64,000 nt of DNA, taken from the NCBI GenBank assembly GCA_039105265.1, contig JAPFFF010000021.1, forward strand, positions 2,108,001 to 2,172,000, in the 5' to 3' direction. Source of the DNA: Tritrichomonas musculus (lineage: Eukaryota > Parabasalia > Tritrichomonadida > Tritrichomonadidae). A program made the translations under genes and the position numbers. The stretch's first letter is position 1. Each line of letters begins with the position of its first letter. Of this stretch, positions 1-64,000 are shown one piece after another. The notes under the pieces are model-generated. The model saw nothing but the letters and a program-made list of their open reading frames with translations. It did not search any database and was not told the DNA's origin.

Positions 1-600
1 TTTAATATTAATTTTTAAATTTCTTTTTCTTGTATTTTTCTAATAATAATATTATATAAAACATATCATAAGCGTGTAAATGAAAGTGCTTATATTTGAC
101 AAATATGCAATACATGTAAAAATGCTTAATTTCGTAAATATTTAGAGTCCTCTAAATTTTTTAATTTAATCGTTATAAATAAAGGAAACTTTATATTAGC
201 ATACAGTGCATTCAATGATTAAATTAAATTAAAATATTTAGAGGATTCTAAATTAGCATAACAATTTAATGTGAAAGCTAAATATCTTTGAATGATAAGA
301 ATCAAATTTGATTTTACATATTTTTTTTGGAGTCAAGTTTTGAATTTATAATTATACATCAATAGTGGCTATTAATTTCAAATACCAAAGTATAAACCAT
401 TTATTAGTCAATTGCTTTAAATAATATTATAGTATTGAAGTGCATCTTTAAAATACTATACTGTATAGTTATTATAATAACTATGCAGCCATAATATCAC
501 ATATATACAAATTAAAATATTATGGATGATAAAATATAATCAATTTTCAATTAAAATGATATGAAATTGTAGAATAACAAAAAGTTTCAAATCCAAATAT
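1..600. other. AT-rich intergenic DNA with a hairpin
   Basis: No credible gene is visible. The main structure is an imperfect inverted repeat of about 32 bases (140-171 against 217-253) around a loop of about 45 bases. It contains near-palindromic TTTAGAG-CCTCTAAA type cores. Short palindromes also occur near 455-490. Confidence 0.5.
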
Positions 601-604
601 TTAA

Positions 605-3588
605 GGGTAAAGTTGGCTTTTCTTTTTTTTGAAATCTTTTAATTTATTCTATGTGCTGCTTGAATGAATTGTATGATCATTGAATTTATTTCTATGTAAA
701 TTCAATCTTTTCTGAGGGGCATTCAAATGAACAGAAAAAAAAGAGCTCCACAGAGCTATCAAATCAATTTTTGTACAAAAAAGCATTACAACGTAATGTA
801 AAATATTCTGAATTTTGGATATATAACAAAAAATGGTCCAAATTATGAAAAAAATAAAAAATGAAAATATCATAATCCAAAAAATATCAAGAAAACATTT
901 TTTTACTAAAAAAAGTGCATATTTCTAATTTTAAAGATATATACAAGGGGAATCATTTGTTTTTATCATATTTAATTTGAAGCAGACTGAATTGCAATGC
1001 TTTTTTTTTCTTCAATTTCGAAAAAAATATTTTTTCTACTTAATTCTATTGATATTGGTTGATATATATTTTTTATACGAATATTTTAGATTGATATTCG
1101 ATATTCATTAAGAAAAATATTTGTTTTAAAATGCAATAAAATTATTTGAAAATTTTATCTTGAAAATTTTGATGTTAGCAAGTCGGCTCTTCTCGAATAG
1201 GAAACTTTTTGGATTTGTACTAGGAAAATATAATTAATAGCATTTATTATAATAAAATGGCCCATTAAAAATTAGAAAATTTGAATCATGGAGAAAATTG
1301 AATATTGATATTTCTGTGATTTTTTGATTTGATGGATTTTTCCTATTATATTTTATGTAGTATTTGATATATACATAAAATTAAGGAATATAATTGCGTG
1401 TAAAATGAAAAATTGGCACTTTCAAATAAGTTTGTTTTTGAAAATATTGAAAGGGTTGAAAAGTTGAATAAAATCAAAAAAAAAAAAAATATTTATCATA
1501 TCTTATTATTAAAAAAGCCAAAATTATTATAATTTTTATATTAATTTATATATAATAATATATATATATTATTTATTAAATATTAATAATATAATGAATA
1601 TGGAAATAAATATTCTTTTTTTAAGTTAACTTAAAAATTCAATGGAGATAAAAAAATTTGAATGAATGCTTTTTCGTTTTTTTATTCAAAATTATGAGAT
1701 AAAAAATGTTTTTATCTCAATAAATTTATCATAATTTATATATATAATATCAGCTAATAGACATAATAATTAATTAAACTACAAAAACATATATATCCAT
1801 ATATATTAAAAAATATTTATTTATTTTGAACAATAAACTAATTTATCAATTGAAACCATAGTTTATATTATTACTTAAGCTTTAATGCATTGCATAAAAA
1901 TCAAAATAAATAATTAAATTAGTATATTAATCCAAAAAAAGTCGAATTTTTTTTTATTCTTCTATACATAAAAGAAAACAAGATGCCAAACTATTTTTTT
2001 TCTATATTTAATTGGTTGATTGAATAGAAAAAGTATTATAATAACCATTTATCAATTGAAATAGCTATATATTTTTGCTGAATCCATACCAATGTTTTAT
2101 AAAATTTCCGAATAAATCCTTTTATTTACGAAATTAAATAATTTTATAATTCTAAGGTATTCCATATAAAATTTCATTACAAATATCTTTTTTATTTTCA
2201 TATTGATTCAATAAAACTGTTTTTTGATGAGAGAAATTGGTTCACAATTTTTTGAAAGAAATTTTTTTTTATTCAATTATTTGAGAAAATAGAAATTCGA
2301 AAAAAACTATCTAAACAAAAATATTCTTATTTAAGAAAATAATCTTAAATTAATTATATTTTTTTAAATTAAGATTATACATGATAATCTTAATGGATAA
2401 AATAAAAAATGATTAAACGTTGATTTGATAAGAAATATATAAATTTTTTATATTTTAATGAAATATCAGATTTGCCATTAGCAACAGTCTGACCGATTCT
2501 ATGAGATTATTCAAATTAATTGAGATATTTTTTTGAAGTCAATAATTTATATATAACTCATAAAAAAAACAATATATAAACAATTAAACATTTGAATATA
2601 AATAATAACATTATTTTATAATATATAATAATATTAAAAAGTGCTATTAAAGCAGTATATGAAAAATCAAATTTAAATCATTCTGAAAAAATTAATTGTA
2701 ATTAAATAAATTAAATAGATAAATCATTTGATGTTTATTAATAGCAAATCAGTTATTTGTTCAGCAAAAAATAATGTATTTTTTAAAAATGAAATATTCG
2801 TAAATAGAACTCAATTTCAACTCCAAAATTTTAGATTGGAAAAAAAAATAGTATTATATATTAACAATTATTTATCAAAAATATTATTTATCAGGTATTT
2901 GGCGAGAAAACGAACCTCGACAAAAAAATTCGAACGATAGATTCAATTCTTTCAAATTATTTGAAGGAAAAACTCACAATTTACTCGTTAGACGATTAGA
3001 ATTTCAATAAATTATTTTCATGCTAATTATTGAAAATTGAATATCATTGAAAGTATGTATTATTTATTATATATATTTCTTGATCAATTATATATATACA
3101 TTTAATATAATTTTTAAATAAATTATATATATAAAAATAAATAACAAATTAATAAATAAATCTAATGTAATCCTTTGTTATTATATTAAAATACATAAAA
3201 ATAACATTATAAGGTCAATTTATAACCATATCTCTCTTTTTATATTAATCTATTTTTATTTTGATAAAATTTGAATAAATATCTCATTAAAATAAAAATA
3301 TAATTTTAATAATATATATATAATTACATGAATCTGCATTTATATTCAAAATATTAATATTTTTATTGAATATTAGAATCTATAAAAAAATATTAATCGT
3401 TTTTTATCTGAAAAATTTATTTAATAATTTCAATTAATTCAAAAAATTTGGGACCTATATCTCAATTTTCATTGAATTTTGAGAAATATTCTCAAATCAT
3501 ATTACAACTCTGATTAGCAAAAACTCATAGAATATTTTGAAAGATATTACAAAAAGTGGAAAAAAGTTGAGAAAAGCCAACTTTACCC
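605..3588. mobile_element. Decayed ~3 kb element with terminal inverted repeats and TTAA flanks
   Basis: The left end (605-622) reads GGGTAAAGTTGGCTTTTC and the right end (3571-3588) is its exact reverse complement. Both are flanked by TTAA (601-604 and 3589-3592). A perfect 18-bp match at this spacing, with identical flanks, suggests the two ends of one transposable element. TTAA duplication is known for piggyBac and Kolobok families. The flanks can also be read as a TA duplication, as in Tc1/mariner elements. The interior is very AT-rich and full of stops, and only unrecognised ORFs of about 70 codons remain (649-873 minus, 2728-2940 plus). If it is an element it is non-autonomous or decayed; the family is not assigned. 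Confidence 0.55.
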
Positions 3589-3592
3589 TTAA

Positions 3593-3847
3593 TACAATTA
3601 CTGATGGAATAAAATGTCATTTTCTTCTTTTGAATTGTCGCTTAAGATATAACTATACTTTTTTACTACCTAATGATCATTCACCAAGAAGTTTGAAAGT
3701 AAAAGGTAAAACTAGCTTTTGATATTTGGTTAGTTCGCCATTTTTTTGATGTTTTAACTATAAATACGGTTAAGCAGAAAAAATTTGGTCAATTATAAGA
3801 TACTTTTATATCAATTTTCAATAGGAAAAAATTTTCATAATTAAAAA
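3593..3847. other. Intergenic spacer upstream of the NSF gene
   Basis: The spacer between the 3-kb element and the NSF-like gene holds no supported gene. A sequence at about 3704-3721 resembles the left terminus of the element with four mismatches in 17, probably by chance. The likely initiator lies at 3835-3839. Confidence 0.4.
3835..3839 (+). promoter_or_regulatory. Candidate trichomonad initiator (Inr)
   Basis: TCATA lies nine bases before the start codon of the NSF-like gene and fits the trichomonad initiator pattern TCA-Py-(T/A), whose A is the usual transcription start. The motif is short and common in AT-rich DNA, so position relative to the ATG is the main support. Confidence 0.35.
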
Positions 3848-6046
3848 ATGAGTGTAAAACTATCAGCAGATAAATCCCCAAACACAGATTGCGCTAAATC
3901 TAACATGATTTATGTTGACAAAGATACATTTAATTCAATGCCAGAAGATAAAACTGTTACAATCAATGGTTTTATTTTTATCGTTGATACATATCCAACC
4001 ATCAAACCAGGCACTGTAGCATTAAACACTGAGCAACGTCGTTTACTTAACTGCTCACTTCAACAGCAATTGACACTGAAGTTTAAATACGCTGATTATG
4101 TATGCACACAAGTTACTTTCGAAATCTCATGGCTCTCAAAAAGTAAAGCTCACAGTCTCACTCTCGATGCTGACCAGTTAAGAGATTATTACAAACGAAA
4201 TTATGTAAAATTGCCAATTAATATAACACAAAAGTACATGTTCAATTTCAACAACGATGACTTCTTCATCCAAGTAACAGAACTTGAAGCAGGTAAGCTT
4301 AACAAAAAAATGGAAATCACACCAGAGCCACAAGTACCAGCTGCATTATTCAATCCTAACATAACAAAAATTATCTTCAAAAAAGAGCCAAGCACATCAA
4401 TCGTTATCGAAGACAATTCTGTTTCTCAAGCAACCAATGTTTTCAGACCAGATTTCAATTTCGAAGATCTTGGAATTGGTGGTCTCGATAAAGAATTTGC
4501 TACATTGTTCCGTCGTGCTTTCAATTCACGTCTTTTCCCACCAAAGTTTATTCGCGAAAGAGGTATTAAGCACGTTAAAGGTATCTTACTATACGGTCCT
4601 CCAGGTACAGGTAAAACTTTAATGGCTAGACAAATCGGAAAGATGCTTAATGCTTGTGAGCCAAAGATTGTTAGTGGTCCAGAAGTTCTCGATAAAATGG
4701 TTGGAGAATCAGAACGTAAAATCCGTGATTTATTTGCCGAAGCAGAAGCAGATCAAGATCAAAATGGTGATAATGCACAACTCCATCTTATCATTTTCGA
4801 TGAAATTGATTCTATTTGTAAGAAGCGAGGTGGACAAGGAACATTAAGCGGCATTCAAGATACATTAGTTAACCAACTTCTTTCTAAAATTGATGGTGTC
4901 AATGAACTTGATGATGTTTTACTTATTGGTATGACAAACAGAAAAGATCTTATTGATGATGCTATTCTCAGACCTGGAAGACTTGAAGTCCAACTTTGTA
5001 TCGGTCTTCCAGATGAACCTGGTCGTGAACAAATCTTCCAAATTCATACCAAGAAATTACGACAATGTAATGGTATGGCAGATGATGTTGATCTTAAAGA
5101 ACTTGCACACTTAACACCAAACTACACAGGTGCAGAAATAGAAGGTGTTGTCAAAAGCGCACAATCATTTTCTCTTAATAACGGTTTCGATCCAAAAACT
5201 CTCAAATTAAGAGATGTGAAAGAATTGAAAGTTACACGTGAGCATTTTATGCTCGCTTTACAAGAAGTCAAACCTAAATTCGGTATTGAAGAAGATATCT
5301 CAAAGCTTGCTCCTCGTGGCATTGTCGATTTTTCAAAAGGTTTCAAACATACCAAGAAGCATGTTCAAAAATTCATTGATTCACTCCTTAACAGTGATGC
5401 TTCCTCACTTATGTGTTTCTGCATCTCAGGTCTCCCTGGTACGGGTCTTACTTCTTTCGCTGTTTCTGTAGCTAAAGAAGGTTTCACCTTTGTTAAACTC
5501 ATTCTTGCAAAAGATTTCATCGGAAAGAACGATGATCAAGTATGTAATGAAATTAACGATATCTTCCAAAACGCTTACCGTTCAAAAGTATCAGCTATTG
5601 TTATTGATGATCTCGACGCAATTATCGAATTTTCTCCAATTGGACCAAGATTTGCCAATAAGATCTTACAAACATTACTTGTTTTGATCAAGCAAATTCC
5701 TCCATCAAACTCCAAATTGGCAATCTTTTGCACAACTTCAATGCGAAATGAAATGAGATCAATTGGTGTTGACCAACGTTATTTCTACGAAGAAATCACT
5801 TTAGAATGCATAACTGATCATAAGCAACTTAGCGTTATTGCTAAAGATGCTTGCAACGTTGAAATTGATTTCTCAGGTGAAGATGAAGAAGAAATTGATA
5901 ACTACTTGAAATCACACATTATTCCAATTAAGAGAGTTATCGAATGCATTGACTTCGCTAATTTCGAAGCAAAGGACGAAAAGATAAAATGGTCTCGATT
6001 GTTCAAATCAATCAAAGAACATATCAAATCTAGTCTTGACATTTAA
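3848..6046 (+). CDS. NSF: NSF/Sec18-type AAA ATPase
   Basis: This 732-aa protein is an N-ethylmaleimide-sensitive factor, the ATPase that disassembles SNARE complexes after membrane fusion. The order is an N-terminal adaptor-binding domain (about 1-200), D1 AAA module and D2 AAA module. D1 has Walker A GPPGTGKT at 250-257 and Walker B ending in DE at 318-319. D2 keeps the family signature around SPIGPRFANK, but its Walker A reads GLPGTGLT at 528-535, so the usual lysine is leucine 534. The length is close to the roughly 740 residues normal for NSF. The ATG at 3848 follows an initiator-like TCATA and gives a complete N domain. Assignment is strong; the D2 change suggests altered nucleotide binding in the structural ring, which is inference. 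Confidence 0.95.
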   Translation: MSVKLSADKSPNTDCAKSNMIYVDKDTFNSMPEDKTVTINGFIFIVDTYPTIKPGTVALNTEQRRLLNCSLQQQLTLKFKYADYVCTQVTFEISWLSKSKAHSLTLDADQLRDYYKRNYVKLPINITQKYMFNFNNDDFFIQVTELEAGKLNKKMEITPEPQVPAALFNPNITKIIFKKEPSTSIVIEDNSVSQATNVFRPDFNFEDLGIGGLDKEFATLFRRAFNSRLFPPKFIRERGIKHVKGILLYGPPGTGKTLMARQIGKMLNACEPKIVSGPEVLDKMVGESERKIRDLFAEAEADQDQNGDNAQLHLIIFDEIDSICKKRGGQGTLSGIQDTLVNQLLSKIDGVNELDDVLLIGMTNRKDLIDDAILRPGRLEVQLCIGLPDEPGREQIFQIHTKKLRQCNGMADDVDLKELAHLTPNYTGAEIEGVVKSAQSFSLNNGFDPKTLKLRDVKELKVTREHFMLALQEVKPKFGIEEDISKLAPRGIVDFSKGFKHTKKHVQKFIDSLLNSDASSLMCFCISGLPGTGLTSFAVSVAKEGFTFVKLILAKDFIGKNDDQVCNEINDIFQNAYRSKVSAIVIDDLDAIIEFSPIGPRFANKILQTLLVLIKQIPPSNSKLAIFCTTSMRNEMRSIGVDQRYFYEEITLECITDHKQLSVIAKDACNVEIDFSGEDEEEIDNYLKSHIIPIKRVIECIDFANFEAKDEKIKWSRLFKSIKEHIKSSLDI

Positions 6047-6343
6047 GTAAACATAATTTTTTTAATTTTAAACTAGCTTTCTTAATTTATAAAAAAAAAA
6101 ATTTCATATTTCCATTAATTACAGAAAAACAAAGAATGCTTCATTTAGCTGTATCTGAAGTTTTATCTTTTGATCGAAAGTATTATCAAAAATTGTAAAT
6201 TAAATTACTTTTACACTCAATGGCATAATTGCCATTCATCAAATAAAGAAGAATTAGTTCTCAAATCTTCAAAACTTTTTGAGATCAACAAATTTTTTAT
6301 TTCATTCAAAAAATAATTTGAAAAAAATTAGTAAAATTTTTAA

Positions 6344-8101
6344 ATGCCCGCAAAGAGCAAAGACCCTTTATCTCGTTTGAGGCAACTTGTTATCAATTTT
6401 GAAGAAAAAGAAACTGATTTATCTCAAGTTCCCAAAGACTTAGTTAATGAATTTGGATATGCATGCCTTTCCAATTCATTAATGTTTAAAGAACCAGAAA
6501 TCCCAAAACATGATGAAGAAGGAATATCACAATATATACAAAGTCATACATTTGACACCTTGAATTCTTTAATTAGTTACATAAAATCTTTAAATGACGA
6601 TATAGATAAACTTTTTGCAATATTTGCCTATGCGGCTCTCAATATTCGATACGATACAGAAGCTTTCTTCTCAGGAAACCATAAGAGCGCTACTCTTGAA
6701 AGCGTTTTTCAAACAAAATTAGCTGTGTGCGAAGGATATGCTTTATTCTTTAGAGAAATGTCTAAAAGAGTTGGATTAAATTCCAAACGAATAGTAATTT
6801 CTGATTATTCCAATTTTTCCAAAGCATTTGGTTTTGATCCATTGAATCCACCAAGTACAATTAAGTCTGATCATGCTTCGGTTCATATAACAATTGATGG
6901 AGTTCCATTCATTAGCGAACCTACATGGGCAGCTGGCTATCTCAATAATTCTAATCAATTTCAATGGAGCTATAAGCCTAAATTATTTTTAATTCCACTT
7001 TATAAATCATTATGCGACCATTATCCATGTGATGATTGTCAAAAATTACTTCCATTCAAATTCACGTTTAATGATTTCTTTAAATCGTGCGATGTGAGTC
7101 CATGCGGCATAAATCTCAAAACAGAGTCTAATCCTTACGTTAATATTGAATCCAAAAGCGGATATTTAGAGCAGATATACAGTTGTGATGGTCCTATTGA
7201 TTGGATTCAAATTCACCTATACAAGAAAAATTCTAATAGTTTCAATGAAATCCAATCAAATGGAATAACTAGTTACGAAATAATACAACGAAAATTGCCA
7301 AATCATCCAGAACGTTGTCGATTCATATGCAATATCGCATTTCCTGAAAAAGGATTTTACGAGATTGAGATTTATATTGATGGACCACGCGTTCTCAAAT
7401 TTTACGTTAACAGCTTATCAAAGTGCTCAACTTCTGTTCCTTTACAATTAAATCCATTCCACGATTCAAAATTCATCCCAATATCACCTAAAAGAATATT
7501 AAGTACAGTTAAGCATGGCGTTGCTTTGATTCGATTTGCTGTTAGTCCAAAACGTTCCGGCTTACTTTGGAACATTTTCAAATTAACTGATTCAAATAGC
7601 TTTGCTAAAGATGGCGAATCTATTAGTCGAACATGTGGTATATATTCGAAATTAAAAATTCCTTTCGATGATGAACGCTATGAAGATCAATTATGCATTA
7701 CATTCCCGTCAAATGGAAGATATTCGGTTGCTTTATATCTTGCAAATGATGAAGGATCTTATACTTCATATATTACTTATTATTTCGATGTAACTGGAGC
7801 AAGTTCTGATAGATCAATAGTCAGTCCTGTTGAATTTATGTTTAAAGGAAGAACTTTTGTTTCTGATAGTGAAGCTCAATTGTCACAGGATCAGATGGAA
7901 AATTTGAAAGAACCAACTCAATCAGAATTAAAACTTTTAGCAGAACTCAAAAGACTAACTGACCAAGATGATGCAAAAGTTGAAATGAGAAGAAATAGAC
8001 CGCATAAAGGCAAATCTAAAAATACAAAAGCTAAAGATTCAAAAGGAAATGATTCGGAATTTGATGGAAAAAGTTCTTCAAAGTGTTGCTTGCTGATTTA
8101 A
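6344..8101 (+). CDS. Transglutaminase-like (kyphoscoliosis-peptidase type) protein with CaaX-like end
   Basis: This 585-aa protein contains a transglutaminase-like core at about 85-200. The segment around AVCEGYA supplies the putative nucleophile Cys129, followed by DHASVHI with His177. The third catalytic position, normally Asp in a D-x-T-W motif, is Glu192 in SEPTW. Two beta-rich repeats (about 240-350 and 365-490) follow, as in KY-type proteins of protists. The tail is basic, rich in Lys/Arg/Ser, and ends KCCLLI; the last four residues CLLI fit a prenylation CaaX box with an adjacent Cys that could be palmitoylated. No signal peptide is seen, so a cytosolic, membrane-tethered protein is inferred. 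Whether it acts as a protease, a transglutaminase or a scaffold is unknown. Confidence 0.8.
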   Translation: MPAKSKDPLSRLRQLVINFEEKETDLSQVPKDLVNEFGYACLSNSLMFKEPEIPKHDEEGISQYIQSHTFDTLNSLISYIKSLNDDIDKLFAIFAYAALNIRYDTEAFFSGNHKSATLESVFQTKLAVCEGYALFFREMSKRVGLNSKRIVISDYSNFSKAFGFDPLNPPSTIKSDHASVHITIDGVPFISEPTWAAGYLNNSNQFQWSYKPKLFLIPLYKSLCDHYPCDDCQKLLPFKFTFNDFFKSCDVSPCGINLKTESNPYVNIESKSGYLEQIYSCDGPIDWIQIHLYKKNSNSFNEIQSNGITSYEIIQRKLPNHPERCRFICNIAFPEKGFYEIEIYIDGPRVLKFYVNSLSKCSTSVPLQLNPFHDSKFIPISPKRILSTVKHGVALIRFAVSPKRSGLLWNIFKLTDSNSFAKDGESISRTCGIYSKLKIPFDDERYEDQLCITFPSNGRYSVALYLANDEGSYTSYITYYFDVTGASSDRSIVSPVEFMFKGRTFVSDSEAQLSQDQMENLKEPTQSELKLLAELKRLTDQDDAKVEMRRNRPHKGKSKNTKAKDSKGNDSEFDGKSSSKCCLLI

Positions 8102-8360
8102 TACGAATCGTGTAAATTTTATATTAATAAAAAAAAAGAAGCTGTAGCGGATTTGATTTTATTATTATATTCGAATATGAGTTAAAATATTAAGCTTACG
8201 AACTTCACTAAACTCAAAATATTCTTTTTGAATCCAATCTTCAAGATATTCATAATAAATTGAATTATTTTATAGATTGAATCAATAAAATGAAAATATA
8301 TATGATTGAGAAGAGAATGTTTTATAGAAAAAAATGTCAACATGTGCCTTTAATGAAATT

Positions 8361-9884
8361 TTATCCTTTAATGACACCAATTGGTCTAAGCTTAGCGACC
8401 TTTTTAGAAACTCCAACCTTTTGGCAAGCTTCGATAACTTGATCAATATCTTTGTATGATTTAGGAGCTTCTTCAATAATTGTATCTTTGTTTGCTGCCA
8501 TCAATTCGACACCTTTTTGAGAAAGTTCATTTTTAATTTGGCCAACAGTGAGTTCTCTGAGAGCTTTACTTCTTGACATGACTCTTCCTGCACCGTGACA
8601 AGTTGAACCAAAGGAATTATTTACTTCTTCAACAGTACCAACAAGAATATATGATCCTGTTCCCATTGAACCTCCGATAAGAACTGGTTGACCAATTTCT
8701 TTGTATTTGAGTGGTAATTCATCTCTGTCTGGTCCAAATGAACGAGTTGCACCTTTTCTGTGAACAACAAATTCACGTTCAACTCCATCAATGGTATGTC
8801 TTTCGATTTTAGCGATATTGTGTGCAACATCATAAATTAAATCCATTTTAATTTCTTCATTGTTGCTGTTGGTTGTGCCAAAAACTTCAGTAAATGCTTT
8901 ACGTGCAAAGTGAGTAATGATTTGTCTGTTACACCATGCAAAATTGGCAGCAGCTCCCATTGATTGAAGATATCTTTGACCAAGATCGCTGTAAAGTGGT
9001 GCAGCTGATAATTGCTTATCTGGAAGATTTGGATTGAAGCATTTTTGTTCCATTTCTTTAATAAAATCATCTGCTACTTGATGCCCAAGTCCACGAGAAC
9101 CAGTGTGAATCATGCAAACTACTTCGCCTTTCTTGAGACCCATGACTTCAGCAGCCTTGTCATCGTAAATTTCATCAATGTACTGAACTTCTACGTAGTG
9201 GTTTCCTGCACCTAATGTTCCGAGTTGTCCATTACCACGGTCAATAGCTCGATTTGTTATCAATGATGGATTTGCAAATTTGAGGCATCCACCTTCTTCA
9301 CAGTTTTCTAAATCTTCTGGAACACCATATCCGTGCTCAATGGCCCAGCCAGCACCTTTTGAAAGAACTTCTGGAACTTCTTCTTTAGTCATGAAATTTT
9401 TCCTTTTTCCACCAACTCCTGTTGGAATGTTACGATACATTGCTTCAATTAATTCTTTTTTCTTTGCTTCAACTTCTTCGCGTTTCAAATGTGTTGTGAA
9501 GCATCGAACACCACAGTTGATATCATATCCGACACCTCCAGGTGAAATGATGCAGTTTGGATCGCATGTATCAAATGCTGCGACACCTCCAATAGAAAAT
9601 CCGTATCCAGAGTGCATATCAGGCATGCCATATGAGTATTTGGAGATTCCAGGCAATGTTGCAACGTATGCAATTTGCATAATTGAAGGAAGACCTACGT
9701 TTCTGTTTTTTATCCAGTTGTTGAGTTCATCAAAAGCAAGATCAGCCATATCTTTTGTTGCATAAAAGCGGCCAGGAACGCGCATATTAGGAACAAAGCC
9801 AATTGGAATTTCATAAACGCATTCTTCACCTTCTACAAGGTGAATCATAGATGGATCAATTGGGAGAGGATTAGGTTGAGACAT
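8361..9884 (-). CDS. rtcB: RtcB-type tRNA-splicing / RNA ligase
   Basis: This 507-aa protein matches the RtcB (HSPC117) family in length and motifs. It has the MPDMHSGYGFSIGG segment, SPGGVGYDINCGVR with the conserved Cys, GAGNHYVEVQ, MIHTGSRGLGHQV, and VAHNIAKIE containing a metal- or GMP-site histidine region. The C-terminus has GAGRVMSR and ends in the usual LRPIGVIKG. The family joins 2',3'-cyclic phosphate and 5'-OH RNA ends with GTP and Mn2+, as in tRNA exon ligation and RNA repair. No frameshift or missing core motif is seen. The ATG at 9884 is supported by the usual N-terminal length and an initiator-like motif just upstream. Confidence 0.96.
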   Translation of the reverse strand: MSQPNPLPIDPSMIHLVEGEECVYEIPIGFVPNMRVPGRFYATKDMADLAFDELNNWIKNRNVGLPSIMQIAYVATLPGISKYSYGMPDMHSGYGFSIGGVAAFDTCDPNCIISPGGVGYDINCGVRCFTTHLKREEVEAKKKELIEAMYRNIPTGVGGKRKNFMTKEEVPEVLSKGAGWAIEHGYGVPEDLENCEEGGCLKFANPSLITNRAIDRGNGQLGTLGAGNHYVEVQYIDEIYDDKAAEVMGLKKGEVVCMIHTGSRGLGHQVADDFIKEMEQKCFNPNLPDKQLSAAPLYSDLGQRYLQSMGAAANFAWCNRQIITHFARKAFTEVFGTTNSNNEEIKMDLIYDVAHNIAKIERHTIDGVEREFVVHRKGATRSFGPDRDELPLKYKEIGQPVLIGGSMGTGSYILVGTVEEVNNSFGSTCHGAGRVMSRSKALRELTVGQIKNELSQKGVELMAANKDTIIEEAPKSYKDIDQVIEACQKVGVSKKVAKLRPIGVIKG

Positions 9885-9891
9885 TAGATCA

Positions 9892-9896
9892 AATGA
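9892..9896 (-). promoter_or_regulatory. Candidate initiator for rtcB
   Basis: On the minus strand TCATT lies seven bases before the rtcB start codon and matches TCA-Py-(T/A). Confidence 0.35.
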
Positions 9897-10430
9897 TGAT
9901 CAAAAAAACTCAAAAAATTCAATTGGCAGAATTAAAAAAAAATCTCGTTATTGGTAATTTTAAACCATCTATTTTACTGTAAAAAATAAATATATGCTAA
10001 TTTTTCAAATAAAATAAAATAATAAATATTATTTTATTTGTTTATAATTCCTTTTTTAAAATAATAACTGAGAAAATTAGCGGAAAAATATGTTTTATAA
10101 AAACTAATAATAATTGATAGTTATTGATTCAAAACAAAACCAACATCAAAATTGGGAAAAGTATCAATCGAGAAATGTTTAATTGACCTTCCTTTTCTGA
10201 TGCTGCTGATATTAGTTGTAAATTATGGCTTTGAATTTTTAATTTAATAAAATGTTATTGATCAATTTTTATAGTTTTTATTACTGAAAATTTTTTTATT
10301 TTGATAAATATAATGAGTTACACTATATTTTGACCTTAATTTAACGAAATTTCTGAGATATTTGCAATTTAAATTTGTTATTTTAACGATAATATTTTCA
10401 ATTAAAAATTGGCCAGTTAAAAATATTCAG

Positions 10431-10435
10431 TCATA
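10431..10435 (+). promoter_or_regulatory. Candidate initiator for the DUF3447/ankyrin gene
   Basis: TCATA directly abuts the ATG at 10436 and fits TCA-Py-(T/A). If used, the 5' leader would be only a few bases, which is typical for trichomonads. Confidence 0.35.
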
Positions 10436-12746
10436 ATGGAATCTCAGGAACAAATTGAATTGATATCAAAGCTTCAAGATTATTTAATGAATGCTGATGA
10501 AGGAAATCTAGATGAATCAAAAAATTTTATTCTAGAAGAATATTTAATTAAAGGAATTGATTATTATTCACCTTTTTTTCGAACTTATCTAATTGCATTA
10601 ATGTATAGACCATGTGAAACAGAATTATATATTAAATTATTAATAAATTTATATGAAAGTTTTGATAATCAAGAGATGATTTCAAATTTTAATCAAGTAT
10701 TAATTGAGACTGTTTTTCATTTACCAGGGCCACAAATCTCTGGGTTATTTGTTTTATATCGTCTTTATCAATCAGGCCATATAAACATTGACGACATCAT
10801 AAATAAAATTCATTTGTATCGATATGAAAACACTGAAATGAAGATCAATCTAGTTTACTGCTATTTATGGTTTGCTCCTGAGATTAATGACCGCAACGAA
10901 TACTTTTTAAGTTTACTAAGGAGTGATTACGATGAATTTTCAAAAAATAATTCAATTCATTTGTCATTACAAAATTTTTCAATAGATTCAATGACCTCTC
11001 ACAATTTTGAATTACTTCGACACTATAGAAAAAGTGGACACAATCATCGTCGTTTATTTATGATTCTAATGAATGATGATATTGATTCCCTTCAAAATGA
11101 GAATTTGAATCCACTTTTTGATAGCAATTTGACGGTTAATTCATCTTTTTATGAAATTTGTCCATTCATTCAAAATGGGCCGACATTAATTCAAACTGCT
11201 GCTTTCTTTGGATCAATTAAATGTTTCAAATATTTATTATTGAATGGAGCAAATCTTCTCGCTGCTGATAAAGCAAATGAGATGCTTCCGCATTTCGCCG
11301 TTGCTGGCGGAAATGTCGAAATAATTCGAATCTGTCATCAAAGAAAATTGCAGATGATTGGGGCTTCTCAAATTGCGGCACTTTTTCATAGAAATAGTAT
11401 TCTAACGTGGCTGATTGAATGCGAATGTCAAGCAGAAGGTAACGTTGCTCAGAATAACGGAACTATTATTCAAAACGCAGCGGTTACAAATAATTTGAAT
11501 ACAATTGAAATGTGCCTTGAAAAAAAAGTCGACGTAAATGGAGGAAATAAAAAGAAAACTTCTTTACAAAACGCATGTGAAAATGGAAATATCGAATCTG
11601 TTACTCTTCTTTTATCATCTAAAGATATAGATATTAATGCTTGTGTTTTTAAATACTTTATTTTTTTTTAATAGAATTTCAACTTTTTTTTTTTAATTGG
11701 ATTCAACTTTAATTATTTTTTTTTCTTATAATGGAACTGCTTTATTTTTCGCTGTCCAAAATAAATTTATCGATATTGTTAAGCTTCTTTTAAATTTACC
11801 TAATATTGACGTTAATGCAGGAAATTCAATTTCATTAATATATATATATTTAATTACGTTTCATTTTTTTGATTTTTTTATTTTAGATTGGAACACCTAT
11901 TCGTGCTGCTTGTCAAAATGGTGATATTGAAATGCTGCGACTTTTATTGGATAAAGAAGAAACTGATGTGAACTTTCAATGTATTTCAAACAAAAAAATT
12001 TTTTTTATAGGAATGACTCACCTTTATTATGTGCAATTCAAAATAATCATATTGAAATTGTTAAGGAATTGATTCACTGTCAAAAGCATAAGATTGATGT
12101 AAATTTAGATGGAATTTTTAAAAATTAATATTATTCTAATCCTGTTTTTAAATTTATTGTGTTTAATAATGGTTCTCCTCTTTATGTTGCATCCAAAAAT
12201 GGTTTTCATGAAATTGTTCGTTTGCTTCTTTCTGTTCCTGATATCAATGTCAATTATTTAACAAAAGGAATTCACTAAAAAAATAATTTAATGAAATTTG
12301 CTTTAAATTAGTTCTAATTATTCACCTCTTTTCATCGCAGCAATGAATAAGCATCTTAAATGCGTTCGTCTTTTATGTTCTCATGATGAAATACAGATAA
12401 ATGTTCGAAATGTTTTAATATTTTTTATTTTAAAAAAGATGGAATCTACTCATAAAAATCTAATTTAGCTCCACTTCATATTGCAGTTAGAAATCATGAT
12501 CTAAGTATGGTGAAATTTCTTCTTTCATGTGATGGAATTAATATTGAATTGTCTACATATGATGGCTTAAGTCCATATTATATAGCTCAGCGACAATATG
12601 ACTTTCAGATGATGAGTTTACTAAAGCCATATACAAATGAACCACCTGATTTCTATTATAACTATAATTACTATAACAATTATGATGATTACGATGATGA
12701 TGATGATGACGACGACTCCGATGACGATTATTTTTATTTTATGTAA
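10436..12746 (+). pseudogene. DUF3447/ankyrin-repeat gene interrupted between repeats
   Basis: The first 411 codons (10436-11671) read without a stop and resemble the DUF3447-plus-ankyrin proteins expanded in trichomonads, including the FGSIKCFKYLLLNGA ankyrin-like segment. After that, recognisable ankyrin units continue in several frames: NGTALFFAV (about 11731), GTPIRAACQNG (about 11890), NDSPLLCAIQNN (about 12013), NGSPLYVASKNG (about 12168), SPLFIAAMNK (about 12322), APLHIAVRNH (about 12467). The last exon-like piece runs to 12746 and ends in Tyr/Asn- and Asp-rich residues. Six AT-rich insertions of about 38-88 bases, with stops or frame changes, each follow the D-(V/I)-N end of a repeat. 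It may be a decaying gene or one with unusual short introns; no trichomonad GTATGT...ACTAACACACAG intron signal was found. Confidence 0.65.
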
Positions 12747-12888
12747 TTGAAAAGTTTTTTGAATTAATAAAGCTATTCATGATATGCATATTTACTTATT
12801 TTTTTTTTTTTTTTTTTTCAGAATAATATGTTAGAAAAAGATTCTGAAAAATTCCAAAAATAGTAATTTATTTTTTTAAAAAAAATAT

Positions 12889-13599
12889 TTAATTTTCACA
12901 AATACCAACCTTAGCACAGATATCAGAATGCGAAATTTTTCCTTCAACCCAAACTATGATATATTGTAAATATTGTTGTGCTAATGTGTCGCAAAGACTT
13001 GTGTATGGCGATTTATAAGTTCCACAGTGATCCAAAACAAGTGAGTTGATTTGAGATTCAGATGTTTTTTCTGATAATAATTGTTCAACAAGATTGGTAA
13101 TAGCATTACACATTTCACAACCTGTATTTTTGTCATAATCATTCAATGGAAGCTTGATTGGTGAAACAGGAACATACTCGACTTGTTGTGGAATATTATT
13201 ACTTGGTTTTGATGGGTGAGGTCTTCTGGCTTTGCGGGAAAGTTTATTTGCCATTACAGGATCACACAAGTGTAATTTACCGCAAATATCTAAATTATCC
13301 AAACCTTCTTTAATATAACTAATTGCAAGCGGAACAGCAGATTCGGTATAAGCTGCGCAAAGGCTGCTATAAGGTGTTGGCAATTTTTGGCAATATTCAT
13401 CAATCTTCAGAATAATTTCTTCTTCAAGTTTATCGTCTTGAAGTAAATCATCAACCATATCAACAAGATCAAGGCAAGTATTGCAGAATATGGATTGGTC
13501 CTTTAAATTTGCTGGTAACTGGCGCTTAGGGGTGTTGTATCGTGAAGCTGAACGAGGTTTGATTTGGGAAAGAGAAAGTGCTAGTAAAATTGCTAACAT
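12889..13599 (-). CDS. Secreted protein with two saposin B domains
   Basis: This 236-aa protein starts with a short hydrophobic signal peptide (MLAILLALSLSQ) and carries two saposin-type units. Unit one has cysteines 39, 42, 70, 81, 106 and 112. Unit two has 161, 164, 192, 203, 228 and 234. Both show the characteristic C-x2-C start and paired spacing of the three disulfides. The linker (about 113-155) is basic and Pro-rich. Saposin-like proteins bind or perturb lipids; protist relatives include amoebapore-like pore formers and lipid-transfer proteins, and this sequence does not decide between them. It converges with the ankyrin gene on its left. A clear initiator motif is not seen upstream. 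Confidence 0.88.
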   Translation of the reverse strand: MLAILLALSLSQIKPRSASRYNTPKRQLPANLKDQSIFCNTCLDLVDMVDDLLQDDKLEEEIILKIDEYCQKLPTPYSSLCAAYTESAVPLAISYIKEGLDNLDICGKLHLCDPVMANKLSRKARRPHPSKPSNNIPQQVEYVPVSPIKLPLNDYDKNTGCEMCNAITNLVEQLLSEKTSESQINSLVLDHCGTYKSPYTSLCDTLAQQYLQYIIVWVEGKISHSDICAKVGICEN

Positions 13600-14100
13600 T
13601 TTTTAACAAATTATTTTTTTTTTAAAAAACTCAGAAAAATTTTATCGCTTGAACTGACCTTTCAAAATCATTTAAAAAATTGATATATAAAATCATTAGC
13701 CCTCAATTAAAGAATCAGAGATATCTTAATATTGAAAAAATAAACAAATGAAATTATTAAACATTACATTCAAACACAGAAAATATATAATATTTTTTAT
13801 ATTTTAAAAATGAAAATCAAAATATTTTTTTCATTTTAATAAAAGGGTTCGACCTTTGGCGGTTATCAAATTTTAAAATAATAAAAAATTAATAATAAAA
13901 AATATTGGCATTATCAATAACATGATGCAATTTTAAATATGAAGCCGATTCTATTAGCCAAAATAGAGATATTTCACTAAAAAAAATAAAAACAGAAAAA
14001 GTTTAACTTTTGATATGGAAAATATTTTTGAGTTATTATCTAATTTCCACCATTCAAAGAGATTTTGGGAATTTGTAAATATCCAATTATATAAATATTT

Positions 14101-15063
14101 TAGAACATAGGAAACTCTCATAATCTTTTGAAATTAATATATAATAAAGTATATCATATTATAAGAATATTTTAATAGAAAACATTTTCCTAATTTTGCG
14201 TATATACTGAGATATGATTAAAGAAAGTTGCCAAAATTGAGAGGAATTTCTATTCAAATGTAGTATAATTTTGTAATTGATTTTTCTCGAAAATTTGACG
14301 GACGATTTTTCTAAAAATTTAATATAATATATAATGCAATGTATACTACTATTTAAGATAAATGTAATATACAGGTCATTCGTTGGCTCTGTTCTGGAAT
14401 CGTTTTTTCCAAAAAAAATCGTAAAATCGGCTAAAAATAGTGTAAATCGCTTTATCTCGGGATATATACTTATAATGCGCAATTTTTTTGCTTAATCGTG
14501 TTTTTAACATCATAATAAGACAAATAACCAATTTTTGGGTAAAAATATTGAATTTTGGCCGATATTGTTAGTAACGAGTTTTTTTGTATTTTTATCTTAA
14601 TATAAAAAATCTCATTCTTCACGGATAGGAGTTTTTGGTTATTACTCTATATACAATAAACATACAATCCTATAATTTTATAATCATATACAATACAGTA
14701 ATGCAATTATTGTTATACTGATTATGTAGGTACACCTATTTTTTTTTCTGACATTTAATGCAAAAATACAGAAATCAAATTTTTGAAATATATTTTATAA
14801 ATAACTCGATGCAAAGCGAAGCTAATAAAAATATAACAATTGATATATATTAAGATGCTTGCAATATATATTCTTATAATACCATAAATTTTGAAACATT
14901 TTTACATTTACGTCTGGAGACTCGTTATGAAAATCACAACTTTTTGAAAGACTCTCCGCCGCGATTTCGCTTAAAATCTGAAATCATCAATAACTATCTA
15001 TGGTGAGTATATATTATTAATTTCGAAGCATATCGACATATCTCGAGAGTTTCCTATGTTCTA
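14101..15063 (+). repeat. Left 963-bp terminal direct repeat
   Basis: This copy is identical to 17200-18162 at a constant offset of 3099 bases except for A at 14298. It has perfect 19-bp inverted repeats at its own two ends, so it could move as a unit by itself. It lies downstream of the transposase-like gene. The minus-strand open frame inside it lacks an ATG and is not called. Confidence 0.93.
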
Positions 15064-15142
15064 TATTTTTTTAAAATTTTTGACATATCATAAAATATTC
15101 AAATATTTCTATATATAAAAAGTGAAATGAAAAAATTATCTT

Positions 15143-17119
15143 TTATTCAGAATCATCATCATTAACCAAGTTATTCAACTGCTCATCAGCATTCCAAAAT
15201 ATCATGTTGTTCAAGCCAGCTGTTTTTATCATGCCCGTTGATTTGGTAGAAATTGAACGTCGATTTTTTTCATAAAAATTCCCCAAAATCCCACTTAACT
15301 CTTGAAATGGCATTTTTCTTGGCTTTGGATCGATTAACTTCAATAATGGCATTTTTCTTACAATTTGAACATTCTTCCAAAGGTACAATGCTTGCCGAAG
15401 ATAGTAAATTATTGGACGTTCTTCAACTGGAGTGTTGTCAAAAATTTTCTTCCCACTGTCACTTCGTGATTCTGGAACTTTTTCTTCAATAGGCATGTTC
15501 TTGTACAATTCGTGCTCCAATAGAATGTATTTCATTGATTTCTGGAAATTCACGTGGCTGTCATCTTTTTTATTATGCCTCCGAACATTTGCAAAATTGT
15601 GTTCTTGGTAGTGTGAACTGCATGCACCTGTATCAATAGCTTCTTCAGTGATTATTTGAGATGCAATTCCAATTGCAGTAAATATGTATTGTTTACACCA
15701 ATTATCTGTGAAACATCTCATTTTCTTATAGGTATTGGGCTGCACACGATAGATTTTTAAGTTGTGTTCAATGACATATTGTTGCATAAGATAATAAATC
15801 AATACAATACTTGCACCAAGTAAAAGATAGTCAATAGTCTCTTGCCGACTTAGTGAATTCCTGAATAGTGCCTCTAGTAAGAGTGTAGAAGGAAGCATTG
15901 ATAAAAGTAAATAAAAGTCTTCGTCATCAATTATTTTTTGAATTGTTTGTAAAGTAAACAATTTTTTTGGGAGGTCATCTTCCATTTTGCGTCCTTTGTT
16001 GTTATCCAATAAGTAAGGAGCAATTCCAATAGTTTTTAAATCTTCTGCAGACCGTGTTTCATAAGAATCATATGGAGAAACTAGGAATTCTTCAAGAGAG
16101 GATTTTCTGTAACGATCTCTTTTTGTCAGGTGCAATGGATCTGAAAAATGAATTAATACTGCAAATATTTTAATTATACCAACAGCACCAAGACTTAGGA
16201 ATCTTTCGAAGTTACCAATAATTTTGTCGATGAATATATTTGCATATATGCTATAAGTGTTGTCACCATCAGTGCCTAATCCGATAATACTTATGTTTTT
16301 TGGCATGAGTGATATGATCGATTCAATTTTTTCGCGTAACTCTTGTGTTGCCTTACCTGACGTCGACGGAATACATGCAATTGGAAACTGTTTAAATTCT
16401 GGATTTAATGGTGCAAATGTCATACCGAATTCTGCTTGTATCACTGAGTTATAATTTAATTTAATAAATTCTAAAAATTCGTTGTCATCATTAATAAATG
16501 TTTCTGCTAATTCTGGATCGATCTCTTTGAGATTTAGCACGCCATCAATCCTACCATTTTTATTTACTTTGACATACGGTGTAACATATGCAGCATCAAC
16601 CATGATAACTCCTTTTCCAGTAAAATTATTTGGTAAAAACCTTGACATGATATTCAAAATATTTTGTATATCGCCATTAAAAATGTCGTCATGTATTCCT
16701 AAATTAGCGAGAGCTTGCTTTCTATATGTTGAAGCAGTTTTATATGTTGGAAACAATAAATTGGTATTTAAAATATTGAAGTAATGTGGACTCATCATGC
16801 TTAACAGTGCAAAGAATTCGTGAAGTCCATCATAACGTCTTCCTTGAGGAAATTTTGTTATATTATCCCATGTAGCGCCGATGAATCTTAATACTATTGG
16901 ACTAATATTAATCGTTTTTTGTTTGTCTTCTGGTATATTCAATTTAATTTTCTGTAAGTCTGCTATTTGTCTTTTTAGCCTTGTATTCTCCAAAATTAAC
17001 CTTTCATTTTCACCTTGTAATCTTTGATTGTCTTCTAAGAGCTTTTCGTAAGTTTGCTGAGATCTTGCTTTTGCTCCTGTTTCGGGAGTAAACCATGATG
17101 GATTTCGCTTAGGCGCCAT
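15143..17119 (-). CDS. Transposase-like protein of the 4.06-kb element
   Basis: The 658-aa protein begins with a basic stretch and a coiled coil (about 20-60, leucine/asparagine heptads). The centre looks like an RNase H-like transposase core: VIMVDAAYVTPYVKV with Asp175, then IIGLGTDGDNTYS with Asp284/Asp286, and DPLHLTKRDRYR at 327-338, reminiscent of the D-x-x-H-L-x-K-x-x-R segment of P/hAT-like enzymes. A long helical insertion follows, then HYQEHNFANVRRHNKK with Glu506 as a candidate last acidic residue. The frame is intact. The gene occupies nearly all the interior between the repeats, with the right repeat as the probable promoter side. Family placement is inference; the protein could be an unrelated passenger, but the nucleic-acid-enzyme look and position favour transposase. 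Confidence 0.7.
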   Translation of the reverse strand: MAPKRNPSWFTPETGAKARSQQTYEKLLEDNQRLQGENERLILENTRLKRQIADLQKIKLNIPEDKQKTINISPIVLRFIGATWDNITKFPQGRRYDGLHEFFALLSMMSPHYFNILNTNLLFPTYKTASTYRKQALANLGIHDDIFNGDIQNILNIMSRFLPNNFTGKGVIMVDAAYVTPYVKVNKNGRIDGVLNLKEIDPELAETFINDDNEFLEFIKLNYNSVIQAEFGMTFAPLNPEFKQFPIACIPSTSGKATQELREKIESIISLMPKNISIIGLGTDGDNTYSIYANIFIDKIIGNFERFLSLGAVGIIKIFAVLIHFSDPLHLTKRDRYRKSSLEEFLVSPYDSYETRSAEDLKTIGIAPYLLDNNKGRKMEDDLPKKLFTLQTIQKIIDDEDFYLLLSMLPSTLLLEALFRNSLSRQETIDYLLLGASIVLIYYLMQQYVIEHNLKIYRVQPNTYKKMRCFTDNWCKQYIFTAIGIASQIITEEAIDTGACSSHYQEHNFANVRRHNKKDDSHVNFQKSMKYILLEHELYKNMPIEEKVPESRSDSGKKIFDNTPVEERPIIYYLRQALYLWKNVQIVRKMPLLKLIDPKPRKMPFQELSGILGNFYEKNRRSISTKSTGMIKTAGLNNMIFWNADEQLNNLVNDDDSE

Positions 17120-17127
17120 TAAAAAAA

Positions 17128-17132
17128 AATGA
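17128..17132 (-). promoter_or_regulatory. Candidate initiator for the transposase-like gene
   Basis: On the minus strand TCATT lies eight bases upstream of the start codon, outside the terminal repeat, and matches TCA-Py-(T/A). This suggests the element carries a host-type initiator. Confidence 0.35.
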
Positions 17133-17199
17133 TTCTATATTGAAAATTTCAGAGGTTTTTAAATTTGAAAGGAAAAAAAAGCATGACCACGAAAAATTA

Positions 17200-18162
17200 T
17201 AGAACATAGGAAACTCTCATAATCTTTTGAAATTAATATATAATAAAGTATATCATATTATAAGAATATTTTAATAGAAAACATTTTCCTAATTTTGCGT
17301 ATATACTGAGATATGATTAAAGAAAGTTGCCAAAATTGAGAGGAATTTCTATTCAAATGTAGTATAATTTTGTAATTGATTTTTCTCGAAAATTTGGCGG
17401 ACGATTTTTCTAAAAATTTAATATAATATATAATGCAATGTATACTACTATTTAAGATAAATGTAATATACAGGTCATTCGTTGGCTCTGTTCTGGAATC
17501 GTTTTTTCCAAAAAAAATCGTAAAATCGGCTAAAAATAGTGTAAATCGCTTTATCTCGGGATATATACTTATAATGCGCAATTTTTTTGCTTAATCGTGT
17601 TTTTAACATCATAATAAGACAAATAACCAATTTTTGGGTAAAAATATTGAATTTTGGCCGATATTGTTAGTAACGAGTTTTTTTGTATTTTTATCTTAAT
17701 ATAAAAAATCTCATTCTTCACGGATAGGAGTTTTTGGTTATTACTCTATATACAATAAACATACAATCCTATAATTTTATAATCATATACAATACAGTAA
17801 TGCAATTATTGTTATACTGATTATGTAGGTACACCTATTTTTTTTTCTGACATTTAATGCAAAAATACAGAAATCAAATTTTTGAAATATATTTTATAAA
17901 TAACTCGATGCAAAGCGAAGCTAATAAAAATATAACAATTGATATATATTAAGATGCTTGCAATATATATTCTTATAATACCATAAATTTTGAAACATTT
18001 TTACATTTACGTCTGGAGACTCGTTATGAAAATCACAACTTTTTGAAAGACTCTCCGCCGCGATTTCGCTTAAAATCTGAAATCATCAATAACTATCTAT
18101 GGTGAGTATATATTATTAATTTCGAAGCATATCGACATATCTCGAGAGTTTCCTATGTTCTA
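17200..18162 (+). repeat. Right 963-bp terminal direct repeat
   Basis: This is the second copy of the terminal repeat, again bounded by TAGAACATAGGAAACTCTC and its reverse complement. Its left flank (AATTA) does not repeat on its right side, whereas the right flank TATTT matches the left flank of the first copy. The two copies therefore moved as one element. Confidence 0.93.
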
Positions 18163-18844
18163 TATTTTGTAACATTTATGTCATATATTCTTTTTTTACA
18201 ATTTTATTTACATCTTTTAAATCAATTAAAAAGTAATTAATTAAATATCATGTAAGATAAATTTATTTATGAAAAATAAAATTGAATTAATACGTTATTA
18301 TAATTAATTCTCAATTGTGATATACATATAAACTGAGTAAAAATGTAAATTAATCTTTTATAATAATATATATATAATTTATATTATATATAATAAATAT
18401 ATAATCATTAATATGATGATATAACTAATATATTATCCAAATAATAAGTATTTGTTAATAAATATAATATATTTTCAAAATTCTGATATTATCAAAATAA
18501 ATTTTTCAAAAACTAGTGTTTTATTCAATTATTAATTCAAAATTTTTATTTATAAAAAACAATAATTTCTTGAATATCAATAATATAATTTGTTAAAAAT
18601 TATTATTATATTTCAAGTAATATATAAATAATGTAAATAATAAATCATTTAAGAAAAAGCCTCAAATATCATAATAAAAACACTTATTTTAATGATTTAT
18701 GGAATAAATAACAAATTTTTTGTTTTTTAAGATATATTAAATGAATATAGATTTTATCAGATATTGATTTAAGAATTTATTAAATAGAAAGAATATTTAA
18801 TTTTTAAGATATTATTTTTTTTCAATCAAAAAAAATTTGAGAGA
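18163..18844. other. AT-rich interior of the outer element
   Basis: This stretch is the right remainder of the outer inverted-repeat element. It is almost entirely A and T and has no open frame of note. Confidence 0.5.
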
Positions 18845-18883
18845 GTCGAACCCTTTTATTTTAATGTTCATAAACGTTTTCTT

Positions 18884-19784
18884 AGAGGTGAGACTGCGAA
18901 ATTTTAAATGAACTTTTTTAGGAATAATAATTAACAAAATTAAAAATAAATTAAAAATATAGTATCATGGTGTTGTTATCTTTTTATATCATATACTTTT
19001 TTCAGATTTAATCAAAAAAAATTGAAATTGTATTGATATTTCAAAATGTCATAATTCATATATTCGTCATTATTTTTTCTTTTCAACCATCAAATTGCAT
19101 TTGTATATAGATGATCTCTATTTTTTAATAAGAAAGCTATTCAATAAATGCGTTTTTGGTCAAAATTCAAAAAATATTTTTCAATTTAAAGAGAAATTTT
19201 CTTCTATATTAAAGACCAAAGGGATAACTATAGTTTATCTTTTAACTTATCTGGTGCTGGCAAACATATCAAAATATTTTTTAAATTTTTTTTACAATTT
19301 TAGCTAGGATTGAGGTTTAATATTGAATATAATTCTATATACGTTAATGATGTAAACTTCACAAATATCTAAATAATTTCATTTGTTTTTATTTTGGTAT
19401 CAACGTCACAATAAGTATTTATTTTAATATTTATCAATAATTTACTAAAAAATCATGCTTTTAATATGATGATAGTTAGTTAAATCATAAAAAATCATTA
19501 TTTGATTTATAATTCTCAGTCGGAAATTTTAATATTATATTTTAATCTATATATTAAATATTGATAATTAAATTATTTATTATTTTGAGTAAATAGAATT
19601 TTTTTATTAAGATAAAATTGAAATTATAATATGATATAAATAATTCAATTTTAAAAATAGATATATAGCTAAATATCTGAAAAAAATATTAGTGAAATTA
19701 TCATAAATAGCATTTAATTCTTTAATAAGATAATATGTATTAATATTATTAAAAAATACCAAAAATTTTCGCAGCCTCACCTCT
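18884..19784. mobile_element. 901-bp miniature element, hAT-like ends
   Basis: The left end AGAGGTGAGACTGCGAAATTTT (18884-18905) is matched inversely at 19762-19784 with one substitution and one extra base. Exactly eight bases, GTTTTCTT, are duplicated on both sides (18876-18883 and 19785-19792). The 8-bp duplication and AGAGG-type end fit hAT-derived miniature elements. The interior is AT-rich; a 70-codon plus-strand frame at 19095-19307 resembles nothing known, so the element is probably non-autonomous. Confidence 0.75.
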
Positions 19785-19792
19785 GTTTTCTT

Positions 19793-20242
19793 ACATGTAA
19801 TTTCTTTTCCACTTTAAATAAGATAAGCAAATGATATTGTGGGAATATCATCAAATGAAATATTATAAATTTCCTTCAAAAAGGCGAATACATAATTTTC
19901 GAAATTGAAACTTTTTAATCTTTAGATTTTATAGTTTCTGACTTTTTGTAAAAAATATTGAATTATTCAATTTGTTTGTTTTGCAGTTTGCCATTCTCAA
20001 AGGATGCTTAAGCGTATTCGAGAATCGGTAGATAAAGCTAGTAATATTTTTTTTTTTTTTTTTTAAAATAAATAAATAAAGAAAAAATTATATATAATTT
20101 TTTAAAAATAAAAACATGAGTTTCATTAAATTATCTATAAATTTATCATGAAGATTTGTATTCGATTACAAATATCGCTTTTGATAATCAAGAAGCCTAA
20201 TTAAAATCATATAAAAATGCTGAATTAAAATTAGTTATAAAC
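19793..20242. other. AT-rich intergenic spacer
   Basis: No gene is supported. A short stem, TGATATT...AATATCA, occurs near 19830-19850, and a less AT-rich patch lies at about 19983-20040 without a clear product. Confidence 0.4.
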
Positions 20243-21364
20243 TTAAGCAAGAAGTGGTTTGTTGAAATTTTTGGCTTCATATTCAGGAACTGTTTCGGTA
20301 TCATCTTTTTGAACAGATACCAGAGATGCTAATGAATCATCACGCCTTATTGAACCTAATGATTGGCGATCGCCCAAAAATCCGCAAACAATAGCCAATG
20401 TTAAGATAACAAGACCAAAAGCACTCAATACATAGTCTTTTGTTAAATAAGTATCCCATTCGTGGAAGAAAAAGACACCAATTAAAACACCGATTACTAT
20501 TTGACCAAAATTGGAGAAGCTTGAAATAACAGCTCCTAGCTTTTTAACAGTCCATAAATATACATATGTACATCCACAAGTATGAACAGCGCCTAAGATT
20601 AAAGGCCAAGTAATTCCTATTAATGTTGATGCTCTTACTTTTGAGATAAAAACTTCAGGGCTGTCATAGCAAATAGCAAACGTCACTGAATAGATAGCAG
20701 ATGCGAAAAGTTGAAAGAGGCCGCATAATGTTGGTTCAACATCTGACAAATGTGATTTCATGTAAACAGAGCCAAATCCAAAAGATGCAATAGCAACTGC
20801 TACAAAAATATAATCAATTACCTTTGCTTTTACACCATAACTTGAGTCTTGGGTTGGAATTGTAGTCAAAATTGTTCCTATAAGAGCAAGAACTTGAGGA
20901 TAGAATCTTTTGAAAGAAAATTTTTCATCTGCAAGCATGAAGTTTGCAAATATAAACGCAAAAAAAGGAACGCAAGACTGAGCTATGTGAACTGTATTTG
21001 ATGGGATTGAGCGTTGAGCAACACCAATAAGCGAATGAGGAAAGCCATAATACATAATTCCACCGAATGCAGATTTTAACATATGCATTTTGTGGTGCTT
21101 AAGAGATTCCTGAATGTTTAATCGCGTTTTAACTTCAAAAATCATTCTGAAAATAAAAATGATAAGAGAAGAAGCAAATGCAAAGATCATCCTTAATGCA
21201 GTAAGGGTCGCTCCAGGATATCCAGCTTGCAAACCTAAAATTGCTATTCCATACGATGTTCCATATAAAAAGCATAAAGCAATAAAGCCCATTATTGCTG
21301 AGAAACGTTCACAGCATTGCTTTATTTTTGAACTACTTTGACTTGAGGCATCATCTATATACAT
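20243..21364 (-). CDS. EamA/DMT-superfamily membrane transporter
   Basis: The 373-aa protein (ATG at 21364) has about ten hydrophobic segments in two halves, the pattern of drug/metabolite transporters of the EamA type. Typical features are the GTSYGIAILGLQAGYPGATLTALR start of half one, the IAQSCVPFFAFIFANFMLADE helix pair, and the GVLIGVFFFHEW segment near the end. N- and C-termini are polar and probably cytosolic; the tail contains Ser/Asp-rich possible phosphorylation sites. Members export or import small metabolites or nucleotide sugars; the substrate cannot be told here. Six more bases upstream are open only with a TTG, so the ATG is preferred. Confidence 0.85.
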   Translation of the reverse strand: MYIDDASSQSSSKIKQCCERFSAIMGFIALCFLYGTSYGIAILGLQAGYPGATLTALRMIFAFASSLIIFIFRMIFEVKTRLNIQESLKHHKMHMLKSAFGGIMYYGFPHSLIGVAQRSIPSNTVHIAQSCVPFFAFIFANFMLADEKFSFKRFYPQVLALIGTILTTIPTQDSSYGVKAKVIDYIFVAVAIASFGFGSVYMKSHLSDVEPTLCGLFQLFASAIYSVTFAICYDSPEVFISKVRASTLIGITWPLILGAVHTCGCTYVYLWTVKKLGAVISSFSNFGQIVIGVLIGVFFFHEWDTYLTKDYVLSAFGLVILTLAIVCGFLGDRQSLGSIRRDDSLASLVSVQKDDTETVPEYEAKNFNKPLLA

Positions 21365-22883
21365 TACCAAAAAATATATAATAAGTGTTTAATCTCAAAT
21401 TGAATGATGAGTTAACTGAGTTATGAATTTTGAATAGCAATAAAAATAAATCATCAAAATTGAAACACTTTATAAATAATTGTTTCATTAATAAATACCA
21501 ATGTATATTTGATATTATTGAACTATTTCATATTTATAATATTTCCATATATTGATTAATCATTGAATCCAACATTTATGTACCATTTTACATTTTTAAT
21601 ATTAAAATGCTGCTTCAAAAACTTATCAAATAAAAACTAAAATAATAACTAAAATAATCAATTCAAATTTCTATTAAAACAATCATTGAAAATTGAAATA
21701 AATATAATCTTTATCGTTTATGGGTTTCCAGCTAAAGTTATATTCATTTCTATTCTTTATTGAATAAAAAAAGGTTTTTTTTAAATTATTTTATTTCGTT
21801 TTTCAATTAATTGGAGTTAACCTGTAATTGAATTGTTTTGAAATAATACGAATCTGAAAATTTCAGATTCAGATTGAATAATAGATTTAAAAAAATAGTC
21901 GCAAATACACAGATTTTATTTATAAAGATTAAAGCAAATTCACAAAGTAATCTACTATAATATATTTGGCTTGGTGAGTTTTGAATCACAATTTTAATAA
22001 ATTGCAATTTATATAAACGTCTTCAAAGATTTGTTTATTTTCGAAATTATTTTTATTGGTACTTAACGTCGATCTTTGGATGGTTTGTACAGAATAATAT
22101 ACTTTATTACTTAATTTTTTTTTGAAATGTTAGATATAATTATAATTATAATTCCATTTTTAGCTGCTTAAATGCTTTTTGATATATATGATTCTATATA
22201 TATGCTTTTTTTTTTTCCAAGAAAATTCATTTTTAGCTCATATTTCATCATTCGAAGAGACAAATAATTCGCCAAATTGTTATTATTATTTTGGAATAAA
22301 GGTCCTAAAAGCAATATGAATTGTTGAAAAATAATCATTTTTTTATTTATTAATTAATAAAGAAAGAACTCACTTAAACTCAAACTGTCTCTTTTTTTAT
22401 GGTGAAACAAACCAAAATTATTAAATAAATAATTTATCCAAGATTCATAAATCTTATTAAATATTTCATATTTAACCTATAGTCCATAGCGTCTATATCA
22501 AAATAACAAATTGTAATTTGTGATCTGAATATATATATATATATATATATAGATATCAATCATTTTTAAAAGAATCATGTTGAACAAAATGTCTCCAATT
22601 AGACACTTAACATCAAAAAATTAATATTTCAATAGTTTATTTTCCCAGTTACGATCATAAATTGGTCAATTAAAAATTAATTCATTGAATTATTTCTTTC
22701 GATCTTCAAACAATTATTTTTTAAAGAATGAATTAAAAAAGAGTATATTCATAAAATTAATCGAGATAAATAAACAAATATCAAAAAACTCTGATATTAT
22801 AAAATAAATAATTAATTTTTATTGAGATATAAATCTTTTTTATTTTTAATTCAATTCTAACGATTTACTAACTCTATTTTTCA
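21365..22883. other. Long AT-rich intergenic region
   Basis: About 1.5 kb without a supported gene. It contains an (AT)n microsatellite at about 22528-22551 and scattered poly(T) runs. A 66-codon minus frame at 21807-22007 has no recognisable similarity and is not called. Confidence 0.5.
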
Positions 22884-23459
22884 ATGGTTATCGATGAAGT
22901 GTACGATGAAAAAGTTAACTTTTTCAATATTTCCAGAAATCAAAAAGTGGCATTAATCGAAAGTAAATTTGGTATTATGGCAGACGCACAATGGAAAGAG
23001 CTTGAAACTGAAATGAGGTCATTCTTCCAAGAATTCGATGTTAAGAATACAGGTCAACTCGGACTCGAAGAAATAACAGCAATTTTGAAATCAGTTGGAC
23101 TTCGTTGCACAACTGAAGAAGTTCGTGAAATGATGAGCGAAGTTGCAGGACCTAATGCCACAACAATTCCATTTGAAAAGTTAATGGAAATTTTACAACG
23201 TCACACCCATCAAGAAGATGAAGAAGAAACAATTCGCCAAGCATTTGCTACAATCGATGTTGACGGTGATGGTTTAATTTCAGCAACCGACTTACAATGC
23301 TTCATGCAAAGCTTAGGCGAAGATTTTGATATAAAATATGCTGAAAGAATGCTTAAAGCTGCAACAGGAAATAAGCAAACGCCAGTAGATTTTGAACATT
23401 ATAAACAAACCCTTCATAACAAATGGGCCGATCCCTCTGCAGCTGCAAATCAAGAGTGA
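22884..23459 (+). CDS. EF-hand calcium-binding protein (calmodulin/centrin-like)
   Basis: The frame encodes up to 191 aa. Residues 32-191 form a four-helix-pair calmodulin/centrin-like protein. One EF-hand loop is canonical, DVDGDGLISATD at 125-136. The first loop (52-63, starting DVKNTG) is divergent and the others are degenerate. Thus probably one strong calcium site remains. The first 31 residues look unlike the family, so translation may begin at the internal ATG at 22977 to give 160 aa; the upstream ATG at 22884 is kept because the frame is open. Role is probably calcium-dependent regulation, perhaps cytoskeletal; partner unknown. Confidence 0.85.
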   Translation: MVIDEVYDEKVNFFNISRNQKVALIESKFGIMADAQWKELETEMRSFFQEFDVKNTGQLGLEEITAILKSVGLRCTTEEVREMMSEVAGPNATTIPFEKLMEILQRHTHQEDEEETIRQAFATIDVDGDGLISATDLQCFMQSLGEDFDIKYAERMLKAATGNKQTPVDFEHYKQTLHNKWADPSAAANQE

Positions 23460-23728
23460 TTTTATTTCTTTTGTAAAACACATTTTTTTTTATTTACTAT
23501 CATTTTTTTTGAATTCATATTTGTCTCAATAAAAAAGAGTGAAAAAAAAGTAGAAACATGGGATTATATTTTGTATCTTTATTATGCTGGTATTATATAT
23601 TAGGGTTAACAACATACGCATACAAAAAAAGTTATAACTTTCAATTATGCAAATTCATTCGTTAAATAAATGGTATTCTATTCAAAAGAATCCATTTCAT
23701 CTTATATAATATACATACAATTTTAGAG

Positions 23729-24925
23729 TTAAGGTTCCACACTGAAATCAATTTTATCATCATCTCCATCAAGCCAAATTAATGCTTTGGGTTCTATTTT
23801 CATTTTTGGTCTTTGACTGGATTCAAGATTTTGAATTGCTTGCTGAAGGCTTTCCTTCTGGATATAAAGCTCATATTCTCCTTTACCCTTTGAAACGCAT
23901 TTTAATTCTCGTAATACATCAATTATATCATCTCTTGAAATTGATGTAAGCTTAACAAGCTCATCCAATGTACTCACATCACGCCAATGATTCTTTAAGG
24001 TTTCAACAAGAGTGTCTCTCCAGTAAGCATGAAATGCAATTTTACCTAAATCACTCAAAGGTCTCTCTGGTCCACCACTCCGATGTTGCCTTTTAGCAAT
24101 TTCATATGAAAGTGAGATTAATAAACGGCCATAACCTCTTTTTTGATATGGAGGCAAAGCAACGATACATGCAAGAACATTTCCTTCTTCGCTGTAGATT
24201 TCACGAGAAAAATAAGCAGCAACATGAGCTCCTTTCTCATCACATTCGCAGAGAACATAAAAAAGAAATCCTTCAACATCATAAAAGAGAGTCTTATGAT
24301 CAAGGAATAACTTTGCGAGTAGGCATAAGCATTGGCAAGCTATTTTTTGTTTACATCCATGTAGCTCAAAAATGCTTATATTATCTTTTCTATAGATTTC
24401 TCGGCCAGGTGGGCGTTGTTCTTGCGTTGTTTGAAGATGTTCATCGAGTTGCTGTTGAGTTGAAAAATATTGGCAGCAATGATCACAAATGTAAAGATGT
24501 GGAGCTTCATAGAATGGATGTGGGTATGGAGAAAAATACCATGTTCGCATTGTAAAATTACTGATTGTAATCTGTTCGATATTTCTAATCTTTGTAACTT
24601 CGCGATGAAGTTGTTCAAATTTAAGAACTTCAGCTGATAATTGCTCATCATCAGAAGCATTATGCATTCTTTCATGATCTCTTCGTGATAGAACATGTGC
24701 TGGTGCAGCAGGCTGTGAAATACTAATATAAGGTTTTAATTGCGAAATTGGAATCCATCGATCTAGTCTTTTATCTTCATGTTCAAAGTGAACATATGCT
24801 TTATTATCTCGAAAAATAACAATCACTGCTTCTCGTTCTTCATCATATTCATCACAATAAACTGAGACATGATCATTGATTTTATATTGGGAATTTTCTG
24901 AATCGTCTGCTGATTCTTGAGACAT
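23729..24925 (-). CDS. MYST-family histone acetyltransferase (Esa1/Tip60-like)
   Basis: The 398-aa protein (ATG at 24925) has an N-terminal chromo/tudor-knot domain (about 15-67, ending in RLDRWIPISQLKP) and a MYST catalytic domain. The zinc-finger region has YICDHC and a following His, but the usual last Cys appears to be Thr. The family autoacetylation segment LFLDHKTLFYD is present, and catalytic residues are Cys253 in the LACIVALPPYQ segment and Glu287 in GGPERPLSDLG. The acetyl-CoA-binding QKRGYGRLL is intact. Such enzymes acetylate histone H4 and other proteins as part of NuA4-type complexes in the nucleus. Length is close to the yeast Esa1 type. Confidence 0.93.
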   Translation of the reverse strand: MSQESADDSENSQYKINDHVSVYCDEYDEEREAVIVIFRDNKAYVHFEHEDKRLDRWIPISQLKPYISISQPAAPAHVLSRRDHERMHNASDDEQLSAEVLKFEQLHREVTKIRNIEQITISNFTMRTWYFSPYPHPFYEAPHLYICDHCCQYFSTQQQLDEHLQTTQEQRPPGREIYRKDNISIFELHGCKQKIACQCLCLLAKLFLDHKTLFYDVEGFLFYVLCECDEKGAHVAAYFSREIYSEEGNVLACIVALPPYQKRGYGRLLISLSYEIAKRQHRSGGPERPLSDLGKIAFHAYWRDTLVETLKNHWRDVSTLDELVKLTSISRDDIIDVLRELKCVSKGKGEYELYIQKESLQQAIQNLESSQRPKMKIEPKALIWLDGDDDKIDFSVEP

Positions 24926-25368
24926 CAAGAGACGTTTTATATAAAATCATAGGAACTTTTTAAAAAGTTTATTGACCATTTAAATAATTTAAAACGTCAT
25001 TAAAATTTTTAATTTAAAATAATATATATATTATATATATATATGTATGTATATGAAGCATATTTTGATCGTTGGCATGTAGTCTTAATGATTACTTTTA
25101 TAGATTTGCTGTGGTGATATTTATCATTTATAAAAAAGTTAAATTCTTTCAAGTTTCTACAAATTTGAATTTTCTTATTGAAGACTCAATAGCAAATTTA
25201 ATATTTGTAATTCAAAACAATAAATTATAATTTTAATCTAGATTTTTAGGTTTATAAAATTGTTAGAGAAATCATCGTCATCAACCTTTTTCAGTAGGTT
25301 AGAACAATTATATTCTTAAAATTGATGAAATAAACAAGATCGTTTACAATTTATTTCCTCAAATTTTA
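24926..25368. other. AT-rich divergent intergenic region
   Basis: The region separates the divergent MYST and coiled-coil genes. It contains an AT-dinucleotide microsatellite at about 25020-25050 and no supported gene. Confidence 0.45.
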
Positions 25369-26622
25369 ATGAATGATGAAAAACAAACGAATTTAGAAAT
25401 TGAATTTCAAGCAAAACTTGAAGAATGTGATAAGCTTTCTTTAATGAAAGATGAAAAGATTAATGAGCTAGACGCCAAAGTGAAAGAACTTCAAGCACAA
25501 ATTCTCGAAATTTCAGAGTCTGGATATAAAGAAATGGATAGTTTTATTAAAGATTATTTTCAAATGCTATTTGATGAACGCAAAAGATTTGAAGAGCAAA
25601 ATATGGATTTAAAATCGAGGTTATTGAAAGAAAAAGCACAAAAGCACAAAACCCAAAAATTATTTGATGCATTAAAGCTTAAAAATACACCATATTCACC
25701 AAAATCACCATCAGATTACGAAACCGAAAATCAAAAACTCAAAATCCAAATTTCAGAGTTAAATTCAGAGGTTAATAATATGAAAGAACAACTTGACTTA
25801 GCAAATAGAGAAATAGAAAACAAAAAAAAAGAAAATGATGAACTAATAAATAAAACAAATTCTTTATACCAGGATGCCGCTCAAAATTTCAAGATACTTA
25901 GACAAAAATTGGATAACGAAAGAGAAAAGATGAAATCTGATAATATAGGAAATATTCAAATTCAGAATGAATCTTTATTATCTGAAATAAACGAAATAAA
26001 AGAAAGATTTAGTAAGGAACAAAATGAACTTCATAATAAACTTCAATTGCTGCAAAAAGAAAAAGATGATATTGAGAAAGAAAATAGTTCTTACCAAGAT
26101 GAAATTAAAAATTTAAAACAATCAAATCAAGAAACAATTAATAGACAAACTGAGTCCCTTAATTCATTAAATCAAATTGTTGGATGCCAATCAATTGAAG
26201 AATCATTAGCGAAAGTTAGGGAACTTACTTTATTACCAATAAGGTATCAAAAACTCCAAGAGAAAATCGATTCAATAAGAAAATACGATTCTTTGCGAAC
26301 GCATGATGATGTAATCGATGCAATAAAAGAAATTAATGAGAAATTATCACCAAATTACTTAAAATTGCCTGATGACTCTGTTCTCAGGCAACTTTTTAAA
26401 TCATTATGTAATATGTTTAACGCTGTTTTAAGTTCAGACGTATCTAAAAAAGTGCTTGATGCCCATATTCTATCTGTTGTATATCAAGCTCGCAGTTTTG
26501 TCCCTTCAGATATATCAGAAACTGACGAAGAAACGAAAGGTCAAGTTTATCAGCCTGCTCAATCTATTTCAAGGGGTACTCCTTCGTTCTTTCAGATGCC
26601 AGATGCAAAGCAACCATATTAA
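25369..26622 (+). CDS. Coiled-coil protein of unknown function
   Basis: This 417-aa protein is rich in Glu, Lys, Gln and Asn and has heptad patterns over most of residues 1-290, implying a long coiled coil. A less charged C-terminal part (about 290-417) includes LPDDSVLRQLFKSLCNMFNAV and a Pro/Gln-containing tail ending in QMPDAKQPY. No catalytic motif, signal peptide or membrane span is seen. It may be a cytoskeletal or vesicle-tethering factor, but coiled coils attract false similarity, so no function is assigned. It runs convergently towards SHMT. Confidence 0.75.
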   Translation: MNDEKQTNLEIEFQAKLEECDKLSLMKDEKINELDAKVKELQAQILEISESGYKEMDSFIKDYFQMLFDERKRFEEQNMDLKSRLLKEKAQKHKTQKLFDALKLKNTPYSPKSPSDYETENQKLKIQISELNSEVNNMKEQLDLANREIENKKKENDELINKTNSLYQDAAQNFKILRQKLDNEREKMKSDNIGNIQIQNESLLSEINEIKERFSKEQNELHNKLQLLQKEKDDIEKENSSYQDEIKNLKQSNQETINRQTESLNSLNQIVGCQSIEESLAKVRELTLLPIRYQKLQEKIDSIRKYDSLRTHDDVIDAIKEINEKLSPNYLKLPDDSVLRQLFKSLCNMFNAVLSSDVSKKVLDAHILSVVYQARSFVPSDISETDEETKGQVYQPAQSISRGTPSFFQMPDAKQPY

Positions 26623-27003
26623 ATAATTAAAGATATCAAAAAAATTTTAGTATGATATCATTCATTTGTTATTTCTTTGTAAAAACATGTTAGTAATTAT
26701 ATTTTTTGTTTGTGTTTATTATTTATATATATATTATCAACAAAATAATATTTCTGAATATTATTTCAAATTCAACACATAAAAATGACTATTAATCAAA
26801 GTAGATGAAAGCAGACTTTGATTAATATCATCACCAGCAACCAATGTTACTAATTTTGTTGATAAACTCAAAAAAAGACATTTTTTAAAGACCTTTTCCC
26901 AAACCACAATGATGATTATTGCAATAAAGAATCTTTTTCTTGGCTATTTTATATAAAAAAGAAAAAAAAAAAAAAAAAAAAAAAAAACTATTTAAACGAC
27001 CGT
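26623..27003. other. Convergent intergenic spacer with poly(A) tract
   Basis: This spacer separates two convergent genes. Its only marked feature is an A-homopolymer of roughly 30 bases at about 26958-26987, interrupted once or twice. Confidence 0.5.
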
Positions 27004-28428
27004 TTACTTGTAATTTGAAGGTTCAAAAACTCCAGGTAGTGGAAATTGAGTTGCAAACTTAACAACTCTTTCCTTGAGATCATGAACTAATGGATCAGCT
27101 TCAGCAACCTTCTTAAATTCAGCAAGCTTTTTACCAGACTTTTTCTTTAATTTCAAAGAAATATCAATACCTTCGACAATAAATTGACCGACTTGTTCAA
27201 AATCTTTTTCTGTGAATCCACGAGTTGTGAGAGCAGGAGAACCAACTCTAAGGCCACGTGGATTTCCAGCTTTAGTGTCGCCAGGAATAGTATTTTTATT
27301 TGCAGTAATATTTGCACGATCAAGGACATATTCTACTCGAGAGCCATCGATTTTTTGAGGTCGAAGATCAAGAAGAGCAAGATGGTTATCAGTTCCATTT
27401 GTAACAAGTTTGACGCCATTTTTCATTAAATAGTCAGCCATTGATTTCATGTTTTTCACAACTTGGTGCTGATATTGCTTATATTCTGGTGTTGCAGCTT
27501 CTTTAAGTGAAACAGCAATTGCTGCGATTTGGTGCATGTGAGGGCCTCCTTGAAGTCCTGGGAAAACTGCTGAATTGATTGGCTTTTCGTAATTATATTT
27601 TACTTCTTTCTTTCCAACTAATCTGCTTCCTTTACGATAAAAGATAAGAGCTCCACGAACGGAACGAAGTGTTTTGTGTGTAGTTGTTGTAACGATATCA
27701 CAATATTCAAAAGGAGATGGTCCAATTCCTGCAGACACGAGTCCTGCAATATGAGCCATATCTGCCATCAAAATAGCGCCACATGAGTCACAAATATTTC
27801 GAAGTTTTTGATAATCGTAATGTCGTGGATAAGCTGATGCACCAGCAACAATTATATGAGGATAGAATAAATGAGCATTATGATCGAGTTCTTTATAATC
27901 AATAAGCTGGGTTTTTGGATTAACAATATAAGGTAATGAAGTCCAAAATTTAGATGAGGCAGAAACACGAGAATCTTTAACTCGATGTCCATGTGTGAGA
28001 TGACCGCCATCAGCTAAGAGAAGTCCCATTATACGCCCGTCTTTAGGAACAAGGGCAGTATATACAGCCATGTTGGCTGGTGAACCTGAAAGTGCTTGAA
28101 CGTTTACTCCCCATTTCTTTGGATCTAGATTAAATGCTTCTAAGGCTCTTTTTTGGCATAAAAGTTCAAGTTTGTCGACAACTTCTGTTCCTCCATAATA
28201 ACGATGGCCAGGATATCCTTCTGAATACTTATTGTTGAAGTGAGTGGAAAGTGCAGAAAGTGATGCCCATGATGGGAAATTTTCTGAAGCAATTAATTCA
28301 AGGCATTGAAATTGCCTTTTCATTTCATCTTGGTTCAATTGATAAACAACAGGATCAACTTCTTTTAGGGTCCTATTTCCTAAAAATAAATTTCGAGAAA
28401 ATGTTTTCTTGAGTGTTGATGATAGCAT
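27004..28428 (-). CDS. SHMT: Serine hydroxymethyltransferase, probably hydrogenosomal
   Basis: This 474-aa enzyme interconverts serine and glycine with tetrahydrofolate, using pyridoxal phosphate. Signature parts are LIASENFPSW, the GYPGHRYYGG segment, SGSPANMAVY, MADMAHIAGL and the PLP-lysine motif TTTTHKTLRS with Lys252. The first 16 or so residues, MLSSTLKKTFSRN, are Ser/Thr-, Lys- and Arg-rich, start with MLS and end with an Arg-Asn step, like hydrogenosomal cleavable presequences. Hydrogenosomal SHMT is known in Trichomonas. Length fits a mature enzyme plus short presequence. Assignment of the enzyme is firm; targeting is inferred. Confidence 0.97.
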   Translation of the reverse strand: MLSSTLKKTFSRNLFLGNRTLKEVDPVVYQLNQDEMKRQFQCLELIASENFPSWASLSALSTHFNNKYSEGYPGHRYYGGTEVVDKLELLCQKRALEAFNLDPKKWGVNVQALSGSPANMAVYTALVPKDGRIMGLLLADGGHLTHGHRVKDSRVSASSKFWTSLPYIVNPKTQLIDYKELDHNAHLFYPHIIVAGASAYPRHYDYQKLRNICDSCGAILMADMAHIAGLVSAGIGPSPFEYCDIVTTTTHKTLRSVRGALIFYRKGSRLVGKKEVKYNYEKPINSAVFPGLQGGPHMHQIAAIAVSLKEAATPEYKQYQHQVVKNMKSMADYLMKNGVKLVTNGTDNHLALLDLRPQKIDGSRVEYVLDRANITANKNTIPGDTKAGNPRGLRVGSPALTTRGFTEKDFEQVGQFIVEGIDISLKLKKKSGKKLAEFKKVAEADPLVHDLKERVVKFATQFPLPGVFEPSNYK

Positions 28429-28754
28429 GACAATAAAAATAAATTTCTAAACGTATGAAAAATGAATAAAAATTTGAATTTGCTGATTGTTTTGCTTTAG
28501 AAAAAAATTAAATTGATAATCAATTCCAGCAACTTTTTCTATTAAAAAATTGAATAATTGATTCATTCAAAAATTGAACTAAAAACTGTTTATATCTTTA
28601 ATACTGCTGAATGAAGCACAATGTATTAAGTATTGTACACCAAAGCCAATTTAATAAATACTCGATAATCATTATAAGTAAATATACATAGAAAAAAAAA
28701 TAATATATATTAAAAATACTTTATTAACAAAATATTACCGTTTGATTAATTTTA
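28429..28754. other. AT-rich spacer
   Basis: No gene or repeat is recognised between SHMT and the LCAT-like gene, which point the same way. Confidence 0.4.
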
Positions 28755-31295
28755 TTACAAATCATCTCTCATGATCATATGCGGCTTTTTCTTTTTATCG
28801 CCTATATATTTCATGCAATTGAAACAAAAAAAGCCAATGGTCACGTATATAACGATAATCGTGAATACAAGAATCCCCATATTGATAAAGAGGAAAAATT
28901 TGGATTTTTCAGGTTCATCATTATTGGTCTCTTTGCCAATATTTAAATTTAACGTATAATTGTTTGATTCGAGTACAATTGGCATTGATGATCTACTAAC
29001 TCTAATATCATCTTTTTGTTGAATGAAATCAAAAATTATATCAATAAGCTGCTTTTCGTGCAACATCTTTGCATGATCAAAATCATTGTGGAAATTGACG
29101 CATTTAACATTAGACCAATTGCTACAAACAAATTTCGGACCATCATCACTAACAACTCGATCGCCAGGTCCAAATACCTTTGTAACGTTATTATTTACTT
29201 GATCATAATCATATAGAATAGGTGTACTAACATTATCGTTATAAAGAACAAGAGATCGAACAGGTGGCTCCATTAAAGGCGTTTTCCTGTATTTTTCTGT
29301 CATTTTAAAAATTTTGAAAGCTGTATCATCCATTCTATTCACTTTTTTCAAGAGTTCTGAGGCAAATGTTGCATTGGCCATATCTCCTTTATTAGGAAAG
29401 TTACGAATAACCGTTTTATTTCCAAAGATATATTCGTTAGGTAACATAATATGCAATCCAGGCATCCGTGAAACTGATGTGTGAAATTCAGAGAGATTAT
29501 CAGGCATCTGGTAGCTAAACTTTCCTTCTAATAGTCTCCAATAAGTTCCCCAACCAGCAAATGCTGGGGCTAAAAAGATTACACCATCAATATATTTTTG
29601 TGCCCATTCCTTAGAAACATAATGCATTATAAATATATACATAAAACTTGTTCCTTGACTATGTCCAGCAATGATGGACTTCATACCAGTTTCTTCATAG
29701 TACTTTTCTATATGAGACTTTAATTGAATATATACTTGGTCGCTCATTAATGGATGCATCATAAAATTATAACCAACGCCCCACAGGTCTTTATAATGAG
29801 TATAATTTAATTCATATGCACGAGAAATGATGCTTCTAACACTACGGAGTTTTTCATAATCGCCAAAATGCGAGCTTTCTATGATTACTCCAGGAGAATA
29901 TGTAATTTTACTATTTTCTTCATCTAAAAAGGCCCTAGTAAGCATTGATATACATTCTCCACTGAGTTTACTTACATTTTTTCCATCCAGAATTGTATTG
30001 AAAAACTGATGATATTTCAAATTTGGTGGACACATTGGAATTTTTCTTGGATCTGTAATTGTTGCATATAATGGTGAAGCTGAAAATCCAGGAGAGATGA
30101 AGAGCGCTTTCTTTGGTTTATCTTTATGCGTCGACTTGTCATATTTAATATATTCAACAATTCTATCAATAACATTTGACAAAGAGAGCATTGATGAATG
30201 GCCACCAATTTCAGTATTAATTTGATCAATATTAAAGCATTTTGAGGATTTCCAATTTTTACATAAATATTCAGCTCCTCTGGAGGAAACGACACCATCA
30301 CCAGATTTATTCAAAGCTGTAATAATATGCGAGTTAGAAGCATCCTTGTTTTTCATAATAATATATTTAAGAGGCGTTTGAATTGCATCATTGTAAATAA
30401 TTAGGGATGGAACAGGAGGTTCTGGAATTGCATGCTTAAGATATTTTTTGCTTACCAATTTGTATATTTTTTCTGCTTCATCGTCGATTTTTTCTTCTTT
30501 TTTGAGAAATTCTATAACTGTTGATGAATTATAAGTATTATATTTGCCATACATTTTTGTAACGATTGGGTCATCACCAAAAACATCATAATTTGGCAAT
30601 AATGCATGGAGTGAAGGCATCATCATTATGCTCTTTTTTAATTCTTCGTTCTGCTCAAATGGATCTAACTTTTGATTCATGAATGCATCGGGGATTGGCC
30701 ATCCACCGATGGATGGTGCAACAAATATAACGCTATCAACATATTTGTGAGACCATACTCGATCAACATAATTTGAAATAAAAAATGATAAGAATTGTGC
30801 GCCTAAATCGTGGCTTAGAAGAATAACTTTTTCGTTTTGCTTGGTAAATACTTGTTCAATCATTCTTTTCAATTCTGAATATACTTTATCTACTCCAAAA
30901 GGAAATAACGACCAATCATAACCAACACCAAAAATATTTTCATTTTTTTTGTATCCCATATCTAAAAACTTGGAAATAATTTTTGAAAATGGTTCAAATG
31001 AGTCGCATTCCCCAAGAGTAGAGCTTTCTATGCTTAAGCCTGGCAAATGCTCAATTTCGTTTGTTTTTTTATTTATATGCGTTTGAATTAGTTTGGCAGC
31101 ACATTTAGGATATTTTTTAATTTTGGAACTAATTAGGGCTGAATTAAGTGATTTTGGGCATTCTGGATATAAATCTGGATTTGTGATCGTAGCATACAAC
31201 GGAGAAATTTGAAATCCAGGTATGAGAAAAATAGGTTTTAATGATAAAGACGAATATACGAGAAAAACTATTAAGTAAATATTAAAATCTTGCAT
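28755..31295 (-). CDS. Tandem LCAT-like acyltransferase/phospholipase, membrane anchored
   Basis: The 846-aa protein (ATG at 31295) has a signal peptide (about 1-19), two consecutive lecithin:cholesterol acyltransferase-like alpha/beta hydrolase domains (about 20-385 and 395-765) and one membrane span (about 799-823) before a basic tail. Both domains share the start (LIPGF/ISPGF followed by SPLYATITDP) and a GVGY motif. Domain two has the nucleophile elbow GHSQG with Ser546, plus candidate acid Asp712 and a downstream His (741 or 746). In domain one the elbow reads SHDLG, with Asp163 replacing the nucleophile, so it is probably inactive. The family moves or releases acyl chains from phospholipids. 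A surface or endolysosomal location is inferred from topology. The frame is open 17 codons further upstream only through a TTG. Confidence 0.87.
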   Translation of the reverse strand: MQDFNIYLIVFLVYSSLSLKPIFLIPGFQISPLYATITNPDLYPECPKSLNSALISSKIKKYPKCAAKLIQTHINKKTNEIEHLPGLSIESSTLGECDSFEPFSKIISKFLDMGYKKNENIFGVGYDWSLFPFGVDKVYSELKRMIEQVFTKQNEKVILLSHDLGAQFLSFFISNYVDRVWSHKYVDSVIFVAPSIGGWPIPDAFMNQKLDPFEQNEELKKSIMMMPSLHALLPNYDVFGDDPIVTKMYGKYNTYNSSTVIEFLKKEEKIDDEAEKIYKLVSKKYLKHAIPEPPVPSLIIYNDAIQTPLKYIIMKNKDASNSHIITALNKSGDGVVSSRGAEYLCKNWKSSKCFNIDQINTEIGGHSSMLSLSNVIDRIVEYIKYDKSTHKDKPKKALFISPGFSASPLYATITDPRKIPMCPPNLKYHQFFNTILDGKNVSKLSGECISMLTRAFLDEENSKITYSPGVIIESSHFGDYEKLRSVRSIISRAYELNYTHYKDLWGVGYNFMMHPLMSDQVYIQLKSHIEKYYEETGMKSIIAGHSQGTSFMYIFIMHYVSKEWAQKYIDGVIFLAPAFAGWGTYWRLLEGKFSYQMPDNLSEFHTSVSRMPGLHIMLPNEYIFGNKTVIRNFPNKGDMANATFASELLKKVNRMDDTAFKIFKMTEKYRKTPLMEPPVRSLVLYNDNVSTPILYDYDQVNNNVTKVFGPGDRVVSDDGPKFVCSNWSNVKCVNFHNDFDHAKMLHEKQLIDIIFDFIQQKDDIRVSRSSMPIVLESNNYTLNLNIGKETNNDEPEKSKFFLFINMGILVFTIIVIYVTIGFFCFNCMKYIGDKKKKPHMIMRDDL

Positions 31296-31979
31296 TTGGG
31301 AGAAATGCAAAATTTTGTTATCATATTCAAATTTTTGGTTGAGCAATTAACAAGATTATATGCATGGATTCATATAATATAAAAATGTAAATAAAATATT
31401 ATTTATTAACTAATAATATATATTAACATTATTTAAAAATATTATATTTTATTGTAAATTTCTCGAGTTATAATATATATTTATTGAATCATAAAATTCA
31501 ATATAAATTGAATTTTTCAATTATGATATAATTTGTATAAAAAATAAATTTTTATCTAAAATTTAACAAGCGAGTCATTTATTTTTAATCATTTTCCTAA
31601 CAAAATATTAAATAAAAATCATATTTATAAAAATTAAGCATAGAATCAAAAAAAATATTTTTTCATACCTAAATTACAGCTGAATATAAAAGAATAAACA
31701 TTAACAATAAAAATTAGGAATGAATATATAGATTTTAATAAATATCAAGTGTTTTTATCCAATAATTACTTAAATGTTTTATTTACATAATAGATGTATT
31801 GCGTTAAACAATAAAAAATTACAATCGGAAATTTATCATAAAATGTATTTAAGCCATAATATATCTTATAAACATGATTAATTTTAAGAAATTAATGTTT
31901 TTTATAAGTAGCCTTTCAAAATAACTATAGAAAAAGTTCCTTAAAATCAAATTAAATATTTATACAATTTTGTATTAAT
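31296..31979. other. AT-rich divergent intergenic region
   Basis: The region separates the divergent LCAT-like and UBR4-like genes. No gene, repeat or clear initiator was identified. Confidence 0.45.
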
Positions 31980-34900
31980 ATGGAGAAGTTTTTAGCGCTT
32001 AAGTTAGACTCAAATTGCAAAATTCCACCAATCGACAAACTTTTAAAATCAGTTGCATCGTCTCCCAATGTTGGTTTTTATAAAATCGCCAATTCGTTGC
32101 ATTTCAGCAATTACTTAAATCCTATTTATACATTAATTTCCATACGCGATATTATTGATATTTCACCAATTAGTAGCAAACAAGAAGTGAAAGAAGATGA
32201 TCTGAAACCTTCAAATTCTTATCGATGGCTCTTTTTAATTCATTCGCTCGCTTCAAAAACTATTACTGACGATAAAGAACTCGAAGAAGCCAAAGTTACA
32301 TTTATTTTGCAAGCATATTATAACTTTATAATGAATTGCGATATAAAAAAGAACTATATAGTTCCCTTATTATCAGGAGTTTTTTGTGTTACATCTCGAC
32401 TCATAGACTCCAATCAAGTTATTCCTGAATTTTTAATATCGCCACAAATTTTTGATCGCATGATGAATTTAATGAATTTAAATGCAAAAGACATCCCCAA
32501 ATTCCAAGGAAATATTACTGACTTTTCTGTCACCGAATTATTTTCATTTTGCTCACCAATTTCTCTTGAATATTTATCACCTACAGATTTATTCTCTAAT
32601 CCCACGTTATTATTATCAAGTTCAGTACTTCGATTATTAAGCCGAATCTTACCGAAAGCAACATTAACTCCCGAATGTCTTGAATCATACAAGCAAGCCA
32701 TTTTACCTTTTTGTTACCGAGGAATAATAATTCCATTAGCCCGACGAATCTTAATCCAACTATTCCAAGGGGATGAAGATGAAGCATACAAGTTTTCCGA
32801 TACATCGCAATACATTAAATGTTCCCAGGTCATTTCAGAGAAGTCAGAAAAGACGAAAAATTTCAAAATTCCACTCAGCTACTTAGAGTCGATAAATTTG
32901 TCAGAAAATTTGAGTCACATTCGTTCAGTGTCCCTTGAGCACCCCAAGCATTGGATAGCCTATCTTTCCGAGCACAACGACATGACTGAGACTCTTCTTT
33001 CCTTACTGAAGAGCGAATATGACATCGACTTTGTCATTGCTGCAGCGACCATTTTGCGTATCGGCGAGGCCAAATTGACGGATCCAAATTCAGCTCTTAA
33101 CCTCCTTATTTGTTCACGTTCAAAAGTTCTGAGGGAAGAAATTTCTAAGCTTTTGTTATTGCAACCAGAAACACTTGTAAAACCAGTCATGTCAAGTTTT
33201 CCACTTGTTTGCAATTACGGTTCAAGGTCGAATATTTTCTTTACTTTTTTGGCCGACCTTCTTTCAAAAGTTTCAAACCCCACTGAAATTTTGAGAGCCA
33301 CAATAAGGTCAATTCACGATGAATGTGATGAAATTAAACGTCTCCCCAATTCTCACGTTTATACACAATTGTCGCAGTTCATCGACGTCCCTGCTTCTTA
33401 CCTCGACCCGCAGCCGTGCACTGTCTGCAACAATCCTGAGCGGCAGATGACGACAAAAGATCTCCAGGACTTCAAAGATTACTACAAGTTCACGCACGAT
33501 CAGATCTTTGTCAAATTGAAGCAGCCATACACGATACAAACATTCTCACTCTCATTGACTGTTAAAAAACGGTCGCGATTGCCTCGAACAGTTCGTATCT
33601 ACGTGTCGAGTGCTGAAATAAACGATCCAACTGAGCTGGTCACTGAAAAACCAAACTGGAACCATGTTGCTGACTTAAGCTTTCCAAAGGGAAGTTCCTC
33701 TGCAACAGCGGAACTTCCTCTTCGTCTCTTTGCAACTTGCCTTCAGTTCCATTTCGCGGAGTTTTGGGAAGACACATTGTCAGCAATGGGCAGCTTTACT
33801 TGTCCTGTCTGTCGCACTGAGATAACAGACAGAAGAAGCGGAATTTGTCCGAAATGCAAAGAGAACGCTTACCAATGTCGTGAGTGTCGGACGATCAACT
33901 ACAACCATCTCGATGCTTTTATCTGTTGTGAATGTGGCTATTCAAACTTTGTCAGTTTTCAGTGGTCATTGACAGCTCTTCCTTCTTTTTCGCACACGCA
34001 CATCACAAATGAAAAAGATTGTGATGCTTCATTGAAAAAGTGTGACAGTTTGTTATCTGAGGCACACAATGCATATGAAAAACTGACAAAATTACAAGAT
34101 GAAATTGGCAACGTCTTGTCGCCTGCTTGTTCGTTAGATTTGAGTAGAAAGGCGGCTAAATTGAATGATTTATATAACGGCGAATGTAGTAGTATCTTCC
34201 AATCTTTGACAACAACAGTTCAGCATGTTTGTGCCATTCGATCTGCCATTTCTAAATTCAAAAAGCGAAATATTCGCAGCAACATTTCAAGGAGATCATC
34301 TTCATCAATATCAACTGCACCGAATAACATGTGTTACAATTGTAGATCAACTTATATTAAGAACTGCTTGAAGTTCTTCAATACAGTCACCAAATATGCA
34401 GTTGAGGAATCTTTGGAGGTTCCAAAACTTTTGTTCTCAATTGCAAATGAAAACTCTATCTTCTCTCTAACTGCAATTGACTCACTCGTTGCTTTTTGCT
34501 CTGAAAAATGGGAACTTACATTGAAAGTGGTTGACACTTTTACTCAGTCTCTTCCTAACGTTCAACCTCAGCTTGTTCGTTTGTTGTGTGAATTGGTTGA
34601 CGTGAAGGATCAACAGAGAAGCAACAGACTGACAATTTTCATCTCTGCAATCAAATCAACTGTGAAATTCATGAATTCTTCTGCTTCTTTCACTCCACTT
34701 GTTTTGCAGCCACTTTTCAATGTTGTCATGAATTCTCCATTGATCATTCGCAAGACCAAAACGTACATTGAATACACTGTATTTCAACAATGGCTTCAAA
34801 ACACTCCAAACGCACGAAATATAGTTAATTTAATTAAGTTGTTTGATCCTTTAGATACATTTATTTTGCAAGATTTTTGTATGGAATTGTTTTTGAAGTG

Positions 34901-37900
34901 TTCTTCGTCATCTGTTCGTAATTCGATTGCTTCTTTAATGAAAGACGCAAGCACTCTTTCTGAGCGACATTTCAATTCGATTTCTTCATTAATAATTGAT
35001 AATATCGGCAAGAAAGACAAATTTAATGAGTATGACATGCAACTTTATCAAGTTTTGTCATTCATTCTTGAAAGTAGCAAGAAACTTCGTGTCCACACGC
35101 TTCAATCGAGTTTCTTTGATCATGTTATCGATCTTCTTTGTAATGAAGTTGACAATGTTTTGTCTAGTGAGGAAAATATTTCACTGAATTTGAGTGTTGG
35201 CTTGCCTGCATCGATATTAATGAATGTTGTTAAGATTTATCTTACTCCGCTTCCGAATTTGAGGTATGTAATTAACTGTAAGACTGATTTGATGGTTCGT
35301 GTTTTCACATCGTATTTCAAGCTTCGATCATTGTTGATTCAACGATCTAAGTATTTAGACAACTGTTTATCAATGATGAAAGAAATCATCATGAAAACGA
35401 TGTTGAAAGAATTTGATTTCAAACCTTTACTTGAAAGTGATTTAGCACAACAACAAGCAGCCATTGCTTCAGCATCATCTCCATTAATGTCATTGAATCA
35501 ACAGCAACAAATTCCTGAACCACAATTGGATGACGATACAGACAATGAAGATTATTATTCGGATGATGATGATGACAATGATAATTTACCAAGTAGATTC
35601 TTTGTGAATGTTCCAGTCTCTGCTTCAACAAGTCAACTTTCATCACCATCGAAAATGAAAACGAATCCATCTGAAGAAGAAGAAGAATTTCTCGTTCCGA
35701 ACACTTTAGGGCAACAAATTTTATTGCAATCAAGTATTGATGCATTTGAATTTTGCCCAGATATTGTTATTCGTGAAATAACATCTGTGATTTTCCCGCC
35801 AAAAGAAGTAATTGATGTTCCTATTCTTCTTCGTAAGCAAAGCACGCAAGAAGATTTCATTCCTGGAAGATTGCCCAATCATCCATTGAACTCACGAAAA
35901 ATAGGAGAAACGTTCAAAGACATAAAACTAAAAATTTGTAATGAATTAAATATGCAGCATTTAATTCAAGATGATCATGGAATGGAACTTCTTGTTGACA
36001 ATAATATAATAGGTCTTTCATTATCGATAAGTGAAGTTTATCAACGCATTTGGGAGCCAAAATTCGGTAAAAAGCCAATGATTGTCTATTGCCGTCTCCA
36101 AGGACTTGATGGTGAAGCTACTGAGCCAATAATTGAATCATTTCCAACTGAAGAAACTAATGATGAACCGCCAGAAATTAAATATGCATACACGCAAGTT
36201 TTATCTAAAAATGACGGCTTTAAAAAATTGTTGGATGCATTGTCACTTGCTTCGAGCATTGATAATGATGACACCATTTCAGATGTTGCTTTGAATGACT
36301 TAGTAAAACTTCTTTGCACATTTTCACAGATCAAAAAGAATCGTGATGAACTGAATAAATTAAAAGCAATTGATCGTTTCTTTGATCTAATGAAATATGT
36401 CATTTTAAATAAAGGCTCTGTTGATTTGATGATGGAAGCGATTTCAACAATATCAATCTTAATCAAAGATGACAAAGAAGCCTTAAACAACAAAGAACAA
36501 AAAGTGAACTTTATTTTTGATTCTCTTGATAGTCCGTTAATTCATAATAACGTTGAAACTCTTCTTTCTCCATTTTTGTCATTAATTCCACCAATTGCTG
36601 AAAGATCAACCGTTATTGCAACAACGGTTATTTCCCGTTTCATTGAAAAATTGAAGCCAGTTGAAAAAACTGATCAAGAAGAAAAATCTGATTTTAATTA
36701 TTTTCGTGATTTTTCTTCTTTGTTCATGTTGAATGGTTTTGCTGAATTTACATTGGCACTTCCACCAACAGACAACGACATTCGCGACATGATTTTGAAT
36801 GAGCCAATTTTGAAAGATGCGATTTCTTATCTCGAAGAACTTTTCCCTTTGACGGAACGACGAACGAGTGATAAGTGGCAACAATCGCTTGAAGTTCCTT
36901 CTCTTCCTATGCTTCTTAAATTTCTAGCTGGAATGGTTTTGAATCACGAAGCGACACAAAAACTATTTGTTGATTCGGATGCCCATTTAATTCGACTTTT
37001 GATTGAGCTTGATTCTGTTTCTTCGTCTGCGTCAATTGGTGAATTTGCATCACAAGTTCTTCGCAATGCTTGCACAGAGCCGTCCATCTGTCTTTCGGTC
37101 GTTGATAAAATCAAGAAGGATCGTCTTGAGCACTCGAAGCAGCGCGCTAAAGAAGAGAAAGAAAAAGCATTGAAAATGGCCAAAGAGCAAATCTCGCCAG
37201 AATTGTTGAAACTCGTTGGCGAATTAAAGGAGGACTCTTGGGAGTGCTGCATTTGCAAAGAAGGCTATGAAAGCGAGCCAAAAGAATTGTTAGGTGTTTA
37301 CGTATATAGAAATAAGATCAACCTTTCGAACGACTTTTATCCTAACACGGCAACTTACTTCGTTTGCGTCCATCCTTCCTGCCACTCTCATGCAACCGAA
37401 GAGAACGAAAACAACGGTGGCCAAAGATTGGGCGAATGGGAAGCTGCTCGTTTGAGGAATTGTGAAAGACCTTGCAATGCAATCTTCCCTCTTCCAAACC
37501 AATCGATAAGCGCAGGACAGTACAGAGACGCCTTGCAGAAGTACATCGACGATATGAAAAACAGAAATTCGTCGAATTTCGACTATTTCAAGATGTTCTT
37601 CTTGGACGTCAATTGTCACTTGGATAAAATTTCTAAAGGTGAAAAAATTCCCCTCTCTAACGGCGGCGGTTCTTTAAGCTCGATAATCTCTCTCATTCCG
37701 TTCTTGATCTACGCTGGCCAGCTCTTCCTTGACGGCGAGAATCGACGAAATTTGCATGAAAATCGGCTGCAAAGTCTCATTGAAAAAATTGAAAGCAACA
37801 GTTCACTGGCGGTTGAAACCGCTGTCTTGTCAATCTGGTTGCTCAGCATCGAAGAATGGGACTTATTAAAAGTGTCACTTTTTGAGGCAATTCTTAAGTC

Positions 37901-38288
37901 ATCAAAAAATATTTTATCTGAAAATGACAATGAAAATTCAATCGATGACGATAGTAAATTGTTTGAAAAGGTGAAAAATTTGATCTTCATTTACGTACTC
38001 ATAAATAGATTCCAATCACTGCTCAAGTCACCAAGTGGAATAGAGGCCAAATTTTCAGAGAATGGTCAATTTGTTGTCAGAAATCACAAGGACGAAAAGT
38101 GGCTCATTGAATTTTATGAAAAAGTTAATAAAAACGGTTTCCAAATAATGAATGAGTTTTCCGATTTCGCAGAGGAATTCGAAGACGAGATCTTGGAAGT
38201 GGAAAACATAAAGGCAGCTTTGAGTTATGCTGAAATAAAAGAAGCAAGAGACGATCCTATTGCTTGGATAAAGAGTGTTATTCAATAA
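31980..38288 (+). CDS. UBR4: UBR4-like giant E3 ubiquitin ligase
   Basis: This 2102-aa protein resembles the C-terminal half of UBR4/Calossin. Evidence includes the Cys-rich zinc-binding block at about 608-660 (CPVC...CPKC...YQCRECRTINYN...CCECGY), a helical segment after it as in UBR4, and the hemiRING-type module beginning CCICKEGY at 1756-1763 with LGVYVYRNK, VHPSCH and GEWEAARLRNCERPCN. The rest is alpha-helical armadillo/HEAT-like. An acidic patch lies at about 1183-1203. Metazoan UBR4 is over 5000 residues; no UBR box is visible here. UBR4 transfers ubiquitin to N-degron or orphan proteins and supports autophagy; a quality-control role is inferred. Base composition varies, with a more GC-rich block at about 33.4-34.0 kb. 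Confidence 0.88.
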   Translation: MEKFLALKLDSNCKIPPIDKLLKSVASSPNVGFYKIANSLHFSNYLNPIYTLISIRDIIDISPISSKQEVKEDDLKPSNSYRWLFLIHSLASKTITDDKELEEAKVTFILQAYYNFIMNCDIKKNYIVPLLSGVFCVTSRLIDSNQVIPEFLISPQIFDRMMNLMNLNAKDIPKFQGNITDFSVTELFSFCSPISLEYLSPTDLFSNPTLLLSSSVLRLLSRILPKATLTPECLESYKQAILPFCYRGIIIPLARRILIQLFQGDEDEAYKFSDTSQYIKCSQVISEKSEKTKNFKIPLSYLESINLSENLSHIRSVSLEHPKHWIAYLSEHNDMTETLLSLLKSEYDIDFVIAAATILRIGEAKLTDPNSALNLLICSRSKVLREEISKLLLLQPETLVKPVMSSFPLVCNYGSRSNIFFTFLADLLSKVSNPTEILRATIRSIHDECDEIKRLPNSHVYTQLSQFIDVPASYLDPQPCTVCNNPERQMTTKDLQDFKDYYKFTHDQIFVKLKQPYTIQTFSLSLTVKKRSRLPRTVRIYVSSAEINDPTELVTEKPNWNHVADLSFPKGSSSATAELPLRLFATCLQFHFAEFWEDTLSAMGSFTCPVCRTEITDRRSGICPKCKENAYQCRECRTINYNHLDAFICCECGYSNFVSFQWSLTALPSFSHTHITNEKDCDASLKKCDSLLSEAHNAYEKLTKLQDEIGNVLSPACSLDLSRKAAKLNDLYNGECSSIFQSLTTTVQHVCAIRSAISKFKKRNIRSNISRRSSSSISTAPNNMCYNCRSTYIKNCLKFFNTVTKYAVEESLEVPKLLFSIANENSIFSLTAIDSLVAFCSEKWELTLKVVDTFTQSLPNVQPQLVRLLCELVDVKDQQRSNRLTIFISAIKSTVKFMNSSASFTPLVLQPLFNVVMNSPLIIRKTKTYIEYTVFQQWLQNTPNARNIVNLIKLFDPLDTFILQDFCMELFLKCSSSSVRNSIASLMKDASTLSERHFNSISSLIIDNIGKKDKFNEYDMQLYQVLSFILESSKKLRVHTLQSSFFDHVIDLLCNEVDNVLSSEENISLNLSVGLPASILMNVVKIYLTPLPNLRYVINCKTDLMVRVFTSYFKLRSLLIQRSKYLDNCLSMMKEIIMKTMLKEFDFKPLLESDLAQQQAAIASASSPLMSLNQQQQIPEPQLDDDTDNEDYYSDDDDDNDNLPSRFFVNVPVSASTSQLSSPSKMKTNPSEEEEEFLVPNTLGQQILLQSSIDAFEFCPDIVIREITSVIFPPKEVIDVPILLRKQSTQEDFIPGRLPNHPLNSRKIGETFKDIKLKICNELNMQHLIQDDHGMELLVDNNIIGLSLSISEVYQRIWEPKFGKKPMIVYCRLQGLDGEATEPIIESFPTEETNDEPPEIKYAYTQVLSKNDGFKKLLDALSLASSIDNDDTISDVALNDLVKLLCTFSQIKKNRDELNKLKAIDRFFDLMKYVILNKGSVDLMMEAISTISILIKDDKEALNNKEQKVNFIFDSLDSPLIHNNVETLLSPFLSLIPPIAERSTVIATTVISRFIEKLKPVEKTDQEEKSDFNYFRDFSSLFMLNGFAEFTLALPPTDNDIRDMILNEPILKDAISYLEELFPLTERRTSDKWQQSLEVPSLPMLLKFLAGMVLNHEATQKLFVDSDAHLIRLLIELDSVSSSASIGEFASQVLRNACTEPSICLSVVDKIKKDRLEHSKQRAKEEKEKALKMAKEQISPELLKLVGELKEDSWECCICKEGYESEPKELLGVYVYRNKINLSNDFYPNTATYFVCVHPSCHSHATEENENNGGQRLGEWEAARLRNCERPCNAIFPLPNQSISAGQYRDALQKYIDDMKNRNSSNFDYFKMFFLDVNCHLDKISKGEKIPLSNGGGSLSSIISLIPFLIYAGQLFLDGENRRNLHENRLQSLIEKIESNSSLAVETAVLSIWLLSIEEWDLLKVSLFEAILKSSKNILSENDNENSIDDDSKLFEKVKNLIFIYVLINRFQSLLKSPSGIEAKFSENGQFVVRNHKDEKWLIEFYEKVNKNGFQIMNEFSDFAEEFEDEILEVENIKAALSYAEIKEARDDPIAWIKSVIQ

Positions 38289-39072
38289 AAATTAAAAATT
38301 CATTTTTTATCAAAGTTTTGTTCTTTTTTTTTTAAGAAAATCAAGAATCACGCTTGGAATGAATTGACTTTATTACAGTATAGAAAATATCCTCTGACCA
38401 CTCACAATAATCTAATATTGAATTTTGAATATAATTCTGAAGTTTATATACATCAACTTCTGAAATATTGAAAAAAAAACTAAAAAGAACTAAAATAATT
38501 ATCTTTGTATATTCAATGACATTGAAAATACTCAAAACAAAATATTCTATAGATTGAATGAAGGGTAAAATCAAAGGGTAAACAATAATCTCATATAGTA
38601 AACGGAAAAAGTAGGTGATGAATTCAATTTTTTGATAGAATCTTCTCAATCTATAGAAAAAAAATTGTGAAAATTAATTCAAATTCAAATTTCTTTTTTA
38701 TACAAGAACGATCATTATTTTTATTCAAAATTTATAGAAATTGAATGCGTCACCCCGTTTTTCGCGAAGTCATCCACTTTTTCTTGGTACCATAACAGAA
38801 ATTATTTTTTGAATGATTTTATTGAAAAAAAAATTCAGAGATTTTCAATGAAATCATTCAAAAAAGCGGTTTTGGTATGAGATTATTTTCAATATGGTAA
38901 TTAAAGAAATTGAAAAGGAATCTCTTTGGCATTTTGAATCCACTTTTACATAAAAAATATTGATAATACTCCTCTTAATATTCATCTCAAAACATTTCAA
39001 TTAATTGAATTTGATATTGAAAAAAAAAAAAAAAAAGGTCAATTTATCCGATTTATTTATGAACGAAATTAA
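38289..39072. other. Intergenic spacer with poly(A) run
   Basis: Contains a 102-codon hydrophobic minus-strand frame (38341-38649) that lacks an ATG, a locally GC-richer patch at about 38747-38790, and an A-tract at about 39021-39037. No gene is supported. Confidence 0.4.
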
Positions 39073-39706
39073 TCAATTGATTCTTTGGTTAACTTCTTCT
39101 ATGAAATGGGCTAAGTTTGTTTCAAGCCTGTTAGCTAATCTTTTGATATCTTTCCTTGGATAATCAATTGCATTTGAAAAATTATCAAAGGCCATTTTTA
39201 ACTCATTTTGTCTTTCTTTAAAAAGTTTATTTTCATTTGTTTCTTCTTCCAAGAAATATATAAGTGGGTAGCTGTACATCAAAATAACCTTTGAATCATT
39301 ATAATTTTTTTTTATTTTTTTTATTTCTTCTTCGCTATAATCAATAATTTTAAATTGAGCGCATATTTCATTCAATCTTTCTTTCATATTTTCATAGTTA
39401 TTTTTATGATGAAGCATTTCATTATATCCATCAATGCATTTTTTCCATCTCAAATACTTGTTTTTCTTTAAGCAGTTCATTGGAGGCAATGTGAATGCTT
39501 TATTTTCATCACGATCATTGGCATCATTATTATTATCATTGTTATCATCATGTCCATTTTCAATGTTTTCATTACCTCCACCTTCATTAGTTGCATTAAT
39601 ATTTTCAGGTCTGCCATCTTCATTTGCATCTCTATTGTCTCCGTTATTTGAGCCCCAAATAAAACTATATAAAATATTTGAAATTAATCCGAAAAATCCA
39701 TAACTA

Positions 39707-41383
39707 TTGTTGTCATTTCTAGCATTGTTGTTGTCATTTCTAGCATTGTTATTGTTATTTCTAGCATTGTTATTGTTATTTCTAACATTGTTGTTGTTAT
39801 TTCTAACATTGTTGTTGTTATTTCTAGTATTGTTATTGTCATTTCTAGCATTGTTGTTGTTAATTCTAACATTGTTATTGTTATTTCTAGCATTGTTATT
39901 GCTATTTCTAGCATTGTTGTTGTTAATTCTAACATTGTTATTGTTATTTCTAGCATTGTTATTGTTATTTCTAGCATTGTTGTTGTTATTTCTAGTATTG
40001 TTATTGTCATTTCTAGCATTGTTGTTGTTAATTCTAACATTGTTATTGTTATTTCTAGCATTGTTATTGCTATTTCTAGCATTGTTGTTGTTATTTCTAG
40101 CATTGTTATTGTTATTTCTAGCATTGTTATTGTCATTTCTAGCATTGTTGTTGTTAATTCTAGCATTGTTGTTGTTATTTCTAGCATTGTTATTGCTATT
40201 TCTAGCATTGTTGTTGTTATTTCTAGCATTGTTGTTGTTAATTCTAGCATTGTTGTTGTTATTTCTAGCATTGTTGTTGTTATTTCTAGCATTGTTATTG
40301 TCATTTCTAGCATTGTTGTTGTTAATTCTAACATTGTTATTGCTATTTCTAGCATTGTTATTGTCATTTCTAGCATTGTTATTGTTATTTCTAACATTGT
40401 TGTTGTTATTTCTAACATTGTTGTTGTTATTTCTAGTATTGTTATTGTCATTTCTAGCATTGTTGTTGTTAATTCTAACATTGTTATTGTTATTTCTAGC
40501 ATTGTTATTGCTATTTCTAGCATTGTTGTTGTTATTTCTAGCATTGTTATTGTTATTTCTAGCATTGTTATTGTCATTTCTAGCATTGTTGTTGTTAATT
40601 CTAGCATTGTTGTTGTTATTTCTAGCATTGTTATTGCTATTTCTAGCATTGTTGTTGTTATTTCTAGCATTGTTGTTGTTATTTCTAGCATTGTTATTGT
40701 CATTTCTAGCATTGTTATTGTCATTTCTAGCATTGTTATTGTCATTTCTAGCATTGTTGTTGTTATTTCTAGCATTGTTATTGTTATTTCTAGCATTGTT
40801 GTTGTTAATTCTAGCATTGTTGTTGTTATTTCTAGCATTGTTATTGTTATTTCTAGCATTGTTGTTGTTATTTCTAGCATTGTTGTTGTTATTTCTAGCA
40901 TTGTTGTTGTTATTTCTAGCATTGTTGTTGTTATTTCTAGCATTGTTGTTGTTATTTCTAGCATTGTTGTTGTTATTTCTAGCATTGTTATTGTCATTTC
41001 TAGCATTGTTGTTGTTAATTCTAACATTGTTATTGTTATTTCTAGCATTGTTATTGCTATTTCTAGCATTGTTGTTGTTATTTCTAGCATTGTTATTGTC
41101 ATTTCTAGCATTGTTGTTGTTAATTCTAGCATTGTTGTTGTTATTTCTAGCATTGTTGTTGTTATTTCTAGCATTGTTGTTGTTATTTCTAGCATTGTTG
41201 TTGTTATTTCTAGCATTGTTGTTGTTATTTCTAGCATTGTTATTGTTATTTCTAGCATTGTTGTTGTTATTTCTAGCATTGTTGTTGTTATTTCTAGCAT
41301 TGTTATTGTCATTTCTAGCATTGTTGTTGTTATTTCTAGCATTGTTATTGTTATTTCTAGCATTGTTGTTGTTATTTCTAATG
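39707..41383 (-). repeat. 21-bp coding minisatellite, about 80 units
   Basis: The array is built of a 21-base unit whose minus-strand reading is Arg-Asn-x-Asn-Asn-Asn-Ala, with x mostly Asn, sometimes Asp or Ser; Ile replaces the first Asn in some units and Val or Thr replaces Ala in others. Because the unit is a multiple of three and lacks stops, long frames are open on both strands; the plus frame would encode a Leu/Phe polymer and is regarded as a shadow. A four-unit block (Ser-type, plain, Ile-type, Asp-type) recurs, showing higher-order duplication. Confidence 0.95.
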
Positions 41384-42327
41384 ATGTCATCTCCATATTT
41401 AATATTATAATGATGATTTTGAAAATAATTATTTTTTACAATTTTCAAATTTTCGAGATAATTATTTTGTTCTTTGTCAATTAATTCCAAATTTCTTTGC
41501 CTTTGTTTGTGCATCAAATCATGATCATTTTCTTTCTTTCTTATTTGATAATTTAGGTCTTCATTATCGTTTCCTTCTTTTCTTTTATTTTTAAGGTCTT
41601 CTATTTCAGCTTTTTCTTTGTCATCGAGCTCTTAATTTTTCCTTTTCATTTCTTCTATCTTTCTTCTAAATTCATATGAAACTTCCTGTATATGAGCCAG
41701 TCTATACAACAAATTTTCTTCTTCTGCTTCTTTTTCATCCCATTTTTTTGGTCTTCAAATAATTTTTTATATTTGTCAGATTCTTCTAGGAATTCTTTGA
41801 CTTGTTTATAACTTGAAGGATATTGAGCATTTATAATACGTTTCAGATTAAATTCATTTTCACATAAATGACAGTGAATGGTTTTATCAGGATTTGAAGG
41901 ATCAATTCTTAAAATACTGGACAATTTGGAGTAGAACATTTAATCAAGTTGGGATCATCTGAAATATAACGTTCGATGATTGATTTTTTATATTTTTCTG
42001 CTTTTTCTTTCCCACAAAATTTTTCAATGTCAGATATCATAATTTCAAGTCCACAATTATCAAATCGACAAACAACTGGCATGATTGATGTTTCAATATT
42101 TTCCAATTGAATTTCAATTTCTTTTTTCCAGCATCCATAACATGCAATATATGTGCAAGGTGATTGATGCAATTCAACATTATCTTCATAGCAAATTGGA
42201 CACGTACCTCTACCTACTTCTTTGATATCCGATCCACTTAAATAGTTTTCTTTGAATTGATGAGGATTATTACAATAGGCTTCTAGAATTTTTCTCTGAT
42301 TCCAATTGAACTTTATAAGTAACAAAA

Positions 42328-42466
42328 ATGATTTATCTGCAGAAATGCCGAGAAATTTTGATATAGATTGAATTTGATCTTCTATATTATTTTGAATAGT
42401 TTCAAAAGTCAAAACATCAAATTCAATCTATATCAAAATTTCTCGGCATTTCTGCAGATAAATCAT
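42328..42466. repeat. 51-bp perfect inverted repeat with 37-base loop
   Basis: Bases 42328-42378 are the exact reverse complement of 42416-42466, with 42379-42415 between them. The right arm is an inverted copy of codons of the Ariadne N-terminal helix and interrupts the reading frame between the acidic N-terminus and the rest of the protein. It could form a long hairpin in DNA or RNA. Confidence 0.97.
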
Positions 42467-42587
42467 ATGTGTCTTCATCAGAGTAAGAATCATATGTGTC
42501 TTCATCAACGTAAAAGTCATTAGTGTCTTCATCAATGGAAAAGTCATTTTCTTGATCATTCAAATTTATATCAGCATCCGTAATCAT

Positions 42588-42879
42588 TCTGTAATGAATA
42601 CAAGTGAAATGACCAATTATTCAATCAATTTTTTCATATAAAAGCACATTTTAATTGAAATATTCGTGCCAATGGCACATTTTAATAAATATAGGTAAAA
42701 ATCGATAAATAAATAATATATATCCGATAGTTGATTTAAAAATCAATTTTAACAATTTGAAAGAAAGTATTCAAAAATGGATTTTTGAAAATTTTCAATT
42801 TACATAATCATTATGTAAATTTGTATTTTTTTTTATATTATATATTACTTTGAAATCTAATCTAGTGTCACGCCTATGA
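42588..42879. other. Spacer between two broken genes
   Basis: This AT-rich spacer contains a small perfect palindrome GTGCCAATGGCAC at 42666-42678, in a context (ATTCGTGCCA...GCAC...ATTTTA) that recurs near 63686-63710. Confidence 0.4.
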
Positions 42880-43714
42880 TTATCAAATCTTATGTTTTTT
42901 TAGTATTAATGTAATTTGCAATTTCTTTATGGTGGCATTTGATTAACTCTTTAAAGCATTCTGCATAATTATCTGCCTTATCTTTTTTATTGAATGATTT
43001 TCTATTTCTTGCAACAGTTGGATCGACATGATTATCTTCAAGTTGGTGAATTATTTCATGATTTTTACTATGAATGGCAAAAAGTCATAAAGAAGATGTT
43101 GATTCAGCATTATTCATTTGCTAATAATTAAAAATTCAATTTAAATTTATCCTAAAAAATGTTACATATTCAATGAAAGTTATTTTGCAGTCATATGTTC
43201 CAATAAAAAACGAATCTTCTTCATAAATTTATGGTTTTATTCCAGAATTGAGTGTAATGTTAGTTTTTCTTACATATGTAATGAATTCTTAAATTGAATC
43301 TTCTCGGATAAGCTTACAGAACAAACTGCCGTTTTCCCATTTTTTTTGGTTTTCATAAAAATTGTCAAGTAACTCACTTTTTTCTATTTCATCAATCTTT
43401 TCTTTAGAAAGATAATCAGTTGAACCTTTATTCTCTTCTTGAAGCTATATTTCATCTTTAAATGGTCGGATCTCTGGACAAAAATACTCCGGGTAGTTAC
43501 AAATAACGTACTTTTTTTAATTATGTTTTTGGTAACAATATTGGTCAAAGACTATTAATTTTTGTTCAATTAGAAACAGTAAAAGTCGTTTGTTACTCTT
43601 GAAAATATCGAATATTTCTGCATTAGAATAGTATTTTTTGATTATCTTCATGAAATACTTGAAATAAATTGAATTACTTGTTTTTTTAACAATATCCTGT
43701 GCTTTCATACTCAT
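42880..43714 (-). pseudogene. Decayed DUF3447 gene
   Basis: Minus-strand pieces match the DUF3447 part of the intact gene at 60.9 kb. At 43517-43714 the piece IFDIFKSNKRLLLFLIEQKLI corresponds to IFRIFHSNKWILLILFNEQIL. At 43240-43340 there is LFCKLIREDSI followed by a stop, then EFITYVRKTNITLNS. At 42890-43060 AIHSKNHEIIHQLEDN and ELIKCHHKEIANYI appear. Several stops and frame changes separate them. No ankyrin repeats remain. Confidence in the family is good; the exact ends are approximate. Confidence 0.7.
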
Positions 43715-44044
43715 ATAAATCGTGGATGATTAAATAATTTGAAAGAATAAATTCATACAAACATGTTCAAAACACATAAATCAGAAAAATAATTATTTTT
43801 AATCATCAAATCTGAGATCTTTTTTGTATGAATTCATAAACGCTCATTACATTAGATATTTTAATTCAAGTTAGTTTGTTGATAATTTTTTTATTATTTA
43901 AAAAATCAAATTATTCATTAGTTACTTTAAAAAAAAGAAAACAAAATATATTTTTTTCTTAACGTCTTTTTGTCAGATTTTCATTCAAAATGAATATGAA
44001 CAGTAAAATCAAAAAAAGAGTATTTTTATTTATTTATACAAAAG
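43715..44044. other. AT-rich spacer
   Basis: No gene is recognised between the DUF3447 relic and the caspase-like gene. Confidence 0.4.
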
Positions 44045-44854
44045 TTATTTGAAGATAGGACTTTCGCCAATATCTTTGTTAGACATTTCGCATTGGAATA
44101 CTTCATCAAACCGAGTTAGTGAAGGATTCATTCTTTCAATTAGTCTATTTGGTGAAATGTTTGGACAATCACTAATTATCTTACAGAAATAATAAGTAAA
44201 AATTCCATGAGTTCTTTCTGCATCTTTCGAATTAGAATCAGCTGTTTTTGTAACCCAAAAAGATATCATATTAGACGATCCTGTGATATTAAAGAACGAA
44301 CCACCAGAGAGACTGTCTGTGATAAACATGACTCTTAATTGTGGATTATTATTTTTTGAGATAACATCTGTAATTGAACTTTTTTGGAGAACTCCATCTT
44401 TGAATGTTATAGAATCTGAACCATGGTCTCGTCCGGAATAAAAGACAGTCAAAGATTCTGTAGTATTTTTCATGAAAAAGTCTAGAAATGTGGCTAAACG
44501 GCCTGAATTGTAAAGATACATAATTTTGAAACCAAGACGATGATGTTTAAGACCAATAAGGTATCCATCATTGAGAGGTCCAACACCAAGTTCTTTATCG
44601 ATTTCATCTGTGTCTTTAATTAAGATCAAGCAAACTTTTCTGAGATCTTCTGTTGGAATAACAGAAGGAGATTTTGTATTTAAGCACATTCCAATCCTTC
44701 CAAATGATTTTAGAAGATTTTTATGGGTTGATGTACTGCGAACTTGTTGGAATTTCTTGCTGGAAAATTCATTATCTTTAAGATCTAATTTTGTTGTACG
44801 ATGTTCATAATGTGGATGCTTTTGCTTTTTATCTGGTGTATCAACGTATGTCAT
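44045..44854 (-). CDS. Caspase-fold (peptidase C14-like) protein lacking the catalytic cysteine
   Basis: The 269-aa protein has a caspase/metacaspase-like core from about 73 to 260. LRKVCLILIKDTD resembles strand one, SLTVFYSGRDHGSDSI carries the His motif (His144), and LRVMFITDSLSGGSF corresponds to the D-x-C-x-S-G-G segment but has DSLSGG at 180-185. The cysteine nucleophile is thus absent. A tail after WVTKTADSNSKDAERTHGIFTYYF matches the small-subunit region where clan members check acidic or basic residues. No signal peptide or prodomain is evident. It is probably a pseudoprotease that could regulate an active relative or act as scaffold; this is inference. An initiator-like TCATT is at 44875-44879 on the minus strand. 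Confidence 0.72.
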   Translation of the reverse strand: MTYVDTPDKKQKHPHYEHRTTKLDLKDNEFSSKKFQQVRSTSTHKNLLKSFGRIGMCLNTKSPSVIPTEDLRKVCLILIKDTDEIDKELGVGPLNDGYLIGLKHHRLGFKIMYLYNSGRLATFLDFFMKNTTESLTVFYSGRDHGSDSITFKDGVLQKSSITDVISKNNNPQLRVMFITDSLSGGSFFNITGSSNMISFWVTKTADSNSKDAERTHGIFTYYFCKIISDCPNISPNRLIERMNPSLTRFDEVFQCEMSNKDIGESPIFK

Positions 44855-45340
44855 TTTGTCTGATATTAAAGGATAATGAAATCAAATTTATTGTTATCAT
44901 TTTATTTTTCTACTTCTTATCAATTTTTTTTATATCAGTCTAATAAAAAATAAAGTATTCAATCTTTTTTATTTCGACTTTTTGACTTTCTATTTATTTA
45001 AATATTGAATGATTTTATTTCGTTTTAAATAAATGCATTTTAGCTGCTTTTGTTTGAGTATATTAGTTTTACTATCGATTTTTTAAAACAATTGTATTTG
45101 ATCAAAATAACAAATTTGTTTCATTTATTGGCGCCAGCTTATAAAAAAAAAAAAAATGTAAAATTTAAAATTTGGTTCTTAAGTTATAAAGAACAACAAC
45201 ATTATAAATATTTAAGTTGACATTAGCATACATATTAAACCTTAATGAAAGAAAAAAAAAAAAAAAAATTAATATTAATTAAAAAAAAAATACATAAAAA
45301 CTTTATTTAATAAAAACAATATTATATATATTAAATTCAT
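44855..45340. other. AT-rich spacer with A-tracts
   Basis: No gene is recognised. It contains A-runs at about 45139-45151 and 45252-45269 just downstream of the large surface-protein gene. Confidence 0.4.
44875..44879 (-). promoter_or_regulatory. Candidate initiator for the caspase-like gene
   Basis: TCATT on the minus strand lies 20 bases before the start codon and matches TCA-Py-(T/A). Confidence 0.3.
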
Positions 45341-48300
45341 CTAAGAAGCTAAAATTTCCATGTTAGATGAATCCATTTTCTTTTTGAAAATGAATATAAT
45401 CACAATTACAATAACCGCTGCCAAAATAATTATAGAAAAAGTGAAAATTTCTATTTTGTTTGTTTCTTTAGCTTCATTGTAATTGAAAAACTGCTTCTGC
45501 AGCTGAAAGACGCAGTAATCGTTACTTGACTTTACATTTATTGAATGTGAATGATCTGTTGAAAACTTGCAAAAATCGACAACAATTTTCGGAGCGAATT
45601 TACTGAGTAATTCTCCGTCAATGTGATAATTTCGACCATGAATTTGGCCAACAAACACAGAACTTTTCACAAAGCAGTTCACACCATCAGGTCCGCCCAC
45701 ATAAAACAGCGAACTTTTTGAGTGCTTGCCGATTTCAAATCTACAATATTTAACATCATTTCTTGGCAGTTTGCGATGCTCAAGAATGACTCCATTTTGC
45801 CTCACAAAGCTGTTGTAAATCTTCACTTGACTTTCAAGGTTGTTGATGAACTTACAATCCGTTATTATGGACATTCTTGAAGTTATGTAAATCGCACTTC
45901 CTCCTGTTGATGCGTTACTGGCATCTGACAATGATTGGCATGAAGTGAAAGAGCACTCGATGATTTTCACTCTTTCATCGTTCGACGTTGAGTAGACATA
46001 AATTCCGCCGCCAAAATTGGCCTTACAATTCACAAAATCAACTTTTTCAATATCAACAATATGGCTGCTGTCAATGTAAAGAGCTCCTCCTCCTCCTTCT
46101 TTCGACTGGCAATCATCAAAGGACATTTCTTGGCATATAATTCCAGCATTTGTAATGCGAATCGCTCCACCATCGTCAGAATTGACAATGTTTTTAAATC
46201 CAGATGAATTGATAATAACACAAATTTGTTCGCCTTCTTTTCCATTGTAGTCGCAACGTGAGCCAGGCTCGCACAGGTCAGCAATGTAAATTGGAGTTGG
46301 CACAGAAGGTTGAATAGTCGAAATATTAGGGCTAATGAAATACAGGCCTGCAATTGTTGGATTGCTTTGATTATTAAACAATCCTTGTTTGGAAACATCA
46401 ACAAATTCAAGCACAAGTTTATCGCACTCAATTATTTTGGGGAAAACAAATTGTATCCTCGTCCATGGATAAACAGGCTCACCGATAAAGATTGTATTTA
46501 ATGATAACAATTGTTCATTATTTGATACATAAACACGAATTCCAGTTGGGAAGCCTTGAAATTCACGTTTATTTGAAAAGGTGAAATATGAAGGATCATA
46601 AAGAAAAGCTTCAAGAAAGACAGACTCAGAAAAGCTTATAGAAATATTATTATAATAAGTGTAGTTATTAGATATACTTGATATATAGAAAGTTGAAGAA
46701 TTGCCATCAAAAGCATTCGAAAGGGGATAATTAGTCACTCCTTCAGGTGCATCGCAAGTGAATTTTGATAAATCAATCGTGTGCAATGAAACATAATTAT
46801 TATCCAAATAATCTTTTGATGCTTCTGTAAAATATGTTGTTTCAACTTTTTGAATAAAAAATAAATTACAAATAATAGGACTTTTTGAATTACCAAAAAC
46901 GGTTTGCTCAGTGACATCACCAAATTCAAGCACAATTTTATCGCATTCAATTATTTCAGGGAAGACAAATTGCAATCTAGCGCCTTCATACAATGAATCA
47001 CCAATAAAAATGTAATTCAATGACAAAGTTTCATTTCCTGTTGAACTATAAATGTAAAGAATTGTTGGACATCCATGAATCATTAATTCATCATCATAAA
47101 AAGGATCATAAAGCATCGCTTCAAGTGCAACAGTTTCTGTAAATTCAATTACAATTTTATTAGAATAAGTTGCATTATTAGAAATGCTTGATATATAGCA
47201 AGTATCAGGAGTTCCATCAAATGCATTATTAAGTGGATAATTAGGCATTCCTTCTTGTCCAGAAAAATCAAATTTGCTTTGACCAACATTGGCAGAATAA
47301 ACATAACCGTTTATTTTATTTTTGCCAGTTACTTCATTGATTTGATAAGTTTTTAAATAACGAATTAAATACAAATCTTCAATAACTGGACTTTTTGAAT
47401 TTCCCACAATAAATTGATACGTAACATCAACAAATTCAAGCTTTAATTTGTCACATTCAATTATTTCTGGGAAAACAAATTGAACCTTGTTCCATGTATG
47501 AAGAGGAATTCCAATAAAAGTTGTAACCAAAGTGAAATTGTTGTTTCCAATAGATGAATAAACATTAAGGACAGTTGGAAAACCATGAAATATACGAGTA
47601 TTTCCATTAGTATTAAATACCGGAACATAAATGAATGCTTCCAAACTAACGGTTTTTGTAAAGTTAATAATAATTGTATTGTAGAATATGTTAGTGTTGT
47701 CAATACCAGATATATAATACGTTGATTCATTACCATCAAAAGCATCAGATATACGATGATTGATCATGCCAGTAGGCGCACTGTATGTAAATTCAGAAGA
47801 TGAAATAACACACTTATTGAAATAACCGTTATTGCTATATTTACCAGAAATAGAGGCAATGCTTGATGGCTCTTTATCATAATGCTGAATGAAGAATAGG
47901 TTACAAATAACAAGACTATTTGTATCGCCAACTATCGTTTGTTTCGTGACATTGGCAAATTCAAGTATTAGTTTATCACATTCAATCATGTCTGGAAATA
48001 CATATTGTATCCTTGTCCATTGATAAACTGGATTTCCTGTGAAAGTGGCTTTCAATGTAAGTGGTTCATTCCCAATTGACGAATAAACATTGACAACATT
48101 TGGAAAACCTTGAAATGTGCCTGTGTCACCATCAGTTGAATATTTCGGATCATAAAGGATTGCTTCAAGTGTGACTGATTTCGTAAAATTAATAGAGAGT
48201 CTGTTGTTGAATGTGTCACTGTTGGCAACACTCGATACATAAAGCGTATTTGGATTCGAGTCAAATGCATATGAAAGCTGATAATTTTTATGTCCAGAAG

Positions 48301-49915
48301 GAGCGCTAAACCTGAATTTCGCTGAATCAACCATGTGCGAATTAACGTATCCTTCATCACTAAAGTTGCCCATAACCTCAGTAAAAGAGATAACATTATC
48401 AGCATTAATAACTTTCTCTTTATTAAACATCTCTTGATTAACTTTTTTGTTTTTATCTTTATTAATCATTTCATTGTTATCTTTATAAATGGCTTCTCTG
48501 CTATTTTTCTTAACTTTTTTGTTTTTATCTTTATTAATCATTTCATTGTTATCTTTATAAATGGCTTCTCTGCTATTTTCCTTAACTTTTTTGTTTTTAT
48601 CTTTATTAATCATTTCATTGTTATCTTTATAAATGGCTTCTCTGCTATTTTCCTTAACTTTGTTGTTGTTATCTTTATTAATCATCTCATTATTATCTTT
48701 ATAAATGGTTTCTCTGCCATCTTTCTTAACTTTGTTGTTGTTGTCTTTATGAATCATCTCTTTGTTATCTTTATAAATGGTTTCTCTGTTGATTTTCTTA
48801 AAGTCTTTATTTAAGTTTCTTTCTTTTATGTGGTCAATAATGGCATCAGTTGCCTGCTGAGACTGGAGAATTGACGACTGATTCCTATCAGGGCGAATAC
48901 TGAGGCATTTTACAGTTCTCCATTTTGCGCATGCATACAATGAACCTTCTGGTGAAAATGGCTCATTTTTCGAATCATTAAAAAATGTAATTAATTGGCG
49001 GTTAACGGTTTGTGACTTCACATCATTGAAAATTATCAAAGATGGAATTGGAGGCTCAGGAACTGGCACTTTTAGGTACTTTTCAGCTTCTGCTTTGAAA
49101 ATCAATTCAGATTCGTCATCAACTTTTCCATGCTCTTTCAAAAATTCAAATACATGTGAAGCGTTAAACGGGTAAATTTTATTTTCGTAATTTATTGAAA
49201 AATTTTCATAAATTGCATAATTAGGCAGCCTAATGTGGAGTCCTGGCATTTTCATAAGACTCTTAATGAATTCATCGTTGGAAATAAAGGGGTACAAGCT
49301 TTGTGAGTATAAATGAGATATAGTTGATAATCCAGCAAAAGTAGGATCCAAGAAAATAACGCTGTCAATATACTGTTTTACCCACTCTGACCTTGAATAA
49401 TTAGACAAAAATATTGATGTGAAACTTGTCCCTTGATCATAAGAGATAAATATTGCTTTTTCTCCATTATGAGTATAATCTTGTTCAATCTTTCTTTTAA
49501 GTTTATCATAAACATCATAACTTGTAACAGGATGCAAAAAATAATTATAATCAACTGTAAAATAATTGTTATTATAAAAATACCCAAAATCTATCATTTT
49601 ACCAATAATTTTGTTAAATATATCTGTACAAATCGAATTATTTCCAATTATTATATTGTCAACTTGCATTTCTGGTAAATATATCACTTTTTTGTTATAC
49701 TGAACTTGCAGCAGCTTAGCGATACATTTAGTATAATTTGACATTGAATGAATATTGTATTTATTTGCTTTTTGAATTAAAATGTTATTAATACCAGGTG
49801 GACAATCTTCATTAATGGAAGATTTGAGAGGAAAATAAATGGATGAATCTCCAAATCCAGCAACAAAGTAAATAGGCTTAAGACAAAAAGCAAATGATCC
49901 GAGTAAAAGAATCAT
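45341..49915 (-). CDS. Giant type I membrane protein: LCAT-like pseudoenzyme, discoidin-like repeats, Pmp-like beta-helix
   Basis: The 1524-aa protein starts with a signal peptide (about 1-12). Residues 13-370 form an LCAT-like domain close to those encoded at 28.8-31.3 kb, but the nucleophile elbow reads SYDQG with Asp160 in place of Ser. A Lys/Asn/Asp-rich linker of 24-residue repeats follows (about 372-495). Four related units of about 170 residues then come (starting near 535, 713, 885 and 1053), each with a xYPLSxAFDGNxxTxYISS motif and a carboxyl part WTRIQFVFPxIIECDKLxLEF, resembling F5/8 type C (discoidin) folds. Residues about 1200-1470 are a Cys-containing beta-helix with GGAI and GGGIYV motifs, like chlamydial-type Pmp proteins. 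One membrane span (1491-1510) and a short basic tail end it. A surface ligand-binding role is likely. Confidence 0.85.
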   Translation of the reverse strand: MILLLGSFAFCLKPIYFVAGFGDSSIYFPLKSSINEDCPPGINNILIQKANKYNIHSMSNYTKCIAKLLQVQYNKKVIYLPEMQVDNIIIGNNSICTDIFNKIIGKMIDFGYFYNNNYFTVDYNYFLHPVTSYDVYDKLKRKIEQDYTHNGEKAIFISYDQGTSFTSIFLSNYSRSEWVKQYIDSVIFLDPTFAGLSTISHLYSQSLYPFISNDEFIKSLMKMPGLHIRLPNYAIYENFSINYENKIYPFNASHVFEFLKEHGKVDDESELIFKAEAEKYLKVPVPEPPIPSLIIFNDVKSQTVNRQLITFFNDSKNEPFSPEGSLYACAKWRTVKCLSIRPDRNQSSILQSQQATDAIIDHIKERNLNKDFKKINRETIYKDNKEMIHKDNNNKVKKDGRETIYKDNNEMINKDNNNKVKENSREAIYKDNNEMINKDKNKKVKENSREAIYKDNNEMINKDKNKKVKKNSREAIYKDNNEMINKDKNKKVNQEMFNKEKVINADNVISFTEVMGNFSDEGYVNSHMVDSAKFRFSAPSGHKNYQLSYAFDSNPNTLYVSSVANSDTFNNRLSINFTKSVTLEAILYDPKYSTDGDTGTFQGFPNVVNVYSSIGNEPLTLKATFTGNPVYQWTRIQYVFPDMIECDKLILEFANVTKQTIVGDTNSLVICNLFFIQHYDKEPSSIASISGKYSNNGYFNKCVISSSEFTYSAPTGMINHRISDAFDGNESTYYISGIDNTNIFYNTIIINFTKTVSLEAFIYVPVFNTNGNTRIFHGFPTVLNVYSSIGNNNFTLVTTFIGIPLHTWNKVQFVFPEIIECDKLKLEFVDVTYQFIVGNSKSPVIEDLYLIRYLKTYQINEVTGKNKINGYVYSANVGQSKFDFSGQEGMPNYPLNNAFDGTPDTCYISSISNNATYSNKIVIEFTETVALEAMLYDPFYDDELMIHGCPTILYIYSSTGNETLSLNYIFIGDSLYEGARLQFVFPEIIECDKIVLEFGDVTEQTVFGNSKSPIICNLFFIQKVETTYFTEASKDYLDNNYVSLHTIDLSKFTCDAPEGVTNYPLSNAFDGNSSTFYISSISNNYTYYNNISISFSESVFLEAFLYDPSYFTFSNKREFQGFPTGIRVYVSNNEQLLSLNTIFIGEPVYPWTRIQFVFPKIIECDKLVLEFVDVSKQGLFNNQSNPTIAGLYFISPNISTIQPSVPTPIYIADLCEPGSRCDYNGKEGEQICVIINSSGFKNIVNSDDGGAIRITNAGIICQEMSFDDCQSKEGGGGALYIDSSHIVDIEKVDFVNCKANFGGGIYVYSTSNDERVKIIECSFTSCQSLSDASNASTGGSAIYITSRMSIITDCKFINNLESQVKIYNSFVRQNGVILEHRKLPRNDVKYCRFEIGKHSKSSLFYVGGPDGVNCFVKSSVFVGQIHGRNYHIDGELLSKFAPKIVVDFCKFSTDHSHSINVKSSNDYCVFQLQKQFFNYNEAKETNKIEIFTFSIIILAAVIVIVIIFIFKKKMDSSNMEILAS
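48433..48801 (-). repeat. 72-bp tandem repeat in the linker of the giant surface protein
   Basis: Five copies of a 72-base unit start at 48481, 48553, 48625, 48697 and 48769, with a partial one to the left. They encode 24-residue units such as REAIYKDNNEMINKDKNKK followed by VKENS. Copies to the right, which encode earlier residues, are more divergent. Confidence 0.95.
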
Positions 49916-50604
49916 AATGATAACTCCCTTCTCAATGTCGTTTTAATAATGTAATTTTTATTGTTATAATAAAATTGTTTTACAATATTTTGCGAATACA
50001 GAAATAACAAAAGAATGAAAAGAAATATTTATATATTTATTTTTTTATATAAATTAAAATATATGTATATTATCATATATATAATTATTTTTAAAACAAT
50101 CGTTAAGATATACGAAAAATTAATTAATATTTTTTTAAATATTCATTTTTTTTTTTCTTGCATTATATCTTAAAATAAAACTTATATTTATAATATTATA
50201 CATATTAATTGCTCTTATTAAAGAGAGAAAAATGTATATTTATTTAAAATTTTATAATAACTATTTTGAAAAACACAAAAAAAGATGTTAAAAAAATAAA
50301 TAGAATTGAATTGACATTTAAAAAAATTCAATTGAAATAATTTTTTTTTTATCATTACATTACAGTCCTTTGTTCTGCCTCCATATTTTTTAATTGTCTA
50401 AATTTCCTATTGAATTTTTTTATGAAAACTTTTTATGAAAATCATAAAAACAATTCATAAATCATTTAATGATCATTAATGTTTGAGAATCTCAAATTGA
50501 GATATATAGTAGTGTACTTTTAATAGAGAAAATATAAATATTCAATTGAATAAATCTTGATTTTATATTTTAAATCTATCTTCTTCTTCAGCATGTAATT
50601 TACA
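49916..50604. other. AT-rich spacer
   Basis: No gene or repeat is recognised between the surface-protein gene and the F5/8C-domain gene. Confidence 0.45.
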
Positions 50605-51984
50605 TTATTTGCATAATTCCTTTGATTCTTTCAACATACCATAAAATTCGATGAAGTAAAAACGAAGGTAATAGCTGCCGTTCCAACTATGACCCGTTTG
50701 ACGAATCCTTATGTAACGATGAAATCCTTCTGCCTTTTGGACTGAAAAAGTGTGAATTATATTAGCTCCTCTTAAGCTTGTATCGTCATCGTGCTTATCG
50801 ATGACATCCCATTTTTCTTTATCATTTGAAACTTCAATAACCCAGTTTCTCAAATGATCATAGTTTTCGGGGCCATTGTCAGTTTTGATTGTATAATTTG
50901 TTAATTGAATTAAATAATCTTTAAAGTCAAAGCTTATAATTACACTAGGCTCAGGCTTTGAATAGTAATAATTCGAACTATTTTGATAATCAACGAGATT
51001 TTTGGGATGATATGCAATTTTATCACCTTGAATTGATGTTGAAGAAATATCAACTACTCCCTTATCATGAACATTACCGCCATATTTGTTAGTTAAATAA
51101 CGAATGATTCCATTAAAATCTTCACCTTCTTTATGTACGAACTTTTTGTAGGATTGTTTATATCGATTACCTTTTTCTTGATCATTTGGGACAAGCCGAT
51201 GGCAAATTGACTTCCAGACTCCTGCTGTCATAAGCTGGTAGTCAAATTTATCTATAAAATTAGAAAGGGACTCTTCGCTAACGTTCTCAAATTTTACATA
51301 TTCAAACAAAGAAGAGAATTGGTCATTATTCTCATATAAGTCAAGAACAAAGTTTAATAAAGTATCTTCGTCTTCTAATTTTAATTCTTCATTCTTCAAA
51401 ATTTCTTCGATCATATCAATATTTATTTTTTTCATTTTGCTTTTATCAATTTGATCAAAATGAGATGATGCATATTTAATAATTTGTTTGATATTTTCAT
51501 TACTAATGGCTTCATTTACTATTTCAACGTTCTTGCTCAATTTTGTATAATTGAACTTTTGTAAGCTGGTTAGGAAAATTTCTAAACGGTCAATTACATT
51601 TTCAGGAGTTAGTTCTTCCAAGTTTTCTTTTTGAAGCTCACAATATTCATCGAAGTTACCTAAATGAATAAAATATTCAATATAATGATCTTTTTGAGAT
51701 TTGCTAATTTGTTTTGATTGAAAATCAACAAGCTGCAGAAATTCTTGAAAATAGTCTCGCTCATCTGTTAAACTATTTCCTGTTTCTTTATCGATATCAG
51801 TAGAAAATTCGAAGAAATTAATTGTTTCATCCAAATAATGATAATTAAGAATAACAGGTGACAGAAAGTCAGCAACAAAGCGATTTGTTTCGTAATGCTT
51901 CCCATTGACAATGAATGTGAAATTTTTTTCAAGCTTTTCAAAAGGAATCTTTTTAATTTGCTTTAAACTTAGTGCGAAGTTCAT
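50605..51984 (-). CDS. BTB-like plus F5/8 type C domain protein
   Basis: The 459-aa protein begins with a BTB/POZ-like stretch (about 20-95), where FTFIVNGKHYETNRFVADFLSP resembles the F-x-V-x-G-x-x-x-x-x-H/R-x-x-L-A pattern. A helical BACK-like middle (about 100-265) follows. The C-terminal 160 residues form an F5/8 type C-like domain: IISFDFKDYLIQLTNYTIKT, WVIEVSND, WDVID and YIRIRQTG. Similar BTB-F5/8C proteins are common in trichomonads. There is no signal peptide, so the protein is cytosolic. A role as an adaptor or scaffold is possible, but partner and substrate are unknown. Confidence 0.78.
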   Translation of the reverse strand: MNFALSLKQIKKIPFEKLEKNFTFIVNGKHYETNRFVADFLSPVILNYHYLDETINFFEFSTDIDKETGNSLTDERDYFQEFLQLVDFQSKQISKSQKDHYIEYFIHLGNFDEYCELQKENLEELTPENVIDRLEIFLTSLQKFNYTKLSKNVEIVNEAISNENIKQIIKYASSHFDQIDKSKMKKINIDMIEEILKNEELKLEDEDTLLNFVLDLYENNDQFSSLFEYVKFENVSEESLSNFIDKFDYQLMTAGVWKSICHRLVPNDQEKGNRYKQSYKKFVHKEGEDFNGIIRYLTNKYGGNVHDKGVVDISSTSIQGDKIAYHPKNLVDYQNSSNYYYSKPEPSVIISFDFKDYLIQLTNYTIKTDNGPENYDHLRNWVIEVSNDKEKWDVIDKHDDDTSLRGANIIHTFSVQKAEGFHRYIRIRQTGHSWNGSYYLRFYFIEFYGMLKESKELCK

Positions 51985-52208
51985 ACAAAGAAAATAAAAT
52001 TTACGAGTCTTTAAAATTTACAATCAACCAATATTTAATTTTCAAATTTGTTTTTGAATCTAATTCTAGTGGAATTTATGAATTTTATTGTTCATATATC
52101 AATATATAATTATAAAATAGTATTTATAAAAATTAAATGCATATTTGTTCATTAAAATTGAAATTCAAAGAGAAATAATTATTTGTACTTGCAGAATAAA
52201 ATTGCCAT

Positions 52209-53531
52209 ATGATTGGAAATGGAACAAAGCAAATAATTTTAACTTGTGGATATAATACCTATCATCAACTCGGTGCAAAATCAAACAATAGAAGTCGAGA
52301 TGGAACCCCCATAATTAATCCTCCAGCGCATTTACATCTTGATGCTTCTTCAATTCTATCTTATTCAACATATTTTGATCATACAGTATTTATTACATGT
52401 TCTAATGAAGTCCTAGCAATTGGTGATAATCGATGTGGAGAAATCAGTCCTACTCTTCCGAAGCGGATTCACAGTCAATTTACGAAATTTGAATTAAAAA
52501 ACAATCAAGGACAATTATTTAAGCCAATATCTGTTGTATGTGGCGAAAGTTACACACTTTACATTGTCACAAATAAAGCCGGGAACAGCAAGCAGCAACT
52601 CGCCTATTGTTCTCATTCAAAAAGTGACTTTCCACTTTTTCTGACTACGGGAAATTCAAAAATTGTGTCAATTTTTGGAGGTTGCACAAATGCCGCAGCA
52701 ATTGATGCAGATGGCTCAATTTACTTCATTTCTTACACATTCAAAAATTCAATGGGCTCTCAAATTGAGGGATCACGTCTTCCTGGAAGTGAAAAAGCGG
52801 TTAGTGTTGCATGTTTGGAATCTTTTATCTTTGTGCTCAGTTCAAATGGAAGCGTTTTTTGCTCAAATTTGAGTAAAGATATTGAAAAAGTGGATAATGC
52901 AACCAAATATCGTCTCAAATTCAATCAAATCCCTGAATTGAGGGGAAGAAAGATTGTCTTCATTTCAGGCTCTTATAATCACTGCTTGGCTGTTTCTGAT
53001 GATGGTCATGTTTTCGGTTACGGGTCAAATTCGTATGGTCAATTGGGATGTTTCAATGGCCAAAAACACGTGAGCCGTTTTATTCAAATTTTGTCACTTG
53101 GAAGAAATAAAATAACCGCCGCTTACGCCGGTTTCAATCACTCCCTCTTCAAGACACCTGACGGAGCAGTCCTCGCGTGCGGAAGCAACGCTGGAGGCGA
53201 GCTCTTCCTCTACTCAGCGCCAACCGAAGAGTGCGTCTCTTCGCCCGTCGAGACGATAATTGAGAGCGGCGCATCGTTCTGCATCGCTGGAAACGTCTGC
53301 TCAGTTGTTTTCAAGACGGTTGGAGGTCCAAAGAAGGATTCAAAAAGTCAAAAAGTGGCGCCAATGAAGCCACTGAAAAAAAGTGTCAATAAGAGAAGAG
53401 CTGAGCGTGTGAGGAAGGAAAGCCAGAGCGAGAGGTTGAAGAGAGTTGAGGAGGAAAACGCTTCTTTGAAGGCTGAAATATTAAAGCTCAAAAAAGAAAA
53501 CATTATCCGACTTATTCCAAAGAAAAAGTGA
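52209..53531 (+). CDS. RCC1-repeat protein with basic coiled-coil tail
   Basis: The 440-aa protein has RCC1-type beta-propeller blades, recognised by LTCGYNTYHQLGAKSN at the start, EVLAIGDNRCGE, VFGYGSNSYGQLGCF and AVLACGSNAGGELF, each in the G-x-N-x-x-G-Q/E-L-G pattern. After about residue 375 the sequence becomes Lys/Arg-rich and forms a short coiled coil (about 395-435). RCC1-type propellers act as exchange factors for small GTPases or as ubiquitin-ligase and cytoskeletal adaptors; this protein lacks other catalytic domains. The gene's 3' third is more GC-rich than its surroundings. It is divergent from the BTB-like gene, with only 224 bases between them. Confidence 0.85.
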   Translation: MIGNGTKQIILTCGYNTYHQLGAKSNNRSRDGTPIINPPAHLHLDASSILSYSTYFDHTVFITCSNEVLAIGDNRCGEISPTLPKRIHSQFTKFELKNNQGQLFKPISVVCGESYTLYIVTNKAGNSKQQLAYCSHSKSDFPLFLTTGNSKIVSIFGGCTNAAAIDADGSIYFISYTFKNSMGSQIEGSRLPGSEKAVSVACLESFIFVLSSNGSVFCSNLSKDIEKVDNATKYRLKFNQIPELRGRKIVFISGSYNHCLAVSDDGHVFGYGSNSYGQLGCFNGQKHVSRFIQILSLGRNKITAAYAGFNHSLFKTPDGAVLACGSNAGGELFLYSAPTEECVSSPVETIIESGASFCIAGNVCSVVFKTVGGPKKDSKSQKVAPMKPLKKSVNKRRAERVRKESQSERLKRVEEENASLKAEILKLKKENIIRLIPKKK

Positions 53532-55785
53532 ATCAAAGATTGCTCTTTTTCATTCAATTCTTCTTTTACCTTACTTTTGTTTTTGTTTTGTATAAAAATG
53601 TAGTAAATACATAATAAAAAAGCTTTTTTATTTATAATTTTATGTTTACTTTTTTTTAAAGCATAATAAATGGATAGACTTGTTATTTTGAGAATCGATA
53701 TCAAAAACGTCACTTTTTTGCATCTGATACTCGATTATCAGTTTAAAAATCTGATATCGAGATTATCGATTATCAAGATATCAGATATGAAATGTGATAT
53801 GAAAAATTGTAAACTTGATATCAATTACCGAGATCTCGAGATCTCAAACAGATTTATCTTTTTTTATAATTGGTATTTGTGATATTATAATATTTAAAAA
53901 TAAATAATATAATTTATTGGTGATTTTAAAATTTTTTAAAGTAAATAATAAAATATAGTGTGGTGAAAAAGTTTTTGAATTTTGGTATAACTCTAAGTTA
54001 ATTTATTTTTATTTCAAGTATGTTTTATAAATATGTAATATATTATCTAATGCATGATATATTAAATTTTAGTGATTAAATGCTGACTTGATAAAAAGTT
54101 ATAAACTATTGAAAATTTTTGAAATTATTTTTTTTTACATCAAAAATTGTGAAATTTGGAATTTTTATATTTTACTATTGGATAGAAATAAATTCATTAA
54201 ATAAAAATATGAATATAATATGCATATACATTTTCTCTTTTGCTCATAATGCTTTATTTAGTAAATAATCTTAATGATTGGAGAAAAATTACATTATATT
54301 TGTCTCGATATGAAAAGCCATTTTTTGGAAAAAAATTAATACAATCAAAAAAATTACTGATGAATATAAATTTTAAACATGCCATTGCATTATTCACATT
54401 ATAAATATTGATTCCAATCTAGTTAAAAAGATAAAAATTGTATATAAACATATGAAAAAAAATATTTTTTTTATATGCTCATTAAAATTTCATTGAAAAT
54501 AAAATTTTCAAAAGTTGTATAATCAAAAAAAAAAAACTTCTGACACCATTGAAATCATTTTCAACCAAATTAATAATAAAAGTAGTTGTAACAAATAAAC
54601 TATTATTTTTCCTCAAGAATGGATCAAATGGATATTCGATTTATAGATTAAAAAAATGAGAAAATATCACTCAATCATGTAATTAATAAATTTGTATTTA
54701 TCTGAATGCATAGTGAATGGATCAAAATAATTTATAATGTAGCTGATAATAATAAATATTTATAAAATATATTCCATAAAATATCTTTAATATTTTAATT
54801 TTAAATTATTGGTTTTGATATTTTTGTCACTTTATAATAATTCTTTCTTTTTTTTTTTTTTTTTCAATTGTTTTTATAAAATTCATAATTCTAATTTCAA
54901 AAGTAATATTTTTTGATATGCTCTATAATATAATAAATTTTACATTGCTCTTTATTAATTTAAAATTAAATTTTAAAGAAATCATAAAAGTTGAATTAAC
55001 AGTGAACACTGTTAATACAAATATTGTGAAATTTTAAGAAGGGCTTCTTTTTTGAAAATGTAATTTCTGGATGAATAAGAAATTTTATAACTGATAATTA
55101 AAGATTTATATGGAGATGATAATTGATTTTATATATAAACTATTTAAATTTAAAAATGATCAATACTCAGCGAATTACATTTTATTCAAAAACTTTTTCA
55201 CCACACGATATATTGATGTATTTTTTAAGATTAAAATCAAAAAATGTATTCTTTTTTATGGAATATTTGAGATTAAATTACGATCATATATTTATCAAAA
55301 AGTTTAAATGAAATTTCTGGTATCGAAAGCTGTAAAAAAAAATTCTCGATCTCTTAAATCGATCTCGAGAATCAGTGCATATTTACATATTTATATCAAT
55401 CAATAAAAAGCCTATGGATTACAACTAACTTTGGATTACAAATCCAGAAATGTTTCATATGAATATACAAAATTTGAATACTTATTATTATTATTATTAT
55501 TTTGAGTGAAAGAACGTAAAGCTGTATTTAAAAGTGCTTGTGAAAATCACTTAATTTGATTATTCTAAAAGTTTGTCATAAAAATATTTTTTGCAAATTA
55601 AGAATAAAAAAAAAAAAAAAAAAATAAAAATAAAAAATGTAGTTAAATAATTGTTTAATTAATATTAAACAATTTTAAAAAAAAAAGAGCTTTATGAAAT
55701 ATAAAAAGCTCTTTTAAAGAAAAATTAAAATAGAGCAAATAAAGTTTAATGCTCTAAAAAAAAAAAAAAAAAGAAAGAAAGAAAA
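53532..55785. other. Long AT-rich intergenic region with palindrome clusters
   Basis: No gene is supported over about 2.25 kb. A cluster of GATATC, ATCGAT, CTCGAG and AGATCT-type palindromes lies at about 53692-53850, and a similar CTCGATC/GATCTCGAG inverted block at about 55348-55374. A 22-base perfect palindrome is at 54995-55016. Poly(A) and (TTA)n tracts occur at about 54848-54865, 55485-55500, 55606-55624 and 55757-55772. Confidence 0.45.
54995..55016. repeat. Perfect 22-base palindrome
   Basis: ATTAACAGTGA is followed by its reverse complement TCACTGTTAAT in overlapping form, giving a perfect 10-base stem around a central AA. Such a site could bind a dimeric protein, but no gene is near. 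Confidence 0.5.
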
Positions 55786-58700
55786 TTAGATGTCAGTAGC
55801 TTCAGATGACATTTCATTTTCATCATTAGGATTCTTCTTTTTGATAGCGAAGACTAAGAATCCAACAATTGCGGCCAAAGATATCGATATAGCTGTAACA
55901 ACGACAGTCAAAGCTTTCATTGGTGCTTGTGATTTCTTCTTGATCTTTCTCTCGGCAACATCGAAAACTTGGCTGTTGAGATTGATCAACGAATTGCTAG
56001 AGTCATCCAAAGATGCAGCATCAACAGATTTACAATTACTAACGATCATTTTAGGTGAATTGTCAGAGATCAATTCACCATCAATGTAATGCGCACCTTT
56101 CTTCAATTTGCCAGAGAAAGAGCAATCACTCAGCAAAACACGAGGTCCACCATTTCCTCTTGTGTAATGAACGCCACTGTCTGAGTTATCAGAAAGAACA
56201 AAGTCGCATTTAGAAACGATCAATCTTTCATCGCTTTGAAGAGTTGGTGAGTTAATTTCGGCATTATCAAAGTAACTGTAAAGTTTAAGTGAGCTTCCAT
56301 CACCAACATTTTCTTCGAAGTAATTATTCAAAATTCTTCCCTTTTTTCCAGCCACAAACATTCCACTTCCACCGTATAATTTATTTGAATCTTTTGGTGC
56401 AGTTCCAATATTACCTTTAAATAAGCAGCCAGTGACACGAAGAACGCAATTTTTATTGCTAGAATAGATGAAAACAGCTCCACCTAACTTAGCACTACAT
56501 GAAGTAAAGTTATCATCATTGATATAAACATAGCTAGTTGTATCAATAGTGTTGTGAAGATAAATAGCACCACCGTATCCTTGATCTGTGATACAGTTAT
56601 CAAAAGAAACATATTGGCATGCTAATCCTGCATTTACAATGTAGAGGGCTCCACCATGCTTTTTATTTGCGGTACGAATGTTGTTGAATTTTGAAATAGT
56701 GACAATAACAATCAGCCTATTTCCAGCAACACCTAAATATTCATGACGAGTATTTGTTGAGCAGTTTACAAATTCAGTGGTATCTGCATCATTTTCATCA
56801 TCTTCACCATCATCAGGATTAGCATGTACTAATTGTTGGGGTGGATTAACATCAGGATCAACGAATGTATTTGATGAATCAATTGTTAATTTTTCGATTT
56901 CTGATAAAATAACAGCTCTTGCTGATGCATCGCCGGCCTGTACAGTATTTTTATCAAATCTGTTATTTCTAATATTAAATTCGGTACCTGGATCTTCGCC
57001 TTGAACATATAATGCGAATCCATCATATGCTGTATTTGTTGTGATTGTATTGTCCTCAATGACGACGCTTCTCATAAATTTTGTTTGATCAGAGGATTTA
57101 TGACTAAATGCAGGGTTAAGATAAATTGCACCTCCACGTCCATGAGTCTTATAACTATAATAGTTATTGAATAATAATTGGGCAGATGATGATTTAGGAT
57201 CATAACCAGCAATATTATCTATAAATGTACAATGTCTAATTTCAACAGTTCCCACTGTTTGAAGAGCAAGAGCGCCACCATGACGCACTGCTTTATTTCC
57301 TCTAAATTCGCAATTATCGAAAAGCATATTAATATCATAAATTGTTTCTGAAAAACCATACTGGAAGCCTCCGCCATCACCTTGATAATAAACTGATTCA
57401 GTTGCACCTAATGGAACTTTATCACGTGGGGTTGAATCTTTCAATGCTGTGTTATTAATAAAGTGGCAATCTTTAAATTCCATATTTTCAACATCGGTTA
57501 TCCATATACCTGAGCCTCCACCATAATCAGAACTGCATCGGTTATTACGGAATGTGATATTTTCAAATACAAATGTTTCCAAATTATTATTGCATTCAAA
57601 AGATAAAATGTACCCATTTCTATCTGTTGCAGGCATATTTTGTATTAGGGTGTTTTTGAATTGAATATTATTCGTATAAGTAGAAACATCAAAGCATCGT
57701 TTATTACTTCCCAAGCATGAATCAAACATGCAGTTATCAATAACAATGGGAAGATTTTTATTAACACCATTTGATGCAAATTTAACTGCACCTATACAAT
57801 TTGTTTTTATAAAGTTTGAGTTTTTGAGAGTAAAAGTTTTGCTGCCAAGCGAAATAGCACCGCATGCATTATTAGCATCATCAAATTTAAAAGTGCAAGA
57901 ATCAACATTAATAGTTCCTTTATAGTTTACGACAATACGATTGCTAGAAATACAATTTTCAAATGTACAGTTCAAAATAGAAATTGTTGAGTCGTCATTT
58001 TGAGTATCAATGTAAAATGATTCCATTTCATTGGTAATGCAATTAATGAAATTTGAATGAGCAATTGTTATAGAGTTGCATCTTTCTGGCACCTTTAAAA
58101 TTGCTGATGATTTAATACCGTCAGTACATTTAACATTACTATTTTCGATTGTTAATTCACCAAAAACTGAATAAATTGAGTAGTCTCTTTGACCATTATC
58201 TGTAAAAGTACAATCTGAAATTCCCATTTTTGCATTTGAGAGAGTATAATAGGCTTGAGTAAATATAGCAGAGCCCGCCGATCCCTTATTATTAATGAAT
58301 TGGCAACGAGCAATAGAGAGCAATTTAATTTTAATTGGTTCTACAAAATCAGGTGCATCAGAGTTATCTGATGGCTTTGCAATTTTACTCCAAAAGAAAA
58401 TAGCACCACCATTGCCATGTGCACTGTTGTCTTCGAATATACAATCAGAAATTGTTAAATCCTTGTCAATACTAAAGGCAACAGCCCCTCCATCACCATT
58501 CGGACATTTATTTCGTTTAAATTCACATCCTTTCAGATTTACAGCTGTATTAGAAATAGATGTAGTGTAGCCATAGTGAATAGCACCTCCCTGGTTGAAT
58601 GGAGCATTTTCATTATTATTAGAATTATCGTAAAAGTAGCATTTTTCATAAGTTATGGCTGATTCTTTCTTATCCATATGCTGGAACCAAATTGAAGTAC

Positions 58701-60354
58701 CACCACAATATGAGCCTGCCTTAGTGGCTACATGAGAGAAAGTGTTATTATAGAGCCTGATATTTGATACATGGTGCATAATTGAAACTAAGTATCCACT
58801 TTCCATGTTAATGTTTTGGAAAACGTTGTTTTCTATAACAGGTGCCTTTCTCAATTTTGTCAATATCATAAATTGCCTTGTATTTCCCTGAACAATGTTG
58901 TTGGTGAATCGGACAGTGTTACTTGCATCACCTGAATAGCTGGCATCAATTTTCACCATATCTCTTGGGCAATTAGTAAAAGTGCAATGATCAATGAGGA
59001 CATTTCCGGTTTCAATTTTACCAACTCTAGAACCTTTCTCAGAACTTTCAAAATTGAAAGCGCAATCATATATGGTCAATTGAGTATTTTGTCCATTTAT
59101 TTTAAACATAAAGTGTGCATCAGATCGACCAACTTTATTGAAAGTGCATGAGTTAATTGTAAGTTTCAAATTAGCGTTAAATGACATGATAAGTCCTTCA
59201 TCAAATTGTTTAACATATCGATAATTTGTGAAGGTGCAACGTTCTATTGTGAACTCACTTACTTGCCAAGTAACCCATGCAATGGATGGATTTAATACAT
59301 AATCGTCATATTCAAAAACGTTATCATGAAAAGCGACCTTTTTCCTGAAAACGCCTAAGAAATTTCCAGCTGAAACAACATTTCTGAAAGTGCAACCAGA
59401 AAATTCATTAATGTCGGATTGTTGTTGTATATCAAAGAATCCTTTGTCAAAACTGTTTTCATATGTTTGGCCTATAAAATCACTCGGCAAAAGTGGTTGT
59501 GGTGATGGTGAAGGATAAGGAGCAGGTGTCTGTGGTGGTGGATCATGTTCATAAAAAGCGCAATAAAATGAAATTTCAGTTGGAGGTTGTTCATTTGGAT
59601 TTTCCACCAATAACGAATAGATTCTGAATGGTAATTCTTTTGTGACATGTAATAAAACACCGTCAGTTTTTGTTTCCGAATGTTCAGATTTTGTTAAATA
59701 ACTATCATCGCCAACTTTAATTTTAATAGAGCCATAATTGGGACCTGTTGATCCATAGATCCATATCTTTGAGCATGGTACATCATACATTAACTGGGCT
59801 TCTTTGTTGTTGGACCATCCAAGGATGCCGCCAACTCCATCGGAATTTGTCACCCAGTTTCCACCAGCAATCATATCGGTGAAATTTAATCGTTTAGCTT
59901 TAACTGATGGCCAATAAGCAAATTTATGTATTTGAATTTTGCCTTCTCCATTGACTTTAATTGTATGTTCGCCATATGTTAATAGATCAGATGTATAGAG
60001 AAGTTCACCGTTTATTGGATTACCAGTACTTACATCAACTTCTTTTACTAGGTTACCTCCTAAATAAATTTTTATTTTACCAAATCCTGAACCTTTTGAC
60101 CCATATATTTGATATTGTTGGCCAGTAAATTTGTATTGGAAATAATGATCAGCTGTTGTTGCAAAACAATGTTTACCACATTTGGGATTCGCATTTTTAT
60201 CCGCAGTACATTCATAAAAAGTTTCGCAATTACCAATATTTTTATCCATTTGATCAACACCAACAGAAATTGGTATAGTATCTGTTGCTGGAGCAGTTGG
60301 TTCTTCTAAAACTCGAATTGACTGAGATAAGGTAAAGAAAATAACGAAAAACAT
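55786..60354 (-). CDS. Pmp-like beta-helix surface protein
   Basis: The 1522-aa protein has a signal peptide (about 1-13), an N-terminal Cys-containing lectin-like region (about 40-270, with a ...YQIYGSKGSGFGKIKI-type repeat at two places), a Pro-rich spacer (about 273-290), and then about 1150 residues of right-handed beta-helix. Recurrent GGAI/GGAV/GGAL motifs and F-x-x-N-like steps resemble chlamydial polymorphic membrane proteins, a class expanded in trichomonads. The last helical part (about 1200-1460) closely parallels that of the giant LCAT-fusion protein. One membrane span (1481-1504) and a short acidic tail follow. It is probably a surface adhesin or receptor; binding partner unknown. 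Start at 60354 gives the only good signal peptide. Confidence 0.88.
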   Translation of the reverse strand: MFFVIFFTLSQSIRVLEEPTAPATDTIPISVGVDQMDKNIGNCETFYECTADKNANPKCGKHCFATTADHYFQYKFTGQQYQIYGSKGSGFGKIKIYLGGNLVKEVDVSTGNPINGELLYTSDLLTYGEHTIKVNGEGKIQIHKFAYWPSVKAKRLNFTDMIAGGNWVTNSDGVGGILGWSNNKEAQLMYDVPCSKIWIYGSTGPNYGSIKIKVGDDSYLTKSEHSETKTDGVLLHVTKELPFRIYSLLVENPNEQPPTEISFYCAFYEHDPPPQTPAPYPSPSPQPLLPSDFIGQTYENSFDKGFFDIQQQSDINEFSGCTFRNVVSAGNFLGVFRKKVAFHDNVFEYDDYVLNPSIAWVTWQVSEFTIERCTFTNYRYVKQFDEGLIMSFNANLKLTINSCTFNKVGRSDAHFMFKINGQNTQLTIYDCAFNFESSEKGSRVGKIETGNVLIDHCTFTNCPRDMVKIDASYSGDASNTVRFTNNIVQGNTRQFMILTKLRKAPVIENNVFQNINMESGYLVSIMHHVSNIRLYNNTFSHVATKAGSYCGGTSIWFQHMDKKESAITYEKCYFYDNSNNNENAPFNQGGAIHYGYTTSISNTAVNLKGCEFKRNKCPNGDGGAVAFSIDKDLTISDCIFEDNSAHGNGGAIFFWSKIAKPSDNSDAPDFVEPIKIKLLSIARCQFINNKGSAGSAIFTQAYYTLSNAKMGISDCTFTDNGQRDYSIYSVFGELTIENSNVKCTDGIKSSAILKVPERCNSITIAHSNFINCITNEMESFYIDTQNDDSTISILNCTFENCISSNRIVVNYKGTINVDSCTFKFDDANNACGAISLGSKTFTLKNSNFIKTNCIGAVKFASNGVNKNLPIVIDNCMFDSCLGSNKRCFDVSTYTNNIQFKNTLIQNMPATDRNGYILSFECNNNLETFVFENITFRNNRCSSDYGGGSGIWITDVENMEFKDCHFINNTALKDSTPRDKVPLGATESVYYQGDGGGFQYGFSETIYDINMLFDNCEFRGNKAVRHGGALALQTVGTVEIRHCTFIDNIAGYDPKSSSAQLLFNNYYSYKTHGRGGAIYLNPAFSHKSSDQTKFMRSVVIEDNTITTNTAYDGFALYVQGEDPGTEFNIRNNRFDKNTVQAGDASARAVILSEIEKLTIDSSNTFVDPDVNPPQQLVHANPDDGEDDENDADTTEFVNCSTNTRHEYLGVAGNRLIVIVTISKFNNIRTANKKHGGALYIVNAGLACQYVSFDNCITDQGYGGAIYLHNTIDTTSYVYINDDNFTSCSAKLGGAVFIYSSNKNCVLRVTGCLFKGNIGTAPKDSNKLYGGSGMFVAGKKGRILNNYFEENVGDGSSLKLYSYFDNAEINSPTLQSDERLIVSKCDFVLSDNSDSGVHYTRGNGGPRVLLSDCSFSGKLKKGAHYIDGELISDNSPKMIVSNCKSVDAASLDDSSNSLINLNSQVFDVAERKIKKKSQAPMKALTVVVTAISISLAAIVGFLVFAIKKKNPNDENEMSSEATDI

Positions 60355-60938
60355 TAATTATATAATAAGATTTTTAATATTTATTTAAAAAATTAAAATA
60401 GCGTGATAATAAAAAAATATTTTAAATTATTTAAGTATTTTTTTTATTTTAAATTAAATGAAAAAAATATAATATAACTAAAATAAAATAAAAATATAAT
60501 ATTTATAAGGATATTTTGTGATCTTTTTAATCGTTGAATTTTTGATTCTCCATTGAAAATTTGTATATAAAAAGAATATCAATATGTAATTGAATGGAAA
60601 AGCAATGATCATTTCTAAAGTTTCTTTTTATTTAAAAATAAATCAATATTTAATCATTCTAATAAATATTTACACCATTAAAGATGTATGGAACCTATTG
60701 TTTTTGTAAATTTTGCAATTCTATTATTATATAAACTTTTTGTATATAAATAATTTACCCTTAATTTTACCCTTCTATAGATAGACATGGATCTATTCGA
60801 TCATTTTTTTACCCATTTAATGTACATAATAATTTTTCTTTTATTCACTATTTAAATATAATCATTAAAATTAGTTAGAATGTTATCAGCATCCTTAAAA
60901 TATTTTTTATTTTTTACAAGGTATATATAAAAATAATT
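60355..60938. other. AT-rich divergent intergenic region
   Basis: The region separates the Pmp-like and ankyrin genes. A short run with two TTACCC-like repeats lies at about 60757-60775; nothing else is recognised. Confidence 0.4.
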
Positions 60939-63500
60939 ATGACGTATGAAGATTATTTAAGTCAAACGAAAAAAATCCAACAGATTATATTAGATTTTTT
61001 TGACAGCAATGGTAACAATGAAAATATCATCTATAATGTTAATATTTTTTTTAATGATTTAAAAAAAGGGCAAAATTTGCATCAATTAAAAGAAATTCTT
61101 CATTTAATTACAAAAATTGCGAACAATTACCACAGACATTCTTATTTTTTTAAGGTTTTTATAGAATTTTTCACAATTTACAAAGAAGATATTCTACAGA
61201 AATTTACAAATCGTCAAATTTTCCGCATATTTCACAGTAATAAGTGGATTCTTCTAATTCTTTTTAATGAACAAATTTTAGTTCCTGATAATTACATTTT
61301 AAATACCTTTAAGCAAACCAAATATTTACAAAAAAGCTATTTGCAATATTTTTATCCAGAGTTTCGAGATTTTCTCAATGAAAAAGATTTAAAAGAAATT
61401 AATGATTCTATTTCGCAATTATCTAATGATTCTGAATTGCTCATTGATTATAAAAACGCCTCGAGTAATTTTGAACAAAAACGACAAAATGGTGAAAATG
61501 ATCAATACATTTGTACGTTGATTCAAAAAGACTTAGTAGAAGAGTTCATTACTTATGTAAATCAAACAAATCTTTCATTGAATATTACTATCAAGCCATC
61601 CATTTTTGAAACGAACTCTTTTTTGCTTAAGAGCAAAAAGACAAGCTTGATTGAATACGCTGCTTTTTTTGGATCCATTCAAATTTTGAGATATTTATTT
61701 ATGAGTGAAGTTGAGCTAACTTCATCTTTGTGGCTTTATTCAATTCATGGAAAAAATCCAGAAATGATTCATTTTCTCGAAGAAAACAAAATTATTCCCG
61801 AAGATAAGTCATATGCGACATGTCTTATTGAAGCCATCAAATGTCATCATAATGATATTGCAACATATATTCAAACAAACCTATTAAGCCTTCAAGACAA
61901 AAATAGAGATTTTAATTATCTATTTTATTGTAGAAAATATCATAATTATTACTTTTTCCCCGAAGAATTAAAAATCGATACTGACATTTTCTATGATTTT
62001 TGCGAATTTGATTACATAACTCTTGTTGACTTATCATTACAAAGCCAAGGAATTAATTTTTCTAGTTTCAAAAACAGAATAGCGAAGATTTTCCATATCA
62101 ATAAAATGACCGAAGAAGAGACGCCGATACAAATTGCTGCCAAAAAAGGAAATATTGAAATAGTCGAACTTTTACTAAATATAAAAGAAATTGACATTAA
62201 TGGAAGGTCAACAGAAAAAGTCGGAAGCACTGCATATAACAGAACTCCATTAACGACAGCTGTACAAAACGGTGACATTGAAATGGTCAAATTATTACTA
62301 ACTCATCCAAAAATTGACGTCAATAAGAAATCTATAAGAACTTTTTTAGCAGAAGGATACCATGAATATCAAGAAAGCATGTCTGTTTTGCATTTGGCAA
62401 TTGTTAATGATGATCTTCAAATGGTTGATTTTTTATTAACTAAGAAAAGCATTGATGTTAATGAGAAAACAATTGTCATATTTGCCCATAGATCAGATCA
62501 AGTCATAACTGCTAAAACGCCTTTATTTTTGGCCGTTGAATTGAACAGATTCGATATTGTAAAAATTTTAATAAGCAAAAGTGAAAATATTGATGTAAAT
62601 TTGACTTCTTTAGATAAGCATCATTCACCAAAAGAATATTCTGACTCTTTGTTGGAAGCAAATGCTTTGCATGAGGCTGTTTTAACTGGTAATTACGAAA
62701 TTGTTCAACTTTTGTTATCTTCAAGAAATGATATTAATATCAATAGTTGTTTTAAATTTAAAAAAAGAGATGATGACGTATTAAATGAGAAATCGTGCTT
62801 ATTTGCAGCTTGCGAAATGAAAATGAAAGAAATAGTTTCAATTTTATTAAGTAGAGAGAATATTAATATTAATTGTGTAAATATCTTCAAATTCAAAAAT
62901 AATGAAGGATATTGTGAAGAGACACCTTTGTATATCGCAGTTGAAAAAGAAGATGTTGATATTGTTAGGCTTTTATTAGATCGAAATGATATTGATGTTA
63001 ATTACAAATCTAAATATTCGTCTAGTCAACAATCAATGTCATGGAGTGAATATAAAGAAATGACACCTCTCCATTTGGCAGTTGAAAAAGAAAACGCTGA
63101 AATCGTTCAACTTCTGATAACAATTCAAAAATTAAATATAAATGACGTATTCCTGCTAACAAGGAAAATTTATATTGGAGCAATGAGACAGATCGAAAGA
63201 ACAGCTTTGCTGTTGGCTATTGAAAAAAATCTCCCTGATATTGTTTCTATCTTATTGACGAGAAAAGACGTTAATGTTAACGTCTTGTTTCATTCATTTA
63301 AGAAAAGATTCGGATTTTTTACATCAGAAGAAATCATGAAAACTGCATTGCATATGGCAGTTGAAGAGAATAGTATAGATATTATTAGACTTTTGCTGGC
63401 TTATAATGGAATTGATATATCAATTAAAAATCAATCGGGAAAAACTCCAATTGATATAGCTACAAATGATGAAATCATTAAATTATTGAAAAAGGAATAA
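60939..63500 (+). CDS. DUF3447/ankyrin-repeat protein
   Basis: This intact 853-aa protein begins with the DUF3447 helical region (about 1-380), with RIFHSNKWILLILFNEQIL, SLIEYAAFFGSIQILRYL and EAIKCHHNDIATYI as recognisable parts. About ten ankyrin repeats follow from roughly 385 to 850; most show TPLHLAVEKEN-type helices and end in IDVN or ININ. Loops between repeats are unusually long (about 12-20 residues), at the same place where the gene at 10.4 kb has stops and frame changes. No signal peptide or membrane segment is present. Ankyrin stacks bind proteins; the partner cannot be told. It is a paralogue of the gene at 10.4 kb and the relic at 43 kb. Confidence 0.88.
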   Translation: MTYEDYLSQTKKIQQIILDFFDSNGNNENIIYNVNIFFNDLKKGQNLHQLKEILHLITKIANNYHRHSYFFKVFIEFFTIYKEDILQKFTNRQIFRIFHSNKWILLILFNEQILVPDNYILNTFKQTKYLQKSYLQYFYPEFRDFLNEKDLKEINDSISQLSNDSELLIDYKNASSNFEQKRQNGENDQYICTLIQKDLVEEFITYVNQTNLSLNITIKPSIFETNSFLLKSKKTSLIEYAAFFGSIQILRYLFMSEVELTSSLWLYSIHGKNPEMIHFLEENKIIPEDKSYATCLIEAIKCHHNDIATYIQTNLLSLQDKNRDFNYLFYCRKYHNYYFFPEELKIDTDIFYDFCEFDYITLVDLSLQSQGINFSSFKNRIAKIFHINKMTEEETPIQIAAKKGNIEIVELLLNIKEIDINGRSTEKVGSTAYNRTPLTTAVQNGDIEMVKLLLTHPKIDVNKKSIRTFLAEGYHEYQESMSVLHLAIVNDDLQMVDFLLTKKSIDVNEKTIVIFAHRSDQVITAKTPLFLAVELNRFDIVKILISKSENIDVNLTSLDKHHSPKEYSDSLLEANALHEAVLTGNYEIVQLLLSSRNDININSCFKFKKRDDDVLNEKSCLFAACEMKMKEIVSILLSRENININCVNIFKFKNNEGYCEETPLYIAVEKEDVDIVRLLLDRNDIDVNYKSKYSSSQQSMSWSEYKEMTPLHLAVEKENAEIVQLLITIQKLNINDVFLLTRKIYIGAMRQIERTALLLAIEKNLPDIVSILLTRKDVNVNVLFHSFKKRFGFFTSEEIMKTALHMAVEENSIDIIRLLLAYNGIDISIKNQSGKTPIDIATNDEIIKLLKKE

Positions 63501-63841
63501 TAAATAATTTTATATTAAATTATAATATTTATTTATTTATTTATTTAAAATAGTAATTAATATTTTATAATGTATTTTTACTAATGAAAAATTTGAGATA
63601 TTTGCATTTTAACAAATTCAATGAATAAACAAAAACACCCTTTGAAATATTATTAATGTTCATCGAAATAATTTCAGAGGGAAAAATTCGTGCCATTTTG
63701 CACTCACATTTTATAAATGTATATTTTTGAATGAAAAGGCGCTAATCTTTTTTTCCCCTTATTAAATAGATAAACTGAGCGAAACAAAATATATATTATG
63801 ATATAGTACTATATCATGAAATTAACAACCAATTGACAGAA
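63501..63841. other. AT-rich spacer with a 20-base palindrome
   Basis: Contains ATTCGTGCCATTTTGCAC at 63686-63703 (related to 42662-42678) and a perfect palindrome ATGATATAGTACTATATCAT at 63798-63817 just upstream of the last open frame. Confidence 0.45.
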
Positions 63842-64000
63842 ATGCCTCGTAGATTTTCCATTCCAGAATCAATGATTATATCATTTATGAAAATGTATTT
63901 TCAAAAAAGAACTCTTTATGTTTAAAGAAGAAGACCAATTATGATTATTGATGAGGTTACAAAAGATGTGGTTGAATTCATAGAATCTCAAGACGATCAA
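63842..64000 (+). pseudogene. Possible broken transposase N-terminus, cut by the window edge
   Basis: From the ATG at 63842 one frame reads MPRRFSIPESMIISFMKMYF, then a TAA stop after QKRTLYV, then continues in the same frame as RRRPIMIIDEVTKDVVEFIE to the end of the window. The second part resembles the RRPP-x-I-x-D-E-V linker of Tc1/mariner-like helix-turn-helix regions. The call is weak because only about 50 codons are visible. Confidence 0.3.

What the first reader, a model, noticed from the sequence alone, without database searches (positions are those of the whole stretch)
14096..18167. Cut-and-paste-like transposon with 963-bp terminal direct repeats that are themselves inverted-repeat units
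Seen directly: two 963-bp direct copies differing at one observed position, each bounded by the same perfect 19-bp inverted repeats, flank a single 658-codon gene; the whole is flanked by TATTT on both sides, while the inner boundaries are not. LTR retrotransposons have direct terminal repeats but need reverse transcriptase, and no such gene is present. Classical DNA transposons have inverted, not kilobase-long direct, ends. This combination could be a new architecture in which either the whole or one terminal unit can move, leaving solo copies, much like bacterial composite elements but with the enzyme in the middle.
Basis: partly seen in the sequence, partly recalled or inferred. Interest (0 to 1): 0.88.

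Follow-up and report, generated by a model that had tools for sequence, protein, structure and literature searches.

The report
Transposon with TIR-bounded long direct repeats
A mouse-gut protist genome carries a recently active jumping gene whose two ends are nearly identical 1-kb blocks, giving it the layout of a retrovirus-like element although it has no reverse transcriptase, a layout known from one group of animal transposons.

Summary
The feature is real. Window 14102-18161 is a 4,060-bp DNA transposon, unit-gene-unit (UGU), inserted with a 7-bp target duplication (ATATTTT, not 5 bp) into a 950-bp MITE; two fetched MITE copies show the unbroken site. The genome matches Tritrichomonas musculus (longest contig 11,419,247 bp in both). 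Solo U, UGU and (UG)nU arrays (nine gene matches in a row on one contig) occur. At 25 of 27 insertion sites examined, 18-bp inverted repeats are flanked by exact 7-bp duplications (9 solo, 15 UGU, 1 (UG)3U). The 67 gene copies scored, the best of 509 candidates, are intact. Within an element the Us are almost identical (215 of 218 cells concordant) while elements differ, so Us are homogenised. Relatives at 94% and 35% identity assemble as 3.10-3.13-kb circles with a similar 1-kb unit. The architecture is not new: KolobokP transposons of animals have it. This family differs in host group, duplication length, lack of a nuclease gene and an unassigned protein. I read it as a separate parabasalid lineage of composite-like DNA transposon. 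Excision of single units is not supported. A change of array number is supported by one contig pair; a single-U circle is possible but unproven.

The parts
14095..14101 (.). left target-site duplication ATATTTT
18162..18168 (.). right target-site duplication ATATTTT
17201..18161 (+). right terminal direct-repeat unit U
14102..14119 (+). outer left 18-bp terminal inverted repeat AGAACATAGGAAACTCTC
15045..15062 (-). inner inverted repeat closing the left unit
   Evidence: read directly
17201..17218 (+). inner inverted repeat opening the right unit
   Evidence: read directly
18144..18161 (-). outer right 18-bp terminal inverted repeat
15064..17199 (.). middle segment G with the single gene
15143..17119 (-). 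658-aa transposase-like protein: N-terminal coiled coil, conserved D175, D284, D286, D327, E506; no Pfam or PDB family
   Evidence: 67 of 67 scored genomic copies without stops, of 509 candidates
13841..14101 (+). left part of the interrupted host MITE (its own 8-bp duplication ATTTTAAT at 13833-13840)
18162..18857 (+). right part of the interrupted host MITE (ATTTTAAT follows at 18858-18865)

Best explanation
A composite-like DNA transposon, (UG)nU with n = 0, 1, 2, 3 or more, of a parabasalid protist. Shown: the mobile entity is bounded by the outermost 18-bp inverted repeats and lies between exact 7-bp duplications for n = 0, 1 and 3. Inferred: the 658-aa protein is its DDE-type transposase, which pairs two outward ends and pastes the element in. 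Supported by one contig pair and suggested by a second: the number of UG repeats changes after insertion. Inferred: this is homologous recombination between Us (unequal exchange, loss to a solo U, perhaps pop-out of a UG circle and its re-entry), and the same process keeps all Us of an element alike. U is a noncoding, constrained block carrying the ends and probably the transposase binding sites.
For: Seven-bp duplications at 25 of 27 sites: 9 solo U, 15 UGU, 1 (UG)3U (misses C463 and C3, whose end is truncated). Unbroken paralogous sites: two fetched host-MITE copies match the joined flanks across the junction at 99.1% and 97.1%, and 27 of the 38 other listed left-flank matches have a right-flank match that abuts them. 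Contig C535 has the left flank of the window (8,238 bp, 100%), (UG)3U in place of UGU, and the private A at U position 198 in its left-most U only. Us within an element differ at 5 of 21,816 compared positions over 28 pairs; the best-covered Us of different multi-U loci differ by 0.67% on average over 165 pairs, 32 of them without a difference; 215 of 218 element-site cells concordant. Arrays of 9 (C65), 7 (C327) and 6 (C513) gene matches at 3,099-bp spacing. Relatives L106, L107, L108 close as circles of 3,100, 3,120 and 3,126 bp with units of 964, 990 and 990 bp. dN/dS 0.245 against L106; U divergence 47/963 lies below synonymous 42/399 (Fisher p 2.5e-4).
Against: The circles of the relatives could equally be tandem arrays or UGU insertions collapsed by the assembler. 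C535 and C449 also miss 198 and 117 bp of flank next to the array, so their array change may have come with another event. The genome paper found k-mers consistent with a haploid by GenomeScope but a diploid by Smudgeplot (passages), so C535 may be a second haplotype, a population variant or an assembly error. Two sites lack the duplication (C463; C3).
Confidence: 0.8

Rival explanations
1. A non-autonomous LTR retrotransposon (LARD-like): the units are LTRs and an RT from elsewhere copies the element.
For: Unit-gene-unit layout, solo units with duplications, near-identical units within an element.
Against: No RT or integrase domain in the gene. Ends are AGAAC...GTTCT, not the TG...CA usual for LTRs (recalled). 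The 7-bp duplication is outside the 3-6 bp that PMC10045372 gives for LTR elements (passage). I saw no convincing tRNA primer site by eye at the start of the middle segment. [quoted passage not shown]
Confidence: 0.05
2. The unit U is itself an independent mobile element moved in trans by the transposase, and UGU behaves like a bacterial-style composite of two Us.
For: Each U has both inverted repeats; nine solo U insertions with 7-bp duplications; KolobokP LTDRs are reported as excisable (PMC9587614 passages).
Against: No G right end without a U in the genome (0 matches; left ends not searched, and the pattern misses ends with A as second next base). Of six solo copies compared, five carry 1-4 private changes against none in most Us of full elements, as expected for older insertions; the sixth (L049) matches a current subfamily exactly, which fits either origin. 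The unit has no enzyme-sized ORF.
Confidence: 0.25
3. An autonomously replicating 3.1-kb DNA circle that integrates now and then; the genomic arrays are its footprints.
For: Three relatives close as circles; in the protein table 15 of 26 proteins have a longest contig of 3,035-3,295 bp, that of the window-identical protein being 3,129 = 3,099 + 30.
Against: Nearly all insertions examined end at the outer inverted repeats with a duplication (25 of 27 sites), so integration is end-specific, not a single crossover of a circle. Arrays and collapsed direct repeats also give circular assemblies. No replication domain found in the one gene.
Confidence: 0.1
4. Two independent solo insertions beside an unrelated host gene, or an assembly artefact.
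For: The left unit happens to be flanked by ATATTTT on both sides.
Against: The unit-gene-unit block recurs at 15 sites with duplications, gene copies recur intact, and in the copies compared G type goes with U type.
Confidence: 0.01

Closest known systems
KolobokP DNA transposons of animals (Kojima & Bao 2022, PMC9587614; abstract, sections 5, 9, 15 and passages seen)
   Same: Middle region between two long terminal direct repeats that carry their own 11-18 bp inverted repeats; 5'-RR...YY-3' ends; solo repeats and (LTDR-INT)n-LTDR multimers with target duplications; transposase in the middle.
   Different: KolobokP was reported from seven animal phyla, with LTDRs of about 450 or 660 bp, solo LTDRs mainly with 3-5 bp duplications, in most families a second gene for a His-Me nuclease, and leftovers lacking one LTDR. 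Here: parabasalid host, units 961-990 bp, 7-bp duplications, one gene, no G right end without U found. Homology of the transposases was not tested (no KolobokP sequence at hand).
P element / THAP9 superfamily (PMC7776569, passages seen)
   Same: N-terminal coiled coil; acidic residues spaced roughly like a split RNase H domain with a long insertion (second D to E 222 residues here, 228 in P).
   Different: No THAP hit for the window protein, 7-bp instead of 8-bp duplication, no P-element Pfam hit; first to second D 109 against 73 residues.
LTR retrotransposons and solo LTRs
   Same: Direct terminal repeats, near-identical within a copy; solo repeats.
   Different: No RT, different end letters, 7-bp duplication, long tandem arrays.
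Bacterial composite transposons / translocatable units (recalled, and as discussed in PMC9587614)
   Same: Two directly repeated, inverted-repeat-bounded units around a gene.
   Different: The enzyme gene is in the middle, not in the units.

Membership tests
KolobokP | LTDR-INT-LTDR with inverted repeats on each LTDR, solos and multimers | tested here: met
KolobokP | target duplication of 3-5 bp (as reported for solo LTDRs) | tested here: not met
   7 bp at 25 of 27 sites
KolobokP | His-Me finger nuclease gene | tested here: not met
   no second ATG ORF over 61 aa in the middle segment; the paper notes that some KolobokP families appear to lack it too
KolobokP | Kolobok-type DDD/E transposase | not tested
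   no Kolobok sequence was at hand; no Pfam transposase match
P element / THAP9 | THAP zinc finger at the N-terminus | tested here: not met
   no THAP among the six Pfam hits at E up to 1 for the window protein; nor among the 25 of 82 families shown for the 27 alignment members
P element / THAP9 | 8-bp target duplication | tested here: not met
   7 bp
P element / THAP9 | split RNase H fold with GTP-binding insertion | not testable with these tools
   structure prediction switched off
LTR retrotransposon | reverse transcriptase | tested here: not met
   single ORF without RT domain
cut-and-paste DNA transposon (general) | terminal inverted repeats with fixed-length target duplication | tested here: met
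cut-and-paste DNA transposon (general) | DDE/D catalytic triad | tested here: inconclusive
   D284 and D286 invariant, D175 and E506 nearly so in alignment A1 of 27 sequences; activity and fold untested

The most novel reading that the evidence does not exclude
A separate superfamily of eukaryotic DNA transposon, spread through gut protists of rodents and ruminants, whose cycle obligatorily passes through a single-U state (a 3.1-kb UG circle or array), so that both terminal repeats are rebuilt from one template at each round: the logic of LTRs reached without reverse transcription.
Probability: 0.3. Interest if true: 0.75.

Novelty: new variant of a known kind. Interest (0 to 1): 0.52.

Why it matters
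It suggests that the composite-like layout described for KolobokP is not limited to that animal lineage: a differently behaving family (7-bp duplication, one gene, no nuclease) has it in a parabasalid protist. Because many copies are nearly identical and intact and appear to vary in unit number at one site, it makes testable how a DNA transposon keeps kilobase direct repeats identical without reverse transcription, and whether arrays and circles are by-products or part of the cycle. KolobokP multimers were tentatively ascribed to cleavage by an encoded homing endonuclease; a family without such a gene that still forms arrays of nine argues that one is not required, at least here.

Tried and rejected
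Telomeric repeat: arrays lie at the starts of contigs C4, C9, C12, C14, C20 and C27, but their polarity is mixed and C4 also has an internal array, so they look like assembly breaks in long arrays. Five-bp duplication: replaced by 7 bp once the 19th base proved variable. A flank deletion of 199 and 115 bp in C535 and C449, first estimated, was recounted as 198 and 117 bp. Viral-contig search: 75 stretches matched a pattern, none encodes a relative. Family assignment: Pfam for the whole protein, for the 27 alignment members (25 of 82 families shown) and for coiled-coil-free pieces of three members showed no transposase family; PDB sequence searches gave one sub-threshold hit and coiled coils. 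Papers: no description of this element was seen in the listings of searches; the T. musculus genome paper has no word beginning with transpos in its main text. That is not proof that it is unpublished.
Full report
What is there. The window contains two 963-bp direct copies around a 2,136-bp middle segment with one 658-codon gene on the minus strand. The genome has 193,395,805 bases in 746 contigs.

Ends and target duplication. The 19-bp inverted repeat is found 397 times exactly (202 + 195), its inner 18 bases 455 times (226 + 229). At outer ends the 19th base varies, so the repeat is 18 bp. With that boundary, 26 of the 28 rows with both ends have an exact 7-bp duplication; a 29th row (C3) could not be read because one end is truncated. 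Three rows are second copies of the site of another row: C517 of C1, C449 of C43 and C535 of the window. Folding them, and adding a solo on C13, gives 25 of 27 sites, the misses being C463 and C3. Control: 25 of 27 own pairs match over 7 bp against 7 of 702 cross pairs (C517 and the added C13 solo not in that count). The 25 sites comprise 9 solo U, 15 UGU and one (UG)3U. For UGU at C20:1643154, C28:544834, C43 and C56, and for the solos at C28:1829722, C23 and C13:2808136, the inside was inferred wholly or partly from end spacing; at several others the outer part of a U was not fetched. Not counted: degraded loci with one recognisable end (C1:2019934, C1:2978982, C1:2422385, C2:9606196, C4:5866769, C8:873937, C13:3585606, C20:1503089, C62), arrays running off contig ends, and loci beyond the listed matches, which were not examined.

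Empty site. The element interrupts a 950-bp MITE (13841-14101 and 18162-18857) with its own 8-bp duplication ATTTTAAT. The left-flank search lists 40 matches, the window itself and C535 among them; 27 of the other 38 have a right-flank match that abuts them with a 5-base overlap (40 candidates scored in each, so unpaired ones may only be unscored). Two fetched copies read straight through the site with one ATATTTT and match the joined flanks over 953 bp at 99.1% and over 956 bp at 97.1%.

Arrays and alternative forms. The protein search scored 67 of 509 candidates, the best ones; all 67 are full length at 100% without stops. Spacing of 3,099 bp gives nine gene matches in a row on C65, seven on C327 and six on C513. 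Internally deleted units also exist (L060, L061, L063, L064). Contig C535 is an alternative form of the window locus: its left flank is identical over 8,238 bp, its right flank matches the window exactly from 18360 on, so that 198 bp next to the element are missing, and it holds (UG)3U. Its left-most U shares with the left U of the window the A at position 198, while its other three Us have G. C449 (spacing of UGUGU) and C43 (spacing of UGU) share their right flank; C449 lacks 117 bp of left flank next to the array, with AAT at both break points, and the new junction still reads AATTAAT. So array length appears to change after insertion, in both pairs together with a flank deletion that I cannot explain. 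Whether these are second haplotypes, population variants or assembly products is open: the genome paper reports k-mers consistent with a haploid by one program and a diploid by another.

Homogenised units. Sequenced copies fall into about four subfamilies in which U type and G type go together (my grouping). Within an element, Us differ at 5 of 21,816 compared positions over 28 pairs. Of 218 element-site cells with at least two Us covered, 215 agree; the three exceptions are position 198 in the window and in C535, and position 854 in C517. That call was given 26 loci, seven of them single-U; the arrays of C4 and C9 and loci L053, L062 and L064 were not given. The best-covered Us of different loci differ by 0.76% on average over 291 pairs with solos and by 0.67% over 165 pairs without them, 32 of these pairs showing no difference. 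Subfamily changes therefore reached every U of an element, which simple cut-and-paste inheritance would not do. Gene conversion, unequal exchange or a single-U intermediate all fit.

Solo units. Six solo U copies were compared (L036, L038, L045, L048, L049, L051; L048 over 567 bp): five have 1-4 private changes and one, L049, matches subfamily B exactly; a truncated copy, L052, has 18. No intact right end of G without U was found (0 matches; the left end was not searched, and the pattern misses cases with A as second next base). I therefore favour recombination over excision of units, unlike what is reported for some KolobokP families.

Relatives. The protein search returned 26 proteins at 36-100% identity, 15 with a longest contig of 3,035-3,295 bp, 10 with a shorter and one with a longer one; the profile search added three fragments. 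Three contigs filed under bacterial bins encode relatives: L106 (94% identity, Lachnospiraceae bin), L107 (35%, sheep colon) and L108 (35%, goat colon). Their ends overlap by 55, 141 and 141 bp, giving circles of 3,100, 3,120 and 3,126 bp. The unit in L106 is 964 bp and those in L107 and L108 are 990 bp, with imperfect inverted repeats (13 of 20 and 12 of 20 positions alike) beginning AGAAC or AGAGC; the frame in L107 is broken. Between the window gene and L106, dS is 0.113 and dN 0.028 (ratio 0.245); U differs at 47 of 963 sites against 42 of 399 synonymous sites (Fisher p 2.5e-4). Both gene and unit thus look constrained.

The protein. It has an N-terminal coiled coil; D284, D286, D327 and H330 are invariant and D175 and E506 nearly so in 27 sequences. 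The order (aspartate before a hairpin-like stretch, TDGD, HFSDPxHLxKRDRYR, long insertion, EHxFxxVRRH) reminds me, from recall, of P-element-like RNase H transposases, but no library supports it. It is filed as an unassigned, probable DDE transposase.

Comparison. KolobokP (PMC9587614; abstract, sections 5, 9, 15 and passages seen) has the same layout, solos and multimers. The present family differs in duplication length (7 against 3-5 bp), host group, number of genes, unit length and, as far as searched, leftovers. It works like KolobokP; it is not filed as KolobokP. One search for the words KolobokP and LTDR listed 20 of 111 papers; only that one holds the word KolobokP among those listed. 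IS481EU, a parabasalid family, has duplications of about 4, 15 or 25 bp (PMC10045372, passages) and so differs.

Verdict. It is a recently active, well-documented new variant of composite-like DNA transposon, of moderate interest.

Noticed in passing
window 13841-14101 and 18162-18857: A 950-bp MITE with inverted repeats AAAAGGGTTCGA and 8-bp duplications (ATTTTAAT here, AACGTAAC in L111), with at least 27 unbroken copies among the listed matches; it hosts the insertion.
   Followed up: partly
C535 against window; C449 against C43: The two forms with longer arrays both lack flank next to the array: 198 bp on the right and 117 bp on the left. In C449 the new junction still reads AATTAAT, the duplication sequence, through an AAT shared by both break points.
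   Followed up: partly
L117 (C4:5866720-5866840): An old U right end followed after two bases (GC) by another, altered U left end: abutted inverted repeats, like a circle junction or a lost middle segment.
   Followed up: no
L106, L107, L108: Probable protist transposon contigs filed as contigs of bacterial genome bins (Lachnospiraceae, Clostridia, Bacterium): likely binning contamination.
   Followed up: partly
starts of contigs C4, C9, C12, C14, C20, C27: Arrays sit at contig starts in mixed polarity; in the listed part (first 100 places each) none sits at the far end of a contig.
   Followed up: no
L060 (C12), L061 (C14), L063 and L064 (C20): Units with internal deletions of G or U lie in arrays near contig starts beside intact units.
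   Followed up: no
window 8361-24928: Ordinary neighbours: RtcB ligase and a MYST acetyltransferase; also saposin-like, EamA, EF-hand and ankyrin proteins.
   Followed up: no
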